NCBI GenBank assembly: GCA_036674765.1
Contig: JARVKI010000056.1
Location: 220,430-284,429, forward strand
DNA from: Seiridium cupressi
Taxonomy: Eukaryota > Ascomycota > Sordariomycetes > Amphisphaeriales > Sporocadaceae
Direction: 5' to 3'
Length of the DNA stretch: 64,000 bases
Below, piece after piece: positions 1 through 64,000 of this stretch (the stretch's first letter is position 1; every line of letters starts with the position of its first letter). The notes beneath the pieces were generated by a model. The model was given only the letters and a program-made list of their open reading frames with translations, made no database searches and was not told the DNA's origin. Both the position numbers and the translations under genes were made by a program.

Positions 1-3000
1 CTCATCAGCCAAGAACCTCCAGCCCTCTTGCTCAATTTGAGAAGTCCAATGAATTTGCGCAGAACAAGAACGCGACGAGTCCGGGTCAGGGGCCATCATT
101 GTCGCGAAACTTTTCGTCTCAGCATGAACCTCGCCTCACCAGAGTGCCATCATTGCCACCTACCAGAGAAGTAGAGGAGGATGGACTTGCATCAATGATG
201 CAGTCGCCGCCACCCATGGCAGCAGCGTCACGTTATAGTCCTCAACGAACGAGAAGGACGCCGCCACCGACAGCCTCTCCAGCGACGAGCACTTTGTCTC
301 CCCCGAAGCGACCCGCCTCGAATTATGCTCCCGTCTCGCATTCAGCCATTCCCACCAGGGAAGTCAGCTTTGCTCCTCCGCCTAGGTCGCAAACTCAATC
401 TCCTGGCGCGTTGCACGGCCGGGCACCTTTGAGGTCCACGGATGCCATTCCCAGGCCGTCTTCCGCACAAGGTCCAACTTCGCCTCGGCAAGTTTCATCG
501 GCACAACCTCATCCGCCAGTCACTCGCACCCGGGGCATGTCACAAGTCTTGAACTTGGTTCCGCCAACAGACGGTCGCGAACTCGACCCTCTGCAGAGGT
601 GGCGAGGTGCCCCGTCAATATCGTGGGGCCTCGGAGGCGCTATAGTTACTTCATTCCCAAAAGATGTCCCGCGCTACGGTATGAGCCAAGCCCTTCCAAT
701 GATTCTTCGAAGCCCTGGCGAGGTCAAGGTGCAGCACATCAAGGACGTGCAGCCTATTGAGGAGCGTCTCGCAAAGTTCCCTGGGCCTTTGAAGGGCAAG
801 TCGAAGAAGAAGGAGATCGTTGCTTGGCTAACACAAGGCATTGACTTCTTGGAGAAGGAGTTGCCAAATGTGGCTTTCCAGCAATATGTTGTCCATGAGG
901 ACAAAAGGGCTATTGAACGGGTATTGCTCTGGAAGATTTTGCGTGTCTTCATCGAAAATGATGGTGCTCTTGAGGGCAATCCCAACGTGGAAAAAGCAGT
1001 TCGTCAAGTTCTTTCGCCCGAGCTCGACACAAGCAGCGACGAGCCCAGTTCACCTGTCGTGACAATGGCTGATCTGCAAGGGGCATCTTCTGGCATTGGC
1101 GGCCTACGGACAGACGCGGTTGACTCTTCTACAATTGAACAAATCCGCAAAAATCTATTGAACGGAGACCGCGAGAAAGCCGCCTGGGCTGCAGTGGACA
1201 AACGTCTTTGGGGCCATGCCATGCTTATCTCCAGCACTGTTCCTGGTGATTTGTACAGGCAGGTTACTCAGGAGTTCATCAAGAAAGAGGTGAATCAAGT
1301 CGGCGGGAGCAACGAATCCCTCGCTGCACTTTACGGGGTCCTTTCTGGGAACCATGAAGAATCAGTCGATGCATTGGTGCCGAGCCATGCAAGAGCAGGC
1401 CTGCAGCTGATGTCTACTTCGATAGCTCCGGGTCAATCGACGGATACTCTCGCCGGCCTGGACAAATGGCAGGAAACGTTGGGCTTGATTTTGAGCAACA
1501 GGAGCAACAACGATGTTGTCGCCATAACCTCCCTCGGCAATTTGCTTTCCAGCTATGGCAGAGCCGAGGCTGCCCACATCTGCTTCCTGTTTGCTCGGAA
1601 ACACGCTGTATTCGGTGGGCTCGACGACCCTAACGCGAATTTTGTTCTGGTGGGTGCCGATCACCGACGCCAAGCCGACCAATTCGCGAAGGAGACGGAA
1701 GCTCTGCTTATGAGTGAAGTGTACGAGTTTGGCCTTGCACTGTCAGGGTCTGCTACTCAGCAGAGCTGTCCTCACTTGGCGGCTTACAAGCTCCAGCACG
1801 CCATGACTCTTGCCGAATATGGATCTAGGGATAAGGCTTTGGCATACTGCGAAGCAATCAACTATGCCATCACAGCGCAGACGAAGAGATCGCCATACTA
1901 CCACCCGATCTTGATGACAGGAGTTGATGATCTTATGTCGAGGCTTAAGCTATCACCGAAGGAGGGCGGATCTTCATGGATTTCCAAGCCGACAACAAGC
2001 TCCATGTGGGACAAGTTCAACAAATTTGTGTCCGGGGACGATGCTCAAAATTCAGGCCAAGGGTCTCCAGGAGAGCCAGGAGCAGAGTCTGGGCCATTTG
2101 CTCGCATCGGCGGTGGTACGCCTACTATTAGCCGCTCTCCCTCTGTCAACAACTTCGAGACATTTGGTGGCCATTCGCCTGCCCTCACAGCCAATCAAAC
2201 ATTATCACGATACGCCCCCAACAGTGGTCAGCGAACGGCCTCGTACGATCCAAGCTCTAACTACGCTACGAGGACTTCAATGGAACGATCTTCAGGCGAG
2301 TATCATCGCGGCTCCTTGGAGCTACCTCGTCCCTCTCAGGAGAGTGTGTCTTCAATGTACGGCGGTCCATCTGTGGAGAGCACGTCAACCGCGGCATTTG
2401 GCTATCAGCCAGTTTCAGCCGCACCAACTCAATCCCAGTATGCTCCTGCGCAGCCAGCAGTAAGCCAATCTGCCTACCAGCCCGCCATTGCGCAAGAGCA
2501 CTCCACCAGCTCTTATTCTCCCTATCAACCAGCTCCGGCCCAGGAGACTTCAGCAGCTTCAACCTCGCCGTACCAGCCTACAGCTACTGGGGCACCTTCT
2601 CTATCTGCTGGACCATCTCTTGCTGATACCAAGCCCGAAATCGCGGTCAACGATGTTCCTACCACTAATGGCTTTCAGCCTATTTCCTATGGTGGTTACC
2701 AGCCCCCTACAGGTGATGCTTTTGACAACTCATCAGTCTCACCGGTAGATGCTGTAGATGATGATCAAGGACAAGCGTCGGGAGAAGCCACCTCTGGTAG
2801 TGGATGGGAAGCCCCAAGCTACCAACCATACTCTTTCGAGCCTCCGACTGACTCGTATGAGCCTGATCCGGAAGACGGCCAAGCGGACTCTGAGCAACTA
2901 AAGCCCAAGAAGAAGAGCTTTATGGATGATGACGATGACACTTTCCCATCCATGAGATCCGCTTCCCCAGCCTCGGCTGGAGATAAATCCAAATCCGAGA

Positions 3001-3748
3001 AGGATCGGGAGAACGAGGAGATGTTTCGAAAGGTTGCTGAAGAAGAAGGTAAGTGTCTTTCGAACTGCTCGTTTACAAACTCGCACTAACACAAGCATCA
3101 GCGAAACGCGCAGCAGAAGCCAAATCCCAAAAGAAAGGGGGCTGGCTGGGCGGTTGGTTCGGTGGAGGCGCCAAGAAAGAGAGCGAAATACCCGGCAACA
3201 AGCCGATTCGTGCCAAGCTTGGAGAGACCAGCAGTTTTGTCTACGATCCTGATCAGAAGCGGTGGGTTAACAAGAAAGGGGGAGCGGAGGAGACCACCGC
3301 GAAATCGGCAACACCACCACCTCCACGAGCAGCATCACGAAATGGTACACCGCCTCCTCCAGGCAGCAGCAGTGCTCCGCCAATGAGCACCGGCACCCCG
3401 CCACCAATGGCCAACGGGCCACCCATGGGAATGCCACGCAGCGTGAGCAATCTGAGCAAGATGGCCTCGATGGACAACCTCACACCACCGGGACCTGCAC
3501 TTGGAGGAACACCGCCCATGGCACGCAGTGTTAGTAACATGAGCAACTTGAGTAATGTATCCGCCGAAAGCAATGGCCCCCCTACTCTTGCTCGCCCGAA
3601 TATTCCGAGTGCTCCTCCCAGCCGTCCATCTACGAGCCTTAGCAATGCTAGCAGCATTGATGACCTTCTCGGGGCCGCGGGACCACGAAAGGCCGGAGGC
3701 AAGAAGCCTAGGAAGGGTGGGAGGTACATCGATGTCATGGCTAAATAG
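1..3748 (+). CDS. sec16: COPII coat assembly protein Sec16, 3' part (5' end outside window)
   Basis: Sec16 is the peripheral ER membrane scaffold that organises COPII vesicle budding at ER exit sites. The reading frame is open from the left window edge, so the start lies upstream. A proline/serine-rich disordered stretch is followed by the conserved central domain (around 540-960, with [10 protein letters not shown] and SWGLGGAI) and then an alpha-helical ACE1-type region to about 1950. The C-terminus is Gln/Pro/Tyr-rich (repeated YQP) and ends in a basic tail. One intron, 3049-3101, has donor GTAAGT and acceptor CATCAG. It joins the EEEG-type acidic end of the first exon to AKRAAEAK, giving the conserved [15 protein letters not shown] segment. 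The stop is TAG at 3746-3748. Family identity is secure; only the N-terminus is missing. Confidence 0.93.
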
Positions 3749-6700
3749 GTTGGGGACGGTTTTTTGAGATTAGCGATGATGTTTATCACATGCATGGGGC
3801 ATGATTAGAGACGGGCTGCGACACACGATACACTTCACAGGCGCAACCCCAGTTTCCTTCTTTCCACGCTCGGCCGATGGAAGGGAGCGACCTTGTCGTT
3901 GTATTATAGATCTAAGATATTTGTAATGGGCGAAAGACACGAGCTTGCTCTCGACTCGAATAGAAAGTTGGGCGTATCTGGTCATGTAAGAAACAACAGT
4001 TTGAATTCAAGTCATACTTCCGTTCACACAAGAAAAATTCACAACGTTTCTGGTACTATTTCCATGGCTGTGAATCTACCAAGTCTATGGAAACTGTGTA
4101 AGTGCCGGATAGATGGCCAATTCGAAATGGCCGAGTATACATGCCGAGGGAAGCTCCAGGCTTAGGATGGAATGGAATGATTTCTTTGCACGTGGTCTTC
4201 AGCTGGTAATCTGCCGGCTTCTGCACGTTCCCTAATCAGCAGATGTCACCCCATAAAATTCCACGTTCAACAAGGGTCCCAAGACTTCCAGTTCCTGTTA
4301 GCCAAAGTGGAGCAAATGAATCGGATCTTGTTGGTGGATGAATGACGTTCGATGTGGCTAAAGATTAGCGAAACTCTAATTATGCGTTCGCGGACATCTC
4401 GACTGTCCTAACCCTATGACAAAGCTGCCACTAACTACTTGAATCACTTACTCAGCGAAAGTCGCAGAGCTGTTCTTACCCTTTACGTACTTTAGCGTCG
4501 CATCCGTCGCCTATTCGAGATATGCAGTCAACTTAGTAGATAGCCTAGGCCCGCCCCCGGGCTCTGCCGCATTGATGTTCGGGAATTTTTGTAAAATTTA
4601 ATAGTGTCTCTGTGCGCCCCGTAGGGAGATGAATCTGAGTTCGTTACGAGCAAGAGAGACGACAGAGGTACAGATAATTAAGCACATCCTTGGTCATAGT
4701 CATGAGCCCTATTCTCGATGTCACCTGACGACATTTGAATGCGCAACTATCATAGAGCCTTGGTCATGAATTTGGCGTCCGCCTCCAATTTGACGCGTGT
4801 ACGTGACCGGACACTCCCGTTGTCGTCGGTGGCTTCTGGGCGTGATTTTTACCTTTGCCCTAAATGGATCTTCCAAGTGATCTGCCTCCACGGGATAGCG
4901 CTCATGAGATTCGAACTCAACGTAACATTTCCTGACTTATCCTTTCCGTTACAAGTAAGCACCGTAAGCACCTCACGGTTTCACTTTTTGTCACTATCAT
5001 CACGGCTCGAATCCCGGCATCCGGGATCGGTCTTCGCCGACGTGGGAAAAAGAAAAAAGAAAAAGGTATGAGCCGAGCGAGTCGCCGTCCAACAAGACCA
5101 TAGGACCAAGACCTTCACGGACTACATGTGAATCCTATCTGCAGTGTCAACAGGCCTGACCCATGTTGGATTGATAGATCATTCATTTTGCGTCGCTCCT
5201 CCTTTTCTGAGGATCTGAAGAAGAAAAAGCTTGTTTGCAGATGGAATCTGGGTTCGAGAACCACCGATCGATCACAGAACTCTTCCAAAAATGACAGGGA
5301 ATATTCTTCAGGTGGACGATCATATTTTGTTATATCCGTTCAGACCCATTGCAAGAGGACGGCTGATAAGCGGCGACACGATTTGATGGAGTCACAGGGA
5401 TTGTGACCGGCGCCCTTGGCAGCTCGTATGTACCATAGTAAGTCGATGCAACGCTGTAACCAGAAAATGGACCGCGATATGCACGAATGTTTCACAAAGG
5501 GCCGGGCCATTTTCTCAACTACCGGTGCCGGCTGCCATGACACTGAACAGAGTTCGACTAAGCCCTTTGATGGCTGTTCGAACATAACTAGCCTTCGCAC
5601 CGACAAAAGCACTATATTTCCAATCAGATTGTGGGAATCTGCCGAAATGCATGCCAAGACATCGGGAGTTATGACTTGAGATCTGCATCGTTGGGACTCA
5701 ATGCTACTGTAAGCCACTGATAGTTCGTAAGTGGGCCGGGGAGAAATCGGTCCAGAACCTCCACCCAGCTGAGCATGAAGGACCCGCCTGGCAATTCGCG
5801 GCTATGAGGGCTCCAGGGCTGCGAACCCGAAATTTCGGTAGCTCCCAGCTCCATGTTCCTTGAGCTGCGGGCTCGGGACTTGGCTTGGCCGCAAATTGCC
5901 TCGGAGGCGAAGTCCAGATGGACCCATGGAAGCATTACAGCCTGCATCCTGGCTCTCCCTCCTTGGGACATCTGTTTCTTCCCAACCGTTTAACTTCGTA
6001 GTAGTCGACGTTACCATTAATCACGTATCTTCACCATTTCGGCGTCCTATGGCGAAAGCGAGGCCAGCCCAAGCTTGCCTGATTCCATACCGATGCACAG
6101 GCTGATTCGGTCGCAGACAAGCAACGGTCGTGTTTCCTGGATCGGCTAGGCCTCGCTATACCAAGTGGACCAGAATTAGTGCTGACTTTACTGCGTACGT
6201 CGTAGTGTAGTAGTAGAGATATGACCGACGACTGACAACTTGCTGCATTAGGACGTGGTGCCGCTAGCGTCGCACAATGCCGCGGTTCCCCTGATTTCTG
6301 CATAACAATTCTCTCTCCCCTCCTCTACTTCTTGGTGCGGCAACATACAGGCCGACGCGCAGTTAGCTACCCTCCATTCGAGTCGCGCGTCTCTGGCGTC
6401 TTCTATGCTGCAGGAACGTTGAAAGCGCACGAGCTGTGACATGTCAAACAATGGCGTCAGGTATACTTTGACCGGCTGCACCCCCGCGCCCGCTATACCT
6501 ACATAGGTATTGGTGTCAATCACGTTCCCTGTCCACGGATTTCGCCAAGCTGTCTGCCGCATCTACCGATGGACGACGCATTCTGGTACCTCTGCACGCG
6601 AGGGCAGGCACAGGGTTGCATCTGATTCAGATTCGGGTGTCAGGGTTGTTGATCTCACGACGACCCCTGCTCTGGTGGAGAGAACCCGTCGATCGGGACA

Positions 6701-6868
6701 CCCATGCCACCCCGTCGACGCACAGCTCCGAGAGGATAGATAATATGAAGACGGACCTCCCAGTTGGCTCTGGAGTCCACTTCCACAGGTTCAACACTCA
6801 TTCACATTTCGTACAACTCGTTGTTAAGGCTCTATTCAGATTGCCTGGAGGCAAGAAGGGCGTTGACC
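3749..6868. other. Long intergenic region, no gene recognised
   Basis: About 3.1 kb between sec16 and the next gene. Six-frame translations give only short open frames without recognisable motifs or plausible splice joining. The first few hundred bases are probably sec16 3' UTR and terminator. The stretch just before 6869 should hold the promoter of the membrane-protein gene. A short purine run (GGGAAAAAGAAAAAAGAAAAAGG) lies near 5045-5067. No RNA gene could be supported. Confidence 0.5.
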
Positions 6869-8258
6869 ATGGCCACCGACATCCCAAACCGCGGACCACA
6901 GCTGATGGTGGTCTGCATCACGCTGTTGACCATTGCCGTCATTTCCATTGCCATGCGCTGTTTTACTAGGTTGTTTATTGTCAAGGGGTTCGGTAAAGAT
7001 GACTATCTAATGGTTTTTGCTATGGTGAGTGGTCACGTCGCTTTTTAAGCGATTCAAAACCCGCGGAGTGGCAAAACTGACAAGATTATCAAGATCTCCT
7101 TTACACTGTTTGTCACTTGTGCAATTACCGGTGTTCACTACGGCACGGGACGGCATCGTGTGAATCTGAGTACACATGATTTCGAGGAAGCCATGAAGGT
7201 AAGCGGACCACCAGATCCACGAGTCAGTGTGACCCACGGTGCTGACTAGATTATCAGTATTGGTGGCTTTGCTACATCTGGTATTGCGTTACCATGATAT
7301 CCTCCAAACTTTCCATCGGCGTCTTCCTCTTACGAATTACGGTCCAAAAGATACACCACTACATTCTTTACATGCTCATGTTCCTATCCGTCATGACCGG
7401 CTTGGTGTTTTTCTTTGTCACGCTCTTCCAGTGCCACCCCGTCACCTACTTCTGGTACAAGGAGCAGGACGGCACGTGCATCGACTCGGGCATCATCGCC
7501 GCCCTCACCTATCTGTACAGCGCCATCAGCGTGATTTGCGATTTCACCTTCGCTTTACTTCCCTTGCATATCATCCACGGGCTACAGATGAACAAGAACA
7601 CCAAGCTAGCCCTGATCCCTATCTTGGGCATGGGTTGCGTTGCCAGTATTGCAGTCGTCGTTCGATTTGCATATATCGAAAAGTTCAAGGATCCAGACTT
7701 TCTCTGTAAGCTGAACCTCTTATCTCTGCCATTGAAAACAAAACAAAAAGCCACTAACAGCATTAATCAGGGGCAACTCTGGACATTGCCATTTGGTCTA
7801 CGACAGAGCAAGGCCTCGCCATCACCGCTGGTAGTCTCGCCTCTCTCCAACCGCTCTTGAAACGAGTTGCCCAGAGATTTGGAATATGGGAGACACGCCG
7901 AACCCTGCCCGGCTCCAACGACGTCCTGCCGCGCACGATCGGCAGCGAGGGCAAGTCCAAGCAGCGCAAGAACCGATCCGCCAAGGACTCGTACGGCATG
8001 ACGACGTTCGACTGGGAAGACGGCGAAGACCCGGCCGCCAATGGAGACAAGCAGACGAACCAGATCATGCTCACCAGGGAGGTGAACGTGACCACGAAGC
8101 GGGGGAGCCTCTGGGCCGTGTCGGAGAATCCCGGCAATGAGAGTGAGGAGGAGCTGACGAACAAGTCGCCCAAGGGATCGCACAAGGGGTCGTTCGGCGA
8201 GCCACTGGTGCTGCCCAGGAGCTTCTTGGCAGATGCACACCAGGGGGGAAAAGTGTAA
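6869..8258 (+). CDS. Pth11-like fungal rhodopsin-domain membrane protein
   Basis: A predicted seven-helix plasma-membrane protein of the large fungal family related to the Magnaporthe receptor Pth11; ligands are generally unknown. Four exons: 6869-7024, 7094-7198, 7258-7705 and 7771-8258, with GTGAGT, GTAAGC and GTAAGC donors and AAG/CAG acceptors. They splice in frame to about 398 aa. The first helix is followed by GKDDYLMVFAM, matching the family's conserved Asp-Asp after helix 1. Helices through about residue 235 include the family motif ATLDIAIWSTTEQGLAI after the third intron. The last 130 residues are hydrophilic and probably cytoplasmic, with Lys/Ser/Glu-rich segments. The start at 6869 is the Met directly before the first hydrophobic segment; an earlier in-frame ATG at 6764 would add 35 non-conserved residues. 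No neighbour suggests a specific pathway. Confidence 0.85.
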
Positions 8259-9524
8259 AATATTGTTATAATCGTAATGCACACGCTAATTGCTTGGGTT
8301 CATCCATGCCTAGCCTGGGATTGAACTGCCGAGAAACCGAGTACACTGGAGAACATCGAGTCCATGTGTGAATTGATAACCCTAACGCGGATACGCCACA
8401 ATTGATCCAAGAGCATAGGCGAGACCATTCAGGAGTAAACATCATATGGTTCCAGCGACTATCCCACCAAAGCTCAAGCCACAAAATTCCAGGCCATGCC
8501 CGTTTTCCGGCCTCATTCACAAGGTGCCCCGAAACTCAGCCTTATCCACGTATATGAACAAGCCCGATATTAATCACTAACAGCCTTGCTTGTCTATAAC
8601 AGTAGAGTTCTCGCCGCGGTGCATGTAGCCCTACAGGCGGATGGCGCGAGTGAGCCTTGGCAGGGTCCTCAAGAGGCGCTGTGAGACGCCGTCAGCCGCT
8701 GTACTTTAGCGCGACCCATGTCCACTCATTCGTTGGTGGAGGGGAACGTCATAGGCTGCGGTAATACGCCGGAGAGGTCCGAAGTATACGAATATGCATT
8801 CCGCAACTCTAAAGATGGCGGAATGATTGTAGTGCAAAGTATTAATATGGGTCAGATTGATGGCTTTAAAGACTCGTTTTTCAATTACGTCTGACTGAAA
8901 CTCGCACGCAGCTCAACAGTGATAACCATGCCGCACTTGAGGTACTTTCCCTAACCCGGTGTTGGCGAAGACAACCAGGAGAATTTCCACTACAGTATAG
9001 CCTAATAGCTAAGAGTAAGACAAGCCTTACGTAACGAAGGTATTTTAGTACTAATATGACAAAAAACGGCGCTCTTTAAATCCCTCGCGAAGCATTCGCG
9101 ATGCTCTTTGTAAGGCTCCGATATCAGACCAAGCAGATAGTCACCGGGGAGAGGGACGATGATGACAGTGGTGGCGGTGTTGGCGCAAGCCATCACACCG
9201 AGTAGATCCCGTCCTTCCCCATAAAGAAAGTAGTTAGCTGAATCAAGCCTCTTAACACTCAACTTGTGGCCAGCCCTTATACACGTGAACCAACGACGTG
9301 GTCGTAACTTATCAAGTCCAGTACAGTAAGCAACTAAACTATATGTAGTTAAGGTTAGCCTGTAGATGTAACCCCACTTGGGGGCCGTTCATGCATTAAC
9401 CTACTCCGTTGTATTGGATAAAGCTTACTAGATATATATTTCAGTTGATAGCCGCCCACGTTCGTTACATTATGCCAGGCTCAACGTAACCCCACGAAAT
9501 GCCATGTCGACGAAAAGAGATACC
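8259..9524. other. Intergenic region, nothing recognised
   Basis: About 1.27 kb between the Pth11-like gene and the HET gene. It contains scattered stop codons in all frames and only short unsupported open frames. It probably holds the downstream end of the first gene and the promoter of the HET gene. No RNA gene or repeat was identified. Confidence 0.45.
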
Positions 9525-12173
9525 ATGAGTCAGCCAGGCTATAGTTCGAGAGATGACCGCTCAGACACATTAGTCGGTTCGGTAGGCAAAAACGTATGAA
9601 TCCGTCATGACTCATTCCAGCTGGAAGTGACTTTACTGACTTTGCGGCAATTTAAGTCACTGTGCGAGGCATGTACCCGATTGGGACTTGGCATTCACCG
9701 CTTCAAAATACAGCCTCTGCCGTCGACGAAACGTACTGGGCATGTCCGTGCAAACTCATTGCAAGTTTCTACGACATCTACTCTCATAGGATCCTTCGAG
9801 GATATCAAGGCTCGATCTGGCAAATGCCCCTTGTGTTTTCTTGTTCTCGATTCTGTAAGGCATCAGCCCGGAAGCATAAAGCTACGGAGCACGAGGAACA
9901 ACACTGGTTTTCATCCCGAGCTGCAGAGGGCTGAATGTTCCTTAACTTGGGAAACTGACGGTCGAGAAGCGGGTTCAACAAAAGGCTTGGGCAACGATAG
10001 CAAGAGGTCGGTTCGGGGGCTAACTAGGCGCTTGCATATCCGCTGGAATGACCCCCAACTGAAAGATGCATATCTAGTGTACGTCGCCCCTGAGACGCCT
10101 TTCAGAACAGCTTCAGATGCCGAGCGGGTCTGGGACCCTTCGGTCCTTTTTCTGGGCCGCCAGATAACCTACGACATCGAGAACCAGGCTTTGATAAAGT
10201 CCTGGTTGGAATTATGCCAAGATTCACATAAAGGACCATGTCGGCAGACAAACCCTGAGAGATTGAAGAAGTTCTTTACAATGATCTCTCACTCCTATTT
10301 CGGGGTGATAGACGTACAAAAGATGCAACTTACGAAACTGCCTAGCTCGGCTCCCGAAAATTACAACCTTCTAAACTCGAAAGCGAAGGACCGCATACCG
10401 ATGAGCCACGAGCCCTATGTAGCTCTGAGCTATGTCTGGGGGACCAAACAAAACGTGTACCGCACGCTACTCGAGAATGTGATGATCCATCGCATGCACG
10501 GCGGATTGGAGAAGGAGTTGAAAAGCCTACCCAAAGTCATCCTAGACACGATAGATCTTGTTCGGAGACTGGGCTACAAATATCTATGGGTAGACCGCCT
10601 CTGCATCGTGCAAGATAGTCTTGCGAGGTCTTGGAAACTGAATGCGTATAACATGGATCTGATTTATGGCAACGCCGATCTCACAATTTGTGCCGCAGAC
10701 GGCGACGCTGCAGCAGGATTACACGCCATGTCTCCGGGAACACACAATACGAAACAATGCCGCGGACGAGTGGCAGGTCTGAACCTCATGGTCACCCGGC
10801 CACCAGAGATGTATATTAGATCTTCGGAGTGGAACGAGCGTGCGTGGACTTTTCAGGAAAGGCTGCTCTCCAGACGATGTCTCATCTTTACAAATTCGCG
10901 CGTGTATTTTCAGTGTCGATCAACCGGCATGTCTGAAGATATATATGCCGATCGTAAAGGTGCGGGATGGTCGCTCGACCTCAAAGACGCCCCTATGCAA
11001 ATGCTTCGTCAGTTGGATAGCCGTCCATTTTGGGTCTACATGAAATCCATTGAACTGTATACAGAGAGGAAGCTTTCGAATGCAGCTGATATCCTAGCTG
11101 CGTTCAGCGGCATGTCTAATCTCATCAACGAACATTTGAAAGCCCCGTTCATCCACGGGCTCCCCAGCTCCCACTTCGACTTGGCGTTATTGTGGGAGCC
11201 CGTCAGCGTTGTGAGGCGCAGGGTTCTGGGGGACGACAAAGATGGGAAGGATTCGCGGCTGAGCGCTGAGAAAAAGACCAACAATTCAGTTCCGGACTTC
11301 CCCAGTTGGTCATGGGCTGGATGGGAGGGCCCTGTCGCTTATAAAGACAGTGTCGCCACAGGTCTCCTTGACAACGTTTCAGATTGGCTGGATAGCCATA
11401 CATGGATCGAGTGGTGGGTGAGAGATGGACATGGAGATCTCAGACCTCTGATGGACTGGAACTTGTCCAAAGTATCTGTTGGCGAGGAGAGGTGGAAAGG
11501 ATATAGAAGCCCCGTTAGCAGAAACAACCGCCCTCGCAAGGGCGACCAGTATAAGCCGGAGGAGAAATATAACCGAAGGGAGAATATCATTGATGCCGTG
11601 GCCGTGGTGGAAAGGCACGTTGGTGCCACAAGATCCAAAAGTGGTTGGACTTCGGACAGCACTGATAGTGATAGTGATAGTACATCTATTGCCGACAGAG
11701 ATCGTCGCTCGGCCCACGATAACATAAGAACTTACGATTCCAGACGAGAGCACGACTACTACCCATCTAGGCTAAGACCTGCGAGGGAGGATGACGAAAC
11801 TGATATCGTTATACGCGCAAAGGGAAAAGATAGAGACTACGGAGGAGTACGTGAATATGGGGGTAATCTCGAGGAAATATATCTAATCCCAGCTGGAGAA
11901 CCTGGGAGAACGGAATCACGGAAACCAATACGGGCGCACGACCGAACAGTGGACCAAGATGGACTTCGATATTCACCACCACTACGCCGACGAGCGAGGT
12001 TTCTTCAGTCCAGATATCCCGATGACGATCACAGTCTACCGGAAGCCAGGCGGAGTCGGCGCTACGACGTAGAGATACGAGAACCTCCTTTTCCAGTAAT
12101 AATTAACAACCAAGTTACCTACCGATCGGATAGCGAAGGAAACTACGAGTATAAGCCTGCGCTCAACGCTTGA
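9525..12173 (+). CDS. HET-domain (heterokaryon incompatibility) protein with unusual charged tail
   Basis: HET-domain proteins trigger cell death after non-self recognition during hyphal fusion. The long open frame (in frame from 9621) has no ATG near its start. A convincing first exon runs from ATG 9525 to 9581 (MSQPGYSSRDDRS...), with an intron at 9582-9620 ending TTCCAG; at 39 nt it is short for a fungal intron. The HET core starts with YVALSYVWG (around 10418), followed by YKYLWVDRLCIVQD, IYGNADLTICAADG and RAWTFQERLLSRR. A C-terminal block FPSWSWAGWEGPV with HTWIEWWVRDGHG follows at 11295-11445. After about 11510 the protein switches to a low-complexity Arg/Asp/Ser-rich tail (DSDSDSTS, then ETDIVIRAKGKDRD) that does not look like HET sequence. 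The expected remaining HET C-terminus is found separately at 12568-13080, so this gene is probably interrupted. Confidence 0.8.
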
Positions 12174-12179
12174 TTTTTA

Positions 12180-12566
12180 AACAGGCAGTTTAACGATAAA
12201 GATAAAGAATTTAATATTACGCTAAAAAATTACCTTTATCGAATTATAAAAGTAAAATTTAACTTTTAAACGGATAATTTTAAATTTCTTTTTATAACGA
12301 ATATATTATTATTAAAATAAATTTTAAAATAATATATTAATATTTAAATTAATCATTAAAATAATAATTATTTATATAAAAATATTTATTATATATATAT
12401 TTGTTTATTTTTTTATTAATTTTATTTATTTACGTTTATTTAATAAATAAAATTAATTATAATTAATATTAATTAATAAATTTTATTAATTATTATTAAT
12501 CGTTTAATTCTAATTAATTTTAATTATTTATTTAAATTTGTTATATTAATACTTAACGTATTTATT
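12180..12566. repeat. AT-rich island, RIP-like
   Basis: Nearly 390 bp made up almost wholly of A and T, with sharp edges against normal-composition DNA on both sides. It is rich in TTAAT/ATTTAT tracts and carries no open frame. Such islands in Pezizomycotina usually mark transposon remnants mutated by RIP. The position matters: it separates the HET reading frame from a fragment that looks like that protein's own C-terminus. Confidence 0.7.
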
Positions 12567-12567
12567 T

Positions 12568-13080
12568 TTGCGTAGCCGTAACCGCTTGTCTCCGGCCGTT
12601 TATCTGGCTTATACTTGCGGGATAAGGTTTATCCCGTCCCGGGGTCCCTTTGGGCCCATGTTCGTAATACCTCTCTTGCCCATCTTGCAGTTTCTCACAT
12701 GGCATACCCACTTATACGTCTACCCCGATGAGAGAAGGGGGATCCATGACGTCCAGGCCGGTCGAAAACGCCATCATGTCGCCGACAGCTCGGGAGATTG
12801 GTGCGGGTCAATCGTGCTGGACGACCGGTGGGCGGCTGGGCCAAGAGACACTTCCCAGAGCCGGGAGTTCATTGCGATTTCCGAGGCCAAGAAATTCACC
12901 GAGGCCGAATACAGTGAGTGGACTTACTATATTCCCAAGGAACGTGAGCAGAGCGAATGGGATCTGTTTTACGTTCTACTAGTCGAGCGTACCGAGGAGA
13001 GGTGGGAGAGGGTGGGACTCGGCAAGGTTTTCAAGGAAGCCTTCCGTAATGCGACCTGGAAGGAGATCATGCTAAGTTAG
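12568..13080 (+). pseudogene. Detached C-terminal fragment of a HET-family protein
   Basis: An open frame of about 170 codons with no ATG at its start. The translation has blocks I know from the far C-terminus of a subclass of HET proteins: LLPILQFLTWHTHLYV, then GDWCGSIVLDDRWA, EFIAISEAKKF, WTYYIPKEREQSEWDLFYV and WERVGLGKVFKEAF, ending in WKEIMLS. These blocks normally follow the PSWSWAGW / HTWIEWWVRDG region present in the gene just upstream. It is therefore read as the 3' end of that gene cut off by an insertion, or less likely as the relic of a second HET copy. It is unlikely to be expressed as an independent gene. Confidence 0.7.
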
Positions 13081-13555
13081 TGACGGTTGGCGTTGAAGTT
13101 GACCAACTGGAAGCTTTTAATAGCAAGTGCCATGGAGATCAGTCGTCGGCAGATGCTGAGTCTAAGTCACAGGTTGATTAAGAATAACGTGATCATTATT
13201 GTAGGCTGTATTAGAGTTACTATGTTCTTGCGTAACTTTCTCAACAACTCGTCCTTGTTCAGTACCTACAAGCATGTGTTCGTTGAAATGTGCCTTGTTC
13301 CTCTAGGCTCATCCCTAATTGAACTTTGACGCATCGTCGTAATACTCATAAAGTCAAGCATCATGCCAACTGGTTGCCACATCAGGACCCGAGCCATGCT
13401 GCTTTAAGCATGAGACTCGCAAGACTTTGGCAGGGGTTTGGTCTGAGCTTAGCCTCCAGCAAGACATGTGAGACAGAATTGATTTAATCAGCATCTAGGT
13501 CACTGGAACTAGAATGACGTATAATCAAACGACAACATTTACTACAGCTAACCAT

Positions 13556-15233
13556 CTATCCTCTAACCTTCCATTGCAATGTCTCAGAGTCTAGATTATC
13601 CCGCTTCGTTGTCTCCCAGCCGTCACGGATTATCTCTGCGCATTTTTTATTTCGGGGCGTAATGACAGCTTGGAAGGGCAGTGGCGAGGCCAGGAAACCT
13701 TGAGTGACTTGTGCAGGTTTCGGAACGACTTCGTTCCCGTTGTTATCAAGCGGTCGCTTGATTTCAAACGCCCACAGCAGCCTCGAGATGCTGAGGAAGA
13801 GACTTCGATCCGCCACGTGGATACCAGGGCAGATTCGCCGTCCGGCCCCGAAGGCAAACTGGTCACGTTGCGAGACGTCTGGGTTGACGGCAGCATCGTA
13901 GAAACTTTGTTTGTCGTCTTTGAAACGGTCGGGGTCGAATTGACGTGGATTTGGGTAGCGGGAATCGTCGGTATGGATTGTGTAGACATTGTTCACGAGC
14001 GCCGATCCCTTTGGCAGTCGGAATCCCATATAGTGATCCTCCTGTGTAAGGGCGTGAGGGATAGCACCCATGATTGTGACGGGCATCCAGCGGAGAGACT
14101 CCTTGACGCACCCACGTATGTACGGCAAGTTTGGCTCGTCTTCGGGCAGCGGCGTCCTGTCCGAGCCCACCACGCGGTCGAGTTCGGCTCTTGCGCGCTG
14201 TTGCACTTCGGGAAAAACGAGCATAGCGCAGATAAACCAAATTAGAGTATTAGCGGTCGTATCCGTTCCCGCTTCCAGGAGCGTGCCGGTGATATACGCG
14301 GCGAAGTCATCGTCGAAGCCGTGCTTGTTCTGTTCTCGAACGAGACCCACACTGAAAGAGGGGTTTGGCTTGTCCGAGGAGAGTATATCGGCTTTGGCCC
14401 TGTCCCAGTGATACCTGTAAAGGGTCTTCTCCCGCTTGTGGTTTCTTGCGGCACGCTGCTTTGTGGGGAGCATCCACGTCGGAAGCATCTGCAATATGGG
14501 AAGAAAGTCCATCAGCGCGGCTAGTCCTGTTTGCGCGAGTAGGAGAAACTCATCGAGCACCACCATGAGTTCCACCAAGTGGGGGTTCTCGTAGCTACAG
14601 GTTCGATACCCAAAGGTGGTGGTTGTCATCAGAGAATCTGAGTATCGACGAAAGTGAGTCTTGAAATCTTTCGGTTCGTTGAGGATGTCATACATCATTT
14701 GTCGGATCTCAAGCTCTTGGTAAGGGTAGAAGGCCTGCGCAGCATTGACATTTAGCTGGTCGTGCATGATCCGCCGAACCATCCTCCAAGTCTGTCCGTA
14801 TCCCATCATCAAGACTCTTAGCCCCCCACTGGCGACCCTTTGACCTATGTACATATCCAGTCTGTCGCTGCTTACAGCGCCTTTCTTGTCCATGATGTCC
14901 TTTATTGCACGGTCATTCGAGAGAACAATCATGGTTTTAGTTCCCAGTATCAGGCTGTACACAGGTCCATACTCTTGCGCCCACTTCTGGAACTGCAAAT
15001 GGACATCGTGATCAGGCATCTGCAACTAGTCAGCAAAGTCGTGGATAGGGTATTTGCTGCAAACACAATGGAACATTAAGCCTCACAAGATGAAGATTTC
15101 CTAGTATGGGTATAGTTGGAGGTCCCGGCGGAAGGCCTGCTGGCCGTTGCCCGATGCGTAAAAGCTTACGGGCAGCGATACCCAGTAAGATGAGGCCTAC
15201 AGAGGCGATGATTTGAGATGAAATGTTGGCCAT
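13556..15233 (-). CDS. Cytochrome P450 monooxygenase (CYP620-like style)
   Basis: An ER-anchored heme-thiolate monooxygenase; substrate unknown. Two exons on the minus strand, 15233-15087 and 15019-13556, with donor GTGAGG and acceptor TTGCAG, give about 536 aa, a normal fungal P450 length. The N-terminus has a membrane anchor (residues 1-25) and the proline hinge GLPPGPPTIPILGNLH. The oxygen-binding helix has AGTDTT, the K helix has KESLRW (ExxR), and the heme loop FAFGAGRRICPG carries the cysteine ligand near residue 446. The LILGTKTMIVLSNDRAIKDI and SDRLDMYIGQ blocks are typical of fungal CYP families near CYP620. All catalytic motifs are intact. A frameshifted relic resembling its 3' end lies at 24925-25175, suggesting a former second copy. 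Confidence 0.92.
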
Positions 15234-15489
15234 GTCCGGAGTCCACGGCGCGTAAACGGGTGACCCAAGCGACTTTTTCTGTAGTTTACGGACGTTCTCT
15301 CAGTCTGTTTGCGGCGATATTTTTGTGAAGGCTGAGACTAATGACATCACGTAGGGTGGTGAAGCTTGGGAAAATAATGGTGACAACTTGCCTCCAACTT
15401 GCAAGAAGAGATTCCCGTCTTACATGAGGTATGAAAATAGGAAAAGATGACCGCGCTTATGGGGGTCGGTCAGCCTGGGGTGGAAGGAT

Positions 15490-16086
15490 TGTGCTTTTAA
15501 AAATTAGTTCAAGGTATAAATCGGGCGCTAGCCTATTTACATGTACTCAACAACTGCCGCTTCCTTCGTGCTTGTATCGACGAAGCTCTGAGAATGGCTC
15601 CACCTGTGAGAGAGCTACCCGCGGACCACGATAAAATAACCGTTCGTTGTATATCGTTACGTCATACGATGCGGGGTCCAGGTCGGGGTCAATGCCCACA
15701 GCCTTCACCTTCATGAAGAGTATTTTCCAGATTCCTTTGCCTTCAAGCCAGACCGATGGCTACCATAGTACATGCCCGAACTACAACTAAACATTATGCG
15801 AACAGCCTTGGCCTTTTCTGTTGGCACGCGGGGATGTGGTGGAACAGCCATGACATACCTGCAGATAAAGCTCGTCGTGGCAAAGACACTTTTGTATTTC
15901 GACTTTGAGCGAGCCGCTGGTACAATTGGTGACACCGGAGACGGTTGTCAAGGAGACAGGAATGGAAGAGGACGGGTCAACGAGTACCAACTCCATGACG
16001 CCTTATCTGCTGTTTATAATGGACCCAGCCTTACTTTTCGCCTAAGTGGAAAGTTTGACAAGGACCTTGCGGGCGGACACTCATGA
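15490..16086 (+). pseudogene. Decayed 3' part of a second, unrelated cytochrome P450
   Basis: Translation in shifting frames recovers successive P450 landmarks in the right order. These are SSRYKSGASL near 15507, CRFLRACIDEALRMAPP (K helix, ExxR) near 15557-15610, HEEYFPDSFAFKPDRWL near 15711-15765, then LAFSVGTRGCGG with the heme cysteine and LVVAKTLLYFDFE near 15805-15910, ending EYQLHDALSAVYNGPSLTF. Several frame shifts and a stop separate the blocks, and no N-terminal half is visible. The motifs (GTRGC, AKTLLYFDFE) are of the benzoate-hydroxylase/trichodermin-type fungal P450s, not of the intact P450 beside it. Confidence 0.75.
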
Positions 16087-16089
16087 CAT

Positions 16090-16255
16090 TATAGCCGGCA
16101 GCCAGTTTTCTGTTATTTATTAGCTGTGTTGTAATTAATACAAAACTATAAGACAATTAAGTTTAACTTTATTTAGTTATAAATGATGTTATAAATAATA
16201 ATTATGTAAGAAATAAAAAGATTTCCGATTAATTTACAATATAATTCTCTAGAAG
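16090..16255. repeat. Short AT-rich stretch
   Basis: An AT-rich tract with repeated TTAATTA/ATAATAATT-type sequence sits between the P450 relic and the 3' end of the NLR gene. It could be a small RIP-affected remnant, or simply the shared 3' non-coding region of convergent transcripts. Confidence 0.4.
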
Positions 16256-16257
16256 AC

Positions 16258-19200
16258 TCAGATACTACCGGCTATAATATTTCCCGAAATGTCGCTCAAG
16301 TATCCCAACCTCCGATTGCCCGTAGCGTTCGTGAAGTACTTCTCAGCCTCGTACATCTTGGCCAACTTCTTTCGCGTGCCACGGATACTGTCCTCATTGT
16401 GGAACTCCGGATTCAGCAACTTCTGGTCAATCACGTCGCAGAAGATCGCCTCCGCCTGTTGATAATGACGTCCATACTGCTCTTTGACCTCGGACCGCTG
16501 TTCGCTCCGCTGCTGCTCCTGCGTGAACAGCTGCTGCGCCCGCTTGCGGTAGCTCAGGGCCTGATTCTCTAGTGTTGCCAGATAGATCGGGTGCGATCGT
16601 CCAAGAGATTGCGACATGATGTCAAATGCTTCCTTATACTTCTCGTCGGCTCCCACAAAGTCACCTTTCACGTCACATAAAGCGGCATGTTTCGCGATAG
16701 AAATCGCGGTGCTGGGATGCTGCTTTCCCAGCGTTTTCCTCTTGATATCGGTCGTCCACTCAAAAAGCTCCTGTGCCCTGGCGAAGGTCCCCCGCAACTG
16801 TAGTATCTGTGCCAACTCCTCTGCTGCGTCGAGCGTTACGGAGTTGTTGATGCCCAGTACGATCTTGTATGACAACAGTGCTTGCTTGTACTTGGCTTCT
16901 GCATCGTCAAGCCTACCCAAATGCTTGAGTGTTGCCCCTAGCCTGTGCACTGTGAATATCGTCCTTGTGTCCACTGGGCCAAAGTCCTCCTCCTGGTATT
17001 TATCTAAGCTTTTGTAATGTTCCGTGGCAGTTTCAAGCTCTCCAGTAGCCACAGCTTCTATGGCTTTGGCTAGTTCCACCCGGCGACTGAGCGCGCGATC
17101 CTTCAAATTGATCTCGTCGATGTTGATTTGTTCGAGCTGCTCCCTACATTTTGTTATTTTGCCCGCTTGTTGGTATAACGATATCAAATTGAGGCGTGTC
17201 TCAATTTGTTCCCGGGCTCTCATTTCTTCTGGTTTTGCCAATGCCAACTTGAAACATTTGATTGCTTCTTTCCGTAGGCCTTGTCGCATGAAAACTCCTC
17301 CGAGGACTTGCCATTCGATTGCCGACCGATTATCAGTGCGGTCGTCCCAAAGGTTGTGAATATTTTCGTTGATGCGATCTGACATGTCATAGCATGCCTT
17401 CGCATGTGGCACAATGATTCGTTCCGATAGCTGAGCCTCGAGGACGACGGGAGTATAACTGTGATGGCGGATAAACCTGGTGCAGCAGTACGATGCAGTC
17501 CATGCGCTACGTAACTCTTCCTGCTCGTTTTTAATCCAACTTCCCTTGATCCACTCTTTCGCGTTCTGATGCAGTATGTAGCTATCTCTCGCCCCACCTA
17601 TCCTCTCCGGTGGAGTCGTCGTGGAAGCATTTGGTTCAGCGACTCGAAGTATGATGCTCTGGCTTTCGAGGTCTTCCACTATTTTGGCCAGTGTCCCAGC
17701 GCCCGAAGACCCACCGTAGTTGTGACTACACCGATCAGCAATCATTTCCAGTAGTGAGTAAGGAAAAGCATTGCTTGAGAGTATCGTGCAAACTCTCAGT
17801 ACCTGAATGGTTAATGGTGGATTTGCTGGTAATGGGTTTAAAGTGCGCAGAAATCTCCGTGGGGTTGCTATTAGCTCCAGAAAATGGGAGGGTGTTTCCT
17901 GTGTGGCTTGGAGGTATCTGGCTGCACTGCATATGGCCAGTGGCTGACATCCGAGTTCTGTGACGATCTTCTTTGATATATTCTCTGAGAGCAAAGGATT
18001 TTGGACCATAGGTGTATGCCCATGGATGGGCTGAGGCGTCTCCATGAGTTTATTGAACAGCTCAATTGCTTCATCATTTGCCCATGCGTGGATCTCTATG
18101 GCCTCTCCAAATGGGCAATAGCTTCGCTCCTCCGAAATGAGCACTAGCTGGCCGTGTTTCGAAAGTGGAATAAACTCTAGCAGGTTGTAGCTAGGACGAA
18201 CATTGTCGAATACTAAAAGCCAGGTATTATTTCCCATCAAGAGCCAGTCTTTCGCACCTTTGATGGCTGACTGGACTTCCACAGGATCCAGGAGGTCTAT
18301 AGACCCCTTGTCAAGCATGGCATGTGGGCTTGGAATCCCCATGTCCCTTTCGACTTGAGCTCTAGCGTCAGCTGGATTTGGGAACTGGTTCGTGTGGTAT
18401 GTCTCGGCGTAGTAGTCGACTATGACTTTGAGGAGATGTAGGTAACCAGTAATCACCGTATGTCTACTCTCGGCATTCATCCAGAAAACTGATCTTCCCT
18501 TGTCGACGAGCTGCTCGCCATAGTCTCGCACTAGAGTTGTTTTGCCCACTCCTGGTGGACCATAAACTGTCACGATAGCAAAGTCTTTGATGCTTCGAGG
18601 TACCTCAAAATATTGCTGAATCCTCGTGATGAATTCGTGCCGGATGACAGAGTCGTATGGCTGTCTGGTAGAAGGCCCAGAAGAATACGGCAGAATGCAA
18701 AAGTTCTTTTCCACATTTGCGATCGTCTTGCCCTCTATTGCGCCATTAGCCTCAACATACCGCAGTTGTCAAAAGTCCTCTAGGCATTTCTTACTGAGGG
18801 GTTTCATGACCGGTTCATATTTGAGTAGCTTTTCTGCCGCACGGGGTTTGGATTCAGTCAACAACTCCCCGAATAACCTTTCGAACTTCACATAGTCCTG
18901 ATCTTCTTTGCCGTTGAATTTGACCAGCCCCGTGTGGTTTCTCTGAAGGCTGATATAAGTGTCGCCTAGCCTTTTGAACGGCTCGGGACCATTCACAATC
19001 TGCCAGTACCGAATAAATATTTTGCCACTAATTAGGACTAAAACACATACCAATGCTTTTCGCCCTCTGAAAGATGTTGCTTTTGTTTCGTATACTGAGA
19101 GAATCTTGAGCCCTGAGCGGATAGGTTTGTAACTGCCTAGTTCGTTCTGCAGCCAGTGGGCATCGTTTATCAGTTGTTTCTCATTACTCTTAAGCCAGCT

Positions 19201-19844
19201 GTCCGGGTCAAGGCTCAAATGAGAAACGTTTCGAATGATATCAGCAAGCGAGCTTGGCTTAATATCATCGTCCGGAGTGCCAAAGAAGGCAATGCCCCCT
19301 GTGAGGACTTCGACACGCCGGATATTCGAGTCAGGAGATTCTGTCGAGTAGATGAGCGCTCTTTTAACTATCAAACCGCCAAGGCTGTGTGCAACAAAGA
19401 CCAGTGGCCGATTTGAGGTATTGTCTCCTTCCCGAAGGGCGGCAATCTTATGAATCAAGTCATGAGCGCGGCTATACAGCACTGTACGAACGTGTGCCTG
19501 CGATTTAAATAGGTCGGGCTCATATGAATACGTCATGATACGAGCCTGTTTCCCGCAGTCTTCGGCAAGCCCAGCTTCAAGCCAGTTAGGCCGGTTGAGG
19601 GTATTGTTACCCCATGTCCACGTTTTGAATCCGCGAGCCAAGCCATGCACGGCGATGATACTGCTGTACATTAGTATATGGCCATTGAGTTAATAAATTT
19701 GGCACCTTACTCAATGGTCGGTATCTCTGATTTATAGACAATGTCCAGTCTGCTGGGTCCGGATTCAGAGATGAATTCATGCTTCAGAGCTGTCCGAACT
19801 CGCCGCAGCTTATCCACCACAAAGCTCAATCTCACCTCGGCCAT
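16258..19844 (-). CDS. NLR-like protein: alpha/beta-hydrolase - NB-ARC - TPR
   Basis: Fungal NOD-like proteins are STAND ATPases thought to sense non-self and switch on an effector domain. Joined model, minus strand: exon 1 19844-19711, exon 2 from 19663 or 19660 to 19051, exon 3 18999-18795, exon 4 18734-16258, about 1,141 aa. The hydrolase domain (residues about 45-290) has IIAVHGL and the nucleophile elbow VAHSLGG (Ser near 138), as in SesB-like lipase/PGAP1-type effectors. The NB-ARC P-loop YGPPGVGKTT is near 375-384, and a Walker-B-like WLLVFDNV follows. The C-terminal third has TPR-like helical repeats (RRVELAKAIEAVATGELE, LGATLKHLGRLDDAEAKYKQ). The 51-nt intron 19000-19050 is a multiple of three, so its retention would insert 17 residues. 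A NAGNAG acceptor (CAGCAG) precedes exon 2. The neighbouring CHAT protease and gasdermin-like gene support a cell-death role. Confidence 0.85.
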
Positions 19845-20556
19845 TGGGAGCGCGACGCAATATCCCAAGTTCTGTTCACCACTCTTTGACCTCTCATCAA
19901 TTGCGCGATCATCGGACTGTTAAAGATGTATGTTCTCGAGATCGCGCCCTGCGCCGTTCCGTTGGTCGTACTGGCAATAGGGCCTTGGCGTTTTGGTTGT
20001 TAGGTGAAAAGTGAACAGCAAGGCTTGGGAACTGTAAGAACCCCTCCTCCCAGGGATTTATGGCTGACCCGAACAAGTCCTTGGCGCTGTCACGCTCGGC
20101 AGGCCCGAGCCAATCACATCCAAATCGCACTGCCAGCGGGAATGTGATACACAAATGCGTCGTCAGGCTGTGCAATCTTCCGCCTGATCCTCGGGGCGTT
20201 CTAAGTAGCAGATCTGTTCCATTGTCATGCACTTCGAAGAATATGTCAGTTGCATTCATTCATGAGGACATTCCGAACTCCCTTTTACTCGATGTGACAC
20301 TGATGAACGCGGTATGGCCATGCCCGCCCAGAAGACATTCCAGACCATAGATTCACATGCATGCGATACTACTTCAGTGGCTTTGTGTTATGAACAGGCA
20401 CTCTGGCTAGTAATAAACTGCCAATAAGAGACAATACTTCTCTGCCCCAGCGACAGCCGATTGAGCATAGCCTGCTTTAATCTGGTCCGATAACCCTACG
20501 AAGCCCGTGTTGCCGTTATCTGCAACCGAGATTCTAGAAAAGAACTGCACTATTCA
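19845..20556. other. Intergenic region upstream of the NLR gene
   Basis: About 700 bp between the NLR start and the 3' end of the CHAT protease gene, both on the minus strand. It should contain the CHAT terminator and the NLR promoter. An open frame at 19909-20259 (minus) shows no family motif and no convincing splice to the NLR, so it is not called. Confidence 0.45.
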
Positions 20557-22610
20557 TCATGCATAATTAGTCAGACCGCTCAGATCTGGCGGAATTTGCA
20601 ACGCATCAGGCAGATCCTCCACGTCATCATACACGGAGCTACCGTGAGACCAATATTTGACATACTTCGGAGGGTCATTAGCCCATTCTTTCGGCATCCA
20701 TTCCAGCTCCCCATTACATCCTATTATGATAGCATAGTCTCTCTTGCTCATATCCAGCAGAAATTCACGCATCTTGCGAATGATGGTCTCTCGTGAGGGT
20801 CCATGCACATCAGATCCAGTGAACACCCCCTGAAACACATTGTCAAGGCCTTTAAACACGTGTACTGTTCCTCCAAGTGCATCAGGAAGCCTATGGCCCC
20901 ATGCATACCCATGAGTATGCCTTGGCAGAGTCACATGAGGCGGAGGTATTCCCTGCGTAGGCCCACGATTACTAAGTTCGATGTTGTAGAACGATACTTG
21001 TTGGACGAAGTTGGTACAAAGCCAGAGGTGGGATAAGCCTTGTATAAATCTGGTCAATTCTGGCTGCTTGTCAAATGAGTTACTAGCATACACAAGACGA
21101 TGTGTCTGCAAGTAGACCTCCAACTCCAGAGAAATGAGGTCCAGACGAGGAATGTATTCTAACTTTCCCGGTTGTTGGCTGTTCTGTTGATGCCGTCGCC
21201 GAAGAATGGGTGGAACCTGTGCTAGGACACGATTACAAGCTCGAAGAATATCAGCTAGTCTTCTCGCTTCACGGTGACGGACGCTGGGGTTGTCGCGTGC
21301 GTAGTAGACATATAGGAAGTCGTCTCGGTACTGGCGCTTACTAGGCCATCGACTTGGGTTATCCCGCAGCGCTCTCCGCCCTTGGTGTGCAGCCGCCTCG
21401 AAGGAGAATTGGCCATTGGCGGCGAGGAGTGCTCGATAGAAGGCTTCATTGTGTGCGAGCACCGAGTCGGTACCCGCGCGGCCCCAGACTGCCGAGACGC
21501 CGCGCACATTCGCGCGGATGAAATGTTGTGCCATATTATTGGCACGACCTGCACACTCATATGCTGACCAACATGCTGTCATGACCACATGCTCAATACG
21601 AAATTCTTCGATAATCTTCGCCACATCAGCCGCCTTCTCAGCGAACACGCCACTTGGGTCCTTCTCCTTGTCGCTCTCGGTAAAGATCAAGCGACTTTCA
21701 GACTTGTCGCTCGTGTTAGCACTATGCAAGGTATCCAGTTAGCTTGAGTTTATCACTACAGAATGGTAGTAGCATTGTCGAAAACATACTCAGCGCCGTG
21801 CAAGTCAAAGTGTATAATGTTAAAATGGACGTCCTGGCTAGCTCTGAAGGCCAAGTGCTCCCGCAACTTCTGCTTGGACCCTGGTCGAACTATCTCAACC
21901 ATGATCCGCGTCCTCGCACGGTTCAAGTCGTGTTGCAGTTGCATCAGGGGTCGTTGTGCTAGGTCCGGGTCGGCGTCTTTGTTCCTTCCTTGCTTTTTGA
22001 GATTCCTGGCAATAACCAGAAGGATTTTCACAGTCTCGTTCTCTTTCTTCTGGATCGCTAACAGTGGGTCGGGGTGTGGTCGGCGGACTCCTCCTTTGAA
22101 GTCGATGACTCGCGATACTGCTATGGTGTATGGATGTTGACACAACTCGTTGAGCGAATGGCCCTCGAGAAGCTCCCATTTGATCGAGTGTAAACCCCGG
22201 CCTCGTCGAATATTCTTCTTGTGCTCTTCGATGACATAGATTACGCAGCCACGAGCGTTGGCAGAGAAAATGCCGTGCTGCTCTTTGAACTGCTCAAAGG
22301 GCAGCTGAGCGAGTAGATCGGTGGCATAGACACTAACGCCATCGTTCCAGTATGGAAGATCTGGGTGTTCGCGAGCGGGGGGAGAATTAATGCGGGCCCG
22401 AGCAAGGACGTGAGCGGATTCGGTGACATAGTCGTTGAAGTCGTATCGATATGATGGTTCTACGATGACGTGACTTTGAGGACCCGGGCGGTCGTTGATT
22501 TCGAAGCGCACATTCCACGTTTTCTGATGGGGGGCGGGCCGCGCCGCCGCCGCCGCAGCAGCAGCATTGTCCGGAACTTCGTAAATAAAGATCTTGTCAA
22601 CTAGACTCAT
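20557..22610 (-). CDS. CHAT-domain (caspase-like) cysteine protease
   Basis: CHAT domains are caspase-fold peptidases related to separase. Two exons, 22610-21790 and 21721-20557, are joined across a 68-nt intron (donor GTATGT, branch GCTAAC, acceptor CATAG) to give about 661 aa. The CHAT core covers about residues 150-400. GLHSIKWELLE marks its start, IIHFDLHGA carries the catalytic His (about residue 271), and VVMTACWSAY carries the catalytic Cys (about 324). GVSAVWG and an AAHQGRRAL helix follow. The join is supported because the His-containing strand ends in exon 1 and continues as a normal CHAT strand in exon 2. The N-terminal 150 residues and the C-terminal 250 are not recognised. The gene lies beside an NLR on the same strand and head-to-head with a gasdermin-like gene, the arrangement reported for fungal gasdermin-activating proteases. 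Confidence 0.82.
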
Positions 22611-23392
22611 TGCACGCCGGCGATCTCAACCATCACGCAAGAGACATAATGCAATAGGTCAAGGAAGAACACAAAACGGCCTGATGGTCATGCAGACAGC
22701 ATTTAGAGTGGGCGCGAAACTGAGCAGTAGGATGGCCGCCCGGTGACGTGACAAGGCTGGGTACGGGAGGTTGCACGACTGCAGCCGCTTCTATAATAGG
22801 TCACAAGCGCCGCCAAATCCCTGCCAATTACACCTACGATGCGCACCCAGCCCCAGAGCCTGCCGCAACTTGCAGTGAAGGGGGCTGGGCTTGGGTGCTT
22901 CCTGCATTTCGGTGTGAAATGTATTGGTTCCATTTTCATGCTGTCTCGGCGGGCGGAGACATCGAGTCATCTTGTGTACATACAATGTAGTCACTACATT
23001 GCTCAGCCGCCCAGAACGCCCATTCAGTCAGCCACCGCAATCACAGAGAAACTTTCAGCAGTGGTACGCGTGCCCCCCGCAGAGCCGTTGGGGCAAACTG
23101 CCAGCTTGGGGGCTCTGATTGTGATACATGAGTTTTAGAGGGGGAAGAGGGTGCTATGGTTGACATGCGTCAGTGTGCCTTGGCGGAGGCCTCGAGTGAC
23201 AAGATCACCGAGCCTTGCGCGCAGAGAAGCACGGAATAAGGCATGCATTTATACCTAATGTGTTGCGCATTGTGGAGTTTGCGTTGGGATTTGATTCTGA
23301 TCCACCATTAGCTTTTGCGGCCATCAAGATTTTCCCTATTATAGTTCCGTCACTAGTTTAAGCTACTTCGACCTGACACTGAAGCTTCCTTC
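22611..23392. promoter_or_regulatory. Shared promoter region of the protease and gasdermin-like genes
   Basis: A 782-bp intergenic region between two divergent start codons (CHAT on minus, gasdermin-like on plus). It lacks a plausible gene and must hold both promoters, which would allow coordinated expression. I see no confident TATA box or known operator. Confidence 0.5.
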
Positions 23393-24346
23393 ATGGCCAC
23401 GACAAGAAGCACAAGAACCCGGCTGGAAAGCACACCTCGCAGCCCCATCTTTCTAACACATCCACCGATCCTCGCGAATGAATATCGCGACAAGCTCATT
23501 GGGGCGTGCATCGCCGACCCATATGACCCAACGAAAGATTATACGTCCATCGATGAGCCTTACCCCATAGAACTACGCCCGAAAATTGATCCAAAGCCAG
23601 TAGACATCGACAACTATTACGACGTCCTGAACACCAGCTCCAACAAACATGTCAAGGCTACATTCGAGAGGATCATCACTGCCTTCTTTGAGCGCAACAA
23701 TGAGACCACCGAAGCTCGTGAAGCTGCCAGCGCGAAGTGGTGGAAGATGGAAACACCGCAGGAAAACTTTAGGACACTCATGAGCGACAAGGGTTATTAT
23801 GAGTCCGTGTTTGCGCTTCTGGACCGAAATTCTGGCGGCCCTGTCTATCTGGTCACCAATATTTTAGTCCTCTCGGCGCCCAAGATCGACAAAGCGAAGG
23901 CATCGTCACGAAGAGACGGGGCCTCGGCTGCTGTACCAGATCCTCAGACCCATGGCACAACCAACATCGTGGATGTCGGCGGCGAAGTTGGCCGATCGAC
24001 TGAAGGCTCAACTGGAGGTCAATTCCGGCACGAGATGATCGTCGGCCTCGGCGTCTACGAGGTCTATCTCGCCAAGCCGCCGGCGACCAGTCGGCTGAGG
24101 GGCATCTTCAGACGGAAGAACCTCGACCCTACCATCTTACCGGTGCCCGTCAACGAACAGGTGCTACGTCATCTCCGGATGGGACGTTATCAAGCCCAGC
24201 CCTACGATGGCGCCAAGTTCATGAGCCACAGCGCCGAGGAGAAGGGAGATCAACCACAGGGCAGCGGCAATGCTCTTGGTTTCGCTCTGTACTTCCCGGA
24301 AGAGTCAGCTGACGAAGCCGCATCCGTCTCTCGACCGAGAAGTTAA
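23393..24346 (+). CDS. Probable gasdermin-like (RCD-1/HET-Q1 type) pore-forming protein
   Basis: A single-exon gene for 317 aa, without signal peptide or membrane helix. The layout fits fungal gasdermins: an N-terminal segment with LIGACIADPYDP and DYTSIDEPYPIEL, a helical region (residues about 80-130), then YYESVFALLDRN followed by VYLVTNILVLSAPKID. A glycine-rich spacer with few large hydrophobics leads to a final strand block MIVGLGVYEVYLAKP, and about 75 C-terminal residues remain. Fungal gasdermins usually run 250-300 aa and are kept inactive by a short C-terminal part removed by a protease, often encoded next door. Here the neighbour is a divergently transcribed CHAT protease. The call rests on the remembered family pattern and on context, not on a database match. 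If wrong, it is an uncharacterised cytosolic protein. Confidence 0.58.
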   Translation: MATTRSTRTRLESTPRSPIFLTHPPILANEYRDKLIGACIADPYDPTKDYTSIDEPYPIELRPKIDPKPVDIDNYYDVLNTSSNKHVKATFERIITAFFERNNETTEAREAASAKWWKMETPQENFRTLMSDKGYYESVFALLDRNSGGPVYLVTNILVLSAPKIDKAKASSRRDGASAAVPDPQTHGTTNIVDVGGEVGRSTEGSTGGQFRHEMIVGLGVYEVYLAKPPATSRLRGIFRRKNLDPTILPVPVNEQVLRHLRMGRYQAQPYDGAKFMSHSAEEKGDQPQGSGNALGFALYFPEESADEAASVSRPRS

Positions 24347-24924
24347 CACTTTTAAAGATTGTCATGAGCTTGGAATTGATGACTGAGTCCAGTTTTTACT
24401 TTTTCGAGCATGTTGGTTTCAAGTCAGCAACGAAACAAACCAATCTGGGTGGCTCATCAAAATAAATTGACTAGATGAAGTCGCTTTAAACTACGTTGAG
24501 CAGCAAGCTATGTTTCCAGTTTCGCGCACTTTGGGTAACGCCACTTGTTGAGATGGCCAGAGCGAGGCAACAGAAATATCAACATGTGCTTGAGTACTGT
24601 CAAAATGCTACCACTTGCCGGCAGGCTACGGACAACCCCTCAAATGGTTGGTAATGAGGCACATGGTCTATTGATGGTTGGTGCTGTGCTAGATAGTGCC
24701 TGTACCGGCATGATTTCACGATTACATAACCAGGGGAACACTGTATCATTATATTATCCGTCATATACTTAGTGCGGACTTCAGGGATTGTATAGTATAG
24801 GCTATTATTTGTATAATTACAGTAGTTTTTTACAGATAACATATCACAACTGAAGGCCCGTTAACCAACTGGCTGTATATTTGGATATCCGACTTGTGAA
24901 AACTCAGTGCAAACCTTTTTAAAA
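24347..24924. other. Intergenic region, nothing recognised
   Basis: About 580 bp after the gasdermin-like gene. It is moderately AT-rich in its second half and has no supported gene. It should include that gene's 3' end. Confidence 0.4.
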
Positions 24925-25175
24925 CTAGTTGCAACTAGAGCTAGAGTCCATACAATCTGTATCACTCAGGGAGTAATCGCCAGGCTTGGAAGACAATGAA
25001 GAGGCAAGGAAAACAAAAGAATAGAGTAGCTTGTTTATAGTCCGGAACGACCTCTTCCCTGTTGCCGTCAAGGTGTCGTTTGAATTCAAAAGCCCATAAC
25101 AGTCTGGAGATGCAGAGGATGAGACTCCGGTCCACTCGTGGACACCGGGACAGATCAAATAGTCAATAAGGCGTT
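24925..25175 (-). pseudogene. P450 3'-end relic
   Basis: Reading the minus strand gives RICPGVHE-like heme-loop sequence in one frame. After a frameshift, RSLILCISRLLWAFEFKR and then REEVVPDYKQATL appear in a second frame. These match the C-terminal blocks of the intact P450 at 13556-15233 (RICPGIHVA, RSLFLSISRLLWAFEIKR, EVVPKPAQVT). Everything upstream of the heme loop is gone. It is a degraded paralogue, probably from an old segmental duplication. Confidence 0.7.
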
Positions 25176-25583
25176 ATTTGGTGATTAAAAACGGTTGTAT
25201 CCCGGCTTTCCATCAATTTTTTGATGGCAAGCTATTGTCGCGGATGTATACAATCCAATATTGAACATTCGTTGCCGTCACGTACTCAGCATGGACCCGA
25301 GACTCGGTCACTTTAACAGATTCATTGGTGTATACAAATTTGTATGATATTCAAACCTAGACATGCCCTACCGCGACGCTCCGACTTGAACCAAATGGCC
25401 AACACCCTCATTGCCTCTGGCATTTATACCTCTTTTCATCGTTATTTCTACTGGTGTGACTTTACAGGGGCTCTTTACGACCACTCTTGGCTTCGGGAAG
25501 AGCAACGCAGGTCAGGTTGATCTCGGGGGCTGCGACACGATCCTCATCTTCCGATACGCTGATCTGGTACATACCGCTCCCGC
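25176..25583. other. Spacer between two relics
   Basis: About 400 bp between the P450 relic and the FAD oxidase pseudogene. No motif was recognised in any frame; it may be further decayed gene sequence. Confidence 0.35.
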
Positions 25584-27248
25584 TCAGAGCTTGAATGGTC
25601 CTATACCAGCTTCCTGAAAGAAGCTTTCCGGGTCGTATTTGGCGCTGACTGCCTTCAAATACGCTCTAGTATCGTTTCCATATGGACAAACATGATCTTG
25701 GCCGCTGAGCGTGTAGTTCAAGTATCGATAAGATGCGGCTACCTGGTTGCGTTGTGCCTCGTTATCAATCTTCTCCAGGGCCGTTTTGTTCACCTCGTAG
25801 ACAATGCTATCATCGTTTGCATTGTCCCATGAAGTCTAAAACAATACGACGGCAAGTGGCCCTTCTGACAACTTCAACCCTAGCGAATTGCCGCCACGCA
25901 CTTGAGATTGCTTCATCATGGATACAGGCAACGGTTCAAAAGTCATCGAAAAGAGCAGGTTTTCTACCCCTTTGAGCTTCTCAAACGCGGCGCTATAGGT
26001 CTTTACGACATAGTCCAGAATGCTGGTATCTGCCTTTACAGTTGTAGACATTTTGACCACCCTGTCGACATCAGTATCCGTTCCAACAACGTCAGAATCG
26101 CTACACTTACCTATTGCGGGGTGCTCCGGCGAACCCTTCGTCAGTGAAGCTCTTCAGGCTATCCACATGTAGAGTATTCATCTGGCCAATTTGAGGTTCA
26201 ATATCAACGAATGGTTCAAGTGCTTTCGGCTTCTCTGGGCGTGTAGAGAAAACATCGTTCATGCAGAGAATGTCCCCAAGAGCGGCAGCATATCCAAGAC
26301 TGAGACAGATATGAACATCGGCATCAGGATTTGGCTCGTGCAGGTAGTCAACAAGACTCCGAATCTGCCTCGAAAAGCTAGGTAGGAAGTAGAAGAGCTT
26401 GCCGCCCCAGAGCTGTCCCTGCTCGAAGACGGGAAAATCAAAACGCGTGACGATGCCAAAATTGTTTCCGCCGCCTTTGAGCGCAAGCCATAAGTCTTTG
26501 TTGGTGTGCACGTTCGCGTTGACTACATCCCCGCTGGCAAGGACGATCTCGTAGTTGACGACATCGTCGCAAACAAAGCCGCGGGCATAGGAGTGCCAGA
26601 ATAGGGGCACCAGCCACCTGGATTATCGGCCTACACAGCCACTACATATAGACTAGCTACCTCCCACTGCCTTTGGCACTCTTCTGATACTCAATCAATC
26701 ACTCAATTCACCTCATAACCTCCGTTTATCTTAATAAGGAGAAGTATGACAGGCCACCTATAATTGTTAGGACACATTATTGCCACGGGAATTTTATTCC
26801 CACCTTGGACGGCATCTCTTCCGATCCCGCCACTCGAGTGCCGATTACCAACGACCCCATATCCAGCCCTCATGACGACCTCGTAGACCTTTCCCATCTG
26901 CTCTCCGGCCGCGATCGACACTATCCTTCTTTCCTCGTCGATCTGGACGCCTCGGAGCTTTCGCAAATGAATCGTAAGACCATTTTGAACATTGGCGACC
27001 GAAGGTGTTGCTTGTTGGCCAGAGCCGCAGATGGCTAATTGCAAGCCCTTTGCGAAAGGTTTCAGGGCAACGACAATCGCCGCTACTAGAGGAACGGAAT
27101 CTGGTACCAGGAAGGCTTCTGGTTTCAGCTCCCGTTCCAGCTCCGAGAAATACGAATTAACAATTCCGTCATATTTCTCGGTTCCGCGGTTGACTAACAA
27201 GTTGTCCGAGATCTTCTTGACAGCTTCGAGGGCGGTGTAAATCGACAT
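25584..27248 (-). pseudogene. FAD-linked (berberine-bridge-type) oxidase pseudogene
   Basis: The translated blocks follow the FAD_binding_4 plus BBE domain order. They are LQLAICGSGQQATPSVANVQ, GYGVVGNRHSSGGIG, ARGFVCDDVVNYEIVLASGDVV, LALKGGGNNFGIVTRFDFPV, then the substrate domain, and finally ASYRYLNYTLSGQD, YDPESFFQEAGIGPFKL at the end. An intron near 26060-26110 (GTAAGT...CGACAG) still splices in frame. Two lesions are visible. The exon 1/exon 2 join (about 26600-26760) cannot be made in frame with any GT-AG pair I could find. A TAG at 25836-25838 interrupts the frame immediately before TSWDNANDDS; it would be CAG in a working gene, a C-to-T change in CpA context as RIP makes. It resembles intracellular fungal FAD oxidases, without a signal peptide. 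Confidence 0.8.
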
Positions 27249-28677
27249 TGTAAATCAGGGAAAGACAACACGTATGTAGAACGGAGATGGCAATGGAGCT
27301 TGTGGATGTGATTATCAAGAACAGCAATCCCTACAGATCAAAGCATCAGGCGGATGATGGGAGATCATAAGGGCGGACGACAGATGGGCAGAAGAATGGA
27401 CCAAGTATGGAGCGAAGTGTTGGCACTCGCGTAGGTTGCTGCTTATGGACGCAATCACAGGGATGCCGGTGTGACAGACATCCAAAAGATCCGCAAAAGT
27501 CTGTGTTGTTGGTCGCACAAGCGGGCGGCCCCCACAGCCTTACATCTATTCAGACCCACACCTTCGCGTGTCAATGCTAGATGTTATTTAGAGTCGCTCA
27601 TTACTAAGTTTCATATTTTCGATTTGATACAGTAAAGCATGGGGTGCCCAAGTAGTGAGGTTATGCGGAGCTGGCTGGCAGCTGGCTTTACCTTAAGATG
27701 GACTTCCTCCCGCTGCTTGTTTGCGGATATGGAGGAGTCAGGGCCTCGGATTGAAGAAATAACAACCGGAAAATGAAACTTGGACTGTGCAGAATTACGG
27801 GCATTCCGGTTGGGATCATCAAGGGCCATATGGGTGTGTCCAAGGTGTAGTGGATTCGATTAACAACATCGACTGTGGTAGATTAGATACTAAATTATCG
27901 AATACTAAATATACAAAAATAATATATAGTACATCATACTTCTTTGCTGATGCTACTCAGCTGTCTCGTGCAAGATGAGCCCGCACTACGCAATTTATTA
28001 CTTTCATCGATGATGGTGGAAGTGGTCTTGCCGCCTTTGGCAATTTATTTTTGTTAAAGCATAAAGAGAGATACCTCATGATCACTTAATATTACGCATT
28101 GCCTGACGCTTTTCATACATGTATGTACCCCCTAGCGAAACTAAATCCATGCGGGGCCATCCATTTACGAATATGAAAATCTCGGAAGGAAGCAAATCAC
28201 CAAAGTGGCTTGGTGGGGCTGATTGAATCATTTTGCTTATCTAGGAGCTTTGGCTCATCAGTAAGGTTAAGAATTATTTAACTGCTGACCACAGCTGTTG
28301 CCTTTCCTTTTGGCTTTGAAAGTGAAACGACTCGAAGGATGGTGATCAACATCAACTTCGGTGGACTTCAGGTTAGTTCATCATTTCCTTGGCGAGCAAG
28401 GCATCAGCAATTCGAACACAACGTCTCGATACTCCAGTAACCCTGTAGCGAAAGTACTAGGAATAACAATATTGGATCTCTGAGATGAGTGCGGTGCGTA
28501 TAGAAAAAGCGAATTCCCGAAATTTCCATATCTGTACTCGCGGTAGGATGACCAGCCGACGACATTCAAAGCAACATGTGAAGTGAAAACAGTAGAACAT
28601 ATTCGACAGAACAAGGTGCGCTGGAATTAACAATATACATTAAAGGATCGCTATATTTATGTCGTCATATCACTCGA
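27249..28677. other. Intergenic region, nothing recognised
   Basis: About 1.4 kb between the FAD oxidase pseudogene and the SDR gene. Only short frames without motifs are present, including one at 28381-28614 on the minus strand that I do not believe. A moderately AT-rich patch lies around 27880-27940. Confidence 0.4.
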
Positions 28678-29791
28678 CTAGGTCTGAATATCCTGTAGGA
28701 TGCGCTCGACGTTTGCAAATGCAAACTCGGCCAGGGTCTCCTTCCACAGCTGCTCCGAGATCCTTTCACCCTCCGGCGTATAGATGATGCTCGCCAACCT
28801 GTAACAGAGCATAGTCAGCATAACCTGAAATGTGTCTGGAAAAAATGTGGTCAGAAATGCTTAGAACTTACGGGACTAGTCTCTGGAAGGACAAGAACTC
28901 TCCATGAGTCTCTTCGCCGTGCTTCACGGCCGCATCTGTGACCATGCGTGCGCCAACGGCGGAAGAATTGCCAATCAGCCGTTGTACATTCCTAACGATG
29001 AATCCGGCAACCGTCCCGGCGTGGTCACGGTTGAATTCAGTGTCCCAACATATGGCAGGTGAAACTGTGTTGATTGTGACAGCCGAAGGGGGAACCAGCT
29101 TGGAGATCTTGTTGACGAAGAACTGGTCAAGCAGCTTCGAAACCATCATGCGGTCGACCATGTCCACCTTTCCAGGCTTATCTAGCTCAGCGAGGATCGG
29201 AGTGGCCTCAATTTGCTTGTTCTTCGTCCATGCAGCGACTTCGGAACTGACAACTATGATGCGGCCGGGTGTCTTGTGGTCGGGGCCCTTTCCCTTTACG
29301 GCGGGTAGAAGCAGGATTGCCAGGAGGGCCGTCGATAGGTAATTGACCTGTACGACTTCATCGTGTCCAGTGTTTGCGTTGAATACGCGGTTCACGGGAG
29401 CGATACCAGCGTTGAGAACGGCGAGGTCGACGTGCCCCAGGCTATTAGCCTTTTCGGCGAATGCAATGACAGAGTCGTAAGACGAAAGGTCCAGCTTCCA
29501 AACCTCGATAGTAGTGGTCTGAGAGTCGCGGCCAAAGGATAGCTTCTCGGAGGCAGCTTTACCCTTCTCCTCATTCCGTACGGCGAGAATGAGTTTGCTG
29601 ATTCCAAGATCAAGGAGCTGGCGGCTGGTCTCGAAGCCGACGCCAGTGTTGGATCCAGTGACGATCGCTGTCTTGCCTTGAAGATTAACGTCGCGGATCT
29701 CGACCGGCTTGAATGTGATCTGGTGCCAGAAAAAGCGAGGGACACTCGCTTGCTTCTCCGGGGTGACGTTGAATTTGGACGCCATCTCCAT
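28678..29791 (-). CDS. Short-chain dehydrogenase/reductase lacking the catalytic Tyr
   Basis: A Rossmann-fold oxidoreductase of the retinol-dehydrogenase-like fungal SDRs. Two exons, 29791-28872 and 28798-28678, are joined across a 73-nt intron (donor GTAAGT, acceptor TTACAG) to give 346 aa. The second exon supplies the usual ending PEGERISEQLWKETLAEF. The cofactor motif is VTGSNTGVG (residues 44-52), the NAG motif is LNAG (126-129), and the Ser is in VVSSEV (182-183). At the place of the YxxxK motif the sequence is DRMMVSKLL: Lys219 is present, but residue 215 is Met instead of Tyr. Homologues normally read DRYxVSKLL, so the protein may be catalytically impaired or use another acid. It is the first intact gene of the probable biosynthetic cluster. 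Confidence 0.88.
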
Positions 29792-30743
29792 TGATTAATT
29801 GCCGATGGATGGGCGTAAGAGGGGCTGACGGCCTGGACCAGTGCCTGGGAAGTGTCACAATCAGTAGCGGCGGCCGCCGATAAATGCAGAATACGTACAT
29901 GTAGGTAGTTGAAAAAATAGTAGGTTCCTCTAGACACGGCTATTCCTTTGGGCACCTAGTCGCACGTAGCTCGACAGCAACACGCTCGATTACGGGCGCG
30001 CCGTTCGTTAGTGTTCCTGTGGGGGGCAGCTTCGAAGCAATCTCCCGCGACTACAGTCAGCAGTGTAACCAAAGACATTTTGTTAGGATGAGCCCCGCTG
30101 CAATTTATGCCTAGGTTACACAAATGCAATGTCAGCAACAATTTCAGCTACTCCGCCGCATTTCTCACCGAAATTCCATTATGACGACGGCTGGTATTGT
30201 ATCTCTACATGTCCATTGCAGGCAGCACTACCAACTGCCAGCTGCATGGGTGCATCGGCATATGCGGGTCTAGAAAACAAAATGCCTGATGCTACATTCC
30301 AGTACATCGGTTGCTCCCATTTTTCCGAACGCAATGTAAGCTTACCGGTGACACCAATAAATTCGGGGGCTTATGCAGCTGCGGTGAGGTTGCAATCAGG
30401 CCCCCGTTGTAGGGCGGCTTGTTACTGGTTACGGGTTCTGTGATGCGTACATACCTTGTAGGGGGCGGAGTGATGTATTAAAAAGATGCCCTGCAGCGAA
30501 GCTGTGGGGTCCCCCTACCACACCGTATTCTGAAAGCATTTAACCCTCATAACAATACAATGTACCCATTTTTGTAAGGTTCTTTTTTTTCATTTTTATA
30601 ATAAAAGAATATTGTAAAAGATTTATAATATATACTAGTAAATTTTATACGAAATGAGTATTACTTATCTAGATATATAAATACCTTATGCAAAGATGGT
30701 TCTCTCGTTTTCCTGGATAGGTAAACCCGCGTGTTAAGCGACC
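29792..30743. other. Shared upstream region of the SDR and an FAD oxidase, with an AT-rich patch
   Basis: About 950 bp between divergent genes. It contains a small imperfect inverted motif (GTAGGGGG near 30459 and CCCCCTAC near 30511) and an AT-rich patch at about 30540-30670. No coding sequence is supported. Confidence 0.4.
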
Positions 30744-32684
30744 ATGCATTTCTATTGTATAGTATGGGCACTTTGTGCGGGCAACAGCGTTGCTGGCTCG
30801 CTACATCCAACCAGATTCCCAAGACAGACGGAGGGCGCTGTAGCGGATTTCGAAGAGTTTGCAAGGTCTTACAACTTGTCCGAAGAGCAGATCAAGACCC
30901 TAGGCGCCAAGTATGAGCAAGCAAACACGTCTGCCGAGCAAGTTGAGGTGGCGTGCCAAACCGCGCAGTCCTCCCTTGGAGAGGCGCAGGTCGACACATC
31001 CCCACTCAATCAGACCGCTGTCCAAGAGAACTGGTAGGCTGACAGATGCTGATGACCTCAGTCAATCATCTCATTTCCCTGGAGTTGACCAAGATCCAGG
31101 TCCCAGACATGCTGGGCTCAGCCGGCCTGTATCATTGAGCCGCAGGATGCGGAAGCCGTCTCGACGACTATAGGCATAATCAGCTTCTACCAGGTCAAAT
31201 TCGCCGTCCGGAGCGGCGGGCATTCTCCCAATCCTTCCTGGTCTAGTGTTGGACAGGATGGAATTCTCGTGAGTCTGGATCAGCTGAAGGACATCACCTT
31301 GTCGGGCGACGGGACGTATGCCAGCGTCGGCCCAGGTGCGCATTGGGGAGATGTGTACACATCTTTGGATCCCCACGAGGCCGTTGTCGTTGGTGGTCGA
31401 GATCCCAGTCCCGGTGTTGGTGGGCTCATCCTCGGAGGTATCACGCCGCTCCATCATAACCTCTTGTGGTGCATTGTGAGTGCATCATGCTATTATTGAC
31501 CTTGCTGATGGCTTTCTTGTCACAGGCGGATACTTTCATCTGTCCAATCAATTCGGCCTCGCAGCAGATAATGTGAAGAGCTTCCAGGTATGTTGCCTCT
31601 GCGCATGTCTTCAGGATGTTGACTACTGTACCGGCGCTAAATTATGGCTTAGATAGTATTGTCTGATGGTTCAATTGTCGACGCAAGTGTGGATAGTAAT
31701 CCAGACCTTTTCTGGGCTCTCAAAGGTGGTGGGCCTAATTTTGGCATCGTTACTCGATACGACCTCTATACAGTGCCTGTTTACACTATCTGGGCCGAGA
31801 TTCTCGTCTTCTCCACAGACCATGCTCTTGAACTCATTTCGGCATATGACTTGTGGCAGAATGAAGGCGCATCAGATGTGAAATCTAGTGTGGCTTTCAG
31901 CATATCTTTGGACGCCGTCATACTTGGCCTCATCTATTCGGAGCCGTCCAACGATCCACCCACTGCATTCGATGTGTTCTATGACTTTGTACCGCAGCAA
32001 GTGGCCTTGGCTCCAACGAACACGACCTTCGCAAATTTGAACCAGATCATAGGGGCCCTTTACCCTGCCAAATCCCAGCGGTGAGCCTTTGACCCTCAGT
32101 GACACCACTTCTTGTATGATGTTTGGAACTGATATGTAACAAGCCACGACTACCGAGGATTCAGCACACTTATTGACACCAATCTGACCCAGCGGGTATA
32201 CACTTCCTGGCACGAAAAGGCGGTTGCTGTTCATAATGCTACCGGGGCCAATCAAACCTTTGTTTTTCAGCATGTCGGCGTAGAACTTATCGAGGAAGGA
32301 AATAAGAGAGGAGGAAACCCCCTCAACCTCCCGCTTGAGGACATGCAATGTAAGCACCGGTCATGGCATTGTCAAATCAAAATGCAGCTAACAACTCGAC
32401 TAGGGTGGACAGCTACTGCTGACTGGGAGGATGAAGCAGACGATGAGCTGGTGCGTTCCGTCTCGATCGAGACTACGGCCCTCTGGGAGAGACTAGCCAC
32501 GGAGCGTGGTGTGAATATCGCCTTCCTTTTCATGAACGATGCCTCACGAGACCAAGATCCACTGTCCACGTATGGCAGCGCAAGTGTCGCGAGGTTGAGG
32601 GAGATCTCTCAGACATACGATCCGACGCAATTGTTTCAGACGCTACAGAATGGGGGATTCCTTCTTTCGAAAGTCTCGCAGTAA
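30744..32684 (+). CDS. Secreted FAD-linked oxidase with BBE domain
   Basis: A berberine-bridge-type flavoprotein oxidase catalysing two-electron oxidations, often ring closures, with FAD and O2. Six exons (30744-31033, 31100-31437, 31526-31587, 31653-32080, 32144-32349, 32404-32684) join in frame to 534 aa. A signal peptide is visible (hydrophobic residues 3-18). The FAD-binding half has [10 protein letters not shown] with the covalent His near 138, [11 protein letters not shown], and [17 protein letters not shown]. At the second covalent FAD site, family members read GLxCDNV, but here it is FGLAADNV, so the cysteine is missing and FAD would be bound only through His. The C-terminus has the BBE block [15 protein letters not shown] and YDPTQLFQ. 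The gene lies near a second intact oxidase (33761-35459) inside the probable biosynthetic cluster. Confidence 0.92.
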
Positions 32685-33238
32685 TGGATATGTCACCTAC
32701 TCTTCAATTACTTCTTGGATCGCCTCAACTGTGTATAAATGGACCTACGCGACCATGCTTGGATGGCTTTCGGGACAGTACTACGAAGGAAATACAGCAT
32801 CGCATCGATTCCCAGTTAGTACTGCGCGATATGCAAGAACTCTATAACAGCTTACCTACCTGCAGCTCGGGTCAAGAGACAGCGTTCTTTTGCAATGACC
32901 TACCCTGCAATCGTGGTCGTCCATGGTCAAAATGAAGAATCATGAGGCTATAGATAGATGCCAAGCCCTGCATAGTATAGCGCTGCATTAGGCCACATTT
33001 CCGAAATACTACTGTGATCATGCAGTAAGACTTAAGCGCCAGGCGGGAAGGAACCCGGAAGGAACCTACCGGTTCGGCGTGCGACGCAAAGCGGTGGAGC
33101 CGCCCAGATGTCAGATACGCATTGGCAAGGAGGAGGAGCGGATGGTCCCATGCATCCCCGCCTACGGGCCGGTTGCCCGGAAGTGGGTTGCGCCAATGGC
33201 TTACATTGTACATACACCATACTATGGCCATACCTACA

Positions 33239-33426
33239 GTCCTCCAGGATGATAAACCGATGGCGCGGCGCTAGACCCAAATAAGTCAATATGTAGCTCC
33301 CATATGAAATAATAAGGAAGCTACATATCGCCGCTTTCGGGTGGCAAATCGTGTGAATCAAACTTATATGTAGATTCCTTATTATCTTGTATGGGAAACC
33401 GCGCCATCGTTTTATCATCCTGGAGA
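33239..33426. repeat. Foldback (MITE-like) element
   Basis: Two inverted arms. The outer arm CTCCAGGATGATAAACCGAT (about 33241) recurs inverted, with one mismatch, at 33399-33425. A second inner pair is 33299-33328 against 33366-33395 (core ATAATAAGGAA). The left arm has about 30 extra bases between the two blocks, and the loop is about 37 nt. Weaker similarity extends outward to about 33205 and 33455 (GTACATAC motifs). There is no coding capacity. It looks like a small non-autonomous inverted-repeat transposon. Confidence 0.65.
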
Positions 33427-33760
33427 GCTGTATGTACCTATGGTACATGATACTCTGTGCCCCTGCAAAATGGAACCCGCTCCCCCCCTCCCCAAACAAA
33501 CCCTGGGACTAACCCGAATCCAAGCCTCCCAAGTCGTATATTCCCCCAGAAAAAGAAAGATAGGCCGGAAGTGTGTTGTATTGGGAACGGTGAGCTACTG
33601 CTGAAACTAGTGGTACCCCGCTCGCCCGTGAGTTCTTTCCCTATTACGGTTGCAGGCCGACTAAAAGGCTCCCTGTCAGGTAGAAAATTCGTGGCACAGA
33701 CTAGGTTAGGTACATTGATTCTCGCACTAAAAGTGCACGCCTGCCAATATGATAGCGAAA

Positions 33761-35459
33761 CTAAGAAGCGGGTACTTTCTGCCCTCCCCGCACCAGCTTC
33801 TGGAAGATCAATTCTGGGTCGTACACATGCTGTATGTCCTGGAGACGCCGGACGTTATCTGTACCGTACGAGGCAATAACGGGCTGCTTGATGTTTGCAT
33901 CATTCATAAAGACGTACTGCAGATCCACCCCTGCATTCTTGGCCAAGGTCTCGATTTTGTCGTGCAGCGACTCAATGGCTCCATAGGCGGTGTCGTCGTC
34001 CTCGGCATTATACCAGCCGACGTTCAATGCGAACCAGGTCTGGTTGACGGCTTGCAGCCCCAGTGCATTTCCACCGTGCGCCTCCCCAGCCAGTGCCACG
34101 TTCGCGCTGATGGGCTGCGCAGTCGCTACGAGGGTGCCGGCCTGGAGTGCCGCGATGCTGGCTACCTCGGGCGCATTTAGGAGCAACGAGCTGATTTCGT
34201 CATATAACTGACTGTCCGGCTCGAAGGTGTTTGTGTACCATGTCCAGCGTGGGATCTCGGGGGAAGGAAATCCAGCCATTAGTTCGTGAAGAGACGTGAA
34301 TCCTGTCAAATCAGATACGGGTGTCAGTTCGTAGAAGGGCGCGAAGGCCGTTGGTCGGGCTACCGGCTTTAAATAAACTAGTGTCAAGAGAACAGAAGCA
34401 TTCGTGGCGACGAGATTGACGACCAAATTAGCGTATAAGTCTTTATCGGGGGTCGTCTGGTACGTGGCTAGGGCCTGCATGAGGTCTGGCATCTGGTCGG
34501 GAGAGTACACCAGTAAGCCGCCCCATATCTGGCCCATTGGCACTGTTGTAGACTTGAATCCGGTGACGATGCCTATGGTGTTTGGCGTGAGTGTCTTCAT
34601 CGACCATTTTGTGCATCCCTGCTTGCCATGGCTCACCGAAGTTGTTCCCTCCCCCCTTGAGGGCCCAGAATAGGTCTGAGTATGAGCTAGAAGTAGCTTC
34701 CACGGCAGTCCCGTCGGCCAAAACCACCTATTCCATGAATCAGGTAAATGACATGATGAAAGTAAACAAAAACATAGCACGTACCTCGTAACTCACGACA
34801 TTATCGCACACCATGCCATATAAATCCGACAAATATGATAAACCGCTGCCAAGAGTCAACCCGCCAACGCCAACATCCATAACGCGGCCGCCAACGACAG
34901 TTACATTATACTGGTCCAGGGCTGTGTATACGGCATCCCATCTGGCTCCAGGTCCGATGGAAACCAGTCCGCTTGGGGCGTCATAAGCCACCTGGTTGAG
35001 ATTATCCGTGGCAATAAGGACACCGGTGTCGATGCTGGCGTCACGTGGGTTAGGTGAGTGGCCACCAGAACGAATGGCGAAGGGAATATTTCGAGTGCCT
35101 AGTAGACTGACAATCCTCTGCACGTCAGAGGTGCTGGCCGGGACTGCAATGCAGGTGGGGTACATCCACGTGGTTTGGGACCAACCTTCGGTGCTCAGGT
35201 TGGCATACGTAGGATCGGATTGGACTACAATGGTGTTACCGAGCTCACGCCGAAGCTGATCGCACGCAGCAGCTACGGCGGCTACTGAAGCGCCAGTTCC
35301 GGCGCCCGAGTTGCCGCCCGTGATATTCTTGCCAGCGGTACGTTGGTATAGATAACCCAGAGCGACGGCGAAAACTCCGATAGCGACCATGGTGACGAAG
35401 GAGGTAGAGAGAATTGAAGGAGACTGTTTCTTGGCCATCCTTACTTTATTCGTGTCCAA
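33761..35459 (-). CDS. Membrane-anchored FAD-linked oxidase with BBE domain
   Basis: A second berberine-bridge-type oxidase. Three exons (35459-34785, 34727-34637, 34572-33761) join in frame to 525 aa; donors are GTACGT and GTGAGC. A single hydrophobic segment at residues about 18-38 follows a basic start (KVRMAKKQ), so it is probably a type II membrane or signal-anchor protein. The FAD domain has [11 protein letters not shown] with the covalent His at about 134, DVGVGGLTLGSG, and LYGMVCDNVVSYEV with the second covalent residue Cys at about 218. FAD is thus expected to be bicovalently bound, unlike in the neighbouring oxidase. The BBE end has FMNDANIKQPV, ASYGTDN and YDPELIFQKL. A start at the second Met (residue 8) is also possible. 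Confidence 0.92.
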
Positions 35460-36429
35460 GAGGGGTTCATATAAAGGATTTTGCTGGACAGGCGTCCTGA
35501 TGGAGAATAGCTAGCACGGGAATGACCAGCATGTGCTTCCTGGCGGACGCTATTTGATTATCCTAGCCAAGCGGCTGCACCGTCAGCTGAAAAGGATTAT
35601 ATGGAAGGCGTCGCGCTGTTGAGAGAATAATTCGCCGGAAAAGCAAGTCGAGACAGGACTGTTACTGTCCTGGGAAGCTTTCCAATTGGCTGATCCTTAG
35701 AATGTCAAGTTCATAAACTGCCCAACATGTTGATTATAATTGCAACCTTTGAGGTCGTCTTGACCTCGCGTTCAGGCGGATGATTGAGTAATAAATCCTG
35801 CCCTGGATTACTAATTCTCACCAGATTGAAGGTTTCACAAGCTGCAAGTATCAGCCTCCGCAGCCACCAACTGCATGCGATCTAATTTCGACCAACACAG
35901 AAACCCCACCCAAACGCACCCGACATCCAGAAATCTCACGCACCAAGACTTGGAGGGAGCCGGGCCTTGATTTATGCGTTATTTGTAAGGATCGGCGTCT
36001 GACCAACCCAATGTTGACGTTCGGCCCAGCATGCACAAAACATACGCACACGAGGACTACCAAGTACTCATATGGTCGCATTTGGCCGTAGGATTCCATG
36101 CATGGCTTACACACTTTCCGGCGATAACCAATCATGTCGTATCTTCATCTCACACGTCGGATCATTCGAGGATGCATCCCAGGATGCGCGCCGCACATTT
36201 GTTCTGAGTCTGGTCGGCTTGCCTGTGTCCTGGAGGCTCCAGGACTAAGCTGATCGAATTCAGTACTTGTGCAACACACCTCCAAGTATCTATTCTATGC
36301 CTCTACAGGCTGCCTTGTGTCCTTAAAGGTGCGCCACTTCAGTCCGTTGGAAAATTGCCCTTTTCCCGCTCCCATGATGCTGATGTAAGATCGCCTCTCT
36401 CAACGTCGGCTTCACTTACCATTACATTC
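35460..36429. promoter_or_regulatory. Divergent promoter region inside the cluster
   Basis: About 970 bp between the minus-strand FAD oxidase and the plus-strand Pth11-like gene. No open frame is supported. It should hold both promoters. No specific factor-binding site could be assigned with confidence. Confidence 0.4.
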
Positions 36430-37760
36430 ATGTCATCGCAATCACCTCCAGATGTGGACCGCGCTCTGGCATTAACGGCAGCGTGGTGGACTGAGTTTGC
36501 CATTGCCTCGGTGCTGATTTTTCTTCGTTTGTGGGCGCGAAGGTACAAACGCGCGCTGGGCCTTGACGATGCGTTCATGGTTGTCGCATGGGTACGCCAT
36601 TTCGCATTACTCCCCAATGTGCGGTTTAAATGCTAACGCTGTTAACGCATAGCTATGCTTTCTAGGAGATGCTATAACCAGTACGTACGGAGCCTTGCCC
36701 AAAGTCTTGAGATCCTCGATAACGAATGAATCCACGATCCCATCCGTCCCAATCCAATTTCTCTGAACACTTGACACTTTGGGGAAGAAAACAACGAAGC
36801 TTACCGTTTGTGATAGTTCAATTCATGGCGCGAAACGGTGGAACGCGCCATTTCCAATATTTGACACCAGATCAGCAGGAATATCAGCTGATGTTAGTGG
36901 TGGTCGCATTGGACATTGGGATTGCCGCTACCGGCCTCGGCAAAGTGGCTATCGGTTTCACCATCTTGCGCATCATTGGCGATACATCAAAGTGGCAGAG
37001 ATGGGCAGTAATATTTACCATTACTGTGACGTTCTTGACGGGTCTTGTCGATCTCCTTCTATACACCTTCCGATGTGGTGACCCGGCCGTGCTGTGGACA
37101 TTATCAAGGCTCGCCACAGCACAGTGTCTAAACGAAAACTCGGTATTATACTTTAATAACTTTACCAACGCCTGGCAGGTCTTCAATGACTTCTTCTTCT
37201 CTCTTCTGCCCATGGCCGTTGTTTGGCGTCTACGCATGCCTCTTCGACGAAAGGTCCTTTTGATCGTAGGGCTGGGACTCACGCTCGTCACAGGTTGCGC
37301 GGGTGCAGTCAAAGCGGCCATGACAGGTTCACTTACGGAAGACCTGACCTGGAGCTTGTTCGATGCCCTGATCTGGTTTGGCATAGAATCTATGCTTATC
37401 ATAGTGTGTGGTTCCATACCCACGCTCCACCCCTTGTGGGAGCGGTTTATCAAGCAGCCCAGGCAGGGTTACACGTCCAACCAAGGTAGCTCCGGGAACT
37501 ACACTGATAACTCATACAAGTTCAAACCAGCACGGTCCATCGGCCCTTACTCCTCAGTGGCGTCGAGAACGCACCACGTGTCACCGATGAATACTTCTCA
37601 AGTCGAGCTGACACGCCTCAACCCCTACCAGCCCGAAGCATCGGCCAAGGCTGGAGCCGCAAATCATGATGGCAGCGAATGGCTTGATGGTGCAGAGCGC
37701 GGCAAGATTCATGTTCGCCGGGACTTTGAAGTTATGTCAGGGCGGCCAGATCAAGCATAG
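36430..37760 (+). CDS. Pth11-like fungal rhodopsin-domain membrane protein (cluster-embedded)
   Basis: Three exons (36430-36591, 36653-36680, 36817-37760) join in frame to 377 aa; the 28-nt middle exon is unusually small. After helix 1, ALGLDDAFMVVAW gives the conserved Asp pair. Helices continue through LMLVVVALDIGIAATGLGKVA and VIFTITVTFLTGLVDLLLYTF. A FNNFTNAWQVFNDFFFSLLPMAVVW helix follows, then MPLRRKVLLIVGLGLTLVTG, typical of the family. The end is hydrophilic. Such proteins are often found next to secondary-metabolite genes, where their role is unknown. A terpene-cyclase role was considered (some meroterpenoid cyclases are small seven-helix proteins), but the length and motifs fit the rhodopsin-domain family instead. 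Confidence 0.83.
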
Positions 37761-38209
37761 CAGCGTCCGCACCTATGCGGGACTGTTAGAAGCAGTGCTA
37801 CCCAGAAGTCGCAAGCCGGCATGAATGCCATGGAACAGAAAGTAATATAAATAATGCAAAACTTGAAACATGGAGTCCGTAATTGTGAAAGGGAAGCCCT
37901 GTGAAATCTGGCTCCATCTAATATCACTGACCACATTCCTGAACTGCGAAGGACCCCACGTGAAACACGTCAATCAGGCTCACCGTTGCGGCCTCTACAA
38001 AACCGGGCCGCATACTAAAGATCAATGGCAGTGAACAGCTGTCCATCTGCACGTTCTAGCGAGTGGGTAGGGCCCAGCTGTACATTATGGAAGGCGGGGT
38101 ACGGTGTCAGAAGTTGTCACCTCCAATACTTGCATCTTTCCCATCCCGCATCCCGCAAAGCGCGAACGGCTCCTGTACTCACAAACGGTACTTTAGATCA
38201 GCCGTCGAT

Positions 38210-40037
38210 ATGGATCATTTGTTTGATGGCATACCATTGAGCCTCGTCACGGCTGTGGTTATTGTGGTATCCATAGCATCGCTGAGGTTTATTCTGGGGC
38301 CGTCCAAAGGGAAAGCCCCTCCACATCTCCATGATCCCATACCATTCCTCTACAATACAATCCAACTCTTAGCCCACGGCGGGACTTTTCTTGACCGAGT
38401 GAAGTAAGACATCAATCACCATAAGGTCAACTTTGTAGACTAAACCTCTTCACAGGGTAGCGTTGCGTGCTAGTAAGAGCGAGACTGTCAAGTTCCGCGT
38501 CGGCTTCATACCAGCGTACATCGTTACCGGCACGCAGAATGTGTCGAAAGTCCTCAACTCACCTGGGGTCTTGGATGGAAACTTTCTGCAGCTGACCCTG
38601 ATGAAGACTCTTTGGGGGATGACCCACACCGAAATCAACAAGTTTGCTAATGACAGATCTGGAAGGTCTCCTACACCAGCTCCAGGGACAGAGGATGTAC
38701 CAGAAGGCCAGAGGTACTGGCACGGTCATGACAACCTGTATGTGAAGTACTTGAGCACCCGGAAATACTCGGACGCCTTAGCTTCCTCGTTCCATCGCTT
38801 GTTCTCCGAGCGTCTGGACAAAGAATGCACATCAGAGTGGCGCACTGTCCATCTTTTGGAGTATCTGAAAGATACAATGGCTGAATGCGCTATTATATCG
38901 CTGTTCGGATCCCACATAATCGAGCTCAATCCTGGTTTCATTATGTGCTACTGGCAATTTGATGAAGTTGCCGGTTATCTCGGCCTCGGCTTGCCCGCCT
39001 TCTTCCAGCGCCAGGGGCGGAGAGTGAAAGATCGACTACATGCCATGGTGAGGAAACACATAGATTCTGCCTGGGAATCATTCGATTGGGACAGCGCAGA
39101 CTCTGAATCTGACTGGGACCCGCATTTTGGCTCGCGCCTGTCTCGTGAGACAGCCAAGTGGCTCCGCGAGCATGGCTTTTCGAATCATGCGGCCGCTGGG
39201 CACACTGTGGGCTCTTTGTTTGGGTGAGTTTAGGCAATACAAGACATCCCAGTTCATATTAATGAAGACTCTAGATTGAACGGCAACACGGTTCCTATAA
39301 CTACATGGGCAATGATGGAATTAATCCAAGACCCAGTTTTGTTCACGGCCGTGAGAAAGGAAGCGGCTAGTGCTTATACAGTTGACCAGCAGTCTGGCAC
39401 ACGACGGATCGACGCACAGACGCTCATCAATCTACCATTAATGCAATCATTATATACAGAAATCATGCGAATGCATATTTCTTTCAATGCCACACGCAAG
39501 GCTCTTCAGTCAACCGCGGTGGGGGGATACGCCGTCGAGAAAGGGGCTCTTGTGCAGACGCCATCGGAGATCGCACATTACGAAGAAGCAGTCTGGGGCA
39601 CTGAAGAACATCCCGCTTCGGAATTCTGGGCGTACAGGCATATCAAATATGTCAATGAGCTTGACGCCCAGACTAATGAGCTGCACCGCCAACCACAGTT
39701 CAGCATGAAAGGAAGGCCAAGCTCCTTTTTCCCTTATGGTAAGCTCAACTGAGGCTCCATTACAATGAGGTGGTATCGCGTGGATACTGGCTAACCACTG
39801 TGCGATGCTTGACTAGGTGGAGGATATGTGATGTGTCCTGGGCGCCACTTTGCAAAACAAGAGATACTGCTGGCTATCGCGATGATGGTCACGAAACTCG
39901 ACTTTGATTTCGTGGACTGGGTGAATCAAGATGGGTCGAGATCTGTTCGACCAGCGAAGGATAACAGAAAGTATGCTGGCTTCGTGGCTATCCCTCCGGA
40001 TCGAGAAATGAGAGTTCGCTGGAAGCGGCTGTCGTAA
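38210..40037 (+). CDS. Cytochrome P450, CYP7/CYP8-like type
   Basis: Four exons (38210-38403, 38456-39223, 39275-39738, 39817-40037) join in frame to 548 aa. An N-terminal membrane helix spans residues about 10-30. The K-helix motif is YTEIMRMH (ExxR), and the heme loop FFPYGGGYVMCPGRHF has Cys near 481, split by intron 3. The I helix reads AGHTVGSLFGLNGNTVPITTW and lacks the usual acid-alcohol pair. That pattern is seen in CYP7/CYP8 relatives (cholesterol 7-alpha-hydroxylase, prostacyclin synthase) and in fungal enzymes often annotated after them. The missing Thr suggests unusual oxygen activation or an isomerase-like reaction. Its position between a Pth11-like gene and an O-methyltransferase places it in the cluster. 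Confidence 0.9.
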
Positions 40038-40190
40038 ACTTTTCAAATGAATTGAGCACATCCACCATGACAACACGTGTTTGGGAGGGGAAAAACACTC
40101 ATTTATTGTGGTCAAAACACAAGTATGTATGTTCGCGACACGTGAACCTTCCATGCGAGACACAAAGTCGGGGTTATCCAGGAAGCCTTT

Positions 40191-41612
40191 TCATCCAGTT
40201 TCCGTATCACCTTGCCAAACAACCTCGATGATGGAATGGACACAATGAGCAGGAGTTACAATGGAAGCCAATTTAAAGCCTCGGTCTGCATCAGCCAACA
40301 ACTTTGTCCAGTCTTCCTGTGTTCTCTCCTTTGCGTTCACGCCCATCTTCACGAACAAATCGTATGCACTAAAGCCCATGAGTATAGTGCCAAGAGCACT
40401 CAATCTTGAGAGATTACCACTTACTATTGGGCCTGGTGAATCGGCGATGTTCCCGCTGAAGCCTCCTGGCCACATATGTCGTTGATCAGGATGGTGGACC
40501 CTAGCTTCAGTGCGGGGATCTGGTTCTTTAGTATCTGAACGGCGGCGCTGTCCGGCCAGTCGTGTAGCACGGTTCTAAAAATATAGACATCGGCACCCTT
40601 CACGACCTGCTCGGTGAAGAAGTTATAATGTTGGTATTCTAGACGACCCTCGAAATTCTCTTCTGTTGGGCGATGCGCTTTCTTCTCAATCACTTCAGGC
40701 AAGTCCTCAACAATTGCTTTCTCGATTCCAGGATATTCTCTGAGCAACCCTTTACACAAGCTGCCATGGGAGCCCCCGATATCAACCACAACCTGAGGGC
40801 ACTTGATGCTCCCACGCTTCGTCGACCAAGGGACATGTTCTACGAAATGGGCCAACGAGGTTTCAGGCACGGTCGCCACAAAGGAGTGGGCATTTGCGAG
40901 CCGTGCAACACGCTCAGGATCGTGGGAAATCAGTGCGAAGATATCCTGGTCTCCTCCATCCCCATTGGCAATCGCAGCAGCAGACTCGCCGACGTTATCA
41001 GATGCCGGGAAGCGCCGGAGAGATTCCGGAAGCTTCAGAGCTGCCGATGTATACTCCTCTGTGAAGAAACCCAATGCATCGTGGCCGAGGGCCGTCTTTA
41101 AGATTGCGGAGTTCGCATTGTGTTTTACAAAATCGGATCGTTCTTCTTGGAAGATATGTATTGAGATCGCCGCTCGCAGGATGCGCTTGATGTCCGAAGT
41201 TGGCAGGCCACAGCGTTCAGAGAGTTCCGCGTAGGATATTGTGCCGTCGGCCGGGACGTGTTGCGCTATGCGGTACGTGTATAGAACGGCGAACGTGGCT
41301 ACCCACGAAGGCTACATAGGATAAGTCGCCGGCTTTGCGGATTTCTCAAGCGGAATGTTAACCAACATTGAGGACAGCTGTATGGAATATGTACGAAGTT
41401 GGACCTAGGACAAGTGTTCGGAGCTCTTCCAGAGCTTCAAGAAGCTTAGCGCGGTTGTCTTGTATAGTTCCGTGGAGTATATTTATATCCGATGGCGTCG
41501 TTGACGAGAATGTTGGTTGTGGAAGCTGGGATTGGGACAAAACGTCATGTATAGATCTGGTACAAGATTGAATCAAGTCTCCGAGATCGATCAATGACCT
41601 CGAGCCCGACAT
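40191..41612 (-). CDS. SAM-dependent O-methyltransferase (COMT/OmtA-like)
   Basis: Transfers methyl from S-adenosylmethionine to a hydroxyl of a small aromatic substrate. Three exons (41612-41367, 41311-40425, 40368-40191) join in frame to 436 aa. The first donor is the less common GTTGGT; the second is GTAAGT. An N-terminal helical dimerisation and winged-helix region (PSWVATFAVLYTYRIAQHVP) is followed by the SAM loop VVVDIGGSHGSLCKGL (about residues 256-271). The catalytic His is in TVLHDWPD (about 332). The C-terminal helix AYDLFVKMGVNAKERTQEDW is provided by exon 3. Family resemblance is to fungal polyketide O-methyltransferases such as those of aflatoxin pathways. It lies tail-to-tail with the CYP7/8-like P450 (about 150 bp apart). 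Confidence 0.9.
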
Positions 41613-42663
41613 TCTGAAGTTAGATGTGTTGGAGGTTGCGTCAGTAAGAGGTCCAGCAATGGAACGAAGTGCTCGGAAAGACGATATGGGGCTGTAATAT
41701 GTGGGTACATTGCAAGAGTCCGTCCGGAACTGTAGGGAAGGTGGACGGATAGGTCATGATACAGTACAAAACTCACACATCTATTAACCCGCACTGTAGT
41801 GCAGTTGGAACGCTACCACACTTCAATCAGAACCGGGGCCCACCTGCGAGTTTTTATGCATGTACATAAAGCTTCTGCAGTACCAAGCCTGGTATGGCCT
41901 CATGAACGAATTTCTAATGCTACACTGCAACGAAAATTGCCTATCAATTCTCCTATGAAACAGACTGGTTCGATGAGGCCTCGTCGTCAAGCTGTATGGT
42001 ACAGGGAGCTTCAGTAGCGAGCCCGGGCTCACATGCATGATTCAGCGGCCATTGATTGGACCGGCTGTAATTGCATTAGGCCTAATATCATGAGTGCGGT
42101 TACATCGGAATTCCCTTCAGTCGTTTTCACCGGCATCATATTGCGTTTGCAGGAGACTTACACAACAGATATCACAATCGTGGGGTGTCGCTTTGATGTA
42201 ATCATGTACTTTTAGGCACATGTGTATCACATGAACGACCAAAAGCACTACAGAGCCTTATCATACATATGCAGTAGGTCCTGCAGCCATCTCAATGCGC
42301 TGTCTCAGTCCCGACATGTCGCAGAAACTACATGTACTGTGCAATGAACTAGTTGTTTCCTTTTTGTCGCCCAGCCGACCGCCATGTCGTGGAGTGTTAA
42401 TCTACTATGTGACACTGGGATTGACAGAGCTTATCATGTAAATCGACGCCGGTGAGATGAGGTGCTTTAGATTCTTGGGAATGTTTCTGCTTGTTCAGTG
42501 TATAAATAATGTCTATCTCAGCATCCCAGCCTCTACCTTCGTAAACTCTGTATTCACTCCATAACAATTTCTTTTGGTCCTTCTTCGGAATCGATACCGA
42601 AACTGCTTTCTCAGCGCACCGAATGTGTCTGAATTACTCCGTTTCTAATCTTGATCCGTCAGC
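41613..42663. promoter_or_regulatory. Divergent promoter region of the methyltransferase and prenyltransferase
   Basis: About 1.05 kb between two divergent cluster genes. Only short unsupported frames are present. A possible TATA-like GTATAAATAA lies near 42499-42508, about 160 bases before the prenyltransferase ATG. Confidence 0.4.
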
Positions 42664-43677
42664 ATGACCAAGAACAACACGGTTATTGACAAGGAGTCAG
42701 CCAATGGTAACTCCAAGGTGCCATTATCGCAGCAGTACGGTGGCATTCATGTAGGAGGCTGGGTCAACCTCTTGCCAAAGTCGTGGGTTCCATACGTACA
42801 GCTCGCTCGCCTCAGTCCACCCGCGGCGCTATTCCTGATCTACTTTCCTCACTTCTTCGGTGTCCTTCATGCTGCAAATACGCATAACCTCCCCTGGCCT
42901 GAGGTTCGACGGGCGGCAGCCATGCTTCTCGGCGGCAGCTTTTTCTTTTCCAACGCCGCCCACGCCTGGAACGATCTTATCGATGCTCCCATCGACGCGA
43001 AGATTGCTCGAACGAAGAATAGACCCATCGTAAGAGGGGCGATATCGCGGCGGGCAGCCTTTCTCTTCACAGTTTCTCAGGCGGTCGGAGCAGCTGCTTT
43101 CCTACTTTTCCTGAATGTCGATGCAGCCAAGGCTGCAGCTGTTACTATCATCGGGACTACATATTATCCTTGGGCCAAACGACACACTAATTTTCCTCAA
43201 GTCATCCTCGGCTTTTGTCTTGCGTGGGGGATAATGGTAGGAAATGCCGCGACCGGAGTAGAGAACCCTTGGACTGACCCGGCGGCTTTGCTCCTGGTTC
43301 TCGCTTCAACTACATGGACTATCATCTATGATACGATCTACGCACACCAGGATATCAAAGATGACATCAAAATAGGCGTGAAAAGCCTTGCGGTCTTGCT
43401 CCAGAATCGGACCAAAGCCCTTCTCTGGAGTCTGCTCGCTCTTATGATTACCTCTTTGATTGCCTACGGCCAGCTGGCGGAGACGAGTATTATCTACTAT
43501 TTGATTACTGTCGGGGGCTGTTGCTCTTCGCTAGGTGCAATGATTGCGAACGTCGAGCTGAAAGAGGAGGCCAGCTGCTGGTGGTGGTTCTCGGTCGGGT
43601 TTTGGTTCACAGGACTGTCTATCGCGCTAGGCCTGGCACAACAATACCTCCTTGCAGATCACTACGAAATTGGGTAG
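42664..43677 (+). CDS. UbiA-family aromatic prenyltransferase
   Basis: An integral membrane enzyme that transfers an isoprenoid chain from its diphosphate to an aromatic acid or phenol, related to COQ2 and to fungal meroterpenoid prenyltransferases. A single exon encodes 337 aa. The first Asp-rich motif is NDLIDAPID (about residues 103-111), followed by IARTKNRPIVRGAIS. The second is YDTIYAHQDIKDDIKIGVKS (222-241). About eight to nine hydrophobic helices are visible. Mitochondrial COQ2 carries a targeting peptide and fewer substitutions; the short hydrophilic N-terminus and the cluster position argue for a secondary-metabolism enzyme. This gene gives the best clue to the cluster product, a prenylated aromatic. 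UbiA-type terpene cyclases were considered, but both diphosphate/substrate motifs look like true prenyltransferase. Confidence 0.92.
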   Translation: MTKNNTVIDKESANGNSKVPLSQQYGGIHVGGWVNLLPKSWVPYVQLARLSPPAALFLIYFPHFFGVLHAANTHNLPWPEVRRAAAMLLGGSFFFSNAAHAWNDLIDAPIDAKIARTKNRPIVRGAISRRAAFLFTVSQAVGAAAFLLFLNVDAAKAAAVTIIGTTYYPWAKRHTNFPQVILGFCLAWGIMVGNAATGVENPWTDPAALLLVLASTTWTIIYDTIYAHQDIKDDIKIGVKSLAVLLQNRTKALLWSLLALMITSLIAYGQLAETSIIYYLITVGGCCSSLGAMIANVELKEEASCWWWFSVGFWFTGLSIALGLAQQYLLADHYEIG

Positions 43678-44155
43678 AGCTACAGAACTGGCTCTCCTTG
43701 TTGTTCATCCAATGAAGGCGGCCGCACCCGAAATGGGACTTCCGGCATGGGCATCACCGTAATGGGTACAGCACCTCTGCAGCTTATGCAGCTCATTGAA
43801 TGGAGCTAATCAAGTAGTCATACCCTTGCATGTATCCAAGCGCATATATGCCCGTAATTTGGCCGCTTTGCCTTTTTGAGGACTGTGTGCCGCAGTTGTA
43901 CTTGTACATTGCCGCCTGTATCTCGCAGCTGTAAAGCAACATACACCCACTATTGCCATGTACGACTTGAGGCTGGTCATTCGATGGGGATTACAACTTC
44001 AGTCGAACGATTGCACCGTCGATCAACAAAGCGCTGCGTCTTGAACGTAACCACACCATAAAGCCTCCGTGGGCCTTTACGCGGGCGTAGCGATCTCCGC
44101 AATTCGTGTCTACCAATCTGAATTAATTCTTTCGATTGACTGTACGGTCAGTAGT

Positions 44156-44995
44156 ATGGAGATGGAATTCTCGGATTCTGAGCAAGTGATCACTGTGTGA
44201 GTAGTTCCCCTTCACTTTGTTTACCGGCAGAAGCCTCAGGCAGGAAGCCTCACACAGCACCGCTAATTGATATTTCGCAGACTTGACGGTGCTGTCAGCA
44301 CCCGAGTGATCCATCATCCAGAACGCTCCTTCGCATTCCATGTCACCCTCGACCTGGTCAAGGGCAGGGATTTTTTCAAGCAGAAGCCGCCGTTACACTT
44401 CCACGCCAACCAAGACGAGTACATACAAGCTGTAGAGGGTACGACGGTGCTAGAGATCGAGGGTCGCCAGATCCTCCTTTCGAGCGACGACCCTGAATAT
44501 CGCATCCCTGCGTGGACAGATCATCGAACGTATCCGCTCGACTCAGAGCTTCGAGAGAACACTGTTTCAAAGTTCCTATTATCGGGCGAGAAAACTTACG
44601 AGCTTTTCCAACTAAACACACTGTTCTTTGAAAATTGGTACAAGTATCAAGATGAGATGGTCTCTTCGGGTCGGAACATAGACCTCGTTCAGGTTTTGAG
44701 CGTAAGTAGGACCAGCTCCAAAGAAAGACAGCTTGAACCCACAAAATAGAATCAACTAATGACTAGGTGTCAGACATTTGATGCGGGTGGCACATATATC
44801 GCATTCCCTTGGTGGGTGCCATTCGGCCAGCGAGTATCTCAAATTATAGGTATAGTTGTCGGACGATGGATCGGTGGCCTCCTCGGATACCAGCCTTTCT
44901 ACCGCAAATACTCTACCAACTGGGACCTTGCCTGTCGGGAGATGAAATCATCCATCTTTCAGACGCGTTTTGCTGACGGGCCTAAGAAGGACTAG
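44156..44995 (+). CDS. Cupin (RmlC-like) protein with C-terminal hydrophobic segment
   Basis: Three exons (44156-44196, 44281-44701, 44774-44995) join in frame to 227 aa. The third exon must begin after CAG at 44773, because the nearer acceptor CTAG gives an immediate stop. The cupin core has PPLHFHANQDEYIQAVEGT, a metal-site-like HxH...E pattern, then VLEIEG and a beta-strand series ending in FLLSGEKTYELFQLN. Exon 3 adds a hydrophobic stretch (YIAFPWWVPFGQRVSQIIGIVVG) that could be a membrane segment or hydrophobic lid, then a basic-acidic tail. The exact reaction is unknown; cupins in fungal clusters act as isomerases, cyclases or dioxygenases. It lies about 480 bp downstream of the prenyltransferase on the same strand. 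Confidence 0.75.
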
Positions 44996-46072
44996 ATGCG
45001 AATCGAGATGCATTGTCGGGAGACATGGGGCTCTCACAGCGCAATCACGGTTGGCCATGTCTTCGTCCTTATAGCAATAACAACGTATTCAGATATCTGG
45101 TCCAAATTTTGACGTTTCGTTCTCTTCATTTGTTGGAGAACCCACATGGCCTCTGTGCTCTCCCCCAAGTCAGGCCATACGGCTGGGAGTTGGAGCTTCT
45201 CTCCTTATACTCCTCACCAAACGCAATATAACGGTTCCCATTCATATTGCGTGCCCATCATTCATCACTTCTTTCGTACGAGGGAGGAGTGAGATTGGTG
45301 CCGATTGCTAACAAAGGCGATCAGCCGCGGAGGCCCTCAAATGACATGCGATGTATACAAATTCCAAATAGAGAAATGGCCACAACCTGTGGCAACAGGA
45401 GTTAGCAATTGGTTCACACCGCAGAAAGCTCGGGTTTCTGGAGGTCAGTTTCCAAGAGCATCTGACCGCAATGTCGTTGGACGGTTCGGTGACGCTGGCT
45501 TCCAGCATGGCGGCTTGGCTATAGCAGAGGAATCGGCGTATGTCAGCACATGAGGCTAGTCCATTCATTAAGGCATAAAGCATTTCTTCCTTAGAACACA
45601 TGCCTATAGCAAAGCATTTAAGGCTCTAGTCTAGCTGGTAGAATATTTCTATACCAGTTGCTTACAACAGTATCCGGCGTTATTCCCGAATCACACCGCT
45701 CGGCATGTATGCACTTGGTGGGTATGAATGATTACCTCTCATGGTAAGTGTTTCTCAGCTGAACCGCAAACCACTCATGACTAAGCCTCCTTCGCTAACG
45801 CCAAGGCAATCAATTATCAGCCTGACAGGAGTTGAAACGCCGATCTCGTCATTTCTGATTCCTCCCGCCCCTCCGCGCTCTATCCTCCCTGCGAATCATT
45901 TGGGGTGATCCGCATGCAATGGCCACTCACCGAAGTATTAGATTCAGTTCTCATTGCTAGGCGATGCCGTTTCGCCGAGAAGAGATATGCCTTACACAAT
46001 TTATGGATCTGATCAAAGTTGCTATTTGCTCCCAATACTGGCTATAAACTACCCATAACATTGGCCATCGCT
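44996..46072. other. Intergenic region, nothing recognised
   Basis: About 1.08 kb after the cupin gene. No frame is long enough or shows family motifs. It includes the cupin 3' end and the presumed promoter of the next membrane-protein gene. Confidence 0.4.
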
Positions 46073-47533
46073 ATGTCCTCGAATCAGTTCGCATTCATCT
46101 CTTTCACATCAAAAGTCCTCTAGCACCCAAAATAGAGACCTTACTCGATGGCCCAGCCCTTCCTCCGCCCGATGGTGTTGTGCCCGTTTTCGATAACCCA
46201 CCTAACAACAATCCCTTGGGATATGGCGTCATCTCCATAATGTTGTCAATAGCCACTGCAGCCATAACTTTACATATACTGGCCAGGGTCTTCGTGGACA
46301 AATGCTGGCGGGTTGGAGATGGTACGTTTTAAACATTCAGCGCAGTATTTTCAGCTCTAACTGCGAATGGAAGGCTTGGGCGTTGCTGCCTATGTAAGAA
46401 TACACTCAAGTATAGTCCCGATTTTGCGATTTGGCTCACAACGTTAAAAAAGATTTTCTACGCAGGATTTCTGGGCTGCGCATATCAAGTCTTGGTATTC
46501 CCTGGTTTCTATGTTCACCAGTGGAACGTTCGGTTACGAGATATGGAAAAAATTCTTTATGTATGTGCCCTTTCCTTACCTACAATCCCAAGGGGTAGAA
46601 ATCGCTCAATACCGACTGAAAGCTTGGGTTCGTTGTTGACATTATCTAGACCATGCACATAGCTTCTAATTTCTATGACTGCATGATTGGATCTGTCAAA
46701 GTCGCCATACTGTTGGAATGGCTGCGAATATCCAACCCACTCCACACCCGCAATGCATTCTTTTGGACATGCCATATTCTTCTGTGGATAAATGGTTTAT
46801 ACACCTCAGCTATGCTATTCACTGTCAATCTTTCCTGCATTCCGCGCCAAAAGATTTGGGACAAAACCATCGCCAGCGGCCACTGCATTGATCCAAACAG
46901 CATATACCTTTCTCGTTCCATCATCAACCTCTTTACGGACGTGGTCATTCTAGTGATTCCGCAAAAGGTTATATGGGCCCTGAAGATGCCACTCAGGAGA
47001 AAGCTTGGTGTCTCGCTAGCGTTTGCCATAGGCTTACTGTACGTTCTGCTTCTGCACACATGTGAAGGTGATATTACTAACACAGTGCGCAAATCAGATG
47101 CTGCGGAATCGCCGCTACACGAATCGCAACAACTCTAGAGAGCCCAAGCCAGCCCGACGCGATATACAACTTGCCTACACTGGGATTTTTAGGAGATGCA
47201 GAAATTTTATGTGGACTACTTGTGTTTTGCGTTCCAGCATTCCCAAACGCAATCAACAGCTTAGGAATTCCTAGGGTTATCTCCCAAATATCTTTGCTAT
47301 TAAGTTTACGAAAGTCGTCCCAGCATTCTTCGTGGACCAACACTGGAGATTCGGTATCACAGGATGGCTTCTCCTGTCGACAGGGGAATCCTTACAGACG
47401 AGTGGAGGAGCATAGTCTTGGGTCTTTGTCCAATCTAGAAAGAATCCCTGATCGTAGGGGGGAAATGGGAATTATCTATACCACCGAGTCCACATTTAGT
47501 GAAACTTTTAAATCCAATGGTACGAGCATATAG
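46073..47533 (+). CDS. Pth11-like fungal rhodopsin-domain membrane protein, start uncertain
   Basis: Five exons are recoverable: up to 46321, 46374-46393 (20 nt), 46453-46560, 46650-47038 and 47098-47533. Family landmarks in order: PALPPPDGVVPVFDNPPN, a first helix, YVHQWNVRLRDM, MIGSVKVAILLEWLRI, then FTDVVILVIPQKVIWALKMPLRRKLGVSLAFAIG. Next comes GIAATRIATTLESPSQPDAIYNLP and a last helix with FCGLL-like composition. The tail is Ser/Arg-rich. The first exon's frame has no ATG: the only nearby ATG, at 46073, is two bases out of frame with the conserved part, and a stop lies at 46045-46047. Either a further 5' exon exists or the 5' end carries an indel, so the gene may be a recent pseudogene. 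An AT-rich island begins right after its stop. Confidence 0.68.
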
Positions 47534-47539
47534 CGGACT

Positions 47540-47745
47540 AAGTAAAATATTTAGCTATTAAATAATTAAAATTAAAATATAAGTTAGAATAAAATATAAT
47601 AAGTTTATAATTAAAGGGTAATTATAAAAGTTATTATAAATTTATTAATTAAAAACTTGAATCACGTTTTAAAAATAAAAGGGTTCTTCATTTAAAAGTA
47701 TATTAAAAGGTAATAATATTAATATTTATAAATATCACCGACTAG
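47540..47745. repeat. AT-rich island, RIP-like
   Basis: About 200 bp consisting almost wholly of A and T (many TTAAAATTAAAATATAA-type tracts) directly after the membrane-protein stop codon. The edges are sharp. It resembles the island at 12180-12566 and is probably the remnant of a RIP-mutated repeat. It marks the right end of the biosynthetic cluster. Confidence 0.6.
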
Positions 47746-48738
47746 TGTTGAAACCCGAGTTAGAAGTAAACACGTAATTACGAACTCCCACATTAATGCC
47801 GGTCTATATATACAGTTTAACTATCTGATCCGCATACTGATGACCATGCCTGCCATCTTCAACGCAATCCCCTCTCCACGTTGACATGGTAACGCTTTCG
47901 ACCAGTCTCTGACTAAATACTGCCACTTCGTAGCTTACAATGTCACGACGGATACTTTAGCGGGACCTGTGACGAGGATCAAGTCAATGCCAAGGCAAAT
48001 TCTAGGCAGAAAGTTCGCGCATTCCTGCCCAGCTACAGGACGGTAAACTAGATGGTACTATCACATCCGTTACCTCCTTGTGAGCAAATTTTCAAGACTC
48101 TAATAGAGGTAGATAGGTATGGATATAAGGGCAGAAGGGCTGATTCTAAATTTTGTTGTCTGATTAACTCATACGTTCGTTTATTGTTACGACTGGGCTA
48201 GACTATTGAACGTCCTGGGATGCAGCTCATTTTTATTTTTAGAAGGAAGATGTCTACTCGTTGCGACCGTTTCGTTCGTAAAAGCATGTCTAGATAGATA
48301 CAACGAAGCCATTGGATACTATGTGTCTATGAAACTATGATATTTAGGGGGCTCTGAGTTCGTTCATTTATTGCTGACATGATCGAGCGGGCCACTCAGA
48401 TTTGCTGTACGAGAGAGTGACTGATGATTTCAATTTAAAGGTATCGCACATTGCCACAAATAGTCTTATAAAAGCCCAGTGCGAGGAGGGTGCACGAATT
48501 AACAGGGTGTATCGTGGTATGTTGCCTGGGGCTGGAACCCATTTATTTCGACCCGTATATGACCGTTTGCCTTATCCAATTGGGCTGAACCACGATGTAT
48601 ATACACTTAAGTGTACTCGGCGTCAAAGCCCCTCCAGTTACCATGCGATGCCCAGTCTTTACGGCCGCACCTCGTCCATGATATCAGAGAAGGCCAGCCC
48701 CGCTTGGAGAGGGTCTCAATTGAGCTGTCTATCAGATC
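47746..48738. other. Non-coding region with possible decayed sequence
   Basis: About 1 kb. One frame at 48402-48770 is open but shows no recognisable motif. It overlaps the 5' side of the truncated gene at 48739-49185 in another frame and may be its degraded upstream part. Confidence 0.35.
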
Positions 48739-49185
48739 ATGGTCGTCTCTGGGAATCCGGTCATCAGTAATCACTGCACAGTCTGCGACATGGCGCCAAC
48801 GCTCCTCAATCAAGTATACATCTCTACTCCGGGCCGTAGTTTGGGCGACAGTGCGCTTCAAGACAACGTCGCCACGCCCGTTAACACAACCGTGTTAATC
48901 GAGACATATGCTATAGATCTGCCATGGATTGCTGTTGGCATCGTCTCATGTCCTGTGCTCCTCGTCGGCGTGTTGAGCGTGACCTTTTGCCACATGGCAG
49001 CAGTTCCAGAGGTTCTCGGGTACGCATTGACGATTATACGGGATTCAAAGTACATCAATTTACCGTCTAATATTGGCGGAACGAATGGCCTAGATATAAA
49101 GAATATGATGAAGAAACAACTGGTGCGGTACGGCTTTTACAGACTTGACGCAGGGGGATCAAGTATTAGTCGGGGCGGGACTTGA
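48739..49185 (+). pseudogene. C-terminal remnant of a fungal membrane protein
   Basis: About 148 codons. A single membrane helix (LPWIAVGIVSCPVLLVGVLSV) is followed by PEVLGYALTIIRDSKYINLP and GGTNGLDIKNMMKKQLVRYG. This order, a helix, then a PEVLGY-type block, then an LDG-like block, is what I recall from the extreme C-terminus of large fungal-specific multi-pass proteins of unknown function. The hundreds of residues that should precede it are absent, so this is read as a relic rather than a small gene. Confidence 0.5.
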
Positions 49186-49372
49186 GGAGGACACAGCGCG
49201 AATCAAAGACAACGCACGTATTGTTCAGGATAAGCAAGGAAATTAATAGTTATGTGAAAGACAGTCTTTACTCATCTCGGGAATGGTAGCGGGTATTAAA
49301 TCCGATGACTAGGGATATATTCCATTCATAAGAACTCATGACTACCTCGTCCTGTATCCATTACCAAACTAT

Positions 49373-50959
49373 TTAATCGCCCCCAACAAAGTCTGTCAGA
49401 GCAGAAAAATATGTGTCCTTAGTTTCGACCCGACCACCAGTCTCTCCCGAAATGTTCATCATCGTATAACCAAGATAATGAGCGGTTCCGTTGGGGATGA
49501 TGACTGAGTGAGCTGGAATGCTGTTATTTCGGAGGAACGCTAGGCCGAGGTGGAGCTTGCCAGAATCGCCATACTTTGCATTGCCGTCGCCAATCATGAC
49601 AACAACTTTCCTGCTGGTGGTATCCAGAGCAAATATACGCTGTGCCTCAGAAAGGCAATATGCGTAGTCTTCGGTATTAGGGGTTCCGGTATTGTCCATC
49701 CAAGACAGCGTCCTCTCAGACACAGGCTCTGCATTGTGGGTGCGATTGTATCTGTCGCCGTGAATGATGACAGCGATCTTGGCATCACTGCACTTGGCCT
49801 TGAGATACAGGATAATGTCTCTGTATACCTGCTTGACTTGATACAGAACTGATTCTAGGCTTCCGCTAGCGTCGACACAAACCACGACAAGTCGTTCGAT
49901 AGGTCTGGTAGATTCCTTCAGCGCAATGCATTGGGTCTCAAGTTGTTGTGCTATGATCCATGCACTATCACGCTCCGCGACGAGAGACTTCTCGCGTTGC
50001 TCTACGGCTTTCTTGTTGTCCTGAATAGTCTTGATCTCACGTGTTTTGGCGTCGATGGAGAACTGCATCGCTTCCGTACGCTTAGCAAATGATTGCTCTA
50101 GTTGCTCCTTATCGTGGCGGGTTTGCTCCAGCTCGGCAACCGCTTTGTCGCATTTCGAATCGAGCGCAGTGATTTTCCTTTTGTATTGCACCTCACGATC
50201 CTGGACTGTCTTGTCTATCTCTTCCAAAAGGTCGTGCTCTTCTTTCAGGTCATTGTATTCTCGCTTGAGGCCAATGTACTGCGTGTTCATGCGCTTAATA
50301 TCTGCTTCTGCTCTTCGAAGTTTCTCATCATGGTCCCGTTTGAGTCTTGCTCGGGCCGTGTCTCTCACTTTTTCAACATCTGTCTTTGCCTGAAGATCTC
50401 GGTTGAGAGTTTCAATAGTCTTCTCATATTCCTTAGACTTTTTGTCAAGTTGAGCTTTCGTGGCAGCTTCTGACTCTCTCGTCTTCTTCAATTCGTCTTG
50501 CAGAGAGGCAATCTGATTTTGAAGTTGAGCTTCAGCAGCCTTGCTAGTTGCCTTCAGAGCCTGGAGCTCTTCTTCGAGCTCGGCAATTCTCTTCCGTAGT
50601 TCATCACATGTTTGGCGTTCGGTTGTAAGTTGGTCGGCAAGCTCGAGAACTTTCATGTCCAAAGCTCGCGACTTGCGAGATGTACGGTCTGTTTTGGATG
50701 TTTGTTTGCGTCTTGATGTTGTTGAGGCAATTTCTGGTGCTGGACTGGCCTCTAGCTTAACTTCCTCTTCAGGAGCTAATTCCATCTCTGGTTGAGTTTC
50801 AAGCTGCATTTCCACCTCTGGAGCACTTGAGGTTGCCACCTCCGGAGCACTTGAGGTTACCACTTCTGGAGCATTTGAAGTTGTAATCTCAACACTAGGT
50901 TTTTCTGCCGCCTGTATTTGGGGCTGTGCAGCAATCTGTGGTCTACGTGGGCGTGCCAT
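49373..50959 (-). CDS. Coiled-coil protein with C-terminal von Willebrand factor A domain
   Basis: A single exon. The preferred start at 50959 (MARPRRPQIAAQ) gives 528 aa; an in-frame ATG at 51091 would add 44 residues of non-repetitive sequence. After the start comes a Pro/Glu/Ala-rich linker with three near-copies of SSAPEVATS, then a basic patch (SRRKQTSKTDRTSRKSR). A long coiled coil of about 250 residues (Lys/Glu/Leu heptads) follows. The C-terminal 166 residues form a vWA-like fold: VVVCVDASGSLES supplies the MIDAS DxSxS (Asp about 363 in the short form). The strands KIAVIIHGD and KVVVMIGDG follow, and NISGETGGR is near the end. No signal peptide is present, so it acts in the cytosol or nucleus. 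It is divergent from an AAA+ ATPase gene, about 620 bp away. Confidence 0.82.
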   Translation of the reverse strand: MARPRRPQIAAQPQIQAAEKPSVEITTSNAPEVVTSSAPEVATSSAPEVEMQLETQPEMELAPEEEVKLEASPAPEIASTTSRRKQTSKTDRTSRKSRALDMKVLELADQLTTERQTCDELRKRIAELEEELQALKATSKAAEAQLQNQIASLQDELKKTRESEAATKAQLDKKSKEYEKTIETLNRDLQAKTDVEKVRDTARARLKRDHDEKLRRAEADIKRMNTQYIGLKREYNDLKEEHDLLEEIDKTVQDREVQYKRKITALDSKCDKAVAELEQTRHDKEQLEQSFAKRTEAMQFSIDAKTREIKTIQDNKKAVEQREKSLVAERDSAWIIAQQLETQCIALKESTRPIERLVVVCVDASGSLESVLYQVKQVYRDIILYLKAKCSDAKIAVIIHGDRYNRTHNAEPVSERTLSWMDNTGTPNTEDYAYCLSEAQRIFALDTTSRKVVVMIGDGNAKYGDSGKLHLGLAFLRNNSIPAHSVIIPNGTAHYLGYTMMNISGETGGRVETKDTYFSALTDFVGGD

Positions 50960-51575
50960 AATGAATTTTCGAATGTGACTGTGAATGCTACAACTGACTC
51001 TGATATCTGGTTTCCAAGCAGTGATGATCCAAGGGGGTAGGTCATCTACATATAGTTCTGACCAAAATGGCGTTGGCATTAATTCTTCCATTGATATGCG
51101 TGGATAGAACTGTCAACATCCCACTGGTGCTTTCTTTAATCGGTAGTTTCAGGAAGAAGGCTGTCTGGCAAGAACACTGGGGTGTCGACCAGAACAATCC
51201 TGGGATCGGTAGATAGGGTGCTTTGCTCAATGTCTCATCATCAAACATTCTAGAGCAGATTTCATACGGTCAAAATGGTTCATTGGTCCAAGTTCTCAAG
51301 ATGTCTTACTCAGTTACCTCGTCGAGACAAAGGCAGAGCAATCAAGAAGGACATCGTATCATGCAGAACTAATGTATGTTTACGAAATCATAATCAATGT
51401 AGTCGTTTGGGTGGAAAGACTTCGTCCATAATGGGAGTTCCTCTCTTATCCGCAGATTTCGATCACTCCAGTCGAAATCTCAATGCCTGAGTTCAAATAG
51501 ACGCGCTCCCAACCCTCAGGAACTCATCATTCAGCAGTCAACCAGTCCAAGTCTTGCAAACACCACAGAATCACC
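50960..51575. promoter_or_regulatory. Shared promoter of the vWA and AAA+ genes
   Basis: A 616-bp gap between two divergent start codons. If the longer vWA start is used, it shrinks to 484 bp. No separate gene was seen. The arrangement would permit joint regulation. Confidence 0.45.
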
Positions 51576-53711
51576 ATGTCAGAACCCACGCCAGCTCAAG
51601 TACAGCAAGTCATAGCAGCATGCCCCAAATGCCCCAGGCAGAGGGCTACCAACCTTCTCAAAGTAAGTTCATGTTCTCCTACCCAGGAACAAATCTGCCT
51701 AGCAACTACAATTGGAGGCAAAGCAACGGAGTTAACTGGTAAACCCTCGGCAGATGTGCGGTAATGATCCACAAAAAGCGATCGAGAAATACAAGGCGTT
51801 GGAGGGCGTGATCAGCATAGATGAACAACATGACTCAAGTAGCAGTGGCTCAACCGCGACAGCTGAACCTCAGGACGATTCCAAGGATAGCGCTTCAACC
51901 CAGATTGAAGAGATGATTCCAATCGAGCCTGGGCTCCCCTGGTCCCCGTTACCCCGACTACCTGATCCTGGAGAGCTGATCAACGGCGGAGCTGATGGAT
52001 CTGGTGTGTTCGAGCTTTACGAACTCATTGGAGCCATCCAAGCTGGTGCGGACCCCGATAGAGTTCGAAACTACCTCGGTCATTATGACGAGGCGACTTT
52101 GCAGGATAGTCTCAACGCCAAGATTCACGGTTATCCAGCAATCTTCTACATTGCAGAGACACGCAGCGATGAGATGATCCGCCATTGGGTCAAGTTCGGC
52201 GGAGATCTCAACGGCGCCTCGGATGACGGACTGCCCCTGCTTGCCTTCATCATTCTGCAAGGTTCGAGGACATTGCTGAAGGCTACTCAGACTGTCACTG
52301 CACTTCTCAAATATGGCGCATCCCCTGAAGTCATTCCCGCAGCCTTCTATAAGTCGTATGGTACCGAACTGCCTGAAGCGGGACCTCAAGATGCGCATCT
52401 GCACGATATTGATGACGAAAACAAAGCCTGGTGTACACCTGAGTTTCGAGCGCAATTGGCCCGATCTTTAAACTTGACACAGCGTTATTACATGTATAGA
52501 GCGGCTCAGACTACTAATCATCGCGGTCGTGAGAGGATCCTGCTCCAACGACAGAATGCAGAAGACATTCTCAGCATCCACCAGACCATCATTGGTCAGT
52601 CCATTGCCTCAAGGTGGCTCACAGGCAAGCTTCTCACGTATGTAGACTCTATGATATAGGAGTTAACTCGCTGCTTACCAGATAACAGATACTTGGCTAT
52701 GCAAATCGCCAAACCCCTAGTTCTCGTGTTCGCGGGACCTAGTGGTCATGGTAAGACGAGGCTCTGCAATAGTTTCAATGATCTTCTATCGGTAAGAATG
52801 CACCAGGTCGATTGCGCAGCCTTCAGCAGAGTAGTGGAACTCTTCGGTCCTCGCAAGGGATATGAAGGTGCTGCCAATGGCTCAGCTTTGAACAACTTCT
52901 TGGCCCGCGAATCAGGCCAGAGGAGCATTGTGTTCATGGATGAGTTTGAGAGGACAAGCAAGGAAATCTACGATACGCTATTGGTGCCACTTCAAGAAGG
53001 TTAGCTCCCGATCAGTCTACTTCGTATGGTTTATATCTTGCTAATTGGGAAACAACCATAGGGCATTATGAGGACCGCCGCGACCTCAAACACGTAGATT
53101 GTAGAAAGACCATCTGGATCATGGCCACAAATGCGATGGATGATACGATCCATGCATTCTGTAAAGACAATGCAGCCATCATCCACTCTGAGGACCACGT
53201 AACTCAAGACAAACTGGTGAAAAAGCTAGGCAGAGAGCTTCGCACCGAGTTCGCCGGTCTTTTTGGAGCGCCGTTGGCAAGGCGCGTGACGGAAATCATT
53301 CCGTTCATGACATTTTCCCTGTATGAACAAATTGTGGTTGCACACTCGGACTTTATGGAGAAAGAGGCCAAATTCGCAAAGCCGGTCCGTCTGTCTGCAA
53401 ACAAGGAGGAGGACAATTACGTCGGCAATGTCAAGATCGACGTGAGTCACGATGCGACTGTTTTCTCCACTATCGCGCAAGAGAACTATCGACCGGAAGC
53501 AGGAGCCTCTAGCATCTTTGACGGTATCAGCTCGACCATATGCGAGCCTCTCGTCGCCCAGTATCTCAAGGATGGCGATGGCTTTGATGAGAACCAGCCA
53601 ACAACACACTTTGTGGTCGACATTGATGTCGACAAAGAAGTGGAGGTCAGACTCATACCGCAGGTCGAGCTGAAGGAGGAGGAGCAAGAGGAGGAAGTGT
53701 TGGAAGAGTAA
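51576..53711 (+). CDS. AAA+ ATPase with N-terminal UBA-like and ankyrin-like regions
   Basis: Four exons (51576-51662, 51754-52637, 52689-52999, 53062-53711) join in frame to 643 aa. The first 45 residues look like a UBA-type helical bundle (VQQVIAACPKCPRQRATNLLK joined to MCGNDPQKAIEKYKAL). An acidic linker leads to ankyrin-like helices (about 110-240; LINGGADGSG, FGGDLNGASDDGLPLLAF, LLKYGASPE). The ATPase core begins at HQTIIGQSIASRWLTGKL. Walker A is AGPSGHGKTRL (about 339-349), Walker B is SIVFMDEFER (Asp408-Glu409), and sensor-1-like WIMATNAMDD follows. Together these resemble the ClpB/AAA_2 clade. The C-terminus ends in a Glu-rich tail. The neighbouring divergent vWA gene suggests an ATPase/vWA partnership of the MoxR-vWA kind, though this ATPase is not MoxR itself. 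Confidence 0.83.
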
Positions 53712-54128
53712 TGAGCAAGTTACCAGAACCTCTCTAAGTTGGTGTTGGTAGTAGCACCCGCAAGTGGACGGGGCTGGGGAAGACGTAGCTGGCATACAGA
53801 AGAACAGACAATTCAGGTGCCCATTAATAGAGTGAATGGTGTCAATGGATCCATAAAACCCTAAATCCCTCTTCACTGAAATAAAAAATAAAAAAAAATA
53901 AAAAAAACCCCCATAAAGAGAAGGTAATTGAAACAAGCCGCATATACTTAGCGCCCACTCAAATGTAGCCATATGTACCACAAGCGCCACCATTTGCCCC
54001 GCCAGAGTTGTCCTCAACACCATACTCAATCAACGTCGGTTCTTTCTCTCGACATCCCAGTCCCGTCACAAAACACTCAATTTTCTCACCAGACACTCAA
54101 CTACAGAGACGCTGAACCATCCAAACCC
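53712..54128. other. Intergenic region with A-rich tract
   Basis: About 415 bp between two same-strand genes. It contains an A-rich low-complexity tract at about 53879-53906 followed by CCCCC. It should hold the AAA+ gene terminator and the 2EXR gene promoter. Confidence 0.45.
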
Positions 54129-55325
54129 ATGGATCACCAATCTCCCTCATTCTCCCTCTTCGCGGACCTCCCCACCGAGCTCCGCCTCAAGATATGGCGG
54201 TTCGCCCTGTGCCGGCGCACCGTGCCCGTCCGGCTCAAGCTGGACATGGACGCCTGGAACTGGGCCTCGGACAGCGACTGGTGGCATGGACTGCGCCTGA
54301 AGGCCGTCCGCCAGCTGAACCCCATGCCCTCGGCGTGCCTGGCGTGCGGGGAATCCTACCGCGAGCTCAGGCCGCTGTATGCGCACTTCTCCATAGAGGA
54401 CTCGATCTGGAGGCGATGTATCTCGCAGCTCTTTCGAACGCGGTTTGCCGGCATGGTTTGGGATACCGTTGATGGGGAAGAAGAGGACGAAGAGCGACGA
54501 ATCTCCCCCGTCCCACAGCCCGTGTTCCGCGACGCGCCGCGGCTCAATCCCGCCGTCGACGTCTTCCACTGGCCGCACTTCCGCCCGGGGATTGGCCGCG
54601 AGTCGCTGCCGCTGTTTGTTGCCGCCTGCCTATCAGCGCGCCACGTCAGCCTCGAGATCGAAGACAGATCTCTGATCACCGTCTTCCAGACCCTGACCAT
54701 GGCCGTCCTGGACTCGCGGGGCCCGCTCAAAACGCTGAGCATCAAAGCGCGCAACTCGCCGAACCTAGGCGAGCAATTGTACTACAGCGACGGGCCTTTG
54801 CCGGCGGTTAGCAGGGACGAGCTGTGGGTCAGAGCTCCGGAGTTGCGGCTAGCGCCGGTGCCGAGAGGAAAAGTAAGGGTTCTGAAATTAGATGGTGAGG
54901 AGGCACTCCTACCTCTCATACTTAAGCAGCATGGCGCCTGTCTGCTTCCCTGGGTCCGAGGCTGCTGGGCGGCGGCGAACTTTCCCAGAGAGGTCGCAGA
55001 GGGCCGCAGAATCTGGACCGACAAGAATGATGCCGTCACTTCAAAGGGTGAGACCGAGTATGCTGTATTCATGGTCATCGCGTCGGACGATGTCAGCGCA
55101 CCCATCGCGGGTGCAGAGTTACGCAAGGAGAGTATCCGACATCAGCTACACGCCATAGAGCACCTATCGAGGGTGCATCGCAATCCGAACGAAAATCTGA
55201 CATTGTCTTTTGAACCTTGGATTAAGAACGGTAACGTATCAGAATCAGCCAGGCCGTGGGATCCAGCGGTTGATTGGCTACACTTCCACGGATTCTGCTC
55301 GCCAGACTATGGACTGCCAGGCTAG
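54129..55325 (+). CDS. 2EXR-domain protein
   Basis: A single exon encoding 398 aa from ATG 54129. An upstream in-frame ATG at 53973 would add 52 polar residues with no similarity. The opening block SFSLFADLPTELRLKIWRFAL is the hallmark of the fungal 2EXR family, a short F-box-like motif at the N-terminus; molecular function is unknown. The remainder is a mixed alpha/beta region with an acidic insertion (DGEEEDEERR) and no catalytic motif. GC content is clearly higher in the first 700 bases than in the flanks, as is common for intronless fungal genes of this family. No link with the neighbours is apparent. Confidence 0.85.
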   Translation: MDHQSPSFSLFADLPTELRLKIWRFALCRRTVPVRLKLDMDAWNWASDSDWWHGLRLKAVRQLNPMPSACLACGESYRELRPLYAHFSIEDSIWRRCISQLFRTRFAGMVWDTVDGEEEDEERRISPVPQPVFRDAPRLNPAVDVFHWPHFRPGIGRESLPLFVAACLSARHVSLEIEDRSLITVFQTLTMAVLDSRGPLKTLSIKARNSPNLGEQLYYSDGPLPAVSRDELWVRAPELRLAPVPRGKVRVLKLDGEEALLPLILKQHGACLLPWVRGCWAAANFPREVAEGRRIWTDKNDAVTSKGETEYAVFMVIASDDVSAPIAGAELRKESIRHQLHAIEHLSRVHRNPNENLTLSFEPWIKNGNVSESARPWDPAVDWLHFHGFCSPDYGLPG

Positions 55326-55654
55326 TAGGTATGTTCAGGCAAATCAAATTCATGAGTATAGAGGCAGTTTGACCACGGTCAAGCAAGAGACATCAAGTAG
55401 CAGAAGTGAACAAATAAAATTTCCGTACGAAGTCCTTCATCTCGAACAAAAATACAAACTCGTTCGTTAGTTGCATGACAAAACAATTGAGGCATTTTCC
55501 AGCCGGGTATGTGCACATGTGTCTACGCTGCGAAAAGAAAAAAAAAAGGAAACCGCAAACAGTTCACCAACCATGCTTGCGATATTCTATGCTCCCATAA
55601 CATCCCTGGGTCCAACCCCGCCTGACCAGCCAGCACTTGGTGTCAAGCTTGTCC
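55326..55654. other. Convergent 3' intergenic region
   Basis: About 330 bp between the 3' ends of the 2EXR gene and the chromodomain gene, which run towards each other. It includes an A-rich run near 55535. No gene was seen. Confidence 0.45.
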
Positions 55655-58600
55655 TCAATCTCTCAAATGTGCATATCGCCCATTGCCCTGCTGCTGTCCA
55701 GCAAACAAACTTCCAATGCCAGGCATGATAGTTCCACCGACATCGAATGAAGGGCTAGTGCCTCGACTGCCAGCACCGCTAGCCGCTTCGGGGGCAGCCC
55801 TCCTCACGGTTCGCGGGCTGGAGACACCCAGACGAGGACTACGCGGAACACTACTCTGGCGCGTCTCTCGGCGGCCGTTCTTGAGGACAGCAAGCTGCTC
55901 CCTCGCGCGGTTGAGCTCGTTCTCACGGTCCTTGACGATGGTCCTTTGCTCTTCAAGTAGCCGCACGAGTTCACCGACCTCGTTGCGCTGCTGTGTCTGG
56001 TTGATCAGGACGATATTGTCATCGGCCTTGCGAGCCAGGTCGACAATCTGCTGCTGTAGGGCGTCGTTCTCCTTCCTAAGCTCGAATGCACGATGCGACG
56101 CGTTCTGGTACTCATTAGAGGCAAATTCGCGATCCCTTTGTGCGGAGGCGGCCTTCTTCTCGAAAGCAGATACCTTGACCCGCGCCTCTTCGACCTCTTT
56201 TTCTATACGGGTCATCTTTGCCAGGTCGGGATTGTCTCCGCTCAGCAAAGATTCTTGTGCCTCGGCCAATTTCTGCTTCAGTTCACCATTTGTCTGGCTT
56301 GCAGTCGACAACTCCTTCTTCGTTAGCTGTAGCTGGGCACTCATTTCCCTTTGATTTTCGAGTGCGGTATCGCGCTCCTTTTGGAAAATACCGCGGTCCC
56401 TGAGCGCGGCCATATACCGAGGCTGAATCCTTTTCATTGATGTGGTCCAGCTGTCAACTTCCCGTTTTGTGCGATCCGCAAGTTCACGGAACTGGTCGCG
56501 TTCAGACCGAGTCTTCTCTAACTCCGCCTCCAGTTTTGCCATCTGCTCAAATTAGCTGTATGAAATGCGAGGCTGGATATTAAGTACCAACCTTGGCCGC
56601 CAATGCTTCTGCCTTGGCCACAGATATCTGGATAACGGCGGTAGCCTCGGTGGCCGCCACGTCGTCTCCAAGGAAGACCTTGATAGAGTCAGAAATATGT
56701 GGCGAGGCAATCGTGCTGGTCGTGACTATCTCAGGTTGAGCCATCTTGGGACGTTTGGCTTCACTTTCTCTCTCGTCCAACTCGCCCTGCTTTCTATGTT
56801 AGCACTAGTACTGATGGAGGTGTGCGGGTATCACTGCTTACAAGCGAGCGTTTTCTATTACTGGTCACTTCCATCGATCCACTTGGCCATACACTTGACT
56901 GCAGTGCTTCGACTTGTGAGCTTGTAACAATGTGCTCAAAGATTGGCCTTGGAGGTTCTTGGTGGTTCCAGTAGAAATCGTCATCATCGGGGTCATTGGT
57001 ATAGTCGGCAAAGAGCTCCGCAGCTTGTTGGGCCTCTACATGACCAGAATCTGGCGAGAGCATTTCGGGTACTGACGCGCACAAGGCGAGCAGGAGGTGG
57101 TTTTTACGGCTAAGCGGCTCGATCTTGTCGGATATGCGCATATTGATATGCTGTATACTGGTGGTTGTAACCAAGACCAAGGTGAGTGGAGGGTTCTCTT
57201 TGGTTCTGGGGGGCATAAGATCCTGTCGGTAAGTGTGGTCGAAAGCAATCACCACGTCGTATTCTGGCTGCAGCGCATATGGTTGATCAGAAGTAGGGTA
57301 AACGGTCACAACAACATCAGAACGGACCCATGAAGTTCCCGATGACGTGGCATCGCTGCTGCCAACAATCGTGACAAATTCGCCCTGCAATTGGCATTGT
57401 TCGAATCCAGCCGTCTGGCACAAGTTGTTCAGGAGGTCGATAAGAGGACCAGGACGGACGAGTACAAGAATCGACTTGTCGGGAGGAGTCTCTCTGTTGA
57501 AGAGCTGCTCCAGAAATCGACCTAGGAAGGAGAACTTGCTGTTGGTACTCCTGATGTACTTGGTAATCTTGGCAGGAGGCATCTTCTGAACCGCATCTAG
57601 AGAAGGCGGTATATCACACACATCCAGAAGCCTGTTGAACATTCGATCAACCTTGGCAACTAATGCCGGCTCCGGAGTCCGAAAAGGAGGATCAGTAAAT
57701 GCAGCATTGTAAGCTACCAGATCATCGTTGGTCTCCTTAATGATCTCGACATACTGGGGCCTAATGTTGCTGGCTAGGGGGAGGGTGACAATGAACTCGT
57801 TGGGCTCCGACTCGATATATGGAAGGATGTTTGGTTCAGGGGCTTCCGGAACGTCTTCAACGATCGGGGCAGCGTCTGTACTGTCCAGCTGGTCACTGTG
57901 GGGCTGGCCATCATCAGTAGGAATCGAGGTGCTTCCATCGTCCTCGTTCTCTGGCTCGATAATGTCGTTCTCAATGGATAAGGTCAAAGCCGAAGGATCC
58001 AACGTTGCAGGCTGTCCATCCGAGATCGGATCATAACTCGTCGGGATGGTAGTGCTCTCAAAGATCGGACGAAGTACCGGTGCGCTGTCGTTGGTTTTGC
58101 TCTCAAAGACGGGATGGGACTCTTCCAGTAGGTCCATCTCCACAGAAGGCACGAGCAGAGCGGGCGAGATGGAAAGAGGCTCCGCAGGCTCAGTCGGTGC
58201 TTCAGGCGCATGGTCGACTACACCCAGGCCATTTGCAGAGATCTGCTCGGTTGCAGGTATTGGCGGCGCATCGACAGACGTTAGGCCGAAATTGCGCTCC
58301 CGGATTTGACGCAATCTCTCCTTCATCGACAATGGCTGCTCACTACCCCGAGCTGCACCCTCCATCATGTTCCTGGGTGCTGCAGGTCGGTAACTATGCC
58401 TTGCGACAGAACGATCAGATAATTGTGAACCAAGTGTGAATTCTCGGGAGGATAGAGAGGATCGTATCTTGAATCAGCCGTTCTGTCTTTAGGAGCTGTG
58501 TGCTCGTCGGACGACTTGTCCGCACCTTGGTGAATGAATGAATGAAAGGGTTCTGGCGGAGTGCCCACACCGTGGATTGGAGGGGTAGACAAGGAGATCC

Positions 58601-60400
58601 TAGAATTACCATGTAATCCAAATAGAGCTTGACTAGATCCTCGCGAACCTCGTGGTTCACTTCGCGGTCGTTGAGAGGACTCGGAGAGGATATCGTCTCG
58701 GTCGCTGCTGGTGTTGTATGCGCTAAAGTCCTGAGCAAAGGATGGGCTCAGAATGCCTTCAGACTGACTAAGCGAGTGGGGCACAATCTGAGCTGCTTGC
58801 GATGAATAATGTGCGCGCACAGCGTCAATCTGGGATTGATGAGGCGATGCAGCATGGGAGGACCAAGCAGATGAGGTATGGTTGAATGAGATATGATCTA
58901 CAGCCTGTCCCCGGCTTTGATGGATATCAAGTTGCGCTGGTGCAGCTGACGATAACGATGCTGGGACGCCTAACAGGGAGCTAAAGGGATCTTGTGTTTC
59001 AGACCTGTGCGAGTTAAGTACTGTCTGCAAAAAATTAGAGTGATGTGTTGAAACGCTCTGCCCTCCACTTTCAGAGGGTTGGGGTGAGGCTGTAGCCTCG
59101 AGGGGCGGCACCGATTCCGGGACAGGAGTTTGCTTGCTGGCTGCCCAATCCCGTTGATGTGATGGGATTTCCGCCGCCGTCTCGCCCAGATTCTGATCGG
59201 ATTGAGATGGCGCAATGCTATTCTCCCTCACTACGTCTGGCTGAGTGGGCGGAATTTCTGTTTGTGTCCCAGGATCTTGGCCAGGATCGTTTCGGCTTGA
59301 ATTCGAGGTGGAAAATGCCGATGGCTCCTGGGAATCAGGGATAGTTCTGTTGCTTAAGAGGCCCTCCTGTGTCGAATTTGTCTGAGAAGGCAATAGATCC
59401 TCCTTGGGAGCCTCGGCAGTAACCTGAGGTTGACTCCCCTGACTTAGCTGAATAGCGAGGTATACTGAAGGATCGAAGCTAGGGCTCTGCCTTAACTCGA
59501 CGATAGTCTTCTTCTCCCTCGGATCTTCTTTCAAGGAGTCCGATTCCTCAGAGTCTTTTGGGGAACGGGTGTTTGAAGAGATCTTCTCCGTATCTTCGGC
59601 GTCAAGCGCCACCTTCTGCCTCTTACTCCGAGAGCGGAGGCCCGCGAGATCGACAGTTGTGTCAAGCCCTTTAGAGGCCTTCCGAGTATGCGATGTTATG
59701 GGAGGGGCGTCTGGGCCTTCTGACAGGTGCCTCGAAGAGGTTCTGGAACGGGAATCGGGCTTGTGGTCGCTATCATCTGGGTTGCTGTCAATGGGGTGTT
59801 TCTTGTGTTGGGCTTGCCAGGCCTGGAGCGCGTCGTCTGTCACTTCTTGCACCTGCCCATGTAGATTAGCACATTGATTCCTGGCCCGAGGCAGTCTTGA
59901 CTCACCCAGTCTGGCTTGTATGGCTTCCCGGCGTTGTCGCAGCCCTCCCACTCGACAAGATATCGGGTTGTCCCGTCCTCGCGGGTCTCTTCGTCGACGA
60001 TGTCTTTGATCGGCCAGTACTCCTGTTTCGGCCTCTTTCTCTTCTTTCTCGAGAGCGTGCCCACAGATTTGCGCTTCCTGATCTTCCTCTCCGGCCGCGT
60101 GATGCCTTGTGTCCCCCTTGCCGGCCGTTTCCGATCGTTCGCGCGCCTGTTCGCAATGGTCACAGAGTTGGGGGTCGTAGGGCTCATGGACGCCACGCTC
60201 TCGTTCGCGATTCGCGCTGCAGGGTCGTATTAGTCATCTATCATTTTGCCACATGGTCGCAATGCCCTGCAATAGTGTTTCTTACCAGTGCGACCGTCCA
60301 GGGCGAATTCCTGGTCGCTTTCAGTCTCGTGAACTTGATCGTCAGAGTGTCGCGCCTCGAGCGCGAGTTGGTGTGGCTGATGTAATCGCCTGCGCCACAT
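55655..60400 (-). CDS. Chromodomain protein with HDA2/3-like region, CDP-2-like
   Basis: Probably the heterochromatin factor known in Neurospora as CDP-2, part of the HCHC complex (HP1, CDP-2, HDA-1, CHAP) that deacetylates histones at AT-rich heterochromatin. Exons on minus: 60400-60286, 60216-59906, 59852 to about 58425, about 58345-56842, 56786-56592 and 56542-55655, roughly 1,480 aa. The chromodomain is YWPIKDIVDEETREDGTTRY with LVEWEGC and YKPDW, split by intron 2 and continued by VQEVTDDALQAWQ. A long Ser/Gln/Pro-rich disordered part follows. After SMKERLRQIRERNFG comes an HDA2/3-like domain (ILVLVRPGPLIDLLNNLCQ, VVIAFDHTYRQDL, LVLVTTTSIQHINMRI). A C-terminal coiled coil ends near LFAGQQQGNGRYAHLRD. 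The intron around 58345-58425 has a weak donor and its edges are uncertain. The start could also be Met at 60187. Confidence 0.78.
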
Positions 60401-61294
60401 TTCTGGCTGCTTGAAACGCAATTGTGGATTAACGAATATAGGCTTCCCGAGGATCCCGTAAGTGGAAAATATGGTAATTTCTCAGGTAAGACTTTTGAAA
60501 AGTATCGGGGTCCTGGAGATTATTAATTCCTGCAACCATATTCATCCAGAACGACGGCATGTTGGAATATTGGCGACAATACCTGACTGTCTACCTACTC
60601 GCTGGACAGTCATCTTTGGGTGCGGGGAGGGAACTTACTTTTATGAAATGGTCACTACCTAGATTATCAGATTACATGGAGATACGTCGGGGTTGCCGCC
60701 CATGCCGTTGTGAAGGTACGCTTGACTGGTGAATATTATGGCCATAAAAAGTTGTATAGTCTAGAAATATGATCCAGCCAATTTCTGTGAGATAATCTAT
60801 AATACACAGGCTTGTCGGGCTAAGGCCTAGACCGCTGTGGGACCCTTGAAAGTACAACAATACCTATTATGAAATCATTTTGTCTATTCACATCCATTGT
60901 GTATCTATACATGGGGTCGAATTGCTTGTACAAGTCCGATTGATGTCAACAATCAAAGCCGGGGTGATTGTCAAAGATTTTCTCTTCTATAAATTCCAGA
61001 ACATTCTGCGGCCATTATAAACAGGGTTACTATTATTGCACAATTTAGAAGTGATTTTAGTGCATTAGCAATCGAGGAATAAATACCAGACAGCCGTAGC
61101 TGCCTTTGGCAAGACTGGGTCAAGTTGTGCAGGTCGGATAGTCTACCGTGACATGAATTCGCACTCAATTATAAAGTATGTGCATACTGTTAACCTTGAG
61201 CAGTGGATATAACGGATTGAGCAGTTTTATGAACAACGTATACAAGAAGGAATTAACGTCGCTCTTTCTCTATAATTTGATCTGCCAACTCGAC
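60401..61294. other. Intergenic region, nothing recognised
   Basis: About 890 bp, moderately AT-rich, between the start of the chromodomain gene and the 3' end of the repeat-protein pseudogene. It contains the presumed chromodomain-gene promoter. Confidence 0.4.
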
Positions 61295-63312
61295 CTATGA
61301 CCTGTGTCTCAATTCAGCCCACTGCCGCAAGAGTCTGATTCGCTTCAAGAGAAATTCGATCTTGGGTCTGTCCGACTCAAACGTAACCCTCAGCTTTGAG
61401 GCATCATGTGTGACTTCGCGATCAAGTAGTTTCAGAGTGCCTGTTATACGATCCGTCTCCGCATGTAAGAGTTGATGCTGATACCACATATGCCTGCCAT
61501 ATGTTTTCATGAGAGCCTGCATCTGTGCAGCCTCAACTCCGCACCAACCCCGCTCAAAAAACCCATCCTCAACCAAACTAATCATTGCGTTGCAAAGAAG
61601 AATTATGATCGGAAGTGCATTGATACCCGGGTCCTTATCATTTTGGTCAATGCAAGCAAAGTCCTGTCCAGTGGATTAGGTCAGCTGATATTGTGTTTCA
61701 ACCCAGTGAATTCCACCCACAGGGCTTGGATTGTAGCGAACAGTTGCTTACCAGCCAAATGTATAGGTCATCTTCGCTCAATGTGCCACCTTCTTGTTTC
61801 ATTCGGAGAAATTCCGCTAACGCATTGCGCATTCTTTTGTATTGTGTATGTTCGTCGTCGTCAGGCTTCACGGTAGTTGTGTTGGGTTGCTGCTTCTGCC
61901 ATCGCTAAGACAAGAAAACGACAGTCTCTTCCGAGGTTTGTCCATATCTGGCCACATCGACACTTAATAATTTGCGTGTTATGTCATCGCTGGCCGACGG
62001 TAGTCTTCCCAACTTCACAAAGTCCGAGTACCGCACAACCCTGAACTCGTTGAACAAATCCATTTTCGCTTCATCAATGCCTAGCAAGGTAGCGTAGCGG
62101 TCCCGGAGGTTTTGGAAAATTTTGTTTCCGCCTTGAGTTAAAACCGGGCGCATATGTCTGTGAAGTATCTCTCTGGAGTGCTTCTTGTGTAAAGCTTCGC
62201 GTTTGAGTCCAGCCACTCGCTCCGGGCTATGATATTTCGCCAGACTCCTCAGCACCACGCGCTCCATCTCGTGTTCGCTATTGAACACCGCATAGTCCAG
62301 AGCATTATAACCTTGCTCATTGTATTGGTCCAAGGTGATATCGGTATCTGCCAAGGCCCGGAGGTACTCACTATGCTCGTCCGAAGGCTCCTTGCATAGT
62401 GCAACTGCACAGGCTTGCATGTCATGTAGATAGCTGGGCTCCAGGAGCTCCTTCGCCACATTGACTTGATCATCGCGCAGCAATGAAGAAGTGCTTAAGG
62501 ATCGTAACAAAGTCCTGAGACTAGTTTCTCGAGGATGACTTGTCTTCTTTTGCCAGATTTTCCTGTATCTGACAGCCTCACTCATGTTTCCAGTGAGGGC
62601 CTGAACGAGTTTTAGTCGGTTGCTGTCCATTGCCCCTACACTTTGAGCATTAAACAGCGGCTTTATCAGCCATGTCGGGTTATTGTTTCGCTCCAATATT
62701 CGTTGAAGCTTCGGCACCATATCAACGCGTCTCTCCATTTGTAAGATGGCTTCTCGTAACAAGTACGTGTTGATATGCTTCTCGGGTAGTTGGCAGTTTC
62801 TTCGGCTGAGATTTCCAATTGCACAAAGAACGTCTGCTTCTGTCTGAAAAGCGCACTGTCTATCATAATAGGGAGTGCTTCCCGTCCAGGACCCTGTATT
62901 TGCATGCTTTCTCGCATATGGTAAATGACATGATTCTTTTGCTTTGTAATAGTTGCTCGAGTGCTGATGCATGACTGCTAGTTCATCTATAGTCTCGAGG
63001 CGATACAAATGATTCCCATATGCGAGTTGAAAAGCTTGTTCCAGGTCCTTCACGACAGTCGACAGCCGACCCAGCGGATAACGTATCGAGCCTATCTCGA
63101 CTGACACCTTCTGGTTTGGTGCGATTTGGTTCCGAAAGCGCACCAGGGCTACGATACGTATCTGCATGCTCGAATTCCCGGAGGATATCCTCCCATTGTG
63201 CAAGCTGACGGTATCGCGCGGCTGCTGCCAAATGTTCCTCGCAGACACCGAATGTATCACGATATTCTGGTTTCGGCATGTGGCGGTTGTCTGTTCCGAT
63301 GGGGGAAGTCAT
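61295..63312 (-). pseudogene. Repeat protein with SHRW/CIDQ-type C-terminal module, interrupted by a stop
   Basis: The N-terminus starts at ATG 63312 (MTSPIGTDNRHMPK) and runs to about 63085. An intron of about 57 nt (donor GTCAGT) is needed to enter the second frame at DLEQAFQLAYGNHLYRLE. Helical, TPR-like repeats and one ankyrin-like unit (DITLDQYNEQGYNALDYAVF) follow. The C-terminal module should read VVFLSHRW or VVFLSQRW, but a TAG at 61905-61907 sits in frame between VVFLS and RWQKQQ. Beyond it the frame continues with EHTQYKRMRNALAEFL and IWL. A clean intron (61664-61751) joins this to DFACIDQNDKDPGINALP, then FFERGWCGVEAAQMQAL and a coiled-coil end. The continued conservation after the stop suggests a recent lesion (CAG to TAG would be a RIP-type change). 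The module resembles TIR-like fungal proteins. Confidence 0.68.
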
Positions 63313-63921
63313 ACTGCTTTGCTGCAATGTAAGGCAAGTAAGCTACAGAAGGCATTTTCCGTTCACGGATCCGTCATGGATAGTTGGGCCTCTTCGAGAG
63401 CTTCACGGGATAGCATCACGTCTTATACTCGCACATACACCCCATGAGATGGCTCTCAGTCCATCTCGGCAGCAATTGGAGTTAAGCAACCTGATTGGTG
63501 ACCTGTCATTTGGTAGTGGTGGGACCACAAGGATGCTGACTGCACCAAAACTGACGTTTCTCGACACCAAGTTTCAGAACGACTGCCAAGTGGTATTCCG
63601 TGTTACCCCAACAAGGCTACAGATGCTTGCGATCTGTTCCATTCTATGAGTAGCACACCGAACCTACCAAATGAATTAAAAGAGAGGGTGTTGTAGCGTG
63701 GTAATTCAAAACGGGGGGTCATCTGCGGAGCGCAGCCCCGTTTGAGCCCCTGACTTGCCGGTAAGGCTGTTGCTGATTGTCAAGGATTAGTCAAGATTCC
63801 ATACATGTAGGCACTTTCTTGAACAGAGACTGTTTCATTGCGTCTTATTCGTAATCATCTGGTAAAGCACATAATCGGTTGGCTGCGTGAGATGACGTTT
63901 GAAGGGGCAGACACTAGAGAC

Positions 63922-63923
<2 letters not shown>
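63313..63923. other. Terminal intergenic region, nothing recognised
   Basis: About 610 bp upstream of the repeat-protein pseudogene. Short open frames show no motif. No RNA gene was identified. Confidence 0.35.
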
Positions 63924-63984
<61 letters not shown>

Positions 63985-64000
63985 CGGCGGGGGGGGGGGG
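63924..64000. other. G homopolymer at window end (likely artefact)
   Basis: About 77 bases are almost pure G, with a single CGGC interruption near 63985. Natural fungal DNA rarely has such a run. Two-colour sequencing chemistries produce exactly this, so it probably marks a contig end. Confidence 0.8.

Follow-up and report, generated by a model that had tools for sequence, protein, structure and literature searches.

Fungal gasdermin genes usually, though not obligatorily, cluster with protease genes (about 80% of them), as a sequence-only reading of the DNA described here had also stated; 63% lie with S8 and 19% with CHAT protease genes, and gasdermin plus CHAT protease is already an established two-gene unit (PMC10197012, used here, like the other papers cited by PMC number, in the form of excerpts). 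CHAT enzymes make up about 17% of the gasdermin-paired proteases, and HET-Q1 is cut at F238 with the loss of 40 C-terminal residues (PMC10989679). In Aspergillus fumigatus a CHAT protease is an incompatibility gene (PMC11138114). Some NLRs also carry a CHAT protease (PMC10197012), and in the excerpted reviews the protease of such NLRs is part of the receptor (PMC10197012; PMC12881547). RCD-1 is controlled by an allelic partner, without cleavage (PMC12881547). SesB-like domains occur on 13-14% of ascomycete NLRs (PMC9815663). In the literature searched, part of it as excerpts, no gasdermin/CHAT pair was described as having a SesB-like NLR next to it, nor was a gasdermin in Seiridium.

We analyzed a stretch of 64,000 nucleotides from Seiridium cupressi (hereafter the window), which belongs to a 45.4-Mb assembly of 228 contigs. 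It carries a gene for a 317-aa protein, a CHAT protease gene and an NLR gene, with the following features:

23393-24346, plus strand: single uninterrupted ORF of the 317-aa putative remote fungal gasdermin (from the ORF and profile comparison)
22611-23392, no strand: divergent intergenic region of 782 bp, from the CHAT start codon to the gasdermin start codon
21790-22610, minus strand: CHAT protease exon 1, His271 codon at 21798-21800 (from sequence, PF12770 and motif)
21722-21789, minus strand: putative 68-nt intron of the CHAT gene with GT-AG ends (from sequence)
20557-21721, minus strand: CHAT protease exon 2 to the stop, Cys324 codon at 21571-21573 (from PF12770 and motif)
19711-19844, minus strand: NLR exon 1, beginning with a putative start codon at 19844
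19051-19663, minus strand: NLR exon 2, with the alpha/beta-hydrolase-like core and its AHSLGG motif (Ser138)
18795-18999, minus strand: NLR exon 3, in which the hydrolase-like region ends
18735-18794, minus strand: inferred 60-nt NLR intron, GT-AG with CTAAT, holding the in-frame stop that separates the hydrolase ORF from the NTPase ORF
16258-18734, minus strand: NLR exon 4, putative AAA/NB-ARC-type NTPase (Walker A) followed by TPRs, to the stop

The single-exon structure proposed earlier for the 317-aa gene is borne out by the uninterrupted ORF, and so is its head-to-head arrangement with the protease gene, the two start codons facing each other across the 782-bp gap. A protease gene thus lies within 10 kb of the gasdermin gene. 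The NLR and CHAT genes share a strand and are 712 bp apart. A HET-domain gene is also found near the locus.

Once its two exons are spliced, the minus-strand CHAT gene encodes 661 aa that match PF12770 with 28.4 bits (cut-off 24) across protein residues 220-398 and a part of the profile (101-272 of 289); the exon-2 ORF by itself reaches 19 bits. His271 (in HFDLHGAD) and Cys324 (in MTACWSA) are in place by motif, which agrees with the intact dyad of the sequence-only reading. We take these two residues to be the catalytic dyad from known CHAT motifs and from comparison with the CHAT ORF on C117. Pfam finds no other domain in the spliced protein at E <= 1, be it a repeat, an NTPase or a sensor, and the PDB holds no matching chain at E <= 10. 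Neither exon has a second place in its own genome. The PF12770 search of the genome returned one place, on C117, and missed the CHAT gene of the window, so that counts of this kind are lower bounds. The divergent neighbour of the gasdermin gene is therefore assigned to the CHAT family of cysteine proteases, with a predicted dyad in place.

The NLR can be read as one minus-strand gene from 19844 to its stop end at 16258, with three short inferred introns and a predicted product of 1142 aa; removal of the third would join the hydrolase and NTPase ORFs, which an in-frame stop otherwise keeps apart. Its earlier description as a hydrolase-NB-ARC-TPR gene stands for the TPRs, since TPR_12 is clear and over its cut-off (E 5.2e-17). 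The other two labels amount to sub-threshold matches plus motifs, because the Pfam scores fall under the cut-offs: NB-ARC has 18.8 of 23.5 bits, and for the hydrolase PGAP1 has 18.6 of 24.3, DUF676 17.2 of 20.3 and Abhydrolase_6 17.6 of 26.3, while AAA_16 all but reaches its own (32.5 of 32.6 bits). Two motifs are present, AHSLGG with Ser138 and, starting at residue 376, the Walker A GPPGVGKT. Elsewhere in the genome, the 818-aa C-terminal ORF has five matches (E <= 1e-4), each of them to its TPR region. Searches for NB-ARC and NACHT (E <= 0.001) gave 8 and 29 places, one of them common to both, hence at least 36 different ones in the genome, a lower bound, as the NLR of the window itself was missed. 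The hydrolase-NTPase-TPR architecture that these matches and motifs suggest is a common one: it would resemble that of the SesB-like ascomycete NLRs, with their alpha/beta hydrolase, NTPase and TPRs, from which the window NLR differs in adjoining a gasdermin/CHAT pair.

In Pfam and NCBIfam, direct searches with the 317-aa protein produced no match that passes a curated cut-off; PADLOC gave no match at all, and the PDB none (phmmer, E <= 10). DUF234 (Pfam, E 0.016) and the HAD-hydrolase family TIGR01549 (NCBIfam, E 3.8e-4, 20.9 of 23.3 bits), which points elsewhere, were both rejected as its identity for scoring below the cut-off. A search of 5.8 billion proteins yielded a family of nine members including the window protein, six of them with a species name (E8E14_007348 of Neopestalotiopsis, F5X99DRAFT_368784 of Biscogniauxia, and PG986_001544, PG985_000484, PG994_009009 and PG996_008571 of Apiospora). 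Their alignment (A1) is shallow (Neff 1.9), and a second homology round with its profile brought back the same nine and added none. Against the PDB, A1 had one match, to a kinase (E 0.45), which looks like chance. No further copy of the gene was found in its own genome, in which the metazoan gasdermin model PF04598 also gave nothing at E <= 10, and viral contigs produced 59 pattern matches and no relative. Leaving out the truncated P0009, the least conserved of the binned stretches is 233-260, with a mean majority share of 0.54, a candidate linker and the likely cut region. F-x-LYFP is conserved near the C-terminal end in 8/9 members, P0009 being truncated.

As a yardstick for fungal gasdermins we built a second profile (A3). 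The seed was a short ORF of the same genome, chosen by eye among ORFs of at least 150 aa in 9 of the 20 stretches around the S8 and CHAT places of the genome; an all-against-all comparison of 690 ORFs did not single it out, and its best PDB match was RCD-1-2 with only E 0.18. The genome also contains a second gasdermin ORF, whose product has 98% identity with a protein of Seiridium cupressi. Searching proteins with the seed yielded 28 matches (E <= 10). We aligned 24 of them to give A3, leaving out the short or partial P0010, P0011, P0033 and P0035 and keeping the weak matches P0036 (E 1.2e-3) and P0037 (E 0.35). Against the PDB, A3 matches RCD-1-1 (E 3.1e-14), RCD-1-2 (E 3.7e-14) and HET-Q1 (E 8.5e-5), and is therefore a fungal gasdermin profile.

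Compared with A3 by hhalign, A1 aligns over 205 columns and residues 1-231 with a probability of 94.3 (E 9.7e-8, score 58.6). The best controls score 21.5 among 100 column permutations, 28.5 among 100 permutations of six-column blocks (200 permuted controls altogether) and 23.0 for the reversed profile, which places the match 13 standard deviations over the block-permuted mean; four protease alignments used as controls give a probability of 0.3 or less. Either half of A3 still matches A1 (90.7 and 78.0). Adding three solved gasdermin stretches to A3 raises the probability to 95.9 (E 5.9e-9), the permutation control covering A3 alone. All three stretches are the parts that A3 had itself matched, a choice in their favour. 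The HET-Q1 stretch alone matches A3 with 93.1, a value slightly too kind to HET-Q1 for this reason. Two landmarks are aligned: IGACIADPYDPTK of the window family with LGNIIADPLRPAK of P0012, while opposite PVYLVTNI the A3 consensus has PVYMITGx. A1 against the single seed (probability 1.0) and against a 55-residue piece of RCD-1-2 (5.4) was too weak for use.

The gasdermin likeness of the 317-aa protein is greater than that of the controls run, in agreement with the earlier proposal. The comparison with solved gasdermins is weaker: the three stretches alone give a probability of 11.2 with A1 (score 28.5 against 24.5 for the best of 100 permutations), and 11.0, 3.0 and 1.1 when taken singly. 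Because of this weak direct match, the homology to the N-terminal pore-forming domain is judged to be indirect, through A3. In an HMM search with a fungal gasdermin profile, which had been suggested as a check, A3 finds 8/9 family members above every decoy among 699 sequences, but with E-values from 5.6e-4 up to 0.52, and misses P0008; this counts against the assignment, as does the shallowness of A1. By profile comparison, we assign the 317-aa protein as a predicted remote fungal gasdermin over the pore-forming region.

We consider it likely that two genes of the locus form a cell-death unit of the known type in which a fungal gasdermin is paired with a CHAT protease, the gasdermin being very divergent. 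The latter would be synthesized in a silent form and kept so by a C-terminal part of 55-85 residues. A trigger, either non-self after hyphal fusion or infection, would switch on the CHAT protease, whose cut in the gasdermin would fall around residues 233-260, where conservation is poor. Once free, the N-terminal part would insert into the membrane, form a ring pore there and lead to cell death.

Two other views of the 317-aa protein can be weighed against this two-gene unit. It could be an unrelated orphan whose gasdermin match is a profile artefact, as the lack of any family over cut-off (DUF234 and TIGR01549 being the nearest) and the weak direct match to solved gasdermins would allow; we regard this as highly improbable, since the A1-A3 score lies far over the block-permuted mean, the alignment is collinear across residues 1-231 and survives the halving of A3, and the neighbour is a CHAT protease, the context expected of a gasdermin. 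Alternatively, it could be a gasdermin controlled without cleavage, with an incidental CHAT neighbour, for which RCD-1 and its allelic partner provide a precedent (PMC12881547). Such control is very unlikely in view of the head-to-head CHAT gene and of the C-terminal part, which in 8/9 members has a conserved motif close to its end.

Of the candidate three-part locus put forward by the sequence-only reading, the gasdermin/CHAT pair is supported, and the NLR is an unlikely third member. In a three-gene pathway the hydrolase-NLR would be the sensor and activate the separate CHAT protease, which would cut the gasdermin. Such a split pathway is conceivable given that Pfam recognizes only CHAT in the CHAT protein (E <= 1) and no sensor of its own, and the two genes lie on one strand 712 bp apart; an NLR would fall within 1 kb of a given place with a probability of about 0.5% (36 places with a footprint of 6 kb each in 45.4 Mb), a figure that is post hoc. 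However, the NLR appears to have an effector-type hydrolase of its own, SesB-like NLRs are common (PMC9815663), and with a HET-domain gene nearby the neighbourhood may just be rich in such genes. A role of the NLR in the gasdermin/CHAT pathway is therefore an attractive guess from adjacency, and an unlikely one. More likely, the hydrolase-NLR is a separate cell-death or defence receptor of the same neighbourhood rather than part of the two-gene unit.

Were the NLR nevertheless involved, the locus would encode a pyroptosis-like fungal pathway divided, like that of mammals, among three proteins and leading from an NLR sensor with a lipase-like arm through a stand-alone caspase-like CHAT protease to a gasdermin pore, and using a gasdermin subfamily missed by the family libraries searched. 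The locus is a clean candidate for asking if a CHAT protease that is a protein of its own can have a fungal NLR acting upstream of it. As for the two-gene unit, its nine-member gasdermin subfamily is unnamed in Pfam, NCBIfam and PADLOC and was reached here only by profile-profile comparison, and others may therefore be overlooked likewise.

Among known systems, a pair of Podospora anserina has a gasdermin beside a CHAT protease, the same two-gene logic as in the window (via the excerpt of PMC12881547); its CHAT protease bears TPRs, whereas Pfam recognizes none in that of the window. With RCD-1 of Neurospora crassa the window protein shares a motif at the same place of the layout (VYMVTGI in RCD-1-2, VYLVTNI here), although the direct hhalign matches of the window family to RCD-1 are weak (11.0 and 3.0) and RCD-1 works through allelic partners and not cleavage (PMC12881547), in contrast to the cleavage proposed here. 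Concerning HET-Q1/HET-Q2 of P. anserina, HET-Q2 is an S8 serine protease whereas the window has a CHAT cysteine protease, and the direct A1-HET-Q1 comparison is not significant (1.1). Both systems nonetheless combine a short gasdermin C-terminal part with an adjacent protease gene, and the HET-Q1 stretch (93.1) and the window family (94.3) match A3 about equally.

Several incompatibility-type genes are present around the NLR. A HET-domain gene lies 4 kb from its 3' end, and the interval between the two holds an AT-rich stretch and a cytochrome P450 gene; a small ORF that may or may not be coding occupies the gap that separates the NLR from the CHAT protease gene:

9627-12173 (+), HET-domain gene (PF06985, E 6.6e-29)
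12000-12999, AT-rich stretch (36% GC)
12435-12535, overlapping A/T-rich inverted repeats within this stretch
13556-15025 (-), cytochrome P450 ORF (PF00067, E 1.5e-71), between the HET-domain gene and the NLR
19909-20259 (-), 116-aa ORF (putatively coding) inside the 712-bp NLR-CHAT gap

In a six-frame search of the S. cupressi genome, the CHAT family profile PF12770 exceeded the cut-off at one place only, on a second contig (G000:C117:17500-27400, stretch L044), a count that is a lower bound, as this search misses the two-exon CHAT gene of the window. The match contains one TAG, and no gasdermin-like ORF of at least 150 aa was seen by eye beside it.

The genome also carries a second fungal gasdermin ORF, which adjoins a divergent S8 protease:

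L028:3525-4082 = G000:C138:65524-66081 (-), second fungal gasdermin ORF

The N-terminal part of this ORF seems to be missing: the alignment with a full-length relative starts only at residue 91 of the latter, and the stretch matched by this relative includes two stop codons. The gasdermin proteins listed in a protein search are likewise short in S. cupressi (189 aa) and S. unicorne (199 aa), whereas the S. cardinale form reaches 285 aa.
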